Assembly: GCA_027577595.1 (NCBI GenBank)
Contig: JANBRJ010000007.1
Location: 186,001 to 250,000 of the forward strand
Reading direction: 5' to 3'
Length of the DNA stretch: 64,000 nucleotides
DNA from: Coemansia sp. RSA 487
Taxonomy: Eukaryota > Kickxellomycota > Kickxellomycetes > Kickxellales > Kickxellaceae
Positions 1 to 64,000 of this stretch are shown here, piece by piece. Every line of letters starts with the position of its first letter. Within the stretch, counting starts at the first letter, position 1. The position numbers and the translations under genes are program-made. The notes below the pieces were generated by a model. It saw nothing but the letters and a program-made list of their open reading frames with translations. It did no database searches and had not been told where the DNA came from.

Positions 1-1380
1 GCGCTTTTCGTTTTGGCTCTCAGAGAGCTCCAAACGACGGTTCTTATCCGATATAATCCTTTTCTGCTCCTTGTTTTCAGTCAAGAGCCCGTTAATATAC
101 TTTTGAGTTTCGTTGTCTCTCGCGGAATAGTGAGACGGGGAGAGAGCGTCTGGCACATGATGGTTCATGTCGTGCAGTGGGCTGCTGGGGCTCGCAGGCA
201 CAACACGATGGGAAGGCGAGCCAGTTGGAGGTGTTCTGGATTTGTTGCGCATGTGCTGGCGAAGAACCTTGCGGTCAACATAAGGCGTGGAAATCCCGCC
301 AAATTCCTATTACAATATAAAAAGCGCACAGAACAAACAAGACATATGACAAGTAGCATACTTGCATTGCATTAGCTTGAAAAACAAGGATGATAGTGAA
401 AATAGTGGCAATAGCCCGACACAGAGGCTGGATCTCGGACAATGGTTGCGATATGAGTAAAAAAAACAATGGCGGATAGTGGTAAAGATAGAGCGTTGAA
501 GCTAGCTTTTTTCCTTTCCATTACTTGGATGGCTTATTTTTCCAGAGAGGATTGCGCTCCTGCATACCTTAAAGAGAAATCCATCCAAATAAGTAAAACA
601 AGCGAATGTTGTGCCAAGCGCAAAAGACAACAAGCAAAAACAAAAAAGTCAAGTATGAAAACAAAATGCGCACAAGAGGGGGTAGTTCAATAAGAAAATG
701 CACAAAAAACTTACCGTGTCAGAAACAAACTGGTGGTCCGAATACTCCTGTTTATCGCCAGCAGCAGTGGTGTAAGAAAACCCATTAGTTTCAACAGCCA
801 TCCTGTCGTTGGTTTTGCGCTGTGGATTAAGGCCGACTTTCTCGGCATATGACGTTAATGAGTCTAAAAGTTGCGGCTGGACGGTGTTTGCTCTCGCATC
901 ATACTCCTCGTTAGTCATTGCGGCCATATTCCTGTTCCGCAGCTTGATACCTTCGGCTGTAGATGTCATAGGGTTCTTTCTGGATAGTGGTGTGTGTGCG
1001 CGGCGACGTGCGTCCAGGCCCGTTGGCTGGATGCCCAGGCGTGGTTTTGCGATAGTGTCAGGCACTAGCTGGAGCTCTGCAGCATTCTCGCTGTTTACAC
1101 CGTTGTTTCTCATCATAGTACTCATCTGAGTCTTCATCTGCGTTCTCTCGTAAAAGCTTTCGGCAAACCCATTTACAAGCTTGTCGAGAATATCAACAGC
1201 ACTCATGTAGTCTATAGTACCTTCTCCTGAAAGATGCATCAGGATTTGCTTATAAACGTTCTCTTTCATAAGTTCGATATCAGGAGTATCGCGAGCTTCA
1301 TCAATCCACTTAAGCAACGTCTCGTATGATATCCCCCCATCTTCCGGGATAGTTGTTATGTGGCTCATCAATCTCTCCAT
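1..1380 (-). CDS. Unidentified coiled-coil protein, partial at left edge, two exons visible
   Basis: I do not recognise this gene. Exon 1 runs 1380-715 and exon 2 runs 306 to the window edge, still open. The start at 1380 is chosen because its context is ACCATGG; an in-frame ATG at 1422 is less favoured. Exon 1 ends in ACG followed by a GTAAGT donor at 714. The acceptor ATAG ends at 307, so the 408-bp intron is phase 0 and the frame continues as SDT|EFGGISTPYVDRK. About 324 residues are visible. The first 90 are helical and charged (MSHITTIPEDGGISYETLLK...), the middle is low complexity, and after the intron there is a Ser/Pro-rich stretch. It then becomes a Lys/Glu-rich probable coiled coil (QKYINGLLTENKEQKRII). 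The splice is an inference from the frame and consensus sites. It is divergent from BMS1. Confidence 0.6.
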
Positions 1381-2325
1381 GGTGAAACTGAAGCAGAGAC
1401 GCTCAAATGATAGAGGATTCAAACAAGGTAAAAGTATGTGAGAAAGAGAGAAAGACGAGTAAGCTGTAACGCTGGCCCTTATAAGGTCTCGTCGCCCCCT
1501 TTAGTATGCAAGAATAACAAAAAGGAGGGAAAGATCCTAGCTATGAGGAAGAAAATATAATAAATAAATAAATGGTTTCGAGGGAAGAAAAGGACAAGTA
1601 AAAGAATAGCCCTGCAAAAGCCCCTCTTCCATCGAAAAAGGAAAACAAAATAAAAGTAAAGTACCAGTGCGCATGCATCAACAGTGCAGAATGAAGCTGC
1701 AGCTTGTCCTCTCATTTTCTTTTGAAAATTTAGCTGCTTCTGACTGGCTTCGACATCAGTTCGCGCTTTTTATCACACCACCTTTTCAAGTTTGCCAAAC
1801 TCGTGGTACAAGCTCTATTCCACTATTCCATTACTAGCTGTTCTTTTTCGTTTCATTTTTGCCAACTCTTCTGTGCTGGTAAAACAACGCGTTACAAAGC
1901 TTGCATGATTGGTTGAAGATCTGCCCATAGGAGAAATAAAGCGCATTGCCACATTAGCATTTCTGGAATGGGATGATCAGGAATTGATATGATATTTAAG
2001 ATTTACTTATCAAATCACCGAATCTTTGCTTTTTTTTGCAACTTTTGCTACCTCAACAAAAAAAAAATTATATCCAGCCATTATGTTTGGTGCCAAACGC
2101 AACGAACGGCCCTTGCTTTCTCTTCTATCCAACATCCCTTTTCTGTTCCGAACGCATCTTTTATATTACTATTGATCTGCACAGCTGGCCAGAGCGGTGT
2201 CGCACAATTCACCATTTAATTTCGATACGTTAGTTTCGATAGCGTTAGCAAATACACACAGACACGAAGAGAGGGAGAAAGAGCTCAAGTGTTAATATAA
2301 CACGCAGCACTCTGAAGGAGCGACT
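1381..2325. promoter_or_regulatory. Divergent intergenic region before BMS1
   Basis: This 945-bp stretch separates two divergently transcribed genes and must hold both promoters. It is AT-rich with A/T homopolymer runs. No open frame here has recognisable protein features, and I see no repeat or RNA gene. Confidence 0.4.
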
Positions 2326-5300
2326 ATGGACGCAAAGCAAACACACAAGGCGCATCGGGTGCGCAAAGCTGGAGCCAGAGCCAACAAGAAGCAGCAAAAG
2401 AACAAAAATGCCGAAAAGAACAACCCCAAGGCGTTCACCATGCAGTCGGCGCAAAAGGCAGAGCGCATGGCGCGGCGGAAAGCTGAACTAAACGAGAAGA
2501 AATTCCATGTACCAATGGTGAACCGCACGCCCACGATCCCGCCACCAATTGTCGTTGCAGTGGTCGGCCCACCGCAGTGCGGCAAGACAACGCTGATCAA
2601 ATCGCTAGTGCGCAGGTACACCAAGAGCACGTTGTCCGAAATACGAGGCCCCGTCACTGTTGTCAGCGGCAAGAACCAACGACTGACATTCATAGAGTGC
2701 GTGAACGACACTAACACGATGGCAGATGTGGCCAAGGTGGCAGATCTTGTGGTCCTGGTGATAGACGCCAGCTACGGGTTTGAGATGGAGACGTTTGAGT
2801 TTCTGAACTTGCTCCAAACGCACGGGATGCCAAAGGTCATGGGAGTTCTGACTCACCTTGACGGATTTAGGGACAACAAGCGTCTAAAGACGGTCAAGGG
2901 CAACTTTAAGCACCGCTTCTGGACCGAGGTGTACGATGGTGCCAAGCTGTTTTACCTCTCGGGCATCGAGAACGGCCGATACCTGGACAGGGAGGTCATG
3001 AACTTTTCGCGCTTTATTTCAGTCATGAAGCTACGGCCGCTGGCGTGGCGCAACTCGCACCCGTACATGCTGGCGGATCGAGTGCAAGATCTTACAGACC
3101 CGGAGGTGCTTGAAAACAACCCCAAGGCCAACCGCACCGTTGCAATGTACGGGTACTTGCGCGGAACGCATATCAAGGGCAAGGACCGTGTGCACATCCC
3201 CGGAGCTGGTGATTACCAGCTGAACGATACAGAGCTGCTAGCCGATCCGTGCCCGATCCCCGACAAAGAGCGCAAGCGACTCGACGAGCGGCACAAGCTG
3301 ATATATGCACCAATGTCCGAGGTCAATGGTGTTATGTACGACAAGGATGCTGTGTACATTGACGTCAAAAAGAGCCACCATGAGGAGAATGCGGAGGAGG
3401 GCGAGGGCGAGCGGATGCTCAGCGAGCTGCAGAAAGTGAACGCTATTGCCGACCGCTTGGCAAGCCAGGAGTTCAGTCTTTTCTCGGGCGCTAAGCCGGT
3501 CACTGCGGAGAATGTGCGCCGTCCGGCTCTCTTTGACGATGCATCCGGGTCAGAGGACAACAGTGGCAGCGAGGATGGCTCTGACGACGAGTCTGATGAC
3601 AGCGCGTCCGAGGGCGAGCCAGAGGAAACTGAGTCGGCTGAGGGGAGCAGTGGCGAGGAATCGGACGGGGCAGAAAGCGATTCTGATGACGAGATTCTGC
3701 GTCGCGTTGGTTCTGACAATGATTCCGATAATGATAGCAGTGGTGGCTCGGCAGACGAGCTGAGCGACGATACGTTGCGCCTCAGCCCAATCCACGGACT
3801 TTCGAAGCGTGCCAACCTGATGGACCTGGTGTATGGCTCGGCAACCGGTGCAGGAACAACGCCAATGTACAAGATTAAGGACACCGACGACAGCATCAAG
3901 TCATTGGCATTTAAGGATGATCTCGATCTGCATGCAATCCACAAGCTTTTTATCACTGGTACGGGAGATAGCGATAGTGAAAACGGCAGTGATGCTGAGC
4001 AGAACGAGGATGACACACTGGGTGACTTTGAAGACCTTGAAGCCGAAGATGGCGGTGATGAAAGCTCTACGGAGAAGGGCAACAGCGGCAGCGATGATGA
4101 GAGGAAGGACGAGGACGAGGACGAGAATAGGTTTGGCCTGCCAGCTGACAAGATGAAGAAGCTGAAAAAGAAGTTTGACAAGATCGATAACTCTGACGCG
4201 GACGACGAAGAGAAGAAAGACTTTTACCAGCAGCAAAAGGAGCAATTGCAGCAGTACGTGGACAACACGCGGCTGGAGATGGCCGAGCTCGCAGACATCA
4301 ACTACCGGTGGTCGGGCGAGTATATCAAAGTTGTCATCGAGAATATGCCCTGCGAGTTCATGGAGGGGTTCAACCCTGCGCTTCCGGTCATCGTTGGCGG
4401 AATCCCCAACGAGGAGGGGCTGTCGCTGATCAGTGTCCGCATCAAGCGCCACCGCTGGTACCCGAAGATTCTCAAGACTGGCGACCCAATCGTCGTGTCC
4501 GTTGGCTGGCGCCGGTTCCAGACCATCCCCACGTACTTTATGAACGACCGCATCAAGAACCGCATGCTCAAGTACACGCCCGAGCACATGCACTGTAGCG
4601 CGGCGATCTACGGGCCATACATCCCGCCGGGCACTGGTTTCTGTGCATACTATCTCACGAAGAAACGGAGCTTTGGCATTGCTGCCACAGGAACGGTGCT
4701 GGAGAATAGCCAGTCGATTGATGTCGAGAAGAAGCTCAAGCTGACGGGCTATCCAGAGAAGATCCACAGGAACACTGCGTACATCAAAAAGATGTTTAAC
4801 TCCGCGCTGGAAGTGTCGCGGTTTGAAGGCGCTGCAATCAAGACCGTCAGCGGCATCCGCGGCCAGGTCAAGAAGGCGGCTGGAAACACCGGTATGTTCC
4901 GTGCGACGTTTGAGGACAAGGTCAAGATCAGCGACATTGTGTTCCTGCGTGCATTCTACAAGATCCCGATCAAGCAGTTCTACAACCCGATCACCTCGCT
5001 GCTGTCGGTGACGTACATGCGGACCATTGCCGAGATCCGCAGATCCAAGAATGTGCCTGTGCCGAACAACGTCGACTCGCACTACAAGCCCATCAAGCGC
5101 GAGGTCAAGCGCTTCAACCCGCTGCAGGTCCCCAAGGCCCTCCAGGCCGAGCTACCGTTCAAGTCCAAGCCCAAGCTCATCAAGACCAATGCGCCCACCA
5201 AGCGTGCTGTGATCATGGACAAAAAGGACAAGCAGGTGGCCACTCTCTTCAACGAGATCAACCTCCTGAGCAAGGACAAGGCAAAGAAGCAGAAGGAAAA

Positions 5301-5427
5301 GGCCCAGAAGCAGCAGGTCGAGTATATGAAGAAACGTCGTGCTGCAGAGGAAGAAGCCGACGCCCGCCGCAAGAAGAAGCGCAAGTCATTCTTCCGTCGC
5401 GAGGGCCAGAACGAAAGGCCGCGCTAG
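2326..5427 (+). CDS. BMS1: Ribosome biogenesis GTPase BMS1
   Basis: BMS1 is an essential nucleolar GTPase of the small-subunit processome that delivers the RCL1 endonuclease to pre-rRNA for 18S maturation. The protein is 1033 residues in a single exon, a little shorter than the roughly 1180 of budding yeast. The N-terminus is lysine-rich ([19 protein letters not shown]), as in the family. A P-loop GPPQCGKT lies near residue 80 to 87, followed by a GTPase fold with the [16 protein letters not shown] and THLDGF segments. An AARP2CN-like region spans about 230 to 310. A long acidic Ser/Asp/Glu-rich linker runs from about 400 to 640. The C-terminal RIBIOP_C (DUF663) region includes [16 protein letters not shown] and [11 protein letters not shown]. 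The very C-terminus is a basic [13 protein letters not shown] tail. Domain order and motifs make the call secure. It is convergent with the truncated kinase gene, 120 bp away. Confidence 0.96.
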
Positions 5428-5547
5428 CCCTCTTGGATCCGGCTATTTACCAAGTAAGTAGTCCGTTTAGATTCCGGTTCATTTCCTCTTTACACATTTG
5501 TTTTTGCTTTATAAAGCACTGTTTGGATAAGGATAGCGTCAAAATGT

Positions 5548-6288
5548 CTACTGGCTTGGAGTTGCTTCGCTGCCCTGTGCTGTGGCTTTTTGCAAAAAGA
5601 AATCCTCAGATACTGCTGTGACAGCTCGAATAGCCTTCAAAAGATTATTCACAGTTGCCTCTTTGTCGTATTCTTTGCAACCAGCAAGAGGATGGGGCTT
5701 GGGCTGTTTGATGGAGGACTGGCCGCCCTGTGGTTCGTTCAATATATTAACAAATGCTAGAGCATACGAATATAGTGCCGCTACATTCTGTGTATCGAAG
5801 TAGGTTCCTTCGTATCCATCGTGCTGGAATAGTACCATGTAAATGTTCGTAGCCAAGGGCTGAAGTATAAGGCACTCTTCTTGGAATCTGGCCAGAATAA
5901 GTCTGCTAAAGTTGACTATGTTGTCTATTTGATTGCGCTTACAATGCGCAATGTCCTGCATTGTCTCACATTGCCACTTTCCTATCTCAGTGGTCTTGTC
6001 CTTGTCGATATTGGCACGATCTTCGCTGTTGATGCCGAATGTCCCGAACCAGCATATCAAATAGAGCAACAACTCCCAGTCGTTAAGGGCAGATCGCTTT
6101 CCGGGAGCACTTTCCATATTGTGGATGCTCATGTACCGGAGTGTTCCCGATATTATTCCGTTGCCGATGGAATCCTGATCCACTGAAATCGCGTGGTCGT
6201 GGTCTGTCGGTAGCCCCTTTACTGGCCGGCACAGAGAGTCATCGCCGTCGTGGTGGAAAAGATAGTCCTCGACTTTGGTGCCGTACAT
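5548..6288 (-). pseudogene. Truncated FunK1 (fungal-type protein kinase) C-terminal half
   Basis: The 246-residue frame contains TDHDHAISVDQ, GTLRYMSIHNME and LNDWELLLYLICWFGTFGI. These match the activation-loop and C-lobe hallmarks of FunK1 kinases (I/TD.D.AI, GT..YMSI..L, DD.ES..Y...W..TFGI). The N-lobe, the ATP-binding lysine and the HRDIS-type catalytic loop are missing. Translation would begin only about 30 residues before the DFG-equivalent, so I treat it as a 5'-truncated gene or remnant, although the remaining frame is open. About 75 bp upstream of its ATG is a TATAAAA on the minus strand, then a spacer and a 39-bp hairpin. The same arrangement precedes the Fanzor gene at 60954. A missing upstream exon is possible, but I see none before the decayed Fanzor copy begins. 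Confidence 0.6.
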
Positions 6289-6339
6289 TGTGAGTCCCCA
6301 GGCAAAGCACCAGTTGTTACAAGGATAAATTCAAAGCGG

Positions 6340-6488
6340 AACTAAAGTTTCTTTATCTTTGTTACAATAAACCATGGCCTTTTTATAGCCATCCAAACAT
6401 TTATCAAAACACGCTTAAATAATTAGGAGGTATATATCGTATGCTTTCTAACAATATGATTGACTCAATGCGAGTCAATCATATTGTT
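6340..6488 (-). repeat. Hairpin-TATA module, copy 1
   Basis: Read on the minus strand, the order is hairpin, AGCATACGATATAT, about 40 bp of spacer, GGCTATAAAA, then an A-rich leader. The same order and similar words occur at 61255-61376 upstream of the Fanzor gene (AGCATATGATATAT, GGCTATAAAA). Here the module faces the truncated FunK1 gene. The decayed Fanzor copy starts immediately on the hairpin side, in the opposite direction. Confidence 0.6.
6450..6488. repeat. Perfect inverted repeat (17-bp arms, 5-nt loop)
   Basis: The arms are AACAATATGATTGACTC and GAGTCAATCATATTGTT with loop AATGC. The core CAATATGATTG recurs in the hairpin at 61341-61375. Fanzor homology begins directly after this structure, so it marks an element boundary. 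Confidence 0.85.
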
Positions 6489-8748
6489 GGGCACAGGGAC
6501 ACGCGCTATAAAACGTCCCCTAAAATCTCTGGTGAATGACAGAAATAGCATTACCAAAGCAAACGACTATGTTGTAGTGGCCAACACAGCCTCTTCACAC
6601 ATATATGGGCTAGCTTGTTGGATATTTGTCCATGAGCTGGCTACTCACAAGCAGTTCGATCCCTCTGTGTACCTGGAAAAGAGGTTTTTTGGTGAGGTAT
6701 TCCTGCACCTCACCAAGCGGAAAGCCAGGCCGAATGTCAAGGCTGAAGTCCAGGAGCATAAGAGGACCATACGCAAGCAACTGGGCGCGTATAAGGAGGC
6801 TACTGGCATCACAGAGTTTGATATGGCCAACCCAAAACAAACAGCACAGTTCGAGGCAGCAAGAATTTACACTGCATATGTGGATAATATACAGACCAGG
6901 TTTGGTCATTATCTTCGGCCTGTAGTAACTGCTCTGCTGAAAACTCGGGAGCGCAAGAGGGACCTTGAGGAGGCAATGAAGGGCAGAACAACGGATGAGG
7001 TAAAAAAAAAGCGTATAAAGACCGAATTTGGAAACCTGGGCTGGAGTTGAAAGAGGCGGATAAAACACCGAAACACTGTTCTTCCAGTTATCACTGTGGG
7101 TGACAAGAACATCAGGGACATTCTTGAACCTGTGTTGACAGCATACGACAACGACCACAAGTTTGAGAAAGGCCTTTATTAAGATATAAAGGCGCATCCA
7201 AAAAAAGCACTTCAAAGAATTCTATTGTTTGGCAGTGTTTCTTGTCCAACGACAGCAAATCTTTCCAGTGTTTCCCGTTGCGGAAGTCGTTTGTGCCAAT
7301 GCACATCGAGATTGGCAACATGGTATTATGTCGAAGCATAATGGACTGGAACTATAACGCGAAGTCTCCTATCGAAAACTATTGGTATAGGCTGTTCAAT
7401 GAACAGTCAAGGGTACTACGGACAAGAAACGGCTTCGGGTTGTATGGCACGATACAAACCGATGGTATGTCGGTGTCTGTGATCAAAAAGACTGCAAAGG
7501 CCAAAGCAAAAAGCAGCTGGAAAGCGAGGAAGAGAGATACTGAAGCGAATGCTGCCATTGAGGCCAGCGGAACTGGGCCAGATGCCCCAGTCGAGAGCGC
7601 AGCTACTGACTCACTGCCAGAGAACCAGCCCAAGAAGCCCAAGAAGCGAGAAAAGCCAGGAGAAAAGAAGCCGGGTGAGTTCACATATATCCACCAGCTT
7701 TCACCAGAGCAGTTGGCCAACATGAAACCCCCAATTTTCATGGATCCGGCTCGCCAGGACATTGTCTTCGGCATGACGGATGAGAGCACCTCTGAGGAGA
7801 AAGCTCTTTTCCGATACACACGGAGCCAGAAGGCTAAAGAGACCTGGACAACCCGCTACCGCAAGCTGAGGGAAAAGGTCAAGAACGAGCATCCAGACAG
7901 CAACGAAATCAAGGCAGCCGAGGCTAGATTGGCTGCTTTTTTGTGCACATCGATATTGCCAGATAAATATGAGCAATATGTTAGGACGCATGCTGCTGTT
8001 TAGCCAGTGCTGAGTAAATTCTACACAAACGCAATGACCACCAGCAAGAATGGGAACAACCCCAGCCGATTCATCGCAAGCTTCGGCAATCCGCCCACAT
8101 CAAGCAGCAACAAGCCGATGAGCAGCTAGCAAAGAGCATTCGGGCGACATGCGACGATGAAAACCCCACTGCGATCTTAGGTAACTGGAGTACGCCAATG
8201 GCTCGCTACCATGAGCCTATACGGGGGTCGGATTTCGGCGAACGCTGAGGAAGAAAGGGTGCCAAGTTTATCGTATTGACGAATTCAGAACACCAAAGAC
8301 TTGCCCGAACTGCCTCACCAGCGCTCTTGAGAAGTTTCTGAAAGTGCCCAACCCCCGCCCCTACCAACGCAAGAAGATGAAAGAAGTGCTCTGCCACGGC
8401 CTCCTGAAGTGCACCAACGAACTATAATGTATGGGTCCCGTGTAAGTGGATGGTGTTTTGAATCCTTGTTCTTGCATGTACAACCGAGATCGCGCAACTG
8501 TTCTCAGTTTCAGACATATTTTCCATGACCTTCGCGATCACGGCAAGACTCCAGAGCGCTTCTGTCGCAGTCAGCCTGCTGCTGCTGCTACCACCGATGA
8601 ACAGTAGCCCCTAAGAAGAAAGAGAAGACGGCAAGAACGAACAAATAACAACTACCACGAAACTCAGCCAAGGTTATAGCCGCGACAAACCCTAGTTCCA
8701 GGAATCCTAGTTCTAGGATAGGATGCTGATGCTGTCCCTTTTGCAGCA
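6489..8748 (+). pseudogene. Decayed Fanzor (TnpB-like nuclease) copy
   Basis: This is a degenerate copy of the Fanzor gene at 60954-58752, recognisable along nearly its whole length. Examples are NDRNSITKANDYVVVANTAS at the N-terminus, a long open stretch at about 7245-8000 with EQLANMKPPIFMDPARQDIV and a RuvC-I aspartate, then DEFRTPKTCPNCL (first half of the zinc ribbon). It lacks the first ~10 codons of the other copy. It carries several disruptions, including in-frame stops near 7047, 7180 and 8000, frame changes near 7010 and 8030-8280, and a two-base gain before the second zinc cysteine pair. It keeps CAA where the 58.7-61.4 kb copy has a stop after PNPRPY. The 3' flank matches that copy up to TTTTGCAGCA at 8748, which sets the right boundary. 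The AT-rich 5' side is replaced by the FunK1-linked hairpin. Confidence 0.75.
8685..8722 (+). repeat. Fanzor 3'-end double stem-loop, copy 1
   Basis: Contains the perfect palindrome ATCCTAGTTCTAGGAT (7-bp arms, 2-nt loop), preceded by a second imperfect CCTAG...CCAGG stem. The aligned region of the other copy (about 58676-58715) also has two CTAG-centred stems. Conservation and position near the element end suggest a structured RNA or terminal recognition site, by analogy with TnpB/Fanzor guide-RNA regions. That role is an inference. Confidence 0.5.
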
Positions 8749-8966
8749 GTATCTACTTTGTCCTTTAGGCCGTGCAGTAAAATGCACGAGTCAGTTGTAC
8801 AGCTCAACTGGTGCTGCCGGAAAAGTCTGCATTTTTACTTTCTTTTGGTGTTTGTTTTGTCAGTGGCAAGAAAAGCCGTAGCATCTTTTGCTTCTTGTAA
8901 ATTCAATCAACCTATTATTAAATTTCTTTTTACCTGTTCTGTTTTTCGGCCAAGGAATAAGGAATA

Positions 8967-11900
8967 ATGTTTGTTCTGCCAGCGCCGGCCGAACCCAGTG
9001 CATTCTGGGACGATGTGAAGTCGACGGAAAGCTTTGTTCTGCAGCAGTCAATCTCCACAGGCGGCGGTGCGTTTATGAAGAACGTACTTGCAACAATACA
9101 GAACGTGCTCGAGACAAAGCCTCCACCATACCGCGTGGTATTTAAGCCCGAAGCAACGTCAACAAGGTACATCCTTCTGGGTGTCGGCGAGACCAAAGAG
9201 GAGATAGAGGCCGACTGGAAGTGGCTATTCGAAAACATCATGCCCGTTGTCACAGACCTGGACGACCCAAGTGAACGAACCGACTTTGTAGTAACAAAGA
9301 TCCGGTTCCTGGTGTCCATCGAGGGCGGCCAGGACTACAGCACCGACAGGCAGATGCGCGCAGCAGCAACGACCTTCCGCCAAACGTTCAATGTCGGGAG
9401 GAGCGAGAGCCTCGTCACGTACTACTCGTGTGCGCTGCAAAAGAACTTTATGCTCAACCAGGGCTGGCTGTATCTGAGTGAAAACTACTTTTGCTTCTAT
9501 TCGTATATTTTTGGTCTTGAAAAGAAGATCATGTTTCAGCTCCGCGATATAAAGGATCTTGCCAAGGCAAGGTCGATGGGCGGAGCACGCGACGACTCCA
9601 TCGAGGTTGTCACAAAGGATGGTAGCAAGTACACGTTCTCCAACATGTTCCATCGCGATGAAACGTTTGATATGCTATCTCAGCTGACAGCAAACACTAT
9701 GAAGCGCGTGCTTCTCAATTCCGAGTACGCAACCACACAGCACCAGCCGACAAGCGCCCGCTCGCACAACCGCAGCCCAAGTATCGCTAGCTCGATCAAC
9801 CCAGATACTCGTCTTCCGGTCAGCCCGGCGGTAATGCATCCTGCAGCACCAGCTCTTCAGCCCGGCGCATCGCTTGCCGAGCAGATTTCACAGCAGCGCA
9901 GAGACGAGGTGTTTCGCGGCGAGTTTGGGCTTCCGCATGGCGAGTCGCTTATATCTGTTATCGAGGCTGCAAGTCTGACCGTCCCTAACGTACTGAACGT
10001 TTACACAGGAAAGCTGTACCTTTCGACGTCGTTTGTCTGCTACATGTCTCACGACTACCGTGGATGCCGTATCACACTTCCAATGGCAGCAGTCCGCCGG
10101 ATCGAAAGACTCAATAGCAACGATGGCTACGGTGCGCCATGCTACGAGATGGTGATCACTGTGTGGCACCAGATGGGTATATCGTTCAAAGTCCCGCTGG
10201 ACAATGGCGAGTGTAATCGGTGGTGCGACGCGCTGCGTGGTCAGCTCAAAGCGATGGTCGAGGAGCAGCGGTTTGCCAAGGCCAATCACACAGCGCTTTT
10301 TCGCTACACCCTCAAGGCGTTCTGTAGAACCTGTGCAAGCGAACATCTGTTGCAGGAAACGCCGGACGGTAGCAACGCCAAGGATGATTCTGGATCGTGT
10401 GTGGACTGTCTGGGCAAAACGTTTGGATTCCCGGGCAACCCTAAGGTTTTGAAGGAGAAGCCAAAGAAAAAGTACTGGGTCAGATACATGAAGGAGTATG
10501 GACGGAATTTGACCCTCCTTCGGCGCTCCGAGTTTGACAGGCTGATCCGCGTCGGGCTGCCGAGCTGCTTACGAGGGGAAATTTGGGAACTGTGTTCTGG
10601 TGCGATGTATCTGCGGTTCCAGAACCGTGGCGTTTACGAAAAGTATGTAAACGACTACCTTGACTCTCCTGGGCCATATGCTGATGAGATTGAAAAAGAC
10701 CTGAACCGTTCGCTGCCAGAGTACGCTGGATACCAGGCGCCAGAGGGAATTGATGCACTGCGTCGCGTGCTCAATGCGTACTCTTTGCGTGATTCCGAGC
10801 TCGGGTACTGCCAAGCAATGAACATTGTCGCGTCAACGATGCTGATCTACATGACCGAGGAGCAAGTGTTTTGGACACTGTCTGTGATGTGTGATCGCTT
10901 AGTGCCCGGCTACTATAGCCCGTCAATGTATGGCGCGTCTCTTGACCAGTCGATATTCCAGAGCCTGGTGGAGGAAACGATGCCCATGCTTGCTGACTCT
11001 CTGAAAAAGAGCGATATCCAGCTGTCGATTGCCTGCTTGCCGTGGTTCTTGACGCTGTTTGTCAACTCAATGCCCCTGGTATATGCGCTCCGTGTCATGG
11101 ACTGCTTCTTCCTGGAGGGTCCCAAGATCCTGTTCCAGATCGGGCTTGCGATCCTGAAGATCAACGGTGGCTCGATTCTCAAAGCCGGCGACGACGGCAC
11201 GTTTATGTTCACCCTAAAGGAGTACTACGCGACGCTGGGCGACTCGGCGTACCCCGATTCAAGCAACAAGCGCGCGCGCCAGGTAACAAAGTTCCATGAG
11301 CTTTTATATGTTGCATACAGCGATTTCCCCAGCATCACCCACAACCGCATTGTCGAGCTGCGCCGATCGCACCAGCTGCGCATTGTACATTCAGTCGAGG
11401 AGTTTGCGAAGCGGACGTTTTTGCGCAACGTCATTGATGCGAGTGGGTTTACAAAGGAACAGCTGTCCTTGCTCTACGAGCGCTATTACTCTGTTCTGTT
11501 CTACACGCGCAACGGCAACAAAGGCAGGGGTTCCGCAAAGGACTCTATGGCCGCTGCATCTGCGGCCAATGGTGGGCAGGCAGGCAGTGAGTCTTCTGAG
11601 AAGATCAGACTGGACATATACGGGTTTGCGCGTTTTATGTACGAGATATCGTCGTGGATGCGTGTTCAGATGAAGGAGGTCAAGGAGCGTATCCAGAATC
11701 ACCGCAACGTGACCATCTCTGATGTCAAGCCAAAGGACCAGCTCTCTGGCGATTCAAGCAATGCTAGACGTGACGATATTGCAAACGAGATTGCTGCTAG
11801 TTTGCGAAACCCTGGATGGTTTATTACTTCGCTGTTTCGATATACCAGCACGATTGAGCCACCTAAACGCAGGATCAGCTTGCAGGATGTTACTGCAGAT

Positions 11901-13376
11901 AGTGAGCGGCTGGCGTCTACTGCTTCAGGATCTGCCTCAGCCTCTTCAGTGTTACAAATGTCTGGTACATTAACTGATACTACGTCGGCAGAAAATGCAC
12001 ATGAGGACGCAGATGATGACGCTTCTGGCCAAGATCAAACTGCAAAGCCGGAAGAGCCCAAGCTTGATAACAGCGAACCGATCAAACCCCCCGAGACTGT
12101 CTTGGCACCTATTGAGAATCTGCATGTTTCGTTCCAGCAATGCGTTGTTGCCCTCGGCCGGATAGTCAACACTGACCTGCTCACACGTATGGATGTATTT
12201 TTTGATATGTACGCTATGGCCAAGCCAGGATCGATCAACCGGCAAGAGATGTTCCAGTTGTCTGAGGCCATTCTATACATTGGCCACGGCGAAGACATTG
12301 AAACCGGGCGTGGAAGTCTATTGGCCGAAAACACTGATATAACCAACGAGGAGCAGCTTCTGCGATCTGTGTCAGAGTTCCTGCGTCGCGCCGTTGCTTA
12401 TGGCGAAATGGAGCTGGAGCGAGAAGCACGGGCAACAGGGGAAAAGAGCAACGAGCCTTGCAACACCAAAGACATTTCGTTGCAGAGAAACATGTTCCGC
12501 GTTGTTGTGCTTGAAGATGAGGTTCTTGAGCGGTTCTTTGCCGACATGGTGCCTATATCGTTTAGGTTCACGGACGGTGTGGAGCTTTCGAACCCACTGC
12601 GTGCTATCTCAACTCACTTGCCAACGTCGCCGCTGACGTCGCGTGGAAACGAGTCTGCGCCGGCGCGACTTTTGGCTGGAGGGCGGTCTGTTGCTGAGGG
12701 CATGTCTGCACGGGTTGCACAGACGATTGCGCTGGGAAGCCAGTTTGTCGACCAACGGGTGTTGACTCCCATTGTGCGCAATGCAGCGCTGGCTGCTGCT
12801 TCGTCAGTGGCTTCACAGGCCACTACTGATGCTGATGGTCCTGCGGTTGTTGTTTCAAAGGAGCTTGAAAATTTAACACAGCTTTCTCAAGTGCCGCACA
12901 ATTCGCGGGAGCCGGATCAGGACATTACTGAGGAGATGGCGCGCCTGTCGGTTGGGCGTGATGCCGAGAGCAACAGCTTTGACCACAGCCACAACCACCA
13001 TCGACCTGTGGGCGAGGACAGGCTCGATGAGATCCGCGGCCGGCCTGGAAGCGGGGAGCGGACTGGGGATGGCAAGCGGGTCAATGCGCCCCAGGAGCCG
13101 CGGGATAACACTCCACAAGACCCGTACGAGAACCTGCTTGACGAGGTTGACCAGCTACTCGGAGAAATCAAGGACGACGACGATACAAGCAACAACGTCA
13201 GGACCAGTGGGGCTGTGCTCAGAACAGAACCTAGTGACCTAGATGGCGACCTGCTTGAAGACGATGACGTCAAGGACGCACTGTCCAAATCCAAATCTCG
13301 CGACAAAAAGGAGATGGACTTTCAGATCGATGATGATGACGACGACGACGATCTTGCGCACTTGCTTAAGGACTGA
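8967..13376 (+). CDS. GRAM-GRAM-TBC Rab GTPase-activating protein (TBC1D8/9, Gyp2 type)
   Basis: The protein has 1469 residues in one exon. It has two GRAM domains, at about residues 145-215 (...LVTYYSCALQKNFMLNQGWL...) and 310-375 (...VYTGKLYLSTSFVCYMSHDY...). The Rab-GAP TBC domain spans about 520-740. Both catalytic fingers are present: the arginine finger IEKDLNR near 575 and the glutamine finger GYCQAMN near 613. An EF-hand-like helix pair (FDMYAMAKPGSINRQEMFQL) lies near 1075-1095, as in animal TBC1D8/9. The C-terminus is acidic and disordered, ending in a poly-Asp run. TBC proteins accelerate GTP hydrolysis on Rabs in membrane traffic; the GRAM domains probably bind phosphoinositide membranes. 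The Rab target cannot be read from sequence. Its ATG is 218 bp downstream of the decayed Fanzor 3' end. Confidence 0.92.
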   Translation: MFVLPAPAEPSAFWDDVKSTESFVLQQSISTGGGAFMKNVLATIQNVLETKPPPYRVVFKPEATSTRYILLGVGETKEEIEADWKWLFENIMPVVTDLDDPSERTDFVVTKIRFLVSIEGGQDYSTDRQMRAAATTFRQTFNVGRSESLVTYYSCALQKNFMLNQGWLYLSENYFCFYSYIFGLEKKIMFQLRDIKDLAKARSMGGARDDSIEVVTKDGSKYTFSNMFHRDETFDMLSQLTANTMKRVLLNSEYATTQHQPTSARSHNRSPSIASSINPDTRLPVSPAVMHPAAPALQPGASLAEQISQQRRDEVFRGEFGLPHGESLISVIEAASLTVPNVLNVYTGKLYLSTSFVCYMSHDYRGCRITLPMAAVRRIERLNSNDGYGAPCYEMVITVWHQMGISFKVPLDNGECNRWCDALRGQLKAMVEEQRFAKANHTALFRYTLKAFCRTCASEHLLQETPDGSNAKDDSGSCVDCLGKTFGFPGNPKVLKEKPKKKYWVRYMKEYGRNLTLLRRSEFDRLIRVGLPSCLRGEIWELCSGAMYLRFQNRGVYEKYVNDYLDSPGPYADEIEKDLNRSLPEYAGYQAPEGIDALRRVLNAYSLRDSELGYCQAMNIVASTMLIYMTEEQVFWTLSVMCDRLVPGYYSPSMYGASLDQSIFQSLVEETMPMLADSLKKSDIQLSIACLPWFLTLFVNSMPLVYALRVMDCFFLEGPKILFQIGLAILKINGGSILKAGDDGTFMFTLKEYYATLGDSAYPDSSNKRARQVTKFHELLYVAYSDFPSITHNRIVELRRSHQLRIVHSVEEFAKRTFLRNVIDASGFTKEQLSLLYERYYSVLFYTRNGNKGRGSAKDSMAAASAANGGQAGSESSEKIRLDIYGFARFMYEISSWMRVQMKEVKERIQNHRNVTISDVKPKDQLSGDSSNARRDDIANEIAASLRNPGWFITSLFRYTSTIEPPKRRISLQDVTADSERLASTASGSASASSVLQMSGTLTDTTSAENAHEDADDDASGQDQTAKPEEPKLDNSEPIKPPETVLAPIENLHVSFQQCVVALGRIVNTDLLTRMDVFFDMYAMAKPGSINRQEMFQLSEAILYIGHGEDIETGRGSLLAENTDITNEEQLLRSVSEFLRRAVAYGEMELEREARATGEKSNEPCNTKDISLQRNMFRVVVLEDEVLERFFADMVPISFRFTDGVELSNPLRAISTHLPTSPLTSRGNESAPARLLAGGRSVAEGMSARVAQTIALGSQFVDQRVLTPIVRNAALAAASSVASQATTDADGPAVVVSKELENLTQLSQVPHNSREPDQDITEEMARLSVGRDAESNSFDHSHNHHRPVGEDRLDEIRGRPGSGERTGDGKRVNAPQEPRDNTPQDPYENLLDEVDQLLGEIKDDDDTSNNVRTSGAVLRTEPSDLDGDLLEDDDVKDALSKSKSRDKKEMDFQIDDDDDDDDLAHLLKD

Positions 13377-13522
13377 GATTCTGGTATACTCTTGAAGCAT
13401 TTGCTGGCGCGCTTTTGCTTGTCTTACTATACATTAACCAGGGGTCCTGTACCGTTAAATATACAATTGTGGATTATTCTCAATTTATCAACAGTCTAGC
13501 TTGATGCATTAGAAAAGAGGAG

Positions 13523-14611
13523 CTATTTGGATCCGTGCGACAAAATAAGGTCTCTGGTTTGGCCATATACAAAGAACACGGTGGCCGATGCAGGAGCAGC
13601 TTTTATCAAAGATGGTGTCAGTCCGCGGAACAGAGAGAGGAACCCTTCGTTGCGCACTATGAAGAGCAGTGCATTTGAAAGGCCAGTGTATCTGGGCACT
13701 GCGCCGTGAGCGTAGTTTTGCAACCGAGGGCCCTGGATCTGCAGACGTTTGCGGACTAGATCAAGCGGATATACGCAGCATTTGCCGATGACGGCGGCGG
13801 AAGCGCCAATAAGGGCGTCCTGCACAGAGTCGATTGTCCTGACTACGGGTCCGTTGGACGCCACAACGTTCCTGCGCATCCACATGTACCCCGACGCCAG
13901 GGTGTCGTAGCTGGTGAAGACAATGCCCATGTACGGCATGATCTGGAGGCATGCAGGCCATAGCCCACGGTAGAATCCCCTGGGTCCTTCGTCGCGGTAT
14001 ATCTGTGCTATGGCGCCCACAATAGACGCATGTATGCGGTTTGTGGACTCTTGGGCGATAAACCGGGTACGCAGTAGGTCCAGCGGATACGTTACTGATG
14101 TGGCGATCCCGCCAGCCAGAGCGCCGCACACGAACGATCGGGTTTTCTGCGGCACAGCGTCGATTTTTCTGAACGCCGATTCAAGCGCGCCGAAGGCGAG
14201 AAACTGCGTGGCGCCATACGTGAGATAAAGGTACTCCGCGGACAAGTTGCCCTTGAACAGACCGCGGACGCCCTCGTTGCGCAGAATCTTTGCCGCGCAG
14301 TGTATGACGCCGTCGGAGCGCAGAACTCCCGCCGTACGTTTCTGTGTTTCGAGCTGCAGCGTGATCTTGACCACATCAAAGGGCGACACGATGGCCCGTG
14401 ACACGAGCCCAGCTGTAGCGCCACACAGTATGTTCTCGCCTGTCGATAGCGAGCGCACAGCGCCGGACCGCGAGGTGCGCATGAGCACATTGTCCCGTGG
14501 CGCGGTTTGTTTGTCTGTTGGCATAGCAAGGGGTGCGGCTAGGGATATAAGGCGACTAGTACCGTTGGTGCTGGTGTTTTCTGGTGGTGACAGGGTCGGT
14601 GGCAAGGACAT
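13523..14611 (-). CDS. TPC1: Mitochondrial carrier, probable thiamine pyrophosphate carrier
   Basis: The 362-residue SLC25 carrier has three repeats. They carry the P-x-[DE]-x-x-[KR] signatures SPFDVVKITLQ (about residue 80), YPLDLLRTRF (about 180) and YPLDLVRKRLQIQGPR (about 280). The PLDLVRKRLQIQGPR form in repeat 3, together with GNLSAEYLYLTYGATQF in repeat 1, is characteristic of TPC1/SLC25A19. That carrier imports thiamine pyrophosphate into the mitochondrial matrix. TPP is the cofactor of the E1 dehydrogenases encoded further right, but the distance gives no reason to infer linkage. The N-terminus is about 45 residues longer than typical; a later Met (near residue 30 or 44) could be the real start. 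Substrate assignment is by signature only. Confidence 0.85.
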   Translation of the reverse strand: MSLPPTLSPPENTSTNGTSRLISLAAPLAMPTDKQTAPRDNVLMRTSRSGAVRSLSTGENILCGATAGLVSRAIVSPFDVVKITLQLETQKRTAGVLRSDGVIHCAAKILRNEGVRGLFKGNLSAEYLYLTYGATQFLAFGALESAFRKIDAVPQKTRSFVCGALAGGIATSVTYPLDLLRTRFIAQESTNRIHASIVGAIAQIYRDEGPRGFYRGLWPACLQIMPYMGIVFTSYDTLASGYMWMRRNVVASNGPVVRTIDSVQDALIGASAAVIGKCCVYPLDLVRKRLQIQGPRLQNYAHGAVPRYTGLSNALLFIVRNEGFLSLFRGLTPSLIKAAPASATVFFVYGQTRDLILSHGSK

Positions 14612-14790
14612 TTGTGTGGATAAATTGTTGAATTTTATAAATAGACAATATTAGAAGGAAAAAATAGCACGGTTGCGAGAAAGGAAGAAAGAAAAAAGCC
14701 TCAACCGAAAAGGCGTCTGGGGAGAAAAATGAGAGTTGGTGCCATGCCACAACGGCATTAAAAACCATTGATGTAATCATGCATGGTATG

Positions 14791-14990
14791 GTGTTTTGCA
14801 AAGCTAATTGCGTCGAATAAGAAATGTATACACGTCGAATGGTCAAAGGTTTGCGGTAGCAACAATGTATTTTGCGTTCCAAGCAAAAGTCGTTTGCACA
14901 GGCGTAGCAAGTCGTTTGCATCGGTTGGCGTGGCATATGCGTCAGTGCAAAACAGGAAAACTCACAAGAGAAAACACAAATGACTAGTGC
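14791..14990 (-). repeat. Dispersed repeat, copy A
   Basis: On the minus strand this matches copy C at 55717-55896 over most of its length, for example the shared run TGACGCATATGCCACGCCAA and later CGCAATTAG. Relative to copy C it has a local duplication of about 22 bp around GCAAACGACT. It lies inverted with respect to copy B, 260 bp away. No coding capacity. Confidence 0.8.
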
Positions 14991-15252
14991 TGGCACTGAT
15001 ATGGCCAGGCCGTTGAATGCTTCATAGACCTTTCTTGATGGCTGCCGGCACTGCAGCTGGGTTCTTGTTCAAGATAGTCGTGGTATTTCTTCAGATTGTT
15101 GAGTTTTGTTGGGATCAATGTTAACTAGCCGCACTGAAAGAACAGACAGAGACCGAGAAGCCAATCCATTTTAGCGTGAAATAGTAGGCGTGCAGCGAAC
15201 AGCTTTCTCCACAAAGCTCAGCTTGCGCCTCTTGCTTCCAAGCCCAAACATA

Positions 15253-15377
15253 ACGCCAGCTGACGCAAACGACTTTTTCTTGGATCGCAAAGTGCGTCAT
15301 TGCCACTGCAAATCTTTGACCATTCAACGCGTATACATCCTTCTTATTCGACGCAATTAGTTTTGTACAGCACAGCA
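15253..15377 (+). repeat. Dispersed repeat, copy B
   Basis: It shares GACGCAAACGACTTTTTC, CATTGCCACTGCAAA, GTATACAT, and CGCAATTAGTTTTG.ACAGCACAGCA with copy C. It is in plus orientation, making an inverted pair with copy A. Its 5' part is shorter or more diverged than copies A and C. Confidence 0.8.
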
Positions 15378-16768
15378 TGTTGAGGCCAGATGGCGCCAAT
15401 ACGGATGAGACAGCATGCATTAGTTACCAAAGCGCATGTGTATGTGTTATGTGCATGTGCGGAGAACGAAAATGATTACGTCGTTTCGCAAATCATTAAC
15501 ACTCCATTTTTGTCTGTGCAGTCATACGACATGTGTTGTACACGTCACGTCACAATGAGTCCTTACCATATCTGTTTGCAGAGGTCGCATGAGATGAAAG
15601 ATGGAGCACAAACTGTAAAGACTGGTAAAGAATTGGGACAGTTGTGACTTAAAGTTTGCTTTTTTGCGTGTGGGAATTATCAGCTTGATTAACAGACATC
15701 TTTCCATGTAAATGCTTCCAGATCAGCTGGCTCACATGGTTGGAATTTGATAAAGGATGAAAGGCAGTTTAATGGTCTGGATAATCTTTGTCTTTCGGCT
15801 CTGCACCCGACCCTTTGGTCTACAATGAACACACACGTGGTGCACGCTTGCTCCGGGCCAAAAAAAAAAAAAAGCAAAACAGAAACAGTATGCACAAACA
15901 AGCTATGATAAGCATCTGCCATTTTGCTTCTCTGCTTTGATAAAAAAAAAGCGGCCATCACCACTGCACAAGGAATGTTTAGTGTGGCCGATCGGGTATC
16001 TGTTTCCAGATGGGCAAGCGCAAGGGCCTGGACACTCAAGATAGGGGCAGAAATTGACTTACAGGGATCGTCCAGAGCCCGTCTGTATTCTGGCATGTGC
16101 AGAAATGCGCGTTACACACGCCGCCGAAAACCAAAGTGAGAACAGGCCCCATCCTCTGCACACACGTGCAGGCAAAATGCAGCATTTCGCTTCCGCCGAT
16201 GTTTTCCAACACTTCCATGCATGACGCAAAGGGCGCAGCGAAGAGAGCGGACGACGTTTTGCAACCACACCATCGCACAAGAGTTGTGTGACCGAAAGAA
16301 AAGCATGAGGTGCTGACGTGAGCGCAAAATGGCCGAATCCATGTTGAAAAAACCTGGATCAGCTTTGGCAATTCGAGAAAACCCTTTTTGGAAAAATTCC
16401 ACCAAACACCCTGTTATCCACCCTCCCCTCCTCCTTTCCCCCTTTAATTTTTCTCCACTTTATTTGCTTGGTTTCCCCCGCAAAAAGTCCACCACAGTTT
16501 GCTTTCTTATTTGCTAATCTTCATTCACAAGCGAAAGCACCTTTTCTTTCTTCCGTTCTTCGTAAATACAAAAACGCTTACTGTTCTTTTTTCAAGTGCA
16601 TACATCTTTTTACGCAACGCGGTGCTTGCCTTCCAAACTACTCCTGTTCTTTCTCTTTCTCATCCCCCACACAACCCCCAGTGCTTGCAACACAGTCGTC
16701 GACAACGCAGTAACAGGCACAACGCCGTTGGCGCGTCGTTAATACCAACCACACCACAAAAAATATCA

Positions 16769-19036
16769 ATGTTTTCAACAGCCATGGCTATGCACCAGCA
16801 TTCCAACGGCAAGACGGCCGAACAGCCGCTTGTGTCCGACGCCGAGCAGCCTATCCTCAGCACACTTATATCCGTGCGCAACCGGCTGGCAGCGCTCAAA
16901 AAGGACCGCGGAAACTACTACCGGCCAAACGACATTGTTGGTCTCTACAACGATACGCTGGAGCAAGTACGGCATCTCTACAGCATTCGGCAGGGCGAGA
17001 AGCACGATATCATGTTCAAGAACAGAATTGACTCTGTTCTGGACGAATGCTTCCAGCTCTTCTCGCTCTTTTACCTGGCCCTTGGCAAAAGCAAGGAGAT
17101 TCCTGCAACTTATGTGCAGCTGGTAACAATCAAGGTAACGTATGCGCGGTTTTGCTTGCTTTTTTTCATCTCTTCTTGATTGTTGATTTTTGCGTGGTTG
17201 CCGGTTTCTTCCGGAGGGGGGATTGAGCTAAAGACCCACCCCGTTCCATTTGCTAGTGGTTAAGAACAGCAAAGAATGGGGGGGGGTGCTGAGATCAAGT
17301 GAGTGGGTGTTCGGAAGAACAATCCATCTTGCTATATCTTTTTGCTCTGCCTTACGCCGAATTACCCCACCAGCCCAGCCATCCTACTTTTGCCTTGTTC
17401 TCGCTTTGTGCTTCCATGTGGGGGGTCAAACGAAGAAAGGAAGGCTCCATGGCACATGTGCTGTGTTCGTGTTCTGGTGCTGCTTGTCGTTGTTTACTAA
17501 TTCTCTGTCACATGGGTTTTTCCTGTTTCCACTCCATCTATCAACCCTGATATCCATTCTGATATCTATTGCGTTCTGTAGCAAAACATTGAGCTGTTTG
17601 AAGAGTCCGGAATCTACACTGACGGTAAGTATATACATATATATGTCTTCTGTGTGAAGGGGGCTTCCACACCACTGTAGGCACGCACAAACGCTCTAGC
17701 TTTACAAGCCGCAGTGGCGCTACCATATAAAAGAAAAAAGAACGGGCTTGTCGTTTCCTTCCCTCCTACCCCAAGTCTTTTGAATGTCTGCTTTTGGCTC
17801 TTTTATCTTGTGCTGTCTTTCCATATTCCACGTGAGTCCTCCCGCCTGTGTTTATTTCGGCACAGGGAAACGGGCACACCTTGCTCATCTGATCTTTATG
17901 CCAAAGAAGCACACCTGTTTTTTTTTTCACCTCCCTAATACAGACTTTATCTGCAAAGTAGAAGCAGAATGCCCATTCCATTGTCATTCATTTCTTCCTG
18001 ATATCTATTCACTCATTGATTTATTATCTGTGGTAAACGATGTGGGCTTTCCCGTGTAGCCGATTTGGAGCCGTTCCGCACGCGCCTGAGAGAGATTCGG
18101 CAGATTGTCGACTATGAAGCAGGCAAGGACGAGCCCGAGGAAGCAGGCGTCATTAAGCCAGAGTTAAAGCTTGTGTCCCGCCGGCTCGAGCAGTGCGAAA
18201 AGGAGCTCGGTGCGCTTGAGGAAACCACACGCATCATCAGCGACGAGCTCATGCCAATCTACGAGGAGCTTGTACATATCCGGCGGCGGCTGACGGCGCT
18301 GTCGTTTCTGCCGCACGAGTCAGCCACAGACGAGGCAAAGGCGTTCCAGAAGCGGCTGATTGAGATCGACGATATGCGCGTGGACGATCGCTTTGTCAGC
18401 CAGGAGACCGGAGAAATTGCCGAGGGCCAGACACAGATCGTCGGCTTGCTCGAGGAGTGCTTTGACCGCCTGCACGACCTCATGGCAGAGGGCAGCACCG
18501 TGCCCAAGGACATGATGCCTGTCTACGACCGTCTGATGGAGATCCGCGTGCAGCTGGAAAAGCTCCTGCTGACCAGCCGCTGGACGCTGCGCGAGACCGA
18601 TCTGTGGAGCTACCAGGTGCAGCTGCAGGACATTGACGGCTTGCGCAAAAACGGCCAGTTCAAAGACTCGACGGGTGAGCCCGCCCCACAGCAAGCACAA
18701 GCGGCGCTCAACTTTCTGCTGCACAAATGCTACAATCTTCTGTACAAGCTCCTGTCGTCCAGCGAGCCCGTCGCAGAGACTCTGATGCCCGTCCACAACC
18801 AGCTGCGCACGCTGCGGCGGTGCTTGCTTGAGGTCAAAAAGTACGGCGGTCCGATGTCTGCGCGCGACCTCTATCCTTATCAGATGAAGCTTTCCAGCAT
18901 CGACAATCTTCGCGTGGACGGCAAGTTCCTCGACGACGAAGGCCATATCCCCGAGGGCCAGGGCGTCGTCATGTCGTTGCTCAACGAGTGCTACGACCTT
19001 ATGTATGAGCTGATGGCCACCGAGGTTGACGAGTAA
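16769..19036 (+). CDS. DUF2408 / UPF0662 protein, CUB1-like
   Basis: Three exons: 16769-17134, 17582-17624 and 18060-19036. Both introns (447 and 435 bp) have GTAA donors and TAG acceptors, and the frames join exactly (VTIK|QNIELFEESGIYTD|ADLEPF). The product is 461 residues. It has repeated helical DUF2408 segments: LISVRNRLAALKK in exon 1, MPIYEELVHIRRRLTALSF, MPVYDRLMEIRVQLEKLL and MPVHNQLRTLRRCLLEVKK. Each is followed by a downstream E-C-[FY]-[DN]-x-[ML] helix. This matches the fungal UPF0662 family (S. pombe C30C2.08, budding yeast YPL260W/Cub1). The family's biochemical role is poorly known; the yeast member has been linked to proteasome function. The 43-bp middle exon is unusually small, but the two frame joins make it convincing. 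Confidence 0.85.
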
Positions 19037-20316
19037 ACTTTCCACATGTACCTTTTTTTCCTTTTTATTTCCCTGGAAGCTCGTGTGTTTCCTTGATGTG
19101 TCTTTAGACTTTTTCTTTCTCGTATTTCAACGCGCACCCACTTCCCCTCTGTTTTGCCAACAGTCGCTTTCATTGTTAAGCCCTGAGTTTTTTACTGGCT
19201 GGCTATAAAACCTTTGGCTGTTTGCCTATTGGCTAAATGTTAGCACGTGATAAATGAAACATGTGATTGGGCGTGGTTGACACCTAGTGTCCCAAAAAGC
19301 TCGTCCATTCTCCATTGTTCTTTTTTTTTTTTAATGGTGGCAAAAGCGAAACGCGAAAGGAACATGAAAACGAACGAAAATTTGATTTTTGCCACACAGT
19401 ACGCTTTTTTTTCTTTTCTTCTAAAAAATATTCTTTCTACTAATATACATTTTTATTATTCTGGTAAGCTTATTTCTATTCTAAATCACCTTTGTCTTTT
19501 ATTTCTTTCTCACAATCTATATGTCGTCTCTTGTAAATGTAATTCTCGGTGAATCCCTTTAGGTTTCTCTGGTTTTCATTTAGCAAAAAGTTTCCTCAAC
19601 AAGGAACACAGGCGGTGCTGTGCCATTAGGCAAGCCCGACTTGCTGTTTCCAATCCCTGCCTGTCCCTTTATTTATTTCTTCTTTTTATCTGTGCCGACT
19701 TTTTCTGCTTCTGCATATCTTTTTTACTTTTATGCATTATATCTACATTCTTTGCTCGTCTGCGTCTACATATTGTTTCTTATATAATGTTTTATTCACT
19801 CTACTCACTTTTAAACTCTACAAAAACGAGCTAGGCTATCGATTGCAAAGAACAGCAGAAATATCCTCTCTTTTTACAATCCTCCGTATATCAGTATTAT
19901 TATTATTTTCGATGCTCGTCTTATTCTGTACACAAGGCGTTTACCATTCATTAGTCTGAAGCAAACAAAGCTAAAAAAAATAGGACTTTCGTTTGTCTTT
20001 ATACCGCCAGCTAATCCCCCTTCGCCTTTCCTTCTTGTGTTTCCTTTCAGCTTCATATCTCATATCATTATTTATTATCTAAACTCTGCTCTTACCAATC
20101 TGTAACACTATTTCCTTTTTTATTCTGCTCCGTTATCCGGATGATAAACACTTTGTAGATTTTGTACCCTGTCTGCTGCTGACAAGTATTACGGCGCGGG
20201 TATTGCTCCAAAATCAAAAAAAAATCAAAAAAGTCGAGCGTAAAAGCAAGGACAAATCCTGCCAAGCTTTTTCTCCCTTTCAGGAGTCTCCCAAGACATT
20301 CTGTGTAGAAAGCAAT
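19037..20316. other. Gene-free, T-rich region before ARS2
   Basis: 1.28 kb with many T and C/T runs and no recognisable coding. CCCTTTCAG at about 20274-20282 looks like an acceptor, so part of this region may be a 5' UTR intron of the ARS2 gene. I see no repeat or RNA gene. Confidence 0.35.
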
Positions 20317-22602
20317 ATGCCCTTTGATGACGAAATGAATCGTAACTCCGGCGATGTTCCTGACGGGAACTCTGCTGGTTGGAATGTCGACGATCCAGCC
20401 ATTGAATCTCCAAGGGACAAGTTCCGTCGTGAGCGCGACAGCCCGGACCGGCGTGACAGATTTGGGCGCGACATGCGTAGCCGGAGTCGCTCTCCAGGTG
20501 ACACGCGTATGAGCAGGCGCCGCTCGCGGTCGCCCACTCGCAGGCCTGCCGGTATGGACGATGCTGATCGCTATATCCCACACTACGAGCATGATCGCGA
20601 GGCTGGAGATCGCTACCAGTCAGGAGGCGGTCGCTACGGTGGTGGCCATAGAGGCTATGGCCGTGGCGGTCGCGCATCTAACCGTGGAGGCGATATGGAC
20701 GGTCCGTACTCGTACTCTGGAAACGACATGGGAGGCGGTCGCGGAAACAGGGGCGGAATGCCTGATCCGCGCACCTTTGAGCACATCGTGCCCTTCAAGT
20801 ACTTTGCCGAGTGGATAAAGTCCCAAGACGGCGGCCGTCGCTTGGAGCAAGAGGAGATCAGAGAACGTTACGAGGACTACCGCCGTGAGGCCCTACAGCG
20901 CCTTTACACCCAGTTCTTTGCCGACCACAAGGAAGACGACTGGTTCTGCGAGCGGTTTGATCCCGACAGGCGCAAGGACTACATGGCAAAGCTTGCCGAG
21001 CGCAAGGTCGAGAATTTGCAAGAGTTTATGGCGGACCTTGAGGCTGGAAAGCTTGACAAGCTCACCCACACGGCAGCCACCGAGCAAGTGATGCAATATG
21101 AGGTCAACAGACGTGACACTGTTGGTGCTGGGCGGCTCGGAGGCGGCGACGAGGACGACGATTTGGCCGAGACGTACACGCTGTTTGTTCGTACTGTGCC
21201 GCCAAGTGTTCCGCGCAGCGCGCTTGAGGAGATTCTACAGAAGCAGACCGGGTTCAAATACCTGGCGCTTTCAGAGCCTCGTCAGGACAAGCAGTACCAC
21301 CGCTTTGGGTGGGTGCGGTTTGAAGAGGGCACGGACATGGACAAGGCGTTGGAGAATCTGGGGAACGTCAACATTGACCAATTCCAGTTCCATTTTTCGC
21401 GCCACACTGGCGTTCCTTCGTCGTCAATGAAGCTGACGCCCGACGTAGCAAGCTCTGACGAGCGCATTCGCCACGACCTGAAGCTTGTCCGTGAGGCTGT
21501 CAGATCGATGGACGAGCGCACCGGGCCAGAGACATTCCAATCGCTTCCTGTGCTGCAAAAGAAAGCGCACGAACTTTCAGAAGCGGCAGGCGAGATAACG
21601 TCTAGCAAGAACGGTGACAACGATGACGGAATAGGGCTTGGCAGCGAAGATGTAAATATGCAGGACTCGGAAAAGAAGGAGGAGGACGATGCCGATGGCG
21701 AAGTGCACGAGGATGGCAACGATATGATTAAGGGCGACATTGCAGTTCTCCGCAGAGAGCTCGATCTGCTGCTCGAGTACCTTCGGCGCGTGCATTTCTA
21801 CTGCTACTACTGTGGCCATACTGCGGATAACTCGGAGGACTTTTTCCGACGGTGCGCAAAGTTCCACCTGCGGCGGGCGCTGCCACAGAGCCGCGGCCCG
21901 CAGCCCTCGGGCAACTGGACACGCAATCTGGACAACCGCAACGACGTCATCATTCATCCGCTGGAAGCTGAGCGCCTGTTTAAGGAGGGCGGCAAGTCGC
22001 TGGAGCGCGAAACGGACAAGGAGCTGGACAAGCACATCAACCAGATGGATGAGGGGCGGTACCGGTGTCTCACGTGCAACAAGCTGTTCAAGGGCGATGT
22101 GTTTGTGCGCAAGCACATCCGCAATAAGCATCCCGAGGCAGTACCCGACGTGCTTGTGCGCGAGATCTCGTTCTTCAACAACTTTGTGCGCGAAGCACCA
22201 CACCTTGTGCAGCTTGGCATGGGCAACAACCTGCCTGGCGGCGGCGCAATGGGTGGCGGTGGTATGCGCGATCGCAACGGAGCCGGCGGGTTTATGCCGC
22301 AGATGATGCCCGGAATGATGATCCCTGGGATGATGGCAACGCCGTACATGATGCCTGGGATGATGCCCGGGATGATGCCGCAGATGATGCAGATGGGCGG
22401 GCACTTTATGAACCCCGGGATGATGGGGATGGTTGGTGGCGATCGTGGCCAGGGCATGTACAACCAGCAGCAGTACCGTGGCGGGCGCAGCAACAGCATG
22501 CGTGGATCCAACAGTGGCGGCGGGCGCAGCGACCCGCGTGCTGTGCGCTCCTATGTGGATCTCGATGCGCCGGCCGAAGGTGAGGCCGACTTTGGTTTCT
22601 GA
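20317..22602 (+). CDS. ARS2: ARS2/SERRATE RNA effector protein
   Basis: ARS2 bridges the nuclear cap-binding complex to RNA processing and decay machineries. Starting at MPFDDEMNRNSG, the protein is 761 residues. The frame is open further upstream, but a probable acceptor CCCTTTCAG at 20282 argues for this Met. Order: an RS/RD-rich N-terminus (RSRSRSPGD, RRRSRSPTRR), an RGG-like stretch, and the Ars2 N-domain at about 155-215 (FEHIVPFKYFAEWIK...). An RRM-like segment follows at about 285-355 (YTLFVRTVPPSVPRSALEEI). The ARS2 C-terminal core has FYCYYCGHTADNSEDFFRRC near 490 and a C2H2 zinc finger CLTCNKLFKGDVFVRKHIRN near 582-603. The C-terminus is a Met/Pro/Gly-rich tail with repeated PGMM units and ends in DFGF, as in animal ARS2. 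Confidence 0.95.
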   Translation: MPFDDEMNRNSGDVPDGNSAGWNVDDPAIESPRDKFRRERDSPDRRDRFGRDMRSRSRSPGDTRMSRRRSRSPTRRPAGMDDADRYIPHYEHDREAGDRYQSGGGRYGGGHRGYGRGGRASNRGGDMDGPYSYSGNDMGGGRGNRGGMPDPRTFEHIVPFKYFAEWIKSQDGGRRLEQEEIRERYEDYRREALQRLYTQFFADHKEDDWFCERFDPDRRKDYMAKLAERKVENLQEFMADLEAGKLDKLTHTAATEQVMQYEVNRRDTVGAGRLGGGDEDDDLAETYTLFVRTVPPSVPRSALEEILQKQTGFKYLALSEPRQDKQYHRFGWVRFEEGTDMDKALENLGNVNIDQFQFHFSRHTGVPSSSMKLTPDVASSDERIRHDLKLVREAVRSMDERTGPETFQSLPVLQKKAHELSEAAGEITSSKNGDNDDGIGLGSEDVNMQDSEKKEEDDADGEVHEDGNDMIKGDIAVLRRELDLLLEYLRRVHFYCYYCGHTADNSEDFFRRCAKFHLRRALPQSRGPQPSGNWTRNLDNRNDVIIHPLEAERLFKEGGKSLERETDKELDKHINQMDEGRYRCLTCNKLFKGDVFVRKHIRNKHPEAVPDVLVREISFFNNFVREAPHLVQLGMGNNLPGGGAMGGGGMRDRNGAGGFMPQMMPGMMIPGMMATPYMMPGMMPGMMPQMMQMGGHFMNPGMMGMVGGDRGQGMYNQQQYRGGRSNSMRGSNSGGGRSDPRAVRSYVDLDAPAEGEADFGF
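22290..22430 (+). repeat. In-frame PGMM/Met-Pro-Gly repeat in ARS2 tail
   Basis: Degenerate repetition of CC(C/T)GG(A/G)ATGATG encodes PGMM-like units (MMPGMM, MIPGMM, MMPGMMPGMMPQMM). It is a coding minisatellite-like stretch inside the ARS2 C-terminal tail. Confidence 0.8.
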
Positions 22603-23013
22603 GATTTTTATATGTGGATTGTTCCTTTTTATGGCTTCAAACCATTGCTTTCTTTCTTTATGCGGAGCCTGCTTCATCTGGGCTCGTTCCGTTTCGTTTA
22701 GTAGCCCCACACCCTAAACAAAAAATATCAGTCAATTTCACACAGACAAAATGTTTCTTCTTCAGGCGAATCTGCAAAATCACATGACTGAGCAAAGGCA
22801 AGTGACAAAACAGGTTGACTGCAAACGCCGCGCTATGTGGTGAATGAAAAAAAAAAGTTAACCTACCCTCTTTTTTGCAGTCTTGAATGTATTCTTGCCC
22901 TTTTTCGACAGCTCTATTATTCCTTTAATTCTCGTTTCAACGTATTTTAATTCCATCTAAATCCTGTATTTATTAAGCAACGCTCTTATTTAGCGTCAAC
23001 CTTTGCAACAGCA
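22603..23013. other. Intergenic, ARS2 terminator and PX-gene promoter
   Basis: 411 bp, AT-rich, with an A-run at 22848-22855 and no recognisable feature. Confidence 0.4.
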
Positions 23014-24591
23014 ATGAAAAAGCCAACGCAGTCGGCACTGCTCCGACAAACCCAGTACTTGCAGACGGTTGCTGTGGAAGCTTCGAATCAGTTGCGCAGC
23101 CAAAGTATAAGCATGATGCAAACGCAAGCCATACGACTTGAGGATATGGCGGACACAGAGATGGAGGACACCGCGCATATTGACAAGTGCATGAGCGAGC
23201 TCATGCACATTGTTTTGTTTACGGAATTGAGGAAAGAGATTCGCGAGATTTCGGATTCCCTGGACGGTATGCAGTTCCGGCTGGTGTGCAGTCGCGGAAG
23301 ACCGACGCGGGCGGCATCAAAGCAAACGGTGTTGCCGAATAGCGGTGGTGCTCAGGATAACGATGATGAATCAGAAGCTCCTGAAACAAGCGATACTGAT
23401 GATCTGATGCCACGGCCGTTATCACCGTCAGAAACCTTTAGAACGGCCCGTGGTGTTCCGTTTCCCGAACCCATTGAAAGTGGCAACAGCGAAAACGGGG
23501 ACAATATCAACGGCGGAGACCACAATATAAACAGTGACGACGGACAACCTGGTGTTACCAATAATGGTGAACAGGACGAGGACGAGCCCGAGGACGTGGA
23601 AAAGACACTTGATGAGCTGGAGCACCGGCTCTATGGCACGTGTATCGAGGTGCTTGAGTGGCGGAGAACACACTATATCAATGATTTTATCACCAGTATG
23701 GAGACAAAAAACACTGGCCTAAGAAGAGTGTCCAGGCCGCCGTCGATTCTGTCGTTCAGCTCGATACGACACCCCGTGGAGCGAATTATTGGCGAAGTAA
23801 GGGAGCGGGAGAGGAAGAAGCGCACGAGCAGCCTAGGCAACGCAGCAGCGAACGGCCTGTCGTGCTCGCTGCCGGCAGATGCCTTTGATCCTCCGCAGTT
23901 TGCGCTAGGCAGTACTAGCTTGGTATCGCCGCCACCACCAATGCCTCCACTCAGCAGGCTCCTGGAGGTCGAGCGCGAGATAGAAACCACTAGACTGTCG
24001 CCGCAGCAGCGCAGAAGATCAAGCAATGAGAGCCGTACATCGGCACATATTGTGTCTCCCAGCAACAATAACAGCAACCACGACGGTGTCATTTCGCCGT
24101 CTGGTCGGTCTCTGGGCACCCGCCAGGATGGCAATCTCCGACTAATAGGATTTCCCACCGCCACAACACCACATAGGGCCTCAATCTCCGACGAACGCCG
24201 CTCATCCAGAGAGATCCCACCGCCTCAGCGTCGCAGCCATCCGCAGACATTTGTCGACGATGTGCGCATCATTGGATGGGTGACGCGTGGACGCGGGTTG
24301 GATGTGCACACAGAGTTCAAAGTGGTCGTGCACCTAACCAGGGGCGAGAACTTGACGGTAATGCGTCGGTACACGGACTTTGAGATTTTGCGTGAAGTAG
24401 TTTGCGAGCGGTACCGCACGTTCCGCAAACGTGTCCCGCATTTGCCCCAGAAAAAGGCGTTTGGCAAGTTTGAGGACTCTTTCTTGAAGAAGCGCGAAAG
24501 TGGGCTGCAGTTCTTTTTGGCATACGTTATGCTTCACCCGGTTATTGGGTGCAGCACGGTTATCAGGCAGTGGATCGAGGGCGTCCCCTGA
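23014..24591 (+). CDS. PX-domain (phosphoinositide-binding) protein
   Basis: 525 residues, one exon. The C-terminal PX domain runs from about residue 412 to 524. It has the conserved RRYTDFEILRE, with the basic-Tyr-Phe pocket for PtdIns3P, and a Pro-rich loop PHLPQKKAFGKFEDSFLKKR. It ends with the helix GLQFFLAYVMLHPVI. The first ~90 residues are helical (SMMQTQAIRLEDMADTEMED), and the middle is acidic then Ser/Pro-rich and probably disordered. A C-terminal PX domain suggests recruitment to endosomal or vacuolar membranes. No BAR, GAP or kinase domain is visible, so the specific role is unknown. Confidence 0.85.
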   Translation: MKKPTQSALLRQTQYLQTVAVEASNQLRSQSISMMQTQAIRLEDMADTEMEDTAHIDKCMSELMHIVLFTELRKEIREISDSLDGMQFRLVCSRGRPTRAASKQTVLPNSGGAQDNDDESEAPETSDTDDLMPRPLSPSETFRTARGVPFPEPIESGNSENGDNINGGDHNINSDDGQPGVTNNGEQDEDEPEDVEKTLDELEHRLYGTCIEVLEWRRTHYINDFITSMETKNTGLRRVSRPPSILSFSSIRHPVERIIGEVRERERKKRTSSLGNAAANGLSCSLPADAFDPPQFALGSTSLVSPPPPMPPLSRLLEVEREIETTRLSPQQRRRSSNESRTSAHIVSPSNNNSNHDGVISPSGRSLGTRQDGNLRLIGFPTATTPHRASISDERRSSREIPPPQRRSHPQTFVDDVRIIGWVTRGRGLDVHTEFKVVVHLTRGENLTVMRRYTDFEILREVVCERYRTFRKRVPHLPQKKAFGKFEDSFLKKRESGLQFFLAYVMLHPVIGCSTVIRQWIEGVP

Positions 24592-25238
24592 CTCACTTGC
24601 AATGCTTTATTGTTTGTTTGTTTTTTCAACACGTGTATTATTTAACTAGAGGGCATCTGGAATCGTGTTCATTAATACTACTCGCTCGTATCATTTGAAG
24701 TGGAAACTTTGGGTTCTGGTTCCCATTTAAACATGCCAAGTTCCATAAAATACTTTATGCAGTCCAAAACTAACACAGGTAGGCTTGCAAATGGCTGCTC
24801 CCTGAATACCACGAATCAAGAGACCACTCAATCTGCTGTGGAGTCACGATCTCTGTAGAAAACAAGTGTTTGCTGAGTTGACAAGATATGCGACAAAAGC
24901 CTTGAACGTTATCTGGATGTGTGATTTAGTTGACATTTTCAGAAATATGGCTCACATTTGTTAACACGCTTTTTGAGTTTAAAAAACAACGTTGGCGGCC
25001 ATCTTACAAATAATGTAGGATCGGTGACTTTGCCTGCAGAAAGAAGCGTCCGCAAAGGTAGTGCTTTAGAATTAAAGTGACAAAGCAAACTATAGACATA
25101 TAGTTGGACAAGGTTGCAAAGAGCTATTCCCAAGTGATGCTGAAAGAAATTAATACCTGGAGATGCCCAGCTTTTTCTTCTACTTTTCATTTTTTTTACA
25201 ATTGCACTCTTCCTTCCTTACAACACCACAGTGTTTCA
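24592..25238. other. Intergenic, AT-rich
   Basis: 647 bp with no recognisable coding or repeat. It supplies the PX-gene terminator and the F-box-like gene promoter. Confidence 0.35.
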
Positions 25239-26504
25239 ATGGTGCATATAAACGAACTTCCCGACCTAATCCTCGCTAATATTTTCTATTGGGTCTGTAA
25301 CAACCACGAATGCTTACGTCCTAAACATTACACTATAAAACGATGGAAAACGAAGCTTGTACTTTTAGCAGTATGCAGAGTATGGAGAAAGCTAGCGATT
25401 CCTAGCGTTCACAAAGCATCTTTTGTCAGATGTATTTGTTTCAACGGGTACAATGGATATGTCAACATGCCGCACAACTATTTCGACTCAGAAGACTCTG
25501 ATGAGTTGAGTATCTCTAATGAATTACATACCCTTCAAACAGGCGCATATGTTGTAAAGTCAAATCTAGATATAGTAAGCAGCATCCATTGGGCCAGAAC
25601 TATCCAAATTTATGTCAATACATGCGATGACCCGATGCACTGCCTTCGAAATTTTATAGAAACTATACGCAAACACAAAGCTTTGCTAGGGAGGGTAAGA
25701 AAGGTGGAGGTATTCGTCAACCTTTATAGAACAATAGTTGGAGATCGGAACACTCATCCCATTAGCATTGAAGAAGCAAGCGCCATTGGTAAAGAGTTTT
25801 GTTTGCTTGTTCCTTCGGTCCAATTTGTTGAACTGTTCGGCGATAGCAATGCACCTGAAATTCTGGGATTTGCAGAGTCATTAATTAAGGACTACGCATA
25901 CCAACTGACAGGATTTGCCTACCCTATAGATGCCCTTGGAAAGGTGCATGCCTTTTCTGACAATTTGAAACTTGTTGAAATTGATGGCAATTATAGTCAC
26001 ATAGCTTTTATGCCAAACGTATGTGCAGAAAACATAACTGTGCTGAACTTGGAGTACATTAGAAGCGACTTTGATTGGAATTCATTTGAACGTGAACCAA
26101 GGTCAAGGTGCTTGTATTTTGCTAACCTTAAATGTTTACAGTTAAGTAGTAAAAGTGATTTCAGCTTTGATGATGGAGAAATCGATGATTTAAGGTATGC
26201 TTCATATGAATTCAATTATGAGGTAATCGCACCAAAACTTGAAACTTTAATTCTTCAGCTATGTCCGTTTACGTTTTCATTCTTATCATCGATACACGGA
26301 TTAGCTACTATAAATTATGTTGAGCTCGAAACAAAAGAAGTAACTGTTTACTTTACGGAGCTTAATCTTGATATTGCCAGAGATCCATTTGCAAGTTATG
26401 CCATTGACAGCCAAGAACATTTCCAAGCTATTAACATGTATGCATACATGAATGATATGCTTAATATTAGCAATCTGGCAAAGTCTACTAAAGCATGGAT
26501 GTGA
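25239..26504 (+). CDS. F-box-like / leucine-rich protein of an expanded fungal family
   Basis: 421 residues from MVHINELPDLILANIF. The N-terminus reads INELPDLILANIFYWV..., then LAVCRVWRKLAIPSVHKASF, an F-box-like motif (LP..IL..I......L..VCR.W...A.P..). The rest has irregular leucine-rich segments (LKLVEIDGNYSHIAFMP, NITVLNLEYI, LKCLQLSS). It is markedly more AT-rich than the flanking genes. F-box proteins normally bring substrates to SCF ubiquitin ligases; the target is not predictable. An in-frame upstream Met at 25104 would add 45 residues that do not look like protein, so the later Met is used. A decayed relative lies at 53789-55445. Confidence 0.75.
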   Translation: MVHINELPDLILANIFYWVCNNHECLRPKHYTIKRWKTKLVLLAVCRVWRKLAIPSVHKASFVRCICFNGYNGYVNMPHNYFDSEDSDELSISNELHTLQTGAYVVKSNLDIVSSIHWARTIQIYVNTCDDPMHCLRNFIETIRKHKALLGRVRKVEVFVNLYRTIVGDRNTHPISIEEASAIGKEFCLLVPSVQFVELFGDSNAPEILGFAESLIKDYAYQLTGFAYPIDALGKVHAFSDNLKLVEIDGNYSHIAFMPNVCAENITVLNLEYIRSDFDWNSFEREPRSRCLYFANLKCLQLSSKSDFSFDDGEIDDLRYASYEFNYEVIAPKLETLILQLCPFTFSFLSSIHGLATINYVELETKEVTVYFTELNLDIARDPFASYAIDSQEHFQAINMYAYMNDMLNISNLAKSTKAWM

Positions 26505-26969
26505 GAGATAGATGGCTAGCAAGGAATGAGAGACAGATAGACAAGGAAGAGAGCTTGAACATCCACCCAGGACGACGACGACAGCCGATGAAGAAGAGGC
26601 AAATAAGGATAAGTGGCATGGCTGATGGGGTTCCCCACTGGCCGCATACCAAGATTGGCGAGGCTGGGTTGCGAACAACAGCCATCGCGGTGTATCAAAG
26701 AACGACGGGTTTACAGGCTTCGTAAAGGCATTTAGTCATGATTTAATTCATATAGCCATGAGGTTGGTACAAGCTGCCCTTTAACCGGGCATAGTGGACG
26801 TCTTATAGAGACCATCCAGTATCGTCTCGGGGGTTTCCCAAAATTTTTGCTGCATCCACGTGGATATTTAATAAACTCAGTACATCATCATTTTCCAATT
26901 AAACTCGTTTTATACCTCTATCATCCAAACTGATCGTGTACTTTTTAACATATATATATTTACCTACAA
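26505..26969. other. Intergenic with a GC-richer 200-bp patch
   Basis: 465 bp. The patch at about 26560-26710 is GC-richer than both flanks and is open in several frames, but I cannot match it to a gene or element. TATATATATT just before the YJU2 start is a possible TATA element. Confidence 0.3.
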
Positions 26970-27881
26970 ATGGCGGAGCGCAAGGTTCTCAACAAATACA
27001 TTCCACCAGACTTTGATCCGGCCAAGATCCCACGTCTGCGGCTTGGCAAAAGCCGACAGATAAAAGTACGGCTCACCGCGCCTTTTTCGATGCGCTGTGA
27101 GACATGCGGGCAATGGATAGGAAAGGGAACCAAATTTAACGCACGCAAGGAGGCGGTGGAGGGCGAAAAGTTCCACAGCATGCAAATATTCCGGTTCTAC
27201 ATACGGTGCCAGCGTTGTGCGGCCGAGATAACATACAAGACCGATTACGAGAACCTAAACTATGAGGTTGAAAAGGGAGCACAAAGGAACTTTGAGCCGT
27301 GGAGGGAGGAGAAGGCAATTAACGAGGAGCTGCAGCGCGAAAAGGAAGAAGAGGAGGAAAACAATCCGATCAAGGCACTCGAAAATAGAACGGAGCAAAG
27401 TCGCAGGGAAATGGAAGAGCTGGATGAATTGGACGAGCTTCGTATGCTGAACGCTAAAAGCGAGCGTGTGCTTGAGGAAGATGTGGTCGATGCCATTGCG
27501 CACAGAGGCAAATCAAAGGAAGAGGAGATCCAGCTGGCCGAGGACGAAGAAGACGAGCGGCTGGCTAGAATGGCATTCAGCAGAGTCAATGGAAAGCGTA
27601 TTAAACGAGCGCGGGAGGAAGACGCAGAGGAGCGCGAGCGCGAGATCAAGCAATCGGCGCTGGTGCCAGCTCATGGTTCTTCTGTGAGTAAAAAGACAGC
27701 AAATGCGAGCAAGAGAGAAGGAGCGAATGCGCTTTCTCGCGCATTGCAAGGTATTATAGCCGTGAAGCCAAAGGAGAACAGCCAACCTTCAAAGCAGGAC
27801 TTATCCTCCAGCAACAACGAGGCCCCAGCAACATTGGCAGGCATGCTTGGTGCCTATGGCAGCGATGATGATGACAACTAA
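26970..27881 (+). CDS. YJU2: Splicing factor YJU2 (CCDC94/CWC16)
   Basis: YJU2 is a step-one spliceosome factor that stabilises the branch helix in the catalytic centre. The protein is 303 residues. The extreme N-terminus [17 protein letters not shown] is a family hallmark, as that segment reaches into the active site. Paired zinc-binding motifs CETCG (about 41-45) and CQRC (about 79-82) follow, with GTKFNARKE and IFRFYIRC between them. The second half is a Glu/Lys-rich coiled coil (about 115-225), then a low-complexity tail ending in DDDDN. It is convergent with SLH1, with only 75 bp between the stop codons. Confidence 0.96.
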
Positions 27882-27956
27882 AAGAATCAAAAGATCTATT
27901 AGCATTTTTGTGAAATAAACTCTTTCAAAATATATTCGCCAAAAGATTCAATGCGT

Positions 27957-30900
27957 TCATTGATATTCCTTCATCTGTTCCTTGCTGATGTACGACGACG
28001 TGTCAGTGAGCGTCATTTGGTTTTCGCCAACCCTGATATTGACGTCAAACGTCTGGTCTAGCCCGAGGTAAGCGTCGCTCATCACCACGAGCCGCAGAAC
28101 ATAAGCGCCGGGCTCTTCGGGAGTGATAAAGAGCAGCCGGGCTGTCCTCGACGTATGCTGGGTGCTTGATCCCGCCACACTCCTACCTGCATCCGATGCA
28201 GTGGTGTTCTTTGCACTGCCATGGCTAGAGCGCCCGTTCTTTTCAGCGGGCTGTTCGCCTGAATTGGCCCAGACGCCAGACGACTCGGACTTTCCTTGCA
28301 TCGACACCCGCTTGAGAGCCAAAAGGTCGTTCTTTCCTTCGGCAAGAACAACCCACCATCCCTCGTACTGTGTCTTGCCGAACCGTGGAGTAAATGCCTG
28401 CCCCGGTTCCTTGATAAACCTGTGTTGCTTAACCGACGTCTGCACTGGGGTATGTTTGAGCGTGACAACGATGGAGTACTGCGTTGCTGGCTTCAGCCCA
28501 TTAAGCGAATCGATTTTCTTGGACGTAGCAGCCTTTCTGATACTGGTGCCTTTGCTTTCAGAGTCGCTGCCAGCTAAAGGTAATACAGCAGACCCAGGCT
28601 CGATTTTCACGTCGAGGGCAGGAAGCGCACGCACCGACTGGCACCACTCGTCTGTCCTCGATTCATCTGCATGAAGAGTCCTAAAGGCATCGCGCAGCTT
28701 CTTGTCGTCCAGAACAAGGATGTTGCCAACACTGCGTAGCACGGACCCCTGCGACGATGCATGCAGGTTGTCTATATCTTGCTGAGAAAGGTCTGGTCGA
28801 AGCTGGCGCAAAGGCGATTCTTTGGGCATCGCTGCTTGCTTGATCCCTTGCATAAGCTCCATGATTGCCAGCGAATTGACAAGATCTCCCTTGTACGCAG
28901 CAACGTCAACCATAGCCTGGAGGATGCGGATTGACGAGTCAAGCACGGTGCGCGTATCGGTAACATAGTCGCTGCAAGGAAGCTCGCCACGGACCAAGTG
29001 CTTTTGTAAAAGCAGGTTTGCCTTTGCATGTGGGCTGAGATAATCGATCTTTCCACGCCCAATCGAGAACGGCACTTGGCGCTCAAGCTCGCGGTTAAGT
29101 ATATCCTCGTTGTGTCTCACCGGAAGCTCAGCCCATTCGGCAGCTTCGCTAAGCAAGTGCAGCAGATCGCATATGCGGTTATTGCCGTTGATAGAGTCCA
29201 GCCGATCTGAGAATGTTCGCATCGTTTTGTGTGACAAGTAGTACTGCGATGCGATCTTTCCAAGAGGCGTAGGCGCAACAAGCACCGATCCGCGTCCATA
29301 GTCCTGCTCAACAGTGATGCACAGGGCACGCTCAAGTTCCGAAAAGCAGTCGAGGATAAGCTTCGACAAATACTTGTTGACGCCGCTTTCGGTTGACTCC
29401 TCAACGCCGTAGTATGACGGGTTCTGGCGCAACCGGCGGTACAAATACGTCCACGACAAGTAGTCAACAGCATCCTGCGCGCTCTTGACAGCACCGCTAG
29501 CAACCTCAGCATTAATATGCTCGTGGAGGTGCATGTGCAGCGAGGATTCGACAGGGAAGGGTTCGTGCAGGAACTTTTTGTAAAACTCTTTCTTCGTGTC
29601 GGTCACAAAGATTTTGGCAACGGCCCGGTCATCGAATTGCGGGCGGCCGGCGCGACCGATCATTTGCAGCACATCGGTGATCGGGAAGTCGACGTATCCC
29701 TTGGACTTTGCGTCAAAGAACTCGGTTCCTTTAAGAATAACCAAGTGTGCAGGAAGATTCACACCCCACGCAAGTGTCGATGTTGCCACAAGGATCTGGA
29801 TCTTGCGGTCGTGGAACAGCTGCTCGCATATCTTGCGGTCGTTCTCGGTAAGCCCAGCATGATGCATTCCAATACCGAAGCTGAGCGACAGGCGCAGGTT
29901 TGGATCCTGAGTGCGTTCCAAAACGGCTTCGATTTCCCAGTCGTCCATATGCAGAAAGTGCCGCGGGTTTTCCTCCATGCCACAGAATGCCATCAGATCC
30001 TGCGAAGTCAGACGGGTTTGTCTTCTAGAGCTGACAAAGATAATAACCGGCTTGCTCGGCGAATGCGTGCGAATAGCGCGATAGGCTGGTCTGTTCATTG
30101 ACGCCATGCGCGGACAGTAGTGGCGACCGGGAAACCCATCGATGTAGATCTCCAGAGGAACAGGGCGTACGCTGTGGCGGAAGTTGTACAGCCCGACCTT
30201 GGCAATGCCCAGCCAGTCGGCCAGATCGCGCGCATTGGCAAGCGCAGTCGAAAGACCGACGACACGCACAGACTTTCCCATCTGTGCAGCAATGTGGTTC
30301 ATACGCGACACAATAACCTCAAGGATTGGGCCACGGTCTCCGCCAAGCAAGTGGATCTCGTCGATAATAACAAGCGATACATTCTGCACGTACTCGCGAG
30401 CATGCCACGCACGGCTGACGCCGTCCCATTTTTCGGGCGTGGTGATAATGATATCGGCGTTCCTGATGGACTCTGGATCGGGCGTCACATCGCCGGTCAG
30501 CTCCACCAATGTGCGCTTCATCGGCCCTGTCAGCCGCTTGCCCCAGTCGACAACACGCTCCTTCACAAGCGCCTTAAGCGGAGCAATATAAACAACCTTT
30601 CGCTGTGGATGCTCGCGGAACGCCCACCACATCGCCAGCTCTGCAGCAACCGTTTTTCCGGATCCGGTTGGCGCGCCGACAAGTGCATTGAAGGGTTGGC
30701 GGTACAGCGTGTGGAATATCTGCGTCTGCACAGGATTGAAATGGGTAAACCGAGCGCGGCAAGTCTCCTCAAGACACGGATCCTGGAGTGCAGCTATCGG
30801 GAGTGGCTGCAAATCGAGCAGATCTGTGTGCATCTCGTGGTGCTCTGGGAGCATCAGGTGCCTGAACGACACAGCAGTCACAGTCTCAGCACCCACCCAT

Positions 30901-33900
30901 CTGTCAGACACTGCGCGGATAAAGATCTGCGACGGAAGCGGCTCGTGGATAGGAATAGTAAACACAGACACTATGGGCTCGCCGAATCCCTTTCTGCGGA
31001 TAAGAACGTTCTCCGTATGGTAGATTTCGGTGTTGTCCATGTCTTCAACCCAGACCCAGAACGCCTCCCCGGTCCCATGCACCTTATCGTTCCACTCAAA
31101 GTCGGCTGTGGCAGTAAGCGTCACCTGGAGAACACTGCGTGTTATCGGAACAATCTCTGCAGAAAGATCGAGTCGAGGAACCTGGTTGATAAACGAAGCA
31201 AGCTTTGCGCCATACCGGTGATTATGTACAAGCGCGCCCAGCTCGCCACTATCCATGTCATAGAGCCGCTCCATATCGACAACTACGCCGTTCGCGTTCT
31301 CCAGATGGCGCATAATGTCCTGCGGCAACGAGAATTGCTTAAGTGGGTGCTCAAACGGCCACATCCGCTTTTCGATGGATTTGCTCAGCGACAGGGCAAC
31401 TGCAGCGGCCGGGCCCCAGTTCCTGCTAAGCGCGATTTCAAACAGCGCCCGGATGATACGTGCGCCATTTTGTGCAACATATGCAGAATCAGAGACCAAA
31501 GAAAAGTCCTCCACAAAAGCACGCGAAATATTCGACTGCAGCAGGATGCTGGTCTTTCCATACGGGCTGTCAACGCCTCCCTTGACATCGCAGCAGCAGT
31601 AGGTGGCCAAAAGCTTTTTGAGCTCCTTTGTCTCCGTATTGCGCACACGGATCTGGTCAAACTCCTTGCTCAGGCAAAGCAAAGCGATCCCGTCTGCTTC
31701 GGTCATGCGTGGCCGCATCGACTGGTTGAAGGCCTCCACGCTTTGATGGCGCAGGTAGTACGCCGATGAGATGCGGCCCAGATCCTTGGCAGCCATGAAG
31801 CCGGTCGCCTCATCAAAGACGATCATCTGCAGGCGGTTGAGCTCCTTTGCCGCAGCTATAATCAGCTCGCTACGCCGCTGGCCCAAGAACGGATCGTCGC
31901 CTACCTCGTCTCCAGTAAGGCCATACACAAGCGGGTTCTTTTGCATGCGGATGAACATGTACGTGTATCCGAGCCAGGCAACCCCCTCGTTGACGTTGGT
32001 GACGGTGCCAAGTGTGATCTCGGCATTCAGGTTGTCTATCATGTTTGACGCAAACTTTGACTCGATTGGGTGCTGCATTGTGATGGCCGAAACATAGTGC
32101 GCCAGGCGGTCGTGGGTGGTCAGGATATATCCGACGCCGTTGGTCTCGTACTGTGGGCGACCTGCGCGGCCAAAGATCTGGAGCACATCGAGGATAGAAA
32201 GGTCAACAAATGCGCCCTTCTGTGAATCGTACACTTGCGTGCCCTTGATCACAACCGCATATGCTGGGAGGTTGACACCCCATGCAAGCGTCGATGTGCA
32301 GCACAGAACACGGATAAGCCCCTTGGCGAATAGCTCCTCCACGAGGTTGCGGTCGGACCTTAGCATCCCGGCGTGGTGGATAGAAAACCCGCTGTGGAAC
32401 AGGTCCTTCAGCTCTCGGTTATGCGACTTTTGCACGCGCTCGAGAAGTCTGGGCATCGGCGGCTGGTCGTCTGGAGGCAAGAACTGATCCATGGTGCCGT
32501 CAGCCATCGCCAGCTCGCGCAGAGTCTGGGCTGTCTTGACGGTGTCCTTGCGCGCATGCACAAACACCATCACCTGGTTTCCCTCGGCAACCAGACGCTC
32601 CACGCGCTCATAGCATACGCGGTTGAGAAGGCGGGCCGATGCCTGAGTGCCTGGCTTTCCGTGGACGCCCACAAAGTGCTGTTCAAGAGGAACTGGCCTG
32701 AATCCGGCGTCAAAGTAGAAAAGCCCCTTGTAGGGGTTGACGCCAAGGAAATTGGACACGTCAACGTAGTTGGGCAGCGTTGCGGAAAGCCCGACCAAGC
32801 GGATCATGTTCTGCCGGGACTCGACCTGCCTTTGCGTGCGGGCAATCAGCGTTTCGATGACGCTGCCGCGATCTTCGTTGAGAAGATGGATTTCATCGAT
32901 AATCAGCAGCTTTACACGGTCAACCAGCTCCATGTCGCCGCTGCTCTTGCGCGTCACCACGTCCCACTTCTCGGGCGTCGTCACAATGATCTGTGTTGCG
33001 CTGACCTCTGCTTTAGTAAGCTGCATGTCGCCGGTCAGCTCTCGACACTTGATGCCCAGCCATTTGAGGCGGCTCTGGTACTTTTCGACAACCTCGGCAG
33101 CAAGCGCCTTCATCGGCGCAATGTAGACGATCTTGAACTCGGACTTTGCTACCGTGAGCTCCGGCTTGGCAGACACGTCATCTAGACCATCTAGGTCCCC
33201 GGGGTGTGGCGAGCAGTATTGCGATATCGTGCGGAGAATAGTCAGTAGCGCAACGTCAGTCTTACCGGCACCAGTCGGCGCCGACAGAAGGATGTTCTCG
33301 TTGGTCCCGTATGCAGTCGGATAGATGATGGATTGAATCCGGTTGAGCGAAGTGTACTTGCGGAAGGTGTATCTGCACATGGGGTCCATGTCTTCGATAA
33401 GCACCGGCTGCTCTGTCTGGCGGCGTGGCGCGGGAGTCGAAATAGGAATGGTCAGCTCCTCGTGATCCGGAAACTCATCACGTGTAGTACCGGCTGGAAG
33501 CGCATACTTGGAGCCAAACGCCGAAAGCATGTTTCCGCCAGCGCGGTCGGAAGCCCCAGTGGTGTACACGTGGGGAAACCTCACTGGCCCATGGGACTCG
33601 GGTCGTAGAATCTCTGGCGCGCGCTTCGTAAGCTGGCGTTCGCGAGCACGCCTCAAGTCAAAACCAAAGCCCAGAATCTGCGCAGAATGCTGGTCGTCGG
33701 AGTCGCCCTTTTCGTTTGAGGCCTGAGCAGTCTTGCGGCGGGCCTTGTTGCGCTTGGACTTGTGAATGTCCTTTTCAATGGCAATGTCCTTTTCCGAGCG
33801 AATCACCGCCTGTACTCCTGGGATCTGTTTGTTATTCTTCAGCTCTCTGGCTACGCGGGAATAATCAGACTCCTTCACAATGGCCGAAACAATCTCACTG

Positions 33901-34718
33901 CGCTTCGAAATGAGCATTGACAAAAAGTCCATATTGTCAAAGCCGACAAGCTCAAGAAGCTGGCCTTGGATGTCGTTGTCGCTGCGATCGGCACGTAAAA
34001 CGGTAAAGACCTCAGTGCACAGAGCCTCTGCGGCTTCGTTGCTGGTGTCCATGTCTGAGGCAGCGACTAGATCGCGGCACTTTGATAGGAGCCATTCCTT
34101 GTTGAGCCTTGTGTTAGCCTGTGCTGCTCTCTTTGCAGCAGCTTCGTCCTCAAGGCGTTCAATGTATTTAGAGAGGTCATGGCGGAGCAGAATCTCTGGA
34201 ACTGGGGCCAGGATATCCCAAGCAGGCTCGTCTTGAGATAGCTGACTAGGCGCTTGTGCTGTGCCATCCGATGATGGCTTGCTACTTGCAGTAGATTCGG
34301 CTGTGCTACTGTCGCCAAGGTGGCCTATCAGCGATCGGCGCAAAGTCTGTTCACGCAAGACTGTCGCACAGAGCTCGGACCATAGAGAACCGGCACTGCC
34401 ATTTGCCGTAGCAGGTATCGCTTCAAACGCTGGGGATTTTTCTTTGCGATGTTCTGAGCTGGAAAAGTGCTCAGAAGTTGCATCGGCAACAGGCAAGGCG
34501 GGAGATTTCCCTTTTGCTTTTCCTGACGCATAGCCAGACACTACTGCACCCTTGCCTTTTCCGGCTACAGGCGTGGCAGGCTCTTTTGAGGAGGCAGCGT
34601 CAGCCTTCTGTTGCTGGCGTTGGCTCCTTTCTCTGCGGTCAAGTAGGAGCTCGCGTCTCGTGTCGCGCGAGCGCAAGAGATCGGCAAACCCCGGACGTGT
34701 CGGCAAGTCTTGAAACAT
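27957..34718 (-). CDS. SLH1: Ribosome quality control helicase SLH1/ASCC3
   Basis: 2253 residues in one exon, with tandem Ski2-like helicase cassettes. Cassette 1 has the P-loop APTGAGKT near residue 480, TPEKWDVVTRK and DEIH near 608. Cassette 2 has APTGSGKT near 1351, TPEKWDGVSR and DEIH near 1453. Each is followed by a Sec63-like unit. The choice of SLH1/ASCC3 over the spliceosomal BRR2 rests on IAPMKALAAE plus ELTGDMQL in cassette 1. GFPGRHYCPRMASMN and SSRRQTRLTSQDLMAF in cassette 2 agree with it. SLH1 is the motor of the RQT complex, which splits collided ribosomes on ubiquitinated 40S subunits. Both Walker motifs are intact. The N-terminal 400 residues are family-typical helical and low-complexity sequence. 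Confidence 0.95.
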   Translation of the reverse strand: MFQDLPTRPGFADLLRSRDTRRELLLDRRERSQRQQQKADAASSKEPATPVAGKGKGAVVSGYASGKAKGKSPALPVADATSEHFSSSEHRKEKSPAFEAIPATANGSAGSLWSELCATVLREQTLRRSLIGHLGDSSTAESTASSKPSSDGTAQAPSQLSQDEPAWDILAPVPEILLRHDLSKYIERLEDEAAAKRAAQANTRLNKEWLLSKCRDLVAASDMDTSNEAAEALCTEVFTVLRADRSDNDIQGQLLELVGFDNMDFLSMLISKRSEIVSAIVKESDYSRVARELKNNKQIPGVQAVIRSEKDIAIEKDIHKSKRNKARRKTAQASNEKGDSDDQHSAQILGFGFDLRRARERQLTKRAPEILRPESHGPVRFPHVYTTGASDRAGGNMLSAFGSKYALPAGTTRDEFPDHEELTIPISTPAPRRQTEQPVLIEDMDPMCRYTFRKYTSLNRIQSIIYPTAYGTNENILLSAPTGAGKTDVALLTILRTISQYCSPHPGDLDGLDDVSAKPELTVAKSEFKIVYIAPMKALAAEVVEKYQSRLKWLGIKCRELTGDMQLTKAEVSATQIIVTTPEKWDVVTRKSSGDMELVDRVKLLIIDEIHLLNEDRGSVIETLIARTQRQVESRQNMIRLVGLSATLPNYVDVSNFLGVNPYKGLFYFDAGFRPVPLEQHFVGVHGKPGTQASARLLNRVCYERVERLVAEGNQVMVFVHARKDTVKTAQTLRELAMADGTMDQFLPPDDQPPMPRLLERVQKSHNRELKDLFHSGFSIHHAGMLRSDRNLVEELFAKGLIRVLCCTSTLAWGVNLPAYAVVIKGTQVYDSQKGAFVDLSILDVLQIFGRAGRPQYETNGVGYILTTHDRLAHYVSAITMQHPIESKFASNMIDNLNAEITLGTVTNVNEGVAWLGYTYMFIRMQKNPLVYGLTGDEVGDDPFLGQRRSELIIAAAKELNRLQMIVFDEATGFMAAKDLGRISSAYYLRHQSVEAFNQSMRPRMTEADGIALLCLSKEFDQIRVRNTETKELKKLLATYCCCDVKGGVDSPYGKTSILLQSNISRAFVEDFSLVSDSAYVAQNGARIIRALFEIALSRNWGPAAAVALSLSKSIEKRMWPFEHPLKQFSLPQDIMRHLENANGVVVDMERLYDMDSGELGALVHNHRYGAKLASFINQVPRLDLSAEIVPITRSVLQVTLTATADFEWNDKVHGTGEAFWVWVEDMDNTEIYHTENVLIRRKGFGEPIVSVFTIPIHEPLPSQIFIRAVSDRWVGAETVTAVSFRHLMLPEHHEMHTDLLDLQPLPIAALQDPCLEETCRARFTHFNPVQTQIFHTLYRQPFNALVGAPTGSGKTVAAELAMWWAFREHPQRKVVYIAPLKALVKERVVDWGKRLTGPMKRTLVELTGDVTPDPESIRNADIIITTPEKWDGVSRAWHAREYVQNVSLVIIDEIHLLGGDRGPILEVIVSRMNHIAAQMGKSVRVVGLSTALANARDLADWLGIAKVGLYNFRHSVRPVPLEIYIDGFPGRHYCPRMASMNRPAYRAIRTHSPSKPVIIFVSSRRQTRLTSQDLMAFCGMEENPRHFLHMDDWEIEAVLERTQDPNLRLSLSFGIGMHHAGLTENDRKICEQLFHDRKIQILVATSTLAWGVNLPAHLVILKGTEFFDAKSKGYVDFPITDVLQMIGRAGRPQFDDRAVAKIFVTDTKKEFYKKFLHEPFPVESSLHMHLHEHINAEVASGAVKSAQDAVDYLSWTYLYRRLRQNPSYYGVEESTESGVNKYLSKLILDCFSELERALCITVEQDYGRGSVLVAPTPLGKIASQYYLSHKTMRTFSDRLDSINGNNRICDLLHLLSEAAEWAELPVRHNEDILNRELERQVPFSIGRGKIDYLSPHAKANLLLQKHLVRGELPCSDYVTDTRTVLDSSIRILQAMVDVAAYKGDLVNSLAIMELMQGIKQAAMPKESPLRQLRPDLSQQDIDNLHASSQGSVLRSVGNILVLDDKKLRDAFRTLHADESRTDEWCQSVRALPALDVKIEPGSAVLPLAGSDSESKGTSIRKAATSKKIDSLNGLKPATQYSIVVTLKHTPVQTSVKQHRFIKEPGQAFTPRFGKTQYEGWWVVLAEGKNDLLALKRVSMQGKSESSGVWANSGEQPAEKNGRSSHGSAKNTTASDAGRSVAGSSTQHTSRTARLLFITPEEPGAYVLRLVVMSDAYLGLDQTFDVNIRVGENQMTLTDTSSYISKEQMKEYQ

Positions 34719-35559
34719 AGCAGTATTGATTATTACTATAGCAATGTGGTAAGTGTATCTAAAATAAATGCTAGAGGAATTTGGAAAGCGAAAGGAGTCT
34801 AAAAGCAGAAATTCTTTTTGCTACATGAAAAAATACCACAAAACCGTCTGCCGCAGCAAAGAAAGTTGTCTTAAAAAGCGCTTTTAAAATGGACTTTGCC
34901 GACTCGTGTGAGCCGAACGAGCTGAGAATGAATCATAAAATGAAAACAGGATGCGGATGGTGTCAGACTTGCTGCTGATGCACGCACATGCCAAAAAGGA
35001 TCTGGGCGTTGAAAATGTGGCCATTGTGCTTGCTTCTGATACCTGTTGGAACGGTTCATTTCTTTTTTGGGTTGGATGAGGAAAGCGAAACAGACACAGA
35101 GAAAGAAAGAGCAGCAGGTGACACAACATCCTTGGCAAAGAGGTTATTTCACAGACAGCAAATATTAGTAAGGTGGGGGGGTCTTTGGTACCTTGTTCGT
35201 TGACATGAAAAGGTCACACGCAACGCAAATAGAACATGAGCTGGAGAAAAAAGCGTGCTTTATCAAAACAATCAAGGTATATTTTTTCCACTTTGCTTTC
35301 TGAGTGTGTCTAGCCTCCCCCCTCATCCTTTCTTCTTGGTCAGCCCAGCTTTGCTTTGCCTTGCCTTTCCCTTCCGTCCCAGGTCTGGAAAATATTTTCG
35401 CTTTTGCTTTCCAAGGGAGGTGTTTTTTTGACATTCAGTTCTTTGTTATTTTGAATTATACAACACAAAAAATAACGCGTTTTTCCTTTTTTATTTCCTC
35501 TTTTGCTTATACGTCGTATTCTAGTGTATTTAGGAACCTTTTTTATTTTCCTTTTTGAA
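34719..35559. promoter_or_regulatory. Divergent intergenic region, SLH1 / PP2C
   Basis: 841 bp between two divergent genes. Nothing recognisable as coding or repeat. The last 200 bp before the PP2C start are C/T-rich. Confidence 0.4.
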
Positions 35560-37135
35560 ATGGGCCAAACTCTTTCAGAGCCAGTTGTGGACAAGCATAC
35601 AACCGCTGGCAGCGATGAGCGTTACATTTACGGTGCTTCAGCAATGCAAGGATGGCGAATCTGTAAGCATCCCGAGCCTTTTTTTAACATCTAGGAAATT
35701 CTGTTGTTGTTGCTGCTGTTGCTGTTGCTGTTGACAAAAGGCGGCATATTCTGCAAAGACCTCTAGGACTGTATGTCTCTTTCTTTTTACTTCCTTGTAT
35801 GAAGCATGTGAAAAGGGGAGGGTATGTTTTTGATATACGCTAATGTGCTAACAATTGTGTTGTTTTGATAATTTGATTTTTTTTGTGGAATTGTTGGTAA
35901 TCCTGCGAACATCTGTCTTCTTCTATGTCGGCTTTGCACTTGTTGTAGCGATGGAGGACGCTCACACGACGGTTCTAAAGATTGGTCCTGACGGCGAGGC
36001 AGCGTTTTTTGCTGTCTACGACGGACATGGCGGACAGACTGCAGCCAAGTTTGCAGGTGCAGAGGTTCATGAATTTATCATCAAGGACGAAAACTACGCC
36101 AAGGGCGACTATGCGGCGGCAATCACGTCCGGGTATCTTGCGGCAGACGTAGTACTTCGAGAAAACCCCGATATGGTCAACGACTCGTCGGGCTGCACAG
36201 CCGTCAGCGTTCTTATCGCCAAGGACGGGTCGGCGTATTGTGGCAATGCTGGCGACTCGCGGTGTATTATCAGCACCAAGGGCCGCGCAGTTGCGCTGTC
36301 GCACGACCACAAGCCGACCGACGAAGTCGAGTTCAACCGCATCACCTCGGGCGGTGGGTATGTCGAGTTTGGGCGTGTCAACGGCAACCTTGCGCTGTCG
36401 CGGGCCATCGGAGACTTTGAGTTCAAGAACAACCGGACACTCAGCCCCGAGAAGCAGATTGTCACTGCGCAGCCGGACGTTATCAAGCATGCGATCACCG
36501 CCGACGACGAGTTCCTGGTCATTGCGTGTGACGGCATCTGGGACTGCATGACCAACCAGCAGGTTGTGCAGTTTGTGCATGCAAAGATATCCGAAGGCAA
36601 GAAACTCGACCAGATATGCGAGGAAATGATGGACCGGTGCCTGGCATCCGAAAGCGATCTGGGCGGCGTTGGCTGCGACAACATGACCGTCGTCATTGTC
36701 GGCCTGCTGAACGGCAAGTCGGAGGACGAGTGGTACGCACATGTCAAGCAAGTTGCTGAGGAGACCGGCATGAAGTCGTCGCCAAAGATCGACAGATCAG
36801 TTGGCTCCGAGGCGGCCGAGGACGGCGCAACCATCATCAACGCCATCCTTTCGCGTGCGTCTCACTATGACGACGAAGCGCACTATGGCGATAGCGGCAG
36901 CGGCATCAAGGAGATCAGCGCCACCGATGTTGGCATTGATGCTGGCGCAGACTTCCCAGACATCGCACCCTCTGTTCATGATAAGCATGCTGCTGCTCAT
37001 GTTGCCGAGGAAAAGCCCGAGGCTGCTGAGGAGAAGCCTGCAACAACTGGCCCAGCTGACGCAGGCTCCCAGGAAGCCGACACTGCCTCCGAAAGCAAGG
37101 ACGCAAAGAAGACGACAGAGACTACTGAGCACTAA
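35560..37135 (+). CDS. PTC2: PP2C-type protein phosphatase, PTC2/PTC3-like
   Basis: Two exons, 35560-35662 and 35949-37135. The 286-bp intron has donor GTAAGC and acceptor GTAG. The joined frame reads MQGWRI|SMEDAHTT, the first PP2C motif. The product is 429 residues. Metal-binding motifs are visible: ED at about 37-38, YDGHGG near 58, CDGIWDC near 228, GCDNMT near 276. The N-terminus MGQTLSEPV matches PTC2/3 and begins Met-Gly, a possible N-myristoylation signal. The C-terminal 130 residues are Ala/Glu/Lys-rich and disordered. This class of Mg/Mn Ser/Thr phosphatase dampens stress MAPK and checkpoint kinase signalling in yeast. Assignment to PTC2 versus PTC3 is not possible from one sequence. 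Confidence 0.93.
35700..35734. repeat. TTG/CTG trinucleotide run in PP2C intron
   Basis: About 11 units of TTG and CTG in the middle of the 286-bp intron. It is the clearest trinucleotide run in the window and is potentially length-variable. Confidence 0.8.
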
Positions 37136-37638
37136 AAATTAACGTAAACCAAGACACTTACAAACTCTCGTGCGCATACGGATCTTCTTGGCTCGTAGCA
37201 AAACCATTTTTCTTTCATTTTTTCAGACTTTTCTTTTAGCAGCACCTTTAATATCTTTACTGGCATAAATCAGTTAGATGAGTAGCAACATTTTCTTTTT
37301 CAACACGTTTGGATTATTGGACCTGTTTTTCAATGGCACAATCGTGGATACTGGCTAGGATTTCGGGATAAACACGATGCAATGCAGCCAAAGAAAAAGA
37401 AAGGAGAAAAAAAGGCTAACAAGGGCTCTTGCAGCGCTTGAGCAGAAAGAATGATGGAAGGAAGAGTGCCAAAAAGCCTAGCCCTCTTTTTAAAGCTTTT
37501 TGTATGTTCTTCATTCGGAAAGCCTTTGCTTTTTCACACTATTCTGTATACATAAAAATCTACATACTTTTGAGCCTTTTATTCTTGTTGCTTGAATCGC
37601 CACCGTCTTTGTCTACGCAATTGGGTTCAACTGTTGGA
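37136..37638. other. Intergenic, PP2C terminator to RGG-protein promoter
   Basis: 503 bp without recognisable features. The frame of the next gene is open upstream to 37429, but the predicted peptide there looks like translated UTR. Confidence 0.35.
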
Positions 37639-39774
37639 ATGGAGGCAGTTGGCAGCAAGGAGCTGGAGGACAGCCTCTTCAGCACCGATTCCCACCTCGA
37701 TTGGGCGGACGAGGCTATGGCCGAGGACTTGAATGACCATTCTCTGCCAAAATACGATGAGAATGTCGGTGTAATAAGCACGTCGCCAAAGCCCCTGCAG
37801 AATAACGGCACGTACCACCAACGCAGGGACAGCGGAAGGGACCCCCGCAGCAATAAAGGCTCGTCTGGCCACCAGCAGCAGCAGCAGCAAAGCGGTCGTC
37901 AGTCGAGGGGAAGCGGCGACTATCGTGGCAGGAGCGGCCAGCGCACAGGCGGCGGTCGCGGTCGCGGTGGTCGGTCGAGTAGCCGAACCGGATACCCCTC
38001 GCAGCACAATCAGCAGTCATACTCCTCCCAGCAGCCTGGCGGTGGCCCCACATCCCAGGTAGGCTCATTAAGGGCTCGGCAGAACTCACGCGATCGCAGC
38101 CTCAGCATGGAGCGCTCGGGAAGCACCGACAGGCCTAGCGGCTGGCGCAGTGGAGCTACTGCATTTGGACGGGCAAGGGCTGATCTTCCGGACCGCTGGG
38201 AGCACGACAGGTTTGATCCGCAACAGTCCAACATGCCATCACCACCACCAAATCTCCAACAATCGCGCCAGTCGGGAGGCAGTGGTCGCACCCGCGAACG
38301 TCGCAACTCTTCTGCCACAAACTATGATTTTACAGCAAACGCACCTGTAGATATCGAACATATCGGCAAGGAGGGTATCTCTCACGTCACCATCAACAGA
38401 AAGGAAAGCAATGCGTCGTCGCGCGGATACGGTGGCCTGGCAGCCTCGTATGATTCGCCGCGTCGTCTGGTCTCTTTAGACAATGCAAGTGATGATGTGG
38501 CTGGCGGCTTCCGTAGAAATAACCAACCGCTACAAGCAGCTACTGCTGCTCTTCGCCCAAAGTCACCTTACCTTGCGCCCACCACCGCCTCCTCTGCCAC
38601 CGCAACGCCTGGTCTTTATACCTATCGTGCTCCTCACAGACGCATGAGCTCCGTCGATTCCCTGGACAACCACACGCTTGGCGGTCCATCCTCGAACGAC
38701 GCTGCAGCCGAAAGAGAGCCGAAGACCACCTCTGCCCGAGAGCCAGAAGATAAGAGCAACGACTCGTCAGCTGAGAACGAGTGGGAGAACTTTGTGGCCA
38801 ACGGCGGGCTAGAGATGCCCTTTGAGAGCATCACCGACGACCTTCTGAAGCACCCACAGCGCAATTCCACTGGCCGCAAGCAGAACCGCCGGCCTAGTGG
38901 CTCGGATACAAAAAGCAGTCACCACCAGCAACCAGCGGACGCAGTAGCATCACGCGGAGGCAAAGAATCGGCACAGCACTCGAGCCGTACAATGGCTTTG
39001 TTAAACAACGACCACGACCAAGAGAACGACGATGCCAGCGACAGCCCCGGCAGATATGACGCTGAAGTCCAGGAAAGCGAGCGTCCGGCGCGTGGGTCCA
39101 ACAAGCAAAGCAGCTCAACATTGCGGCAAAAGAGCAAGCCAGCCCGTGGAACTGCAAAGACCGGCGATCCGTCAGGGGCGATGGCGTCGCTTGTGCTTGA
39201 CCAGGTATCTGCGCCACGTCCTCGGCGGCCCAGCATCCCTATATCGGAGCGCACCACGCGGAGCAATCCATCGGCCAGAAAGGCAAAGGAGCCTATAGCA
39301 GATCCAGCAATTGGAATCCGGATCAAAGGCACATCGCCAGGCACGTCGTCGGCCGCGCCAAACGGAAACCATGCGCGCACAGCATCGCCACGCCAGCTGT
39401 CGGTGCCAGTACGGCCCACAGGCTCTCCATCGCCGTCGCGACCAACAACACCGGTAAAGCCAGCGTCGCCCTCGGGTAATCTCTCGCGGTCAAGCTCCAG
39501 CGAGGGTCGTCGGGCACCGTCGTCGGGCAGCGTCCCCTCGTCTTACCTGCGCCGCCAATTCGAGGGCTACGACGAGGACCGAGGCCGGCACATCTTCTCA
39601 GTCAACATCGCATATGATGATAACCGCTTTGCTCCGATCCACGTGCACGAGAGAGATGATCTTGCTAAAACTGCCGCAAAGTTTTCCCGCACATGGCGTC
39701 TTCACAACAAGGAGCTGCGGATAAAGCAGCTGCTTGTTAAAATGAAGTCTGTTTTGCAAGAAGCGTCTCTGTAA
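37639..39774 (+). CDS. Large disordered Ser/Arg/Gly-rich protein with a conserved-looking C-terminus
   Basis: I do not recognise this gene. From MEAVGSKELEDSLF it encodes 711 residues. It has a short acidic N-terminus with DWADEAMAEDL, a Q-run (QQQQQQ), then an RGG/RG-rich segment GRSGQRTGGGRGRGGR at about 100-120. About 500 residues of Ser/Pro/Arg-rich low complexity follow. The last ~70 residues are ordered (RGRHIFSVNIAYDDNRFAPI, VHERDDLAKTAAKFSRTWRL, then a Lys-rich helix). That module resembles short beta-rich C-terminal domains seen at the ends of other disordered fungal proteins, but I cannot name it. The RGG region suggests RNA binding; this is inference. An upstream Met at 37429 gives a hydrophobic UTR-like extension and is not preferred. 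Confidence 0.65.
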   Translation: MEAVGSKELEDSLFSTDSHLDWADEAMAEDLNDHSLPKYDENVGVISTSPKPLQNNGTYHQRRDSGRDPRSNKGSSGHQQQQQQSGRQSRGSGDYRGRSGQRTGGGRGRGGRSSSRTGYPSQHNQQSYSSQQPGGGPTSQVGSLRARQNSRDRSLSMERSGSTDRPSGWRSGATAFGRARADLPDRWEHDRFDPQQSNMPSPPPNLQQSRQSGGSGRTRERRNSSATNYDFTANAPVDIEHIGKEGISHVTINRKESNASSRGYGGLAASYDSPRRLVSLDNASDDVAGGFRRNNQPLQAATAALRPKSPYLAPTTASSATATPGLYTYRAPHRRMSSVDSLDNHTLGGPSSNDAAAEREPKTTSAREPEDKSNDSSAENEWENFVANGGLEMPFESITDDLLKHPQRNSTGRKQNRRPSGSDTKSSHHQQPADAVASRGGKESAQHSSRTMALLNNDHDQENDDASDSPGRYDAEVQESERPARGSNKQSSSTLRQKSKPARGTAKTGDPSGAMASLVLDQVSAPRPRRPSIPISERTTRSNPSARKAKEPIADPAIGIRIKGTSPGTSSAAPNGNHARTASPRQLSVPVRPTGSPSPSRPTTPVKPASPSGNLSRSSSSEGRRAPSSGSVPSSYLRRQFEGYDEDRGRHIFSVNIAYDDNRFAPIHVHERDDLAKTAAKFSRTWRLHNKELRIKQLLVKMKSVLQEASL

Positions 39775-40028
39775 GACCAGTTTACTTTTTTAAAAAAAAG
39801 CTCCTTTTCCTAAGCGTTCAGCATTTGTGCGGTGGGCTCTCACCAATACTTTCTTTGAATATCGTACGTTAATATCCTTTTCTCCTTTCCTTTGAAAACT
39901 ACTAAATGTTGACTATTATTTAACTGGTTAGTAACATTTATTCTAATGTTTTGTGTTGACTATCTGTCTGGGTGCGATGTATTGCTAATTTGTCAGATCA
40001 GAATTGGTAAATAGCTTGCTATTCGCAA

Positions 40029-40101
40029 GGCCGCGTGGCCCAATGGATAAGGCGCTTGACTACGGATCAAGCGATTCCAGGTTCGAGTCCTGGCGTGGTC
40101 G
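40029..40101 (+). tRNA. tRNA-Arg(ACG)
   Basis: A 73-nt cloverleaf without intron. The acceptor stem GGCCGCG pairs with CGTGGTC (two G-U pairs) plus discriminator G. The anticodon stem CTTGA/TCAAG encloses loop CTACGGA with anticodon ACG, which reads Arg CGN codons after inosine modification. The T arm is CCAGG TTCGAGT CCTGG and contains the B box GGTTCGAGTCC. Confidence 0.96.
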
Positions 40102-40102
40102 A

Positions 40103-40109
40103 TTTTTTT
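40103..40109 (+). terminator. Pol III terminator of tRNA-Arg
   Basis: A run of seven T residues starts two bases after the tRNA 3' end, the usual Pol III stop signal. Confidence 0.85.
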
Positions 40110-40207
40110 ATATTTTTCAAGGGTTAGATTTTTTTTTAAAAAAAATGCTTTTCTTTTCTTTCTCTATTGTTTAATTTTTGTATTATATATCTTTAGTTTT
40201 ATTTATT

Positions 40208-41278
40208 ATGTCCTCAGAAGAGGATCTAAAAAGGCAGATTCAGGCACTTGAATCTGCATTAAGCAAATACAAGAGCAACAGCAATCGACAGCAACCATAC
40301 AATCGCTACAACCCAATTAGGCCCTCACCAGCACAGCTTCGTTCGCGTAACATGAAACTAGTGGTCAAAGGCGAAGAGGCAACACAAGAAAAATACATCC
40401 GCACAAGGAACACACTCACCAAAGTAGGTGTTGCCGACAATAAGCGGCATATCGTACGAACAGCCCCACAAAAGCAAGTGGTTATTGACGGCGAACAGTA
40501 TGTGTACAAAGGTCGAGGTAACAAACTTGTTCGCGCATCTGCACCAACGTCTCTACCAGCAAAAAAGCAGCAGCTGCTGCAAAGGAAATCGAGCTGTGTG
40601 GTGAACATTGATGGAATCGACTATGTGCGAACGAAAAAGGGTAGCCTTGTACGTGTAGATGCGCTACGAACGCTTGGCGAGCGGCCACCACAGCCAGTAC
40701 GGAAACTTGCCAGAAAGCGAATGTGCACAAAGTATATGTTTGGGCGGTGCGAAAAGGCTGACGACGAGTGCAAGTATTCGCACAAACCGACTCCAGAGAC
40801 CGTCCCTGTCTGCGTCCACTTCCAGCGCGGATCGTGCACAAACCCAGACTGTCTCTTTGTCCATGTCACGATGAACCCGAATGCTCCGATATGTCGAAAT
40901 TTTATCTACAATGGATTCTGCGCAAGAGGATCAAAATGCCCTCACCGCCACGTTTGGGAGTGCCCGGACTGGGTCGAAAAGGGTAAGTGTGCGAGGCCCA
41001 AGTGCAGATTGCCACATCCAGCGCCCAAGTCACAAGAGAAAGCGAAGCAGACGGCGGCTGATAAGGTGGAAGATGAACGTGCCGTCCAGCGCTATATCCA
41101 GCGCCCAGTGTTTGGCAAGCAACACGATGACGAAACCGATTACTCATCTGGATCTGACTTAAGCGATCACAGTGATGACTCTCTTGATGGGGACGTGTCC
41201 AATGACGAGGCCGAGGAACTGCTAAAATGGTACGACGATACTTATACGGAACCGACACAGGCAGATGATAATCCCTAG
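40208..41278 (+). CDS. CCCH zinc finger protein, ZC3H3-like
   Basis: 356 residues from MSSEEDLKRQIQALESALSK, a short N-terminal coiled coil. The middle is basic and contains repeated YV(Y/R)..G.LVR-type segments. Then come five tandem CCCH-type fingers at about residues 176-278: CTKYMFGRCEKADDECKYSH, CVHFQRGSCTNPDCLFVH, CRNFIYNGFCARGSKCPHRH, CPDWVEKGKCARPKCRLPH, with spacing close to animal ZC3H3. ZC3H3 acts in polyadenylated mRNA export and processing. The C-terminus is acidic (SDLSDHSDDSLDGDVSND). It is the next gene after tRNA-Arg, 106 bp away. The family call is good; function in this fungus is inferred. Confidence 0.85.
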   Translation: MSSEEDLKRQIQALESALSKYKSNSNRQQPYNRYNPIRPSPAQLRSRNMKLVVKGEEATQEKYIRTRNTLTKVGVADNKRHIVRTAPQKQVVIDGEQYVYKGRGNKLVRASAPTSLPAKKQQLLQRKSSCVVNIDGIDYVRTKKGSLVRVDALRTLGERPPQPVRKLARKRMCTKYMFGRCEKADDECKYSHKPTPETVPVCVHFQRGSCTNPDCLFVHVTMNPNAPICRNFIYNGFCARGSKCPHRHVWECPDWVEKGKCARPKCRLPHPAPKSQEKAKQTAADKVEDERAVQRYIQRPVFGKQHDDETDYSSGSDLSDHSDDSLDGDVSNDEAEELLKWYDDTYTEPTQADDNP

Positions 41279-41434
41279 TGAGCTGTAACACATTCTTGCC
41301 GATTGCTTTCGAGACAAAGAGTAGCTACTTTTTTTATGTATAAATCCTTGGATTTAGTTTTCAGTTTAATCAATAAATAGCAGCTCACAAATAAAAAAAA
41401 TAGAATAAAAAGCACTATCTTCATAGTATGTGCT

Positions 41435-44400
41435 TCACTGCTCGCCGCTCTGTGCTGCTGCAGCGGCGGAGGCAGCGTACATTGGGCTGCTATTCGACCA
41501 GCGATGAGGCACTCTTGCCGAGATGACTGATGCAGCACTGGCTGGTTTCTTCTTAAGCTGCTGGCGTTGTCCGTTCTGGATGCCAATGCTATCGATAACC
41601 AGATCTGCAACAAGACCACGCAACCCATCGAATGCCTGAGCAGTCAGTTGTCTGTGCTCGGCGGCCTGCTGTGTCTCAACGCCGGAACAAACAGCAGCGC
41701 TTTCGGGACGCCCCACATACCGGAGCTCAGTATTCTTTGGAAGAAGCGTTTGGATACGTGGCGCCGCAAACATGTATGCACCTGCGTTGCGCGGCTCCTC
41801 CTGGATCCACACAAAGTCGCTGGCGTTTCTGTATTGCATAATTGTCTTGTAAAGCTCCTCGCGCGGGAACGGGGACAGCTCCTCGACGCGCACAATCGCC
41901 ACATGCCTGCCGAGAGGATGCTCGCTCTTCAGCTTGGCCAGGTCGTAGTACAGCTTTCCACTGACAATCATCACTCGCTTCACCGCTTGCGGCTCGCTGA
42001 TGGTGGGGTCATCGAGAACTGTCCTGAACTGTGTCCCTGGTCCCATCTCGCTCAGCACTGATGTAGCGCTTGCCAGGCGGAGCAACGTCTTAGGGCCAGC
42101 GACAAACAGCGGCTTTCGGAAGTTGCGCTTCATCTGCCGGCGCATCAGGTGGAAAAACTGAGCAGGAGTCGACGGATATGTCACATAAATGTTTGGCGCG
42201 GATGTACGGCGCCCGTCGACTGGGTCGTTGGACAGCAGAAGATGCCGCTCGATCCGACTTGAGCTGTGATCGGGGCCTCCGCCGTCAAAACCGTGCGGGA
42301 GGAGCATAACCAAGCTGCTCTGCTTGCCCCACTTGCTCTCACCAGACGCAATGTAGCCATCGACTATCGTCTGGCTGTTGTTATAAAAGTCTCCAAACTG
42401 CGCCTCCCAGATAGGAAGCGTGTAGGGGTCTTCCAAAGAGACGCCATACTCGAACCCAACGGCTGCCGCCTCGCACAGATTCGAGTTCACAACCTCCAGC
42501 TTTCCACGCCGCCGCTGGCGCGACGACGACGCCTCCACACTGCTGTCCGCGTCGTTGTCGCTGTACTTCATATGGTTAAGAGGGATATGGACCCTTTCCG
42601 TCTCCTGGCAGACAAACATTGCGTGCCGCTGGCTAAAGGTGCCACGCCCAACGTCCTGTCCGCACAGCCGCACATTGTAGCCATCGCGGATCAGCGTTCC
42701 AAATGCCAGAGCCTCTGCTGTGGCCCAGTCGATTGCAGCGCCATCCTGGAGCTTCTTCATCCGCGGCTTAATATGGAAGCGCTCAATGCGCGGGTGGACC
42801 TTAATGGAGTCCCCTGGCGTAACCGATTGCACGCCAACATCGTAGAGCGTGGCCAGGTCAACGCCAGTTGGCCTCTCAATCATGTTCTGGCCGCCGCTCG
42901 GCCCCACCAGTGTTGCCCATCTCGGTGTCTTCTTTGCTTCGGTGGGGCTGCATGTCTCGGAGCCAACGAATGCTGCAGCGAGTGAATCCAGCCACTCCTT
43001 CCTTGCGGCATTGGCTTTGTCTTTGGTCAGACGGCCACTCGAAATGAGCTTCTCCTCAAATGTTGCTGGGATGCTCTTGCGCGCATTTATCGCCTGGTAC
43101 ATCTTTGGCTGTGTGAACGAGGGCTCATCCACTTCATTGTGACCACGCTTGCGAAATGTCCACACGTCAATGACAACATCCTATGGTGTAGTGGTGTGAC
43201 ACAACGTGAATATGTGTGTTAGTGTGGGAATCGTATGCATATATCAGTCGGCCAGTTGGCCAGCCACAGAATGGATGCATATGCAATGTGGGCTTCTCCA
43301 TATTTTGAAATGTTATAAAAGCATCTGGACATAGTCAAGAGCAGCAACAGCGATCAATCAACACAAAGTCCATTTTGCTTACCTTTCTGAATTTCTGGCG
43401 ATATGCAACGGCAATACTTGCAGCACGAGCGATTTCCTAGGGCTTGTAGAAAAAGACAAGTCGGATATTTCCGTTAGTAGTAGATGGCCATTTCAAAAAG
43501 CCTTATCTAACATGTAATCACAATCCACTTCAGTGCTTACCTCAGGGTGCTCGCCATTAACATGAATGATGGGAATATCCGCGAACTTGGCGACATCCGA
43601 TGCATAGCGTGTGGCTCTAGTGTGGGAAGCAGGAGTGGTGTAGCCAACCTGATTGTTCAGAACAATATGGATTGTACCCCCATTTGTGAAATGCGACAGC
43701 CCCGCCATTCCCAAAGATTCTGCGACAATTCCCTGGCCAGCAAAACTCGAATCACCGTGCACTGACAGAGCCAACACATGGTCGCCAATTACATACTTCT
43801 TGCCTGGATTTTCCTGCGCAATGTTGAGGTCCTTGATTCGGCTTTTCCCAATTCCAACAGGCATGCCCGAATCCAGATGGCAGGCGTTGGAAAGTACGTC
43901 AATGTTAACTGATGAATCCAGATCGTCGTAGTGAATTGTGCAAGGCTTCGCAAGGTCAACCAACATGTCGCCACTGTATGGCGATCCGTCTGGAAACTCG
44001 CTTCCTCCCCGCAGCTTTCTAATGATCTCATCCTTCGGATAGCCAAATAGAGCACTCAGAATGCTCATTCTTCCTCGATGCGAAAGCCCCGCAACAACCT
44101 CGCTAATCCCGTGTTTCGAGGCTGCTTCGTAGATAAGCTGGTCCAACAGCACTACAATGCTTTCGCTTCCTTCAAGGCCGTACCGCTTGACGTTGGGAAG
44201 CTTTTTCTGTAGAAACAGCTCGAACTCCTATTGCTCTTTGCACATAATTCATACGTGACGCAACAGCAAGCCATATAAATAATGTGCATATTGTGTCTGT
44301 AATCACACGCAAGATGGGGTTCTGTTTGAGCCGACATATTTTGGTTCCAATACTTACCTCTGTCTTTGTCATGAGTTCGTGGAAGTGCAAGTAGCGTGAC

Positions 44401-45547
44401 TCGATATCATGCGTGTCCAGGGTCTCGACGCATCTAGAGAACCACTGTCTCACGGCAAATGACTAGAATATGCGAAGATCATATTGTGATACAAAATAAT
44501 GAAGCGTGTTCAGCAGGGGGGGCTTTGTGCTAGTTAACTAAATGTTGTTTTGATTTTTTGTTACCATGATTTTGATTGCTTACGCTTATGTGCTCAAACT
44601 CGTATGCGATGTTGCGGCAATATGTCTTCTGCAATGCATTCACAATGTCCGACAGACTCGAGCTTTCCGGAAGGTCCTTGGATTGTGATACAATTCCTAT
44701 GTGTACATGTACATGTCAAAAAAGAACAAAAGTTGTATTCGTCGTGCGAGTGGGTGAGCGAGTGTTGAAATACGTGACAATTCTCTCGTTAGGGTTGTCA
44801 GTAATCAGAATATTGTTTTATATTGGGAGCATCAACTGAATGTGACGCAAAAATGACTGAGTGTGGGCGCCACACATCTACCAAGCATTTCCACAATAAA
44901 TACTAACCATTGATGTTGTACATCTTGGAGTCCTCAGTCAGCCCGTATATTCCTGCCGAAAGTTCCTCGATCAGCCTACAAGCAACAAAAATAAGGAAAG
45001 ATGATGACGATTAGCAGACTTCAGATCATGCTTTCTCGTTGGGGTGAGATCCAACCTGCCGATTGTCTTTGGTTGGGCATTGTTTTGCAAAATAGAAGAA
45101 AAATGGTATTAACCAACACATACTCTGCCTTTTGCATTCCAAGAGGGTCGAGGTTCGATGATAAGTGTCCATACTTGCGGTACGCGTTGACAAGATGCAG
45201 AAGATTCGCATTCTTCTGGCGGTTGCGGATCTCTGTGGCAGAGACTACAAAAATAAGGCAGCGTTTGTTTAGTTTGCCGAACAAAAGAGATATATGGGCT
45301 TTTGTATTTTGCAGAGAAACCCGGTTAGCGACTACTTACAATCCTCGGGTTCAACCAATGGCGCTGTCATGAATCCGTATTCGGTGCTATCGTGGTAGTT
45401 GCGAGACAGAGCACAAGCTTGCTGGCGTAACCTAATTGCTATGCTTTGGAGACCGCCACGCCCGGAAATGCACTGTAGGAGAGGAGCAGCACTGGGGATG
45501 CGAGGAGCAGTAGCTCTACGCGCTGCAGAATTCCCAACCTTGAGCAT
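41435..45547 (-). CDS. DHTKD1: 2-oxoadipate dehydrogenase E1 (DHTKD1), diverged tandem copy A, 8 exons
   Basis: Exons: 45547-45340, 45244-45124, 44975-44908, 44696-44584, 44462-44358, 44227-43541, 43436-43383, 43180-41435. All seven introns are GT-AG and the frames join to 1033 residues without a stop. This TPP-dependent E1 would decarboxylate 2-oxoadipate (lysine and tryptophan breakdown) in mitochondria; the N-terminus is Arg/Ala-rich like a targeting peptide. DHTKD1 rather than OGDH is indicated by DWATAEALAFGTL, GQDVGRGTFSQRHAMF, LPHGFDGGGPDHSSSRIERH and RRQMKRNFRKPLFVAGPKTL. Active-site pieces SHRGRM, VHGDSSFAGQGIV, NNQVGYTTP and GHNEVDEP are present. The usual NPSHLEAVNPV is NACHLDSGMPV here. 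A 13-residue Arg/Ser insertion (SSVEASSSRQRRR) and a longer Ala/Ser C-terminus set it apart. Its neighbour at 47630 is the conserved copy. Confidence 0.9.
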
Positions 45548-46439
45548 CTTCCAAATAAAAAGCCTTATAGTTCAGACTAGGAATAAATAAATATGATGCG
45601 AGTACGCTGTTGTCGAATAAAACAGCGATCGCCTTGTAAATTATCTTTAGAAAGCAGATGTTGGACAAGTGTGGACCAGAACGTATAAAAAGAAACCTTG
45701 ATTGTGATGGATACGCAAAATGTGGAACTATAAAGATATCAGGCCTAACAACTATATATAAAGCTTCTCCTGCTGATTACATGAGAAAGGAGAGAAAAGA
45801 GCAAGCCAACGTAAAGTCAAACAAAGATAGTGCTGTGCTTGTGAGTCCAAGTGGCTTGAATAAGGTAAACAGGATTCGTGCTAAGCAAAGCGTGCCTCTA
45901 TCTGCACACTGCGATATGCAAGGAGGTTGTGGTAAGATATGCCACAAAGGAAAGAAAAATGTGGTCACAGAAGCAGTATGCAAGAACAAAGAAATGAAGG
46001 AGGGGTAGGGTTGTATGGGTGTGTTGCGGGCGGATAGTGATGTACTATCTGAAAAGCTGCTAAAGTACTACAGCACGTTCTTGGATAAAACCAAACAAAT
46101 AAACGTACGTAGGAGAGGGCTATATGCTAGGCAGGTATATAAAGCTTGGAATAAGGAATGCCTGAGCACCTGAAATAAAAAGGAGAAAATGGCGTCAACA
46201 ATTGTTTTGACGAAAGCTGTTGGATGCTGAGTTGCTAATTTGTTCTGCTTTTGTGTTTTGCAAAGCGACTGCGTAGTGCAGGTCCCAAACAAGAAAGGGG
46301 GAGGATACAATTTGTCTAATAACAACCACCCCCCATTTACAAAGAACAATGGTAGCCAAAAAAAAAGGATGAGAAAAAAGGTTGCGCCCAACACATTTTT
46401 GAATAGTGGGCGACAAAAAGATACCTTTATTCAGATTTA

Positions 46440-46890
46440 GCGACTTTTGTGATAAAGGCGTCTGTCCAAATCAGAGATAAAAGGGATGAGGATATTGACG
46501 CCAAGCTCATATCTTTTAACGCCTCAATTTCTTTGCACATATACAAAGGCAAATAAATGTGCCTCCATTTATATCTAATATACAGATTACCATTGAATGG
46601 GGGCAGATTATATGCACACTAGAAGCGCAGTGCATTTTTGTCTATCCGATTCATGATAAAGCCGTTCCATGCCACCATTTCTTTAGTCATATATAGGTTT
46701 TCCGTGGAAGCCATATCATCATCAGTCTCCATCTATGTATCTTGTATGGAACTCCTCTAACCCAAGCGCTTGCTGTGAGTATAGGATAGCAACAGCTAGT
46801 GCTATATACTCCGCTTATCCACACTGTTTACCTCTTGTGCTTGAATATATGGTAACGTTGATACAAACATGAGAGCGACAGATAAGGTAC
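46440..46890 (-). mobile_element. Ty1/copia-type RNase H fossil
   Basis: On the minus strand a short peptide reads AEYIALAVAILYSQQALGLE, the classic copia RNase H signature (EAEY.AL..A..E...L..LL). About 300 bp further on, a stretch reading DAFITKVA resembles the ADxFTK end of the copia polyprotein. It is a small, broken remnant with several breaks and no visible LTRs; probably old. Confidence 0.45.
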
Positions 46891-46899
46891 CCTTTGCAT

Positions 46900-46922
46900 T
46901 ATATATATATATATATATATAT
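46900..46922. repeat. AT dinucleotide microsatellite
   Basis: About 11 TA units at the edge of the copia-type fossil. No coding role. Confidence 0.9.
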
Positions 46923-47629
46923 GTTGTGTGTCATGGCTGTGTTCAATAAACGGATGCCTTTTCATCTCAGTCTTTTCTCTCATCCACATGTTTGTTTGGG
47001 CGACAGTAGAATAGCATGGATCTCGTATTTACTAGCTAAAAGATGTACGATAGTGTGTTTGATTAATAAGCAATCAAAGAAGGGCATTGCCATCCATATA
47101 GTCCTATAGCTTTTTCATTTGCCATTTTAAACTTTATAAGGTTATCGACCAAATAAAATATACAATCTAGCCCCAGTTACACGTACAGTATCCATAAATT
47201 GTATTAACATTCTAACAATACCATTTTGTTAACAGTTTTTGATAAAGAAAAACATGTAAACAAAACGTGGAAGCGCTTGCAATCAAGATGGCTAAAAAGA
47301 TCATTCCCACGGCAAAGAAAAAAGGACGAAAACGATTCAGCAAATGTGCCACTCATTCTCACGATTTGTTCGTATTGTTACTTTACAATAATTAGTTCAC
47401 GCTTATTTTGAATCGAAAAGGGCTCTGAAATCTGTCTAATTGCAATAATTTACACTGGTGATGTAAACAGGACAAGCAACAGCCACAAAAAACTGTGTTG
47501 TCTATATAGGACATCTTCTCAGAAAGAATCGCTTAGCCACAACATGGAATAGCATTTTGCCATGACAATTCGATAATTATAATCCAAAGCAATATATTGC
47601 AAATAAAAAATAGTTGTTAATTGCCACGA

Positions 47630-50600
47630 TCAGATGTTTTCTAGCGCTTGTTCGATTATATGTGCTTGCTCAGCCTTGTACACATTTGAAATTCCCGTAA
47701 CCGGCGCTGCTAAGGGTCCTCGGCCAATGTACCTCAAAAGCGAGCCAGCAGGAACCAGAGATTGAAGCCGTGGCTGCACAAATGTGTACACGCCTGCATT
47801 CATGGTTTCCTCTTGGCACCAGACAAACTCGGTTGCATTGGTAAAGCGCTTAATCTCGGCTACAAGCAGCTTGCTCGGGAACGGACAAACTTCTTCTAAC
47901 CTTACAACAGCGATCGCGCCTCCAACCCTGTCTTTCTCCGCATCCACTGCTTTTGCAAGATCATAATAGAGCTTTCCCGAAACAAAGATAACACGCTTCA
48001 CTTGTTCTGGCGCAAGTGCAAGGGAATCCGGAATCACCGGCTTAAAGGACGTCCCCAGAGCCATATCATCTAAAGTAGACGTGGCTGATGCCAGTCGCAG
48101 CAGCGTTTTAGGCCCTGCGACGACCAGTGGCTTGCGGTATTTGCGCTTCATTTGCCTCCGAAGCAAGTGGAATATCTGTGCTGGCGTTGTCGGTATCGCC
48201 ACATGTACGTTCGGGTTTTGAACCACCTGGTCGCCAGACACATCTGTCGGTGTGTTGCACATCTGAAGGAATCGCTCGATACGCGACGAGGAATGCTCTG
48301 GACCAGCACCATCGTATCCATGCGGCAGCAACATGACAAGCCCTGACTGGCGCAGCCACTTTGTCTCGCCGCTAGTAATGTACGTGTCGATGATGACCTG
48401 AGCAGTGTTATTGAAGTCGCCGAACTGCGCTTCCCATATAGGGAGGATGTTTGGGCTCTGGATTGAGACCCCGTACTCGAATCCAAGCACCGCAAGCTCG
48501 CTGAGATTCGAGTTTGCCACTTCAATCTTTCCCTGAGCCTTACCAATGTTGTTGAGCGGGATGTACACGTTTTCGGTCTCCTGGCAAACGAACATGGCAT
48601 GCCTCTGACTGAATGTCCCACGCCCAACATCTTGTCCGCAGAGGCGTATGTTGTATCCTTCCTTTAGCAGCGTGCCAAATGCAAGCGCCTCTGCTGTTGC
48701 CCAGTCGATAGGCTTGTTTTCTTGCAGCTTTTTCAGGCGTGGCTGGATATGGTGCTTGGCTAGTCGCGGGTGCACCTTGAACGCCTTGTCAATTAGTACC
48801 GACTTTTCGCCAACTTCGCGCAGTATATCTTCTGCCACGCCCGTGTCCATGGTCGTTACTGCCTTTGTCGGCAATACTAGCCCCGCCCATTTGCCCTTCA
48901 AGTGGTCCGCCTAAAAATTAGAATGCACACTTACGGCACAAAAGCACAGAAAGATGCCGAATTCATATCATTTGCATATGCACGTAATTTAGCAAAGCGC
49001 CACACGCGGTACATTTGTACTTTTAGATACATGGGCTAAAGCAGTAAATCAATTCTCAGATGAGAATGTTTGGTACTTGTAGCATGTGCATAACAACAAA
49101 TCTCCAGCAAACGCCACAGGTTGGTATTTACCTTAGGAATAAAGTCCTTGCTGGCATCAAGCTCAGTTTCCAAGTGCTTGGTAAACAACGTGCCAACTTG
49201 CTCGGCGTCCTCGTCAGTGACAACATTTTCTTGCTACACCTTGAACAGATCAGAAACAACAATATAGAGGTATGTTAGGACACAATAGTATGTAGAAATT
49301 CCACAATACAGGGAAAGCATATAATTGCATGGCAAGTTTTACCTTTAGCTTGCGCTCATAGAGCTTTGGAATGCTTTCGCGGGATCTGATTATGTTGTAC
49401 ATCAATGGCTGCGTAAACGACGGCTCATCAAGCTCGTTGTGTCCCCAGCGGCGGAATGTGATCAGGTCAACAATGATGTCCATGCGGAAGAGCTTACGGT
49501 ACTCAAATGCAACGCGCATTGCACGAGCTACTTCCTCGGGATAATCCCCATTGACGTGAATGACTGGAGCATTCACGAGCTTTGCAATGTCAGACGTGTA
49601 CATAGTTGACCGTGCATTCGTTGCTGGGGTTGTGTAGCCAATCTGGTTGTTGACAATAAGGTGAATAGTGCCTCCAAGGCTAAAATGTGGCAAGTTTGAC
49701 AATCCCAAAGTCTCCATGACAACACCCTGCCCAGTAAACGCAGCATCTCCGTGTATCTGGATGCCAATGAGCTTGTCTCCTAGTGCACAGTTCGGGTCGG
49801 TATTGTTATCATACAAGTACATCTGCTTTGCGCGCCCGTAACCAGAGACTACAGGGTTGACGGCCTCAAGATGAGAAGGGTTGTGAAGCATCGTTACGTG
49901 AAGATCATCCTTGCATCCATAGTTGAGGCTGGGCGAGTTGGCTATGTGTGATATAACGTCGCCCGAAGCCGGAAGCTCTTGAGGAAACTCTGCATGTCCC
50001 TGGAGCTTGTGGAACAGCGCGCGAGGCGGATACTTGAGAAGATCAACAAGTATGTTGAGCCTTCCGCGGTGCGGCATTCCAAGAACAGCGTCTGTAATCC
50101 CTGCATGGTTGCAAAGATAGAACAGCTCATCCAAAGCCACGATTGTGCTCTCGGCGCCTTCAAGGCCATAGCGTTTTACCTGGCCAAACTTCTTTTGCAT
50201 AAATCTGTCAAATGCCTAAAAGTTACGAAATAAAGACGAACAAGCCGCGACTCGCAATTTTAGTTGCAGACAGACAATGGCCAGCCAAAATCATCAATGT
50301 ACAACGGGGTTGTAAAGCATGATGGATAGTGCGTGTTGATTGTTTATTTTCCATTTTGTCAACTTGCCTCTGAATGAGCCAGCAGCTCGAGATATCTGCG
50401 CTTTTTCGCAGCGTCAACCTGGCTCTCATGGCTAGCAACCTCCACAAAGTCAGCAAACCACCTTCTGACAGCAGCATCAGGAATGTGCTCAAACTCGTAA
50501 GCAACATGGCCAGAATAGGTGTCCTTGAGCGCCTTGTGGATCTCGTCCATAGTTGCTGTTTTCCTGGGCTGATTTGAGCTTGAGATGGACAAGATTCCGT

Positions 50601-50961
50601 CTATGTTGAACGTTTGCTTCTCATCGGTCAAGCCATAACGGGCAGGATCAAGCTCTGGGACGAGTGCCTTCTTTTGCATTTTCAGGGGATCAAGATCGGT
50701 GCTCCTGTGTCCAATGCTGCGGTATGCATTTACAAAGCAAACAAGTGCCGAATGGTGTTGCCTGTTACGAAGCTGCTCAGGCGTGTAGTCCGGGTATTCA
50801 AGCTCCTTTGGTACGCGGTAGCCATAAGCAACATCCTCGTGATAACACCGCCTGAGACCAGTACTTCTTGAAGCTGCAGTAGGTGGAATGATCTGCGACA
50901 ATAGACCTGGCTTTGTGACACTGCTACGCAGTGTTGAGCAGCTGCTGATTCGCTTCCACAT
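47630..50961 (-). CDS. DHTKD1: 2-oxoadipate dehydrogenase E1 (DHTKD1), conserved tandem copy B, 4 exons
   Basis: Exons: 50961-50368, 50215-49343, 49233-49132, 48910-47630, giving 949 residues, close to human DHTKD1 (about 919). The first intron uses a GC donor (GAG|GCAAGT); the others are GT-AG. The start MWKRISSCSTLRSSVTK is a typical mitochondrial presequence; the longer frame back to 51021 adds a hydrophobic peptide that does not fit. Family motifs are all intact: HRGRLNIL, NPSHLEAVNPVVSGYGRAK, IHGDAAFTGQGVV, NNQIGYTTPA, GHNELDEPSFTQP, DWATAEALAFGTL, GQDVGRGTFSQRHAMF, HGYDGAGPEHSSSRIERFLQ. The enzyme feeds glutaryl-CoA formation with the shared E2/E3 of 2-oxoacid dehydrogenases. OGDH is excluded by the DGAGPEHSSSRIERF and WATAEALA forms. 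Confidence 0.93.
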
Positions 50962-51529
50962 AATAAAGCTATGCTGGTTTTGCGCTATCAAGAGACAAAT
51001 GTAAGAAATAAAAGCACACAAGCAAACTAGCTAATAATTGAGAAAAATACGAAAGAGAAAGTGGAAGCGATGAAGAGCAAGTAGTAGTGGTCCTTGGCGC
51101 CTTGTCTTTTTATAGTCCATCAAAGTTTATTTTGGCATATGTACAACAGAATAGATACGTTTTGTTCACACGGCCAGCCCGTTACTGTACCTGCCAGTTT
51201 TGATCTTGCAAGAAATGTACATTTGCAGTTTGTTGTATGACGCGGAAGTTTTCCTGCTCACATCATAACCTGTTATGAAAAGTACACAAAAGAAACTCTG
51301 GTCCGCGTGACCACAAAAACCACAAGAACCACAAAAATGCATTTCTCCTTGCCTTTCGGCTCTGGGCATCTGCTGACTTTATTTTTTCTGGGCAAGGTTT
51401 CTCACGGTGCTGGAGTAGGGGATTTGGAATACATGTTGAACTGAGAAAAGTGATAGATATTATAAGTGGCACGGGTACTGGATTCCAAATGCGGAGCATA
51501 TCCTGCAAACTGAAATTGTTGGCTGCAAT
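50962..51529. other. Intergenic, DHTKD1-B promoter and DCTN3 3' end
   Basis: 568 bp. It includes three near-tandem units of ACCACAAAA/ACCACAAGA at about 51310-51336 and CTTTTTATAGTCC at about 51108. On the minus strand that reads GGACTATAAAAAG, a likely TATA box about 150 bp upstream of the DHTKD1-B start. Nothing else recognised. Confidence 0.45.
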
Positions 51530-52218
51530 TTATTGCTTGCGAGACGAGGCTTCCATCTCAGCCACCTTGCGCTCAATTGCTGTCAGAGTCTGATCCCATT
51601 GTATAAACATCTCTGACAGAACCTCGGTTTCCGCATAGTACCTGTCGATTACCGATGAAACATCGGCAACTATCTTTCTAAACTCGGCTGCCTGGATGCT
51701 GTGCTGCTGCTCGACGACCTGCGTCTTCGCTTGCTGCTCTGCAGCCTTTGTATATTCGGGCTGGTTGATGTTTGACTGCAGGGCTGAGATCGTCCGCATA
51801 TCCGAGATAGTCTGCGATGCGCTGTCATTCAGCAGAATAAGCTCTGTTTTGGCTCCAATACCAAGGAGGCGTCGACTACGCTCAAGATCTCCATCAGCGT
51901 CGATTATATCGCTAAGCTTTTCGTCTACAATATGAATGAACAGGTGATGGAAGGAATAAGTCTTTTGTAGCTGTCTAGTGTCATGCAGTGCTGTATCATC
52001 AACAAAAGGCGGACGGGCGGGTTGTCGAAAGTCGGCTACGTACATTTCTTTAGACCCACTGATAAAGCTGCATTTTCGGACAATGCTTTGTTTAGCTGAC
52101 GTTCAATGAGCGCTACTTGACCAACCAGGTTCTCTGACACCACAGCGTCTGTTGACGATTTAGCGTTGCTGTAGACACCACGTTCTAGCGCCTCAAGACG
52201 TGCAACAAGGTCTTCCAT
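51530..52218 (-). CDS. DCTN3: Dynactin p24 subunit (DCTN3-like)
   Basis: Two exons, 52218-52044 and 51924-51530. The 119-bp intron has donor GTACGT and acceptor GTAG; the joined frame is VGLKK|YEKLSDIIDADGD. The product is 189 residues against about 186 in human DCTN3. It is all-helical. The N-terminus MEDLVARLEALERGVYSN parallels DCTN3 (LQARVEELERWVYG), and the C-terminus SEMFIQWDQTLTAIE parallels KQFVQWDELLCQLE. The subunit sits in the shoulder of dynactin, the cofactor that links dynein to cargo. The family is poorly conserved, so the call relies on these two ends, the helical pattern and the length. Confidence 0.75.
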
Positions 52219-52585
52219 TAGTCCAAAAAGTAATGCAAATAGCAGACAAGGAAAGGAAAAAAGCTGAATTGAAAAGTATGAAAACAAGCTAGCATTGAGC
52301 AATTTCAAATTTCAGCTAAAGACTGACAACATCAGCTTTACAATCATGATCTGATTATTTGATGATCAGGGCAATAGGGCAAAAAGCTCATCTTTTTTAT
52401 TTTTCTCACAGATTTGAGAAGGGAGAAAAAATACAAAAAACAGACGCACTTTAACGAAGAGCCGTTTCTTTCTCTCAACTATATTTCACCTTGTGTTCAT
52501 TAAACGCGATTGATCTCCTTTTGTGAGTTAAAAAGTCTTGTCGTCTCGTACAGCACAACCTACGCCAAATTACACGTTAGTAAAA
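52219..52585. promoter_or_regulatory. Divergent promoter region, DCTN3 / RPLP1
   Basis: 367 bp between divergent genes. It contains TGATCTGATTATTTGATGATCA-like A/T palindromic sequence at about 52348-52369 and C/T-rich leader sequence before the P1 start. No coding seen. Confidence 0.4.
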
Positions 52586-53438
52586 ATGTCCACCGCTGAG
52601 AAGGCCATCGTCTACGCTACTCTTATCCTCGCCGACGACAACGTCGATGTCACTGTAAGTATCCAACAGCGGTAACTCATCAGGATGCGATGGATGCGCG
52701 CCCGAAACGAACATTATATAGAGTAAAGGGAACTTATTGGAGGAAATGGGGATGGATGCGGTTTAAAGAAAGTGGAGGAGGGAAGGATTTGACACCATAA
52801 AAAAGCGAATTCCGACGAAATGGGGGAATTGTAGATTACCCAAAAAAAAATTGAATGGCGTAATTGAACTCTCGATTTCAGCTCTGGGTCAATCTGGAGT
52901 TGCCCATACACATTGTTGCGACAGCGCTAGAGGGATTCAGATCATGATTCCTGCAAGCTAGAAAACAGCTACAGTGTGTTGAGAATTGAGGCATAGCGGC
53001 AGTCAATTTCCTTTCATTCCGACTCAAAACCATTACCACAATCGCTGCAGATCATCGCCAGGCATTCCATCCCTCGAAACTATGCAGTTCGAAGGGGAAA
53101 GCACAAATCCGAAACTCGCTCACCAAATTCAAATTGCTAAAAAAAGTTGTTATTTAATCCATTTTGACAACATTCGTTTGTAGGCTGACAAGCTCGAGGC
53201 CATCACCAAGGCTGCCAACGTCCCTGTTGAGCCCATCTACTTCAGCCTGTTCGCCAAGGCCTTCGAGGGTAGGGATGTCAACGAGCTTCTGCTGAACGTT
53301 GGCTCAGCCGCCGCCGCCGCCCCTGCTGCCGGTGCTGCTGGTGCCGGTGCTGCCGCCGGTGCTGCTGCTGCCGAGGCGCCCGCCGCCGAGGAGGAGGAGG
53401 AGTCCGATGACGACATGGGCTTCGGTCTCTTCGACTAA
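52586..53438 (+). CDS. RPLP1: 60S acidic ribosomal protein P1
   Basis: Two exons, 52586-52654 (23 codons) and 53184-53438. The 529-bp intron has donor GTAAGT and acceptor GTAG. The joined protein is 107 residues: [19 protein letters not shown], then [20 protein letters not shown]. An Ala/Gly-rich hinge ([17 protein letters not shown]) follows, then an acidic stretch and the universal C-terminus [12 protein letters not shown]1 pairs with P2 on uL10 to form the ribosomal stalk that recruits elongation-factor GTPases; the last residues contact the factors. GC-rich codon use in exon 2 is typical of a highly expressed gene. Confidence 0.97.
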
Positions 53439-53788
53439 AGCGTTTTGACGAGAAGGAGAGAGAGATAATTCTAGGCTCTAAAAAGGGACACTTGTTTAAC
53501 CAACTTTTTCAGATGCTGTGAAGCATACTCCTTTACTATAGAAATCGATTCTGTTTGAGGAATGTTGCCTATTCATTTTGTGTGTTCCTGGCTGGCCAAG
53601 TCTGTTTTTTTTCTCTCTTCAAATCACTCAATAAAACTAATATTTTATTGTCGCAGCATCTACTTGCATTTCCTGTATCTCAGAACCAAGCGCATGTCTT
53701 TACTGCTACTGTGGCCATAAAAGTAAGCCATATGTATAAGAAATAGGATGCTTCAAAAACAAGCAAGTTAAAGTTTAGAAATATAAAG
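53439..53788. other. Intergenic, P1 terminator
   Basis: 350 bp, AT-rich, no recognised feature. Confidence 0.35.
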
Positions 53789-55445
53789 CTATGTTGATAG
53801 ACAGGTTTTGAAAAGTTGATTCACAATCGAATCGTCAAGACCATCTAGCCTCAGGATTTGCAATGTTGGAAACATTAACACAGGGTAGTTGGCCAGCATG
53901 TGTTTATCTCTTGACGTGTCTGAGCTCCTCGGGTAAATATATTGAAGTGGAAGCTTTCTAATCTTAGACTTGGGCTGTATAATAGGAAGTGGAGGTTTGC
54001 CTTCTTGGTCCCAGCCATCGCAGCTCTTTATACACGCTGGTATATTGTTAAGCAACACTATGCCGACACGCAGTGTATCCAAGTCTGGCATATGAAACAG
54101 CAAATCAAGGGTATCTGCAACATTCATAACTCTGTCAACGGTAAATTTGGCTATTTCTGCATGTTCCATAACCTCAGGACCGATACTATAGCTGTGGTTA
54201 ACCGCTAAACTAAGTAAAGTAGATTGGGTGCCGTGGTGTCTTTGAAGAAAGTTGGCCAATACACCATTATCATTTTCCTGCGTCTCAATTGACGAGTTAT
54301 ATAGACTGAATTGTAAAACGTCTGTGTCGGGCAAGTTGAACACCATCAAAGGCTCTATGGCTTCATCCACGCCTACGATCTCAAGCGAAAGTAGCTTAGG
54401 AGGCACTAAAGCGCTTTTGAAAAACGTAAGACCTGCTGGAAATCGGCGCAAGGCGAGACTTGACAGCTGAGAAAAGTTGAGCTTATATGTCAGCTGTTTC
54501 TTCTGTCTATGGCTAGTAACTGCAGTTTCCCGATAAACTCCACTGACGGTGTAGCTATAGGAGAGTATGAGCCGTTTCAAGCAAGAAAATGGTATTTCTT
54601 CAGATAAGAGTAACTATCCACCTCCCTGCTCGTCTTCATTGACAAATGTCATCCAAGGAAACTGGTCAGACAGCTTGGCTATGCGCAGATATTGAAGGGT
54701 CTTGGTGTGCACGCGTGCCAACCCATTCAGATCTAGATTTTAGGATATCTAGACAAAAGTCCAGCCGGGTAAGAGCTTGGAAAAAGCCATATGATAAAGA
54801 CGGAAGAGTAGCGTCTATTTTAAGTGATTGAAGCTTGCCAGCAAACGTGCCGACTATAGTATTTCTAATGGAGTTATGGTTGATCTAATTAAAATGGTTA
54901 ACGTATTCCAGCTTTGTTGCGTTTGGTGCTCCTTTAATTAAGAACTCTGCTAGTACGGATGCAAACGAACCCAGGATCCCACTCAGCCGGCTCCCGTCTG
55001 CAGCATTATCCTCCATAAAATCGTTCGTGGAATAAATAACGCCAATTAATGATATGTTTTCCCATGGAATCGACATACTAAAAAGAAGCAGGCTGAAAAA
55101 GTCACCGAAATTCCGCTCTAATCTGTAGCGCTCACTATCGTATAAGTACAGGCTTTTGGGGAGCTGTCTCAGTCCAAGCGATTCAACAAGACAAATGTTT
55201 GTTCTGATCAAATGGCCTTCTTGGTTGTCTGTCAAGCTCTTCTGACCAAGGTGTGATGCCAATGAAAATACGGCTGTAAGCAATTGGTAATGCCAGCGCT
55301 CTCCACCTGCGGCAAACAGCTAAGAATGCAGCAATATCCTTCCATAACTACATGTTGTTCTCGGGTGAGCAGGCTACATCATGGAACACAGGTCCCAGGA
55401 TGTCGTCGGGAAGGTTAGCTAGTTTATCCACATCGAAGCAAAGTT
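53789..55445 (-). pseudogene. F-box-like / leucine-rich family pseudogene
   Basis: On the minus strand the start region reads VDKLANLPDDILGPVFHDVA then FLAVCRRWRALALPIAYSRI, the F-box-like signature seen in the gene at 25239. Leucine-rich segments follow (SLGLRQLPKSLYLYD, GKLQSLKIDATLPSLSYGFF, LSSLALRRFPAGLTFFKSAL, LQILRLDGLDDSIVNQL). There is no ATG at the expected place. A stop falls in the F-box near 55350, the frame changes near 55250, and further stops occur near 54888 and 54680. About five lesions in total mean it cannot encode the full protein, although 263- and 132-residue pieces remain open. The AT-rich composition matches the intact relative. Confidence 0.7.
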
Positions 55446-56712
55446 TAAAGGTGTGTAAATAACAAGTAGATGGTATTGAAGTGGGCAAGTGCTAGAAAAG
55501 TGGCGAGGATGATGAGCCCATGGCTCACACGTTTTGTACACAAAGAGGCTTTCATATATGCATTGTTCTGCTTTTTGGGATAGCACCATTCGTATTTTGG
55601 GCTGTCAAGGTGGCAGGCGTATGAAGTCTGACCTCATTTTGTGGCTACAGTTAAGAGAAAGCAGGTGCTCGAGTAAGAGCCGAGGAGATAAACATCTGTG
55701 ACTGCCTTTTGACGCTGGTACTAATCATTTGTGTTTTCTCTTGAGTTTTCCTGTTTTGCGCTGACGCATATGCCACGCCAACCGACGCAAACGACTTTTT
55801 CCTGGAATTCAAAACGCATTATTGCCACTGCAAACCTTTCGCCATTCGATACGTATACATACTTATTCGGCGCAATTAGTTTTGGACAGCACAGCAAGCA
55901 ACGATCTCAGTTAATTGTAAACAAGCTGGAAAACAATAAGAAATCAGCACACCTGGAATATGCTGCAATAGCTGGAGGTGTTGGACTGATCAGCTCCTGT
56001 AAAAATCTTGCAAGCCCACCCATGTGCTGATGAGATTATCTGTCTGTTTTAGATGGAAGGCTCGGGATTGTTGTGCAGTTGATGGGGATGAGCAATTAAA
56101 GTCAAATATCACCATCCAAGATGTCTCTTCTAGTCTTCCTTTTTTTTTTACAAAGTTGTAGATATATGAGACATATCCATTGCGACAGAGAAAGAGATCC
56201 CAGAAAAAAAGCTTGTCGATATCTCTTACTCTCTATGTATAAAGGTTTGGATGTGAGTTTATTTTGTCTCGCTGATTTCTACTTTCTGCTTCTTCGTGCA
56301 TTTTTGGACAACAAAGCTTACACAACAGCTGCCTGATTTTTCCACACCTCTCCACAAATCCTTTTTTTGTGTAAAACCCTCTTTCCTTTCCTGCCAGCCT
56401 TTTTTCTGCAACTTTACTCTTTCGACTTTTTTTATAGCTTTGCAAATTTCTTGCTCATATATTTGCTGGTATTTCTTCGCCCTTCTTTTTATCCATTCTT
56501 TGCCTTTACAGGATTTTGGTTTCTTTCTGTAATTTTTTGTGCAGACACTCTTTGCCTAGTCGCCCAAGACCTAATTACCGAGCAAAAGTCACAGTATATT
56601 TCCGTGAGTGACCGAGCCTACTGCTATTTTATTTCCTGTACTTTTCGTTGGAATATACTATCTCCTCTTCTCTGGTCCTCCTATATACTAAAGAGAGCTA
56701 TCCCACCACCAA
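55446..56712. other. Gene-free region with dispersed repeat and C/T-rich CaMK promoter
   Basis: 1.27 kb. It holds repeat copy C (55717-55896). From 56120 to 56700 it is strongly T- and C/T-rich, as before several other genes in this window. No coding recognised. Confidence 0.4.
55717..55896 (+). repeat. Dispersed repeat, copy C
   Basis: Matches copy A (minus strand, 14791-14990) from ATCATTTGTGTTTTCTCTTG through CGCAATTAG, and copy B over its 3' two thirds, ending at TTTTGGACAGCACAGCA. No coding; a single, unpaired copy here. Confidence 0.8.
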
Positions 56713-57900
56713 ATGTCCTCAGCAATTCGCGGAATGTGGCACCACCTTTCACAGCAGCCCGAGTCGTACGAGCGCAAGCAGTACTACACCTTTGGCAAGG
56801 TTCTGGGTGCAGGCACGTTCGGCGAGGTGCGGCTGGCCACGTTTAACCCCGACGGCCGCCAGGTCGCTATCAAGGTCATCAAAAAGACGTCCCTTAGCGG
56901 CGACGAAGCCATGGTAATCAAGGAGATAAACATTGTGCGTCATCTCCACCACCCGCACATTGTGAAGCTTCTGGACTGGTTCGAGTCCAAGGACAAGTAC
57001 TACTTGGTGTTCCAGGTATGCACTGGCGGCGAGCTGTTCCAGAAGATCTGCGACTACGGGCGCTTCACAGAGATAGACGCCGCAAAGCTCATGCAGTGTG
57101 GGTTTGATTCAATTGCTTACCTCCACAAGCACAACATTGTTCACCGTGACATCAAGCCCGAAAACTTTATCTTCCTTGACGAGTCGCACGACGCGCCGCT
57201 TATGCTGGCCGACTTTGGCATTGCGCGCATCATGAAGAGCGACGACGAGGTGCTCAACACCATGTGCGGCTCGTTCGGCTACGCCGCTCCCGAGATCCTC
57301 CTGCGCCAGGGCCACGGAAAGGCAGTAGACATCTGGTCGCTGGGTGTCGTCACCTTCTCCACGCTGTGTGGCTACTCCCCGTTCTGGAGGTTCGAGTCCC
57401 CCAACGCCTTGATTACCGCCATGCAGAGCGATAACATCGAGTTTGACGAGCGCTTCTGGTGGGGCATCTCCGACTACGCCAAGGATTTCATCCGCCGCTG
57501 CCTACGCGCCAACCCTGACGACCGTATGACTGCAGAGGAGGCCCTGAAGCACCCATGGCTCTCTGGCACGCATGAGGCTACCCGTGATCTGCTGCCCAGC
57601 GTCATTGAGAACTTCAATGCCCGCGCCACGCTGCGTCGTGCTGTCTTTAAGATCCAGGCTGTCAACCGCATGAGAAGGCTCAGCCAAAACAACTCGAACA
57701 GCTCGGCCTCTAGCAACGCGAGCAACTCGTTCACTGAGAATATTACCAGCGAGCCAAAGCCAAGCGCAGAAGGCGACTCACCTCCTACCTACTCTGCCGC
57801 GGATGCCGGTACTTCCAACAGTGCTACGAACAATGCTAATGCTGACCCTGCCAAGTCTAGGGAACCCAACACCATTCCAGGCGGTTGGGTCGGCCAGTAG
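56713..57900 (+). CDS. CMK1: Calcium/calmodulin-dependent protein kinase I-like
   Basis: 395 residues, one exon. The kinase domain has the glycine loop GAGTFGEV (31-38), VAIKVIKK (Lys near 54), HRDIKPEN (near 143), DFGIAR (near 166), AAPEIL (near 192) and DIWSLGVV. The stretch after the domain, NFNARATLRRAVFKIQAVNR (about 298-317), has the basic-amphipathic character of the CaMK autoinhibitory/calmodulin-binding helix. In CaMK1-like proteins ARxxFRxAxxAV-type sequence occupies the same place. The C-terminal 75 residues are Ser/Asn/Pro-rich. It lies closest to fungal Cmk1; a Rad53-like identity is unlikely because there is no FHA domain. Convergent with the thioesterase gene. Confidence 0.85.
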   Translation: MSSAIRGMWHHLSQQPESYERKQYYTFGKVLGAGTFGEVRLATFNPDGRQVAIKVIKKTSLSGDEAMVIKEINIVRHLHHPHIVKLLDWFESKDKYYLVFQVCTGGELFQKICDYGRFTEIDAAKLMQCGFDSIAYLHKHNIVHRDIKPENFIFLDESHDAPLMLADFGIARIMKSDDEVLNTMCGSFGYAAPEILLRQGHGKAVDIWSLGVVTFSTLCGYSPFWRFESPNALITAMQSDNIEFDERFWWGISDYAKDFIRRCLRANPDDRMTAEEALKHPWLSGTHEATRDLLPSVIENFNARATLRRAVFKIQAVNRMRRLSQNNSNSSASSNASNSFTENITSEPKPSAEGDSPPTYSAADAGTSNSATNNANADPAKSREPNTIPGGWVGQ

Positions 57901-58045
57901 CAATATCCTTGTTTGTTATCCTACATATAACCTTTTTTTTTACTTTTCTTAAACACCATTTCTGCTGTCTATCCTCATTTCTTCACCCAAGCTTTTATAT
58001 ATACGTTCTTATTTTGAAGACACTGTTAATCGGCCGTAATGCTTT

Positions 58046-58507
58046 TTATTTCTCCTTTTTCGCTGCAACCTCCTGCTCGCGCGCAACGTACTTTGTGTGG
58101 CTTCCAGTAGCAATCATCTTGCTCTTGTTAAAGATATCCACACGCGTGTATGCTAACGTGCGACCCATCCTCAGCACCTGAGCATCGAAAATGATGTTGT
58201 CGCCCTCCTTGGACCCAGCCAAGAACGACACCGACAGATCGGTAGATACGCCCGTGGTTGTGAATCCATGAGACGCAACAGCCAGCGATCCCCCAACATC
58301 GACGAGCGTCGAGAGCCATCCGCCATGCGTCGACCCAATGGCATTAAGATACTCCTTGGTAACAGGTATCTCTCCGCGCACGCGACCAGTTTCTGCCTCT
58401 AAAAGCTTCATCTGGTTGAAGCAAAGCGCATCAAACCCACCATGCTGACGTACTGCCTCGACTACCTTGAGAACATGGTTGAAAGTAGTGGACATGGTAA
58501 TCGTCAT
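58046..58507 (-). CDS. Hotdog-fold acyl-CoA thioesterase, ACOT13/PaaI-like
   Basis: 153 residues. The core motif NAIGSTHGGWLSTLVDVGGS matches the N..GT.HGG...TL.D active-site helix of ACOT13-type thioesterases. The usual Asn, Gly-Gly and Asp are all present; this Asp is catalytic in the family. A second strand region reads GVSTDLSVSFLAGSKEGDNI. Such enzymes hydrolyse acyl-CoAs, in mitochondria for ACOT13. The start may be 58507 or the second Met at 58495 (ACCATGT context). The Fanzor 3' end lies 150 bp upstream, so that element has landed in this gene's promoter. Confidence 0.85.
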   Translation of the reverse strand: MTITMSTTFNHVLKVVEAVRQHGGFDALCFNQMKLLEAETGRVRGEIPVTKEYLNAIGSTHGGWLSTLVDVGGSLAVASHGFTTTGVSTDLSVSFLAGSKEGDNIIFDAQVLRMGRTLAYTRVDIFNKSKMIATGSHTKYVAREQEVAAKKEK

Positions 58508-58675
58508 TTTTCAAGCTTCTTGTCTGCTATATTATAAAAGTGTGTATATGATCAGTAATAGTAGTCAAAAATTAGCAAAAGAAATGTAAAGTGGACAAGA
58601 TAATCGAAAACTGCGAGTCCTCCCTCTGTTTCCGCTGATAAATAAGGAGAGGGACAATGCTGCAAAAGGGACAGC

Positions 58676-58715
58676 ATCCTATCCTAGAACTATGGTTCCT
58701 AGAGCTAGGATTTGC
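58676..58715 (-). repeat. Fanzor 3'-end double stem-loop, copy 2
   Basis: On the minus strand, TCCTAGCTCTAGGA is followed by TAGTTCTAGGATAGG. The region aligns base for base with the copy-1 region, with several changes that keep CTAG-centred pairing. It is a candidate structured end or guide-RNA scaffold (inference). Confidence 0.5.
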
Positions 58716-58751
58716 CGCGGCTATAACCTTGGCTGAATTTCGTGGTGGTTG

Positions 58752-60954
58752 TTATTTGTTCGTCCTTGCCGTCTTTTTTGTCGCTGTTGTCTTCCTTTTC
58801 TTCTTGGGCTGCTGTTCATCGGTGGTAGCAACGGCAGCAGGCTGACTGCGACAGAAGCGCTCTGGTGTCTTGCCGTGATCGCGAAGGCCATGGAAAATAT
58901 GCCTGAAGTTGAGAACAGCTGCGAGATCTCGGTTGTACATACGAGAATGAGGAGCCAAAACACCATCCACTTCCACGGGACCCATACATAGTTCGTTGGT
59001 GCACTTAAGGAGACCGTGACAGGATTTCTTTCATCTTCTTACGCTAGTAGGGGCGGGGGTTGGGCACTTTCAGGAACTTCCTGAGAGTGCCAGTGAGGCA
59101 GTTTGGGCAAGTCTTTGATGTTCTGAATTCGTCGATAAGATAGACTTGGCACCCTTTCTTCCTCAGCATTCGCCGAAATCCGACCCCCCGTATAGGCTCA
59201 TGGTAGCGAGCCATTGGCGCACTCCAGTTGCCTAAGATCACAGTGGGGTTTTCATCGTCGCATGTCACCCGAATACTCTTTGCTAGCTGCTCATCGGCTT
59301 GTTGCTGCTTGATGTGGGCGGATTGCCGAAGCTTGCGATGAATTGGCTGAGGGCTGTTCCCATTCTTGCTGGTAGTCATGGTGTTTGTGTAGAATTTACT
59401 CAGCACTGGCCAAACAGCAGCACGCGTCCTGACATATTGCTCATATTTACCTGGAAATATCGATGTGCACGAAAAAGCAGCCAATCTAGTCTCGGCTGTC
59501 TTGATTTCGTTGCTGTCTGGGTGTTCTTTCTTGACCTTTTCCCTCAGCTTGCGGTAGTGGGTTGTCCGGGTTTCTTTAGCCTTCTGGCTCCGTGTGTATC
59601 GGAAAAGAGCCTTCTCCTCAGAGGTGCTCTCATCTGTCATGCCAAAGACAATGTCCTGGCGACCCGGATCCATGAAAATTGGGGGTTTCATGTTGGCCAG
59701 CTGCTTTGGCGAAAGCTCGTGGATATATGTGAACTCACCCGACTTCTTTTCTCCTGGTCTTTCTCGCTTCTTGGGCTTCTTGGGCCTTTTGGGCTGGTCC
59801 TCTGGCGGTGAGCCAGTAGCCATGCTCTCAACTGGAGCCGTCTGTCCACTTCCGCTGGTCTCAATGGCAGCATTTGCTTCAATGTCCCTTTTCTTCGCTT
59901 TCCAGCTGCTTTTTTCTTTGGCCGTTGCAGTCTTTTTGATCACAGACACCGACACATCATCGGTTTGTATCATGCCATAGGATCTGAAGCCGTTTCTTGC
60001 CCATAGTACCCTCGATTTTTCGTTGAGAAATCTATACCAATAGCTTTCAATGGGAGATTTTGTGTTATAGCTCCAGCCCATTATGCTTTTACATAATACA
60101 GTGGTGTCAATTTCGATGTGCATTGGCACAAACGACTTCCGCAGCGGGAAACACTGGAAATATCTGTAGTTGTTGGTCTCAAGAAGCACTGCCAAGTAGC
60201 AGAATACTTTGAAGTGCTTTTTTGGATGAGCCTTGATATCATAATAAATGCCTTCCTCCTCAAACTCGTAGTCGTTGTCGTATGCTGTCAACACAGATTC
60301 AAGCATGTCCCTGGTGTTCTTGTCGCCCACAGTGATAACTGGAAGAACAGTGTTGCGGTGCTTTATCGCCTCTTTTAACTCCAGCCCAGGTTTCCAAATT
60401 TGGTCTTTATATGCTTCCTTTATCTCATCCGTTGTCCTGTCCTTCATTGCTTCCTCAATTGCCCTCTTGCGCTCCCGAGTTTTCAGTAGAACATTTACTG
60501 CACGCCGAAGATACTGACCAAACTTGGTCTGTATATTATTCACGTATGCAGTGTAAATTCTTGCTGCCTCGAACTGTGCTGTCTGGTTTGGGTTGGCTAT
60601 ATCAAACTCTGTGATGCCAGTAGCCTCCTTGTACGCATCCAGGTGCTTGCGTATGACCTTCCTGTACTCCTGGATTTCAGCCTTGACATTCAGCCTGGCT
60701 TTCCTCTTGGTGAGGTGCAGGAATACCTCACCAAAAAACCTCTTTTCCAGGTACACAGAGGGATCGAACTGCTTGTGAGCAGCCAGCTCATGGACAAATA
60801 TCCAACGGGCTAGCCCATACATGTGTGCAGAGGCTGTGTTGGCCACTACAACATAGTCGTTTACTTTGGTAATGTCATTTCTGTCATTCACCAGATATTT
60901 TAGGGGACACTTTATAACGTGTGTCCCTGTATCTGATGTATCCTCATTGTCCAT
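58752..60954 (-). CDS. Fanzor RNA-guided nuclease (TnpB-like), C-terminal lesions
   Basis: The frame from MDNEDTSDTGTHVIK runs 636 residues to a stop at 59044, right after NPRPY. The remaining zinc-ribbon half and RuvC-III continue in another frame (MGPVEVDGVLAPHSRMYNRD, LAAVLNFRHI) to 58752. Visible motifs: RuvC-I PPIFMDPGRQDIVFG (Asp near 427), VILGNWS, DEFRTSKTCPNCL with the first zinc cysteine pair near 616, a second pair CTNELC in the other frame, and RuvC-III YNRDLAAVLN. This order, with Glu in DEFxTSKxC, fits Fanzor/TnpB nucleases, which cut DNA guided by an RNA from the element. A stop codon (CAA in the other copy) and a two-base loss shortly after it separate RuvC-III. The copy is therefore probably inactive unless bypassed. 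I see no splice pair that removes the stop. A start at 60975 is possible. Confidence 0.75.
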
Positions 60955-61254
60955 TGCAGATGGGCGAGCAAACAAGAGCGGATAACTAATATAATATATA
61001 CGTTGAAAGGCGTATTTGGTGTTAATAGTAGAAACAAAATGTCAAAGGAAAGCCGAGAAACAAAAGGGAAAAGGAAAAACAAACGCCCTTTGGTCGTTAT
61101 ATAGCATTGGTTGACGTTGAGTTATCGATGTCACGCTGCCTTTCCTAATCAGGCACACATTCTCTTTTCGTTCTTTAGCTTGCTTGGGAACACTTGTGAT
61201 ACTGATATAGCACTTTTCACAAGAATATCAAGAGAGCAGATAAAAGTAAAATCC

Positions 61255-61376
61255 CTTGTCTTTATTTTCATACACAGCCTGGGTTTTATAGCCATACGAA
61301 CACTACAACAATTGAAATAGATATATCATATGCTTCCCATCAATATGATTGTCTCTTGTCAGAACAATCATATTGC
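61255..61376 (-). promoter_or_regulatory. Hairpin-TATA module, copy 2
   Basis: On the minus strand it reads hairpin, AGCATATGATATAT, about 30 bp, then ATGGCTATAAAAC. The hairpin arms are ACAATCATATTG and CAATATGATTGT (12 bp, 11-nt loop; 61341-61375). It parallels 6340-6488. A second TATA-like word, GCTATATAACG, at about 61093-61104 is closer to the Fanzor ATG and may be the working one. Confidence 0.55.
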
Positions 61377-64000
61377 GATAGCGGCTTATGTGATAACGAT
61401 TAGGCGCACAAATTGCGAGCCATCATCATTATCAGAACGCTTTGACGGCTGTAAAAGCTAACCTTTTGTTCGGGGTAAAAACGAAGAGTAACTTTAGTCC
61501 TGTTTTGAAAAATGCTAACAATCTTTATGAAACTTGGTAGCACCGCCGACTTTTATACTATCATAGTTTAACTCAAATCGCTTCCTCTAATGTTGGATTA
61601 TTTAGTGGTTATTGTTCTGTTGTGTTGGTTGCTGCAATGTGTATGATAATGGTGACTATTGAAACTACAAGTTCGTTGTCGGCCACAGAGATCAACTACG
61701 TTTTTAAATTGTTCGGGGTCGAGAAGAGTCTATGGGTGTCGTTTGCGTTGATGAAAGTTCCGATGGATATGCGATCAGAGTACGAGAATTATAGTGCGCC
61801 TTGAATGGTCACGAGATTCTGGCGTGGAGTTCATTGGGTGAGTTTCTAGTCACGCTATATTGCGACGCGATCCATCGGTTGGACGCTGGTATTTGAATTT
61901 ATCAGATGAAGCCGCCGACGAATTCGGCCGAGTTTGAAACCTTCCTTGAGGAATATAAGATCCTATGCAAACGCGGCGTATACGATATCGGACAGGGGAT
62001 TGCAACAGATATCTCCACTGCGAAGCTTCCGATCAAGCTTTGTAATCGGTTCATTGCTGAAGCAGAGGCTAATACAGCGTATAAGTTCGATGTAGTTGTG
62101 TCAAAGGCTAGGAGCTTCTTCGCAGCCGAAAAATCAATGCAGCAGGAGCCAGCTAAAATCGATGCAGTGATGCCAGCTACGCCTCGTTGTAATCTGAACA
62201 ACTGGCCGAAAGTTGTGAGGACTGATAAGCCCTCGGTTGTGCCACGTAATATAGCGTTGATCGAAACAAGTCCGTTGAATGGGGCGCCTGCAAAAATCCT
62301 ACCTGCGGAGCAATTGTGTATTGACGACATGGCTAACGAGATCCTGGTTCACATGTTGGTGGATGGCGGGTCGCAGATAACTATTGCCGATGAGGAGATT
62401 TGTAAGAAGTCGAAAAGAAAGTTGTATGATTTGGACGCGTCGATACCAACTGTTTTGGCAGATGGCACACACTGTCATGACTGTACAAAGTATTACATAT
62501 TACCTATTCATTTCGGTGGCAATTTGCACATTAATACTTATTGTTTGGTGATGCCAGCGATGGTTGATATCCTACTCGGTAACAACCGGCTGAAAGAGCA
62601 CAAGAGCGTTTTCCATTGCGAGGAGGACATTGTGTTTATTGCTGAAAGATATAAGCTTTGGAAAATCTCGGGAACAGTGGTTCAGGCCGCGTCAGTTGCA
62701 GAGAACGCGATCAAACTGATTACAGCCAACGCAGTGGCAAAGTTAATAGAAGATGGCGATGTCGACTCGATGGGCTGGGTTTGCGTGAGATTTCCCGAGG
62801 ACAGTTTGAAGTCTCAATTGTCTGTTGCAGCACTGGCGACGAGTCAGGAAGACCAGCTGGCGACGCTGTGCTCAAGGTATAAGCAGGTACTTGAGTAGCC
62901 ACCAGTCAGTCGACCTGTGCCTTGGCGGTCCTGAAATGGACATCCACCTGACAGAGGGGTCTGAACCGGTCGCCAGAGCGCCGTATCGTTTGTCACATGC
63001 AGAGATGGCCGAGATGGAGAAGCATATAGGCGAATTGCTAAAGAGAGGTTACATTTGCACGCCTACGTCGCCTTGGGCTGCTCTGGTGCTATTTGTGCGC
63101 AAGAATGATGGTACGCTGCGCATGTGCGTTGATTATTGCGGCTTGAAAAGTATATGATTAAGGATGCGTTTCCAATGCCACTTATTGATGGCTTGGTTGA
63201 TGAGACACATGGCGTGCAGATGTTTTCGAAGCCCGATCTTGTTCAGTCATATAACCAGGTGCGTATTCGTCATGAGGACATTCCGAAGACGGGTTTCCAA
63301 ACGAAATTGGGATTGTACGAGTACACAATTGTGCGGTTTGGGCTGGCCAATACACCAGCGGTGTTCCAGCGAGTGATGAGCCATGCACCACGCGATTTGA
63401 TTGGCAAGTGTTGCATCGTGTATTTGGATGGTATTCTGATTTACTCAAGGAATGCTGAAGAACACACGAAGCATTTGGATGCAGTACTCCAGCATTTGTA
63501 GGAGAACAATCTACGTACGAAGCCGGAGAAATGCGAGTTTTTCAAGAATTCGATCGAGCTCTTGGGTTATGTGATCACGAAGGACGGCTTGAGAACAGAT
63601 CCAGGCAAAGTGGCAGCGGTTAAAAATTGGCGTGTGTCCGAATTGTTTACTGATGTTCGGGCTTTCCTCGGTCTTAGTGGCTATTATCATCGTTTTGTCA
63701 AAGACTGGTCGTGGATTGCTATGCCACTGACGAATTTGCTGGCGACGAAGGAATTTGTTTGGAATGACGAAGCAGAATCGGCATTTGATAAGCTGAAGGA
63801 ACGGCTGTCGTCTGCACCGATTATCAAGCAGTTTGATCCGAAACGAGCGATCCGTGTTGAAACACCCCATTTTACTTTGAACCAAAGCTCCTCAATGGGA
63901 TTTAGAAAGAGTGAGTGTGGAGGCAGATATAGGCGCTTGTATTGTCTGTTTTCTATTAGGTCTCGAATGGCTAATGACGTGTGGATTGGAGCATTGTCCA
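61377..64000 (+). mobile_element. Ty3/gypsy LTR retrotransposon fossil, partial at right edge
   Basis: A broken element of the Ty3/gypsy family. In order: a gag-like region (about 61620-62300); a retropepsin-like protease segment with LVDGGSQITIAD (about 62340-62650); reverse transcriptase (about 62900-63500) with RMCVDYCGLK, PDLVQSYNQVRI and a YLDGILIYS catalytic motif; then the connection/RNase H start (about 63500-63900). It has a handful of breaks and continues beyond the window. The left LTR is not identified; the first 240 bp may be LTR or leader. Amino-acid signatures are still clear, so it is probably not very ancient. Confidence 0.85.

Follow-up and report, generated by a model that had tools for sequence, protein, structure and literature searches.

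Results

Selection on Fanzor1 and its neighbouring genes

Comparison of the copies of a Fanzor1-bearing Tc1/mariner-type element in Coemansia sp. RSA 487 showed that the Fanzor frame is under purifying selection and that the adjoining transposase frame is not. This contrast hints that the nuclease serves the element on its own. The copy found in the window (the whole 64,000-nt stretch of DNA analysed here) is a dead one; its parts, and related pieces in the window, are given in Table 1.

Table 1. Parts of the element and related features, in window positions
Feature	Position	Strand	Evidence
Tc1/mariner-type element with Fanzor1, window part	58660..64000	-	Sister-locus homology
3′ untranslated segment, putative omega-RNA scaffold, cut at TTTTGCAG	58660..58751	-	Conservation between copies
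Fanzor1 C-terminal remainder, other frame	58752..59030	-	Homologous to unbroken C-termini of L032, L033, L035, L037, L038
Fanzor1 frame, 636 aa, ends at TAG	59044..60954	-	phmmer against solved Fanzor1
DEFRTSKTCPNC: first Cys pair of the zinc ribbon, with putative repositioned glutamate	59098..59133	-	Aligned with DEFRTSSFCPKC, DEYKTSSVCPRC
RuvC-I acidic motif DPGRQ	59656..59670	-	Aligned with DPGRR and DPNKR of solved Fanzor1 proteins
Palindrome, 12-nt arms, Fanzor 5′ region	61341..61375	.	Recognisable in most copies retaining the region
Ty3/gypsy fragment (protease-like, reverse transcriptase, RNase H start), broken frames, lodged in element	61390..63861	+	RVT_1 E 2.8e-18
Tc1/mariner-type DDE transposase remnant	63861..64000, on to 64579 beyond window	-	DDE_3 E 2.2e-16 (Pfam)
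Second Fanzor1 copy, 5′-truncated, frameshifts and stops, ends at same TTTTGCAG	6493..8746 (approx.)	+	Complementary arms
Ghost element: family left and right ends, without Fanzor or transposase domain	14790..15380	-	
Solo right-end family fragment	55663..55884	+	Starts within a few bases of the stop point of both Fanzor copies

Pairwise dN/dS had medians of 0.28 for Fanzor (190 pairs) and 0.73 for the transposase (117 pairs). Because of transition bias, this measure was replaced by a test using transitions only, in which columns were split by CpG and both shifted frames and two adjoining genes served as controls. Across 20 copies, the nonsynonymous/synonymous ratio of transition-variable Fanzor columns was 0.46 in CpG-able columns (p 5e-9) and 0.50 in the others (p 2.5e-15); shifted frames gave 1.25–1.91. 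The corresponding transposase ratios, from 19 rows, were 1.23 (p 0.5) and 1.01 (p 1.0), against 0.74–1.12 in shifted frames, and those of the gypsy protease frame, from 11 copies, were 0.83 and 0.96 (shifted 0.83–1.43). Among all frames and genes compared, only in-frame Fanzor displayed a significant deficit. The deficit was also found in five copies that have a transposase replacement in common, at 0.24 (p 2e-12) and 0.62 (p 5e-4), and two sets of copies, each with its own common transposase damage, are still multi-copy.

Fanzor variants present in three or more copies were constrained (0.17–0.32), whereas those in one or two copies were closer to neutral (0.61 and 0.65), so that selection may in large part be older than the copies now seen. 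Private changes had a ratio of 0.65 overall, and were not significantly constrained in 13 of the 20 copies. Two rows were dropped as duplicates: L049, which is the window copy again, and, from the transposase set, L032, which is the same element as L053. L048 was left out of the informative-site, linkage and variant-sharing analyses and kept in the pairwise dN/dS, tree, private-change and transition-only tests. Row L054 of the transposase set was taken from an element at a contig edge, the Fanzor part of which was not read.

Extent of the window copy and its transposase

The preliminary description had taken positions 58658–61376 as a whole 2.7-kb element. Its left edge was approximately right, 58660 being the true edge of the window copy, where the right end is cut, but homology continues to ~64859. 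The element thus measures ~6.2 kb and extends ~859 bases past the window end (contig C7, L051 1–859). Sister-locus homology ended at 58660–58697 in 16 of 19 loci, and the other three stop at contig edges. Position 61376 is a mere outer limit of the palindrome, near the join with the gypsy fragment. The left terminal repeat is present in the window copy and the right one absent; both were found in 8 of the 19 sister loci, with right-end matches of up to ~118 nt. The dinucleotides flanking family ends were TA in 13 of 26 cases, TG in 12 and CA in one. With TA at only half of the ends, a TA target-site duplication is not cleanly supported.

The element had also been called solitary and lacking a transposase. 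For the window family this is contradicted by the DDE_3/IS630-type remnant and inverted terminal repeats within the same element. Another DDE_3 match reached E 3.5e-19. A homologue on contig C19 matched the NCBIfam IS630 profile at E 6.3e-17 (62 bits, below the curated cut-off of 100) over positions 102–278 of 299, with the N-terminal part unmatched, and Sleeping Beauty in the PDB at E 0.0018. No intact DDE_3 transposase was found in the assembly, where the longest open frame among 51 DDE_3 matches was 317 aa. Two loci listed with longer open frames near a match proved to be broken: on C28 (383 aa) the transposase is distributed among three frames and is open for at most 161 aa, and on C140 (338 aa) no frame of at least 250 aa occurs apart from Fanzor. 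An intact transposase may be hidden in unassembled repeats or behind introns. The label 'solitary' is better suited to a second Fanzor subfamily (B) in the same genome: at L055, the single locus of that subfamily that was read, inspection of 6 kb by eye revealed no transposase-like frame, and the contig lacked a DDE_3 match.

The gypsy fragment also gave matches below the respective cut-offs to RT_RNaseH_2 (3.4e-6) and gag-asp protease (0.0038). It lies between Fanzor and transposase in 11 of the 16 copies keeping the region, and is absent from L031, L037, L039, L042 and L050. In four of these five the transposase tail stands in its place; L042 has its start. Gypsy-bearing copies were scattered on the tree (8 changes, no better than shuffled). 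A Fanzor carried by a retroelement was ruled out by the five copies without the gypsy piece.

The Fanzor1 protein

The 636-residue product matched the solved Fanzor1 proteins of Parasitella (PDB 9cf0, E 2.4e-81) and Spizellomyces (PDB 8gkh, E 4.4e-28) in phmmer searches, and an intact sister copy matched the two at 1.8e-99 and 1.4e-42, respectively. By homology the protein is a Fanzor1, which bears out, and narrows, the Fanzor identity first proposed. The assignment was made on these matches and not on the score for the OrfB zinc-ribbon profile PF07282, the part of the suggested profile check that did not hold up: the window protein scored 21.1 bits and L033 18.4, both below the cut-off of 26.3, and the 742-aa subfamily B protein had no PF07282 match. 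These low scores would suit some other zinc-ribbon/RuvC protein, as would a single-sequence structure model of the window protein with a mean pLDDT of 34.7, too poor for fold reading; such an identity is refuted by the homology to two solved Fanzor1 proteins, and we give it a negligible probability.

The RuvC-I motif, Cys pairs and YNRDLAAVLN do occur in the order originally described, distributed over two frames. FMDPGRQDIVFG and DEFRTSKTCPNC are in the 636-aa frame; the second Cys pair and YNRDLAAVLN (NRD Asp codon 58926–58928) are in the C-terminal remainder, along with a nuclear-signal-like PKKKRK (58791–58808). The reported break close to the C-terminus consists of one TAG and then a frameshift, ahead of the last catalytic motif. 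Alignment with the solved chains is consistent with a rearranged RuvC glutamate. The motif D-X(125,275)-[TS][TS]XX-C4-X(5,50)-RD of Bao and Jurka was found in all five intact copies, with X = 182, and its parts are split over the two frames in the window copy.

Copies, ghosts and the 3′ segment

A genome-wide search of the assembly recovered at least five intact Fanzor copies (L032, L033, L035, L037 and L038), so the intact sister that had been anticipated exists. The second copy noted ~50 kb away was found and is itself broken; it matches the window copy in eight arms of 109–512 nt, 83–96% complementary. The 3′ motif occurred at 89 genomic places (reversed control, 0). Ghost-like places were many, 56 of the 89 having no upstream Fanzor match among the matches listed.

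Between-copy identity after the stop codon was 0.93 in the first 40-nt block, then 0.87, 0.83 and 0.61–0.82. Covariation analysis did not support the putative 3′ RNA structure: of 32 pairs, one had changed on both sides. Six single folds gave z of −3.5, −3.5 and −2.7 in three cases (two from the same copy) and −1.2 to −1.6 in the other three, the window copy being the weakest.

In the Fanzor part, the mean base difference between copies was ~7–16% per 200-column block, and the family tree was star-like. Recombination was rejected as the source of this shape: site incompatibility showed no steady rise with distance, and linkage fell only from 0.10 to 0.06. Given this weak decay and the 347 transitions among 372 informative sites, recurrent mutation explains the tree better. 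Four pairs shared exact tracts of 200–481 nt within L033 positions 2706–3479 (maximum of 164 in 20 shuffles), which could reflect either gene conversion or assembler collapse.

Discussion

Explanations of the constraint

We lean, with moderate confidence, towards a Fanzor kept by selection beside a decayed transposase, acting as an RNA-guided nuclease with a 3′ scaffold and benefiting in cis an element whose ends are moved in trans. Intact copies would encode a nuclear RNA-guided DNA nuclease: the homology of the intact sister to a Fanzor1 of known RNA-guided activity spans residues 32–698 of 731, and the D, E, zinc-ribbon and RD motifs are present in five of five intact copies. The RNA scaffold would be encoded right after the Fanzor stop codon, and the right end or the flank would supply the guide. 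The transposon ends may have been mobilised by a DDE transposase from elsewhere, which has since disappeared or is not represented in the assembly. Fanzor would pay in cis by cutting element-free sites, where repair copies the element back, as proposed for TnpB. A bolder version, which we consider rather doubtful, is that Fanzor and not the transposase sustains the family, as a homing-like selfish gene cutting empty sites with the transposase long dead.

An ordinary non-autonomous family is a somewhat unlikely alternative. Fanzor would be a passenger, constrained in active source lineages and neutral after insertion, with copies mobilised by a foreign transposase; the Fanzor/transposase contrast is then read as a transposase gene dead since the family's start. 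The near-neutral variants of one or two copies (0.61, 0.65) against 0.17–0.32 in three or more agree with this, as does the fact that not even the best copy has the N-terminal part of the transposase. A pure passenger, however, is not expected to be constrained with a dead transposase, as in the five copies with a common replacement (0.24–0.62), nor do five fully open copies at ~7–16% divergence sit well with it. Constraint without a live transposase could also reflect host use, some copies serving the fungus, for example by controlling other mobile DNA with guides that ghost elements supply. Several intact genes across two subfamilies and the many ghost-like places as possible guide sources speak for it, but the copies are numerous, dispersed and often broken, and private changes lack significant constraint in 13 of 20; we regard it as improbable. 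We think it very unlikely that the apparent constraint arises from repeat mutation bias (recurrent transitions) and codon composition. Transitions do make up 347 of 372 informative Fanzor sites, linkage hardly decays with distance, and the frequency of transitions common to several copies is raised ~2.7-fold in CpG-able columns; yet the transition-only, CpG-split test with controls leaves a significant deficit only in in-frame Fanzor.

Comparison with known Fanzor elements

This kind of element is already known; the selection contrast measured here is relevant to Fanzor's role for the transposon. RNA-guided activity of Fanzor1 is reported (PMC10432273, PMC11423790), genetic tests of its natural role are said to be needed (PMC10432273), and its function is described as little known (PMC10711439). 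With a neutral transposase beside a constrained Fanzor, a nuclease that helps its own transposase can be distinguished from one that is useful alone, and the 20 aligned copies, the ghosts and the second subfamily in this genome are material for testing Fanzor's role. In the collection of papers searched, none contained both 'Fanzor' and 'Kickxell'; the sole paper there with 'Fanzor' and 'purifying selection' concerns, by its title and abstract, the transposase PGBD5.

Parasitella parasitica Fanzor1 (PDB 9cf0–9cf3; PMC11423790) shares the motif order and three homologous stretches, within residues 32–698 of 731 of the intact sister. It differs in solved-chain residues ~988–1096, without counterpart in the Coemansia copy. 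According to that paper, the RuvC insertion (FRI) of PpFz1 binds cyclophilin and was found only in Parasitella and Rhizopus; the missing stretch is probably the FRI.

In Bao and Jurka (2013, PMC3627910), the Tc/mariner elements PGv-1, PUl-1 and PUl-4 likewise have Fanzor1 and a mariner-like transposase between inverted repeats. The Coemansia family differs in three ways: the copies read have a decayed transposase, 11 of 16 hold a gypsy fragment between the two genes, and selection was measured for each gene on its own. SPu-1/Spu-1 of Spizellomyces punctatus (PMC3627910; Saito 2023, PMC10432273) resembles it in its many full and partial Fanzor1 copies and ghosts. There, the authors found no internal transposase; the recognisable remnant retained in Coemansia thus provides an internal neutral yardstick. 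CMe-1A (PMC3627910) is also an old non-autonomous family with some intact Fanzor1 frames, for which the authors argued function. That argument came from intact frames, whereas the present one compares counted changes in Fanzor with those in two control genes.

The window also holds one tRNA (Rfam at the gathering threshold, window only). A neighbouring XPD/RAD3 protein scored 1078 bits against an entry named RAD3, which we take to be from yeast, and 996 against the best XPD-only entry, presumably human; these scores would fit a fungus and nothing narrower.

Identity and anatomy of the Fanzor1 element

The protein of the window copy had been recognised as a Fanzor in the preliminary description, and phmmer searches of the PDB confirmed this, with matches to the Fanzor1 proteins of Parasitella parasitica (E = 2.4e-81), Spizellomyces punctatus (E = 4.4e-28) and Guillardia theta (E = 0.0024) and to no other PDB entry up to E = 10. 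The protein of an intact sister copy, L033, matched the same three (E = 1.8e-99, 1.4e-42 and 2.7e-5), with two other matches at E = 0.24 and 3.2. These matches identify the window protein, at the level of sequence, as a Fanzor1. Scores against the Pfam zinc-ribbon profile were below the cut-off, NCBIfam profiles gave no match, and the predicted structure of the window protein (pLDDT 34.7) was too poor for use. The frame is interrupted by a TAG and a frameshift, and the C-terminal part continues in another frame down to 58752, where it holds the second pair of cysteines, the NRD motif and the sequence PKKKRK.

Element edges were placed by alignment of the region with 19 sister loci of the 17.8 Mb assembly (184 contigs), the second window copy among them; in this assembly the window occupies C7:186001–250000. 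Homology runs from 58660 through the window end to about 64859, and the element is thus larger than the 58658–61376 unit first described. Nor did it prove to lack a transposase, as had been proposed, since a DDE transposase remnant lies within it, identified by Pfam DDE_3 and, for its homologue on contig C19, by matches to Sleeping Beauty transposase (0.0018) and to the IS630 profile from position 102 on. The terminal repeat occurs at both ends in 8 of the 19 sister loci; on the right it measures up to about 118 nt in sister copies and is absent from the window copy.

Parts of the window element, in the Fanzor sense
Order	Feature	Position	Strand	Remarks
1	Left terminal repeat	in L051, past the window end
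2	Tc1/mariner-type DDE transposase remnant	64579 to about 63861		frameshifted; Pfam DDE_3 2.2e-16
3	Ty3/gypsy fragment	about 61390–63861	opposite to Fanzor	Pfam RVT_1 2.8e-18
4	Fanzor1 frame	60954–59044	minus	636 residues, ends at TAG
5	3′ segment

Upstream of Fanzor, four of five non-coding 40-nt blocks about 80–280 nt before the start codon (L033 2720–2920) were conserved like the coding part (0.93–0.955), and are possibly a promoter. At the second window copy (6420–6490), a short stretch from the 5′ region of the element itself (about 50 nt, 79–81%) lies inverted in front of the palindrome, in a fold-back-like arrangement.

Selection on Fanzor, transposase and gypsy sequences

Fanzor1 in mariner elements, ghosts (element ends without Fanzor or transposase domain) and old non-autonomous Fanzor families are described in two reports (PMC3627910, PMC10432273). 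In a search outside which most subscription-journal papers lay, no literature containing both 'Fanzor' and 'Kickxell' was found, and 'Fanzor' with 'purifying selection' returned only one paper, which by title and abstract concerns PGBD5. The kind of element is already known, and the measured contrast in selection is the part worth following.

Variation between copies was mainly transitions, commoner in CpG, which biases plain dN/dS; we therefore used a transition-only test, in which the transition of the commonest codon was classed for each column as synonymous, nonsynonymous or nonsense and its frequency of occurrence counted. Across 20 copies, with columns treated as independent in Fisher tests, Fanzor transitions were seen at 138/164 synonymous and 147/257 nonsynonymous CpG-able columns (rate ratio 0.46, p = 5e-9), and at 255/555 and 305/1151 other columns (0.50, p = 2.5e-15); shifted frames, as a control, gave 1.25–1.91. 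In contrast, transposase codons 1–240 (19 rows) gave ratios of 1.23 (CpG-able, 26/40 versus 42/58) and 1.01 (other, 67/209 versus 128/397), neither significant, with shifted frames at 0.74–1.12. The gypsy protease frame (11 copies) gave 0.83 and 0.96 (shifted, 0.83–1.43). Fanzor has clearly been under selection since the copies parted.

The Fanzor ratios were 0.24 (p = 2e-12) and 0.62 (p = 5e-4) in five copies with a common transposase replacement, 0.42 and 0.52 in ten gypsy-bearing copies, and 0.30 and 0.59 in five without gypsy. Private stop codons numbered 11, against about 31 expected from synonymous ones. Variants in one or two copies gave 0.61 and 0.65, those in three or more 0.17–0.32, and private changes per single copy ranged from 0.35 to 2.14 (p < 0.05 in 7 of 20). 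Selection is thus weaker on the most recent changes, which would be expected if many of the copies now present are dying.

Many copies share sites with recurrent, CpG-biased transitions (of 372 informative Fanzor sites, 347), which suggests that a mutational process acts on repeats or on methylated DNA.

Damage to the transposase

Gypsy sequence replaces the transposase end in 11 of 20 aligned copies, including that in the window. It is absent from five, four of which retain the same transposase C-terminal tail and one (L042) only its start; the remaining four are truncated before this region. One replacement inside the transposase is common to six loci (L031, L037, L039, L045, L050 and the contig-edge locus L026). 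L045 is damaged in both ways and L042 in neither.

On C19 lies the best transposase frame, of 298 aa, in which the N-terminal portion of the IS630 profile has no counterpart. Within the limits set by introns, gaps and collapsed repeats, open frames at the 51 DDE_3 matches of the whole assembly reached 317 aa at most, and the two loci listed with longer frames in a search with the C19 protein (128 matches) were broken on reading.

The 3′ segment and the right-end break

The first 40-nt block after the Fanzor stop was as conserved between copies (0.93) as the coding part; later blocks fell to 0.87, 0.83 and then 0.61–0.82. The start of the segment has a compact fold in two copies (z about −3.5; others −1.2 to −1.6), and covariation gave no real support (1 of 32 pairs). 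A putative guide-RNA scaffold is placed here because this is where published Fanzor1 RNAs lie (PMC10432273, PMC10711439).

Both window copies end at an identical TTTTGCAG, then CA, and the start of a solo right end, at 55663, falls within a few bases of this point. Since TTTTGCAG looks like the outermost part of the terminal repeat (TTTTGCA...CAG then CA or TA), the break likely arose either when an internal look-alike end was used or through a microhomology deletion.

We infer, as the most likely working, one in which a DDE transposase would act in trans on the terminal repeats, intact copies would make a nuclear Fanzor using RNA from their own 3′ end, and the complex would cut target sites without the element, favouring its retention.

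Copies, a second subfamily and ghosts

The genome search returned at least 79 Fanzor match pieces. Five loci, as read, are open from Met to end (L032, 733 aa; L033, 731; L035, 728; L037, 718; L038, 719), and each of them carries the Bao-Jurka motif (X = 182), PKKKRK and the LIDEF[RK]TSK glutamate. A second subfamily, 36% identical, has seven copies over nearly full length, six without a stop (86–100% identity to its reference) and one with a TAG (85%); the eighth copy is truncated and contains two TGA. In L055, the one locus of it read, the Fanzor frame is complete and inspection by eye showed nothing resembling a transposase frame; the copy on C54 has a weak DDE_3 remnant (below cut-off) about 1 kb upstream.

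With up to 2 mismatches allowed, the 3′ motif GATGCTGTCCCTTTTGCAG was located at 89 genomic places (reversed control, 0). Judged by coordinates, 18 of these are preceded by a Fanzor among the matches listed, 15 are reached from a contig edge, 16 come after what is left of a transposase 5′ end, and for 40 the matches listed show neither a Fanzor nor such a remnant. The last two groups have no Fanzor upstream among the matches listed, and on this basis 56 of the 89 places resemble ghosts, an estimate from coordinates and the matches listed; the 40 include at least one place, C39:78089, where a Fanzor C-terminal piece does precede the motif. The window holds two ghost-like pieces without GATGCTGTCCCTTTTGCAG.

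The second subfamily (L055 1000–4500 and further places) seems to have ghosts of its own: 15 places matched only up to query base 380–389, three of which then carry the last 50–57 bp, as does a longer place on C90.

Several contigs end inside Fanzor copies (e.g. C7, C20, C24, C47, C66, C92, C108, C167, C170), some with N-terminal Fanzor pieces and others with 3′ motifs near the contig start, and the assembly may lack young, near-identical copies. Exact tracts of 200–481 nt (L033 positions 2706–3479) are shared between dispersed copies that are 86–90% identical elsewhere (L040, L041, L043, L045, L047, L035), reflecting either gene conversion in the region of the Fanzor N-terminus or collapse by the assembler.
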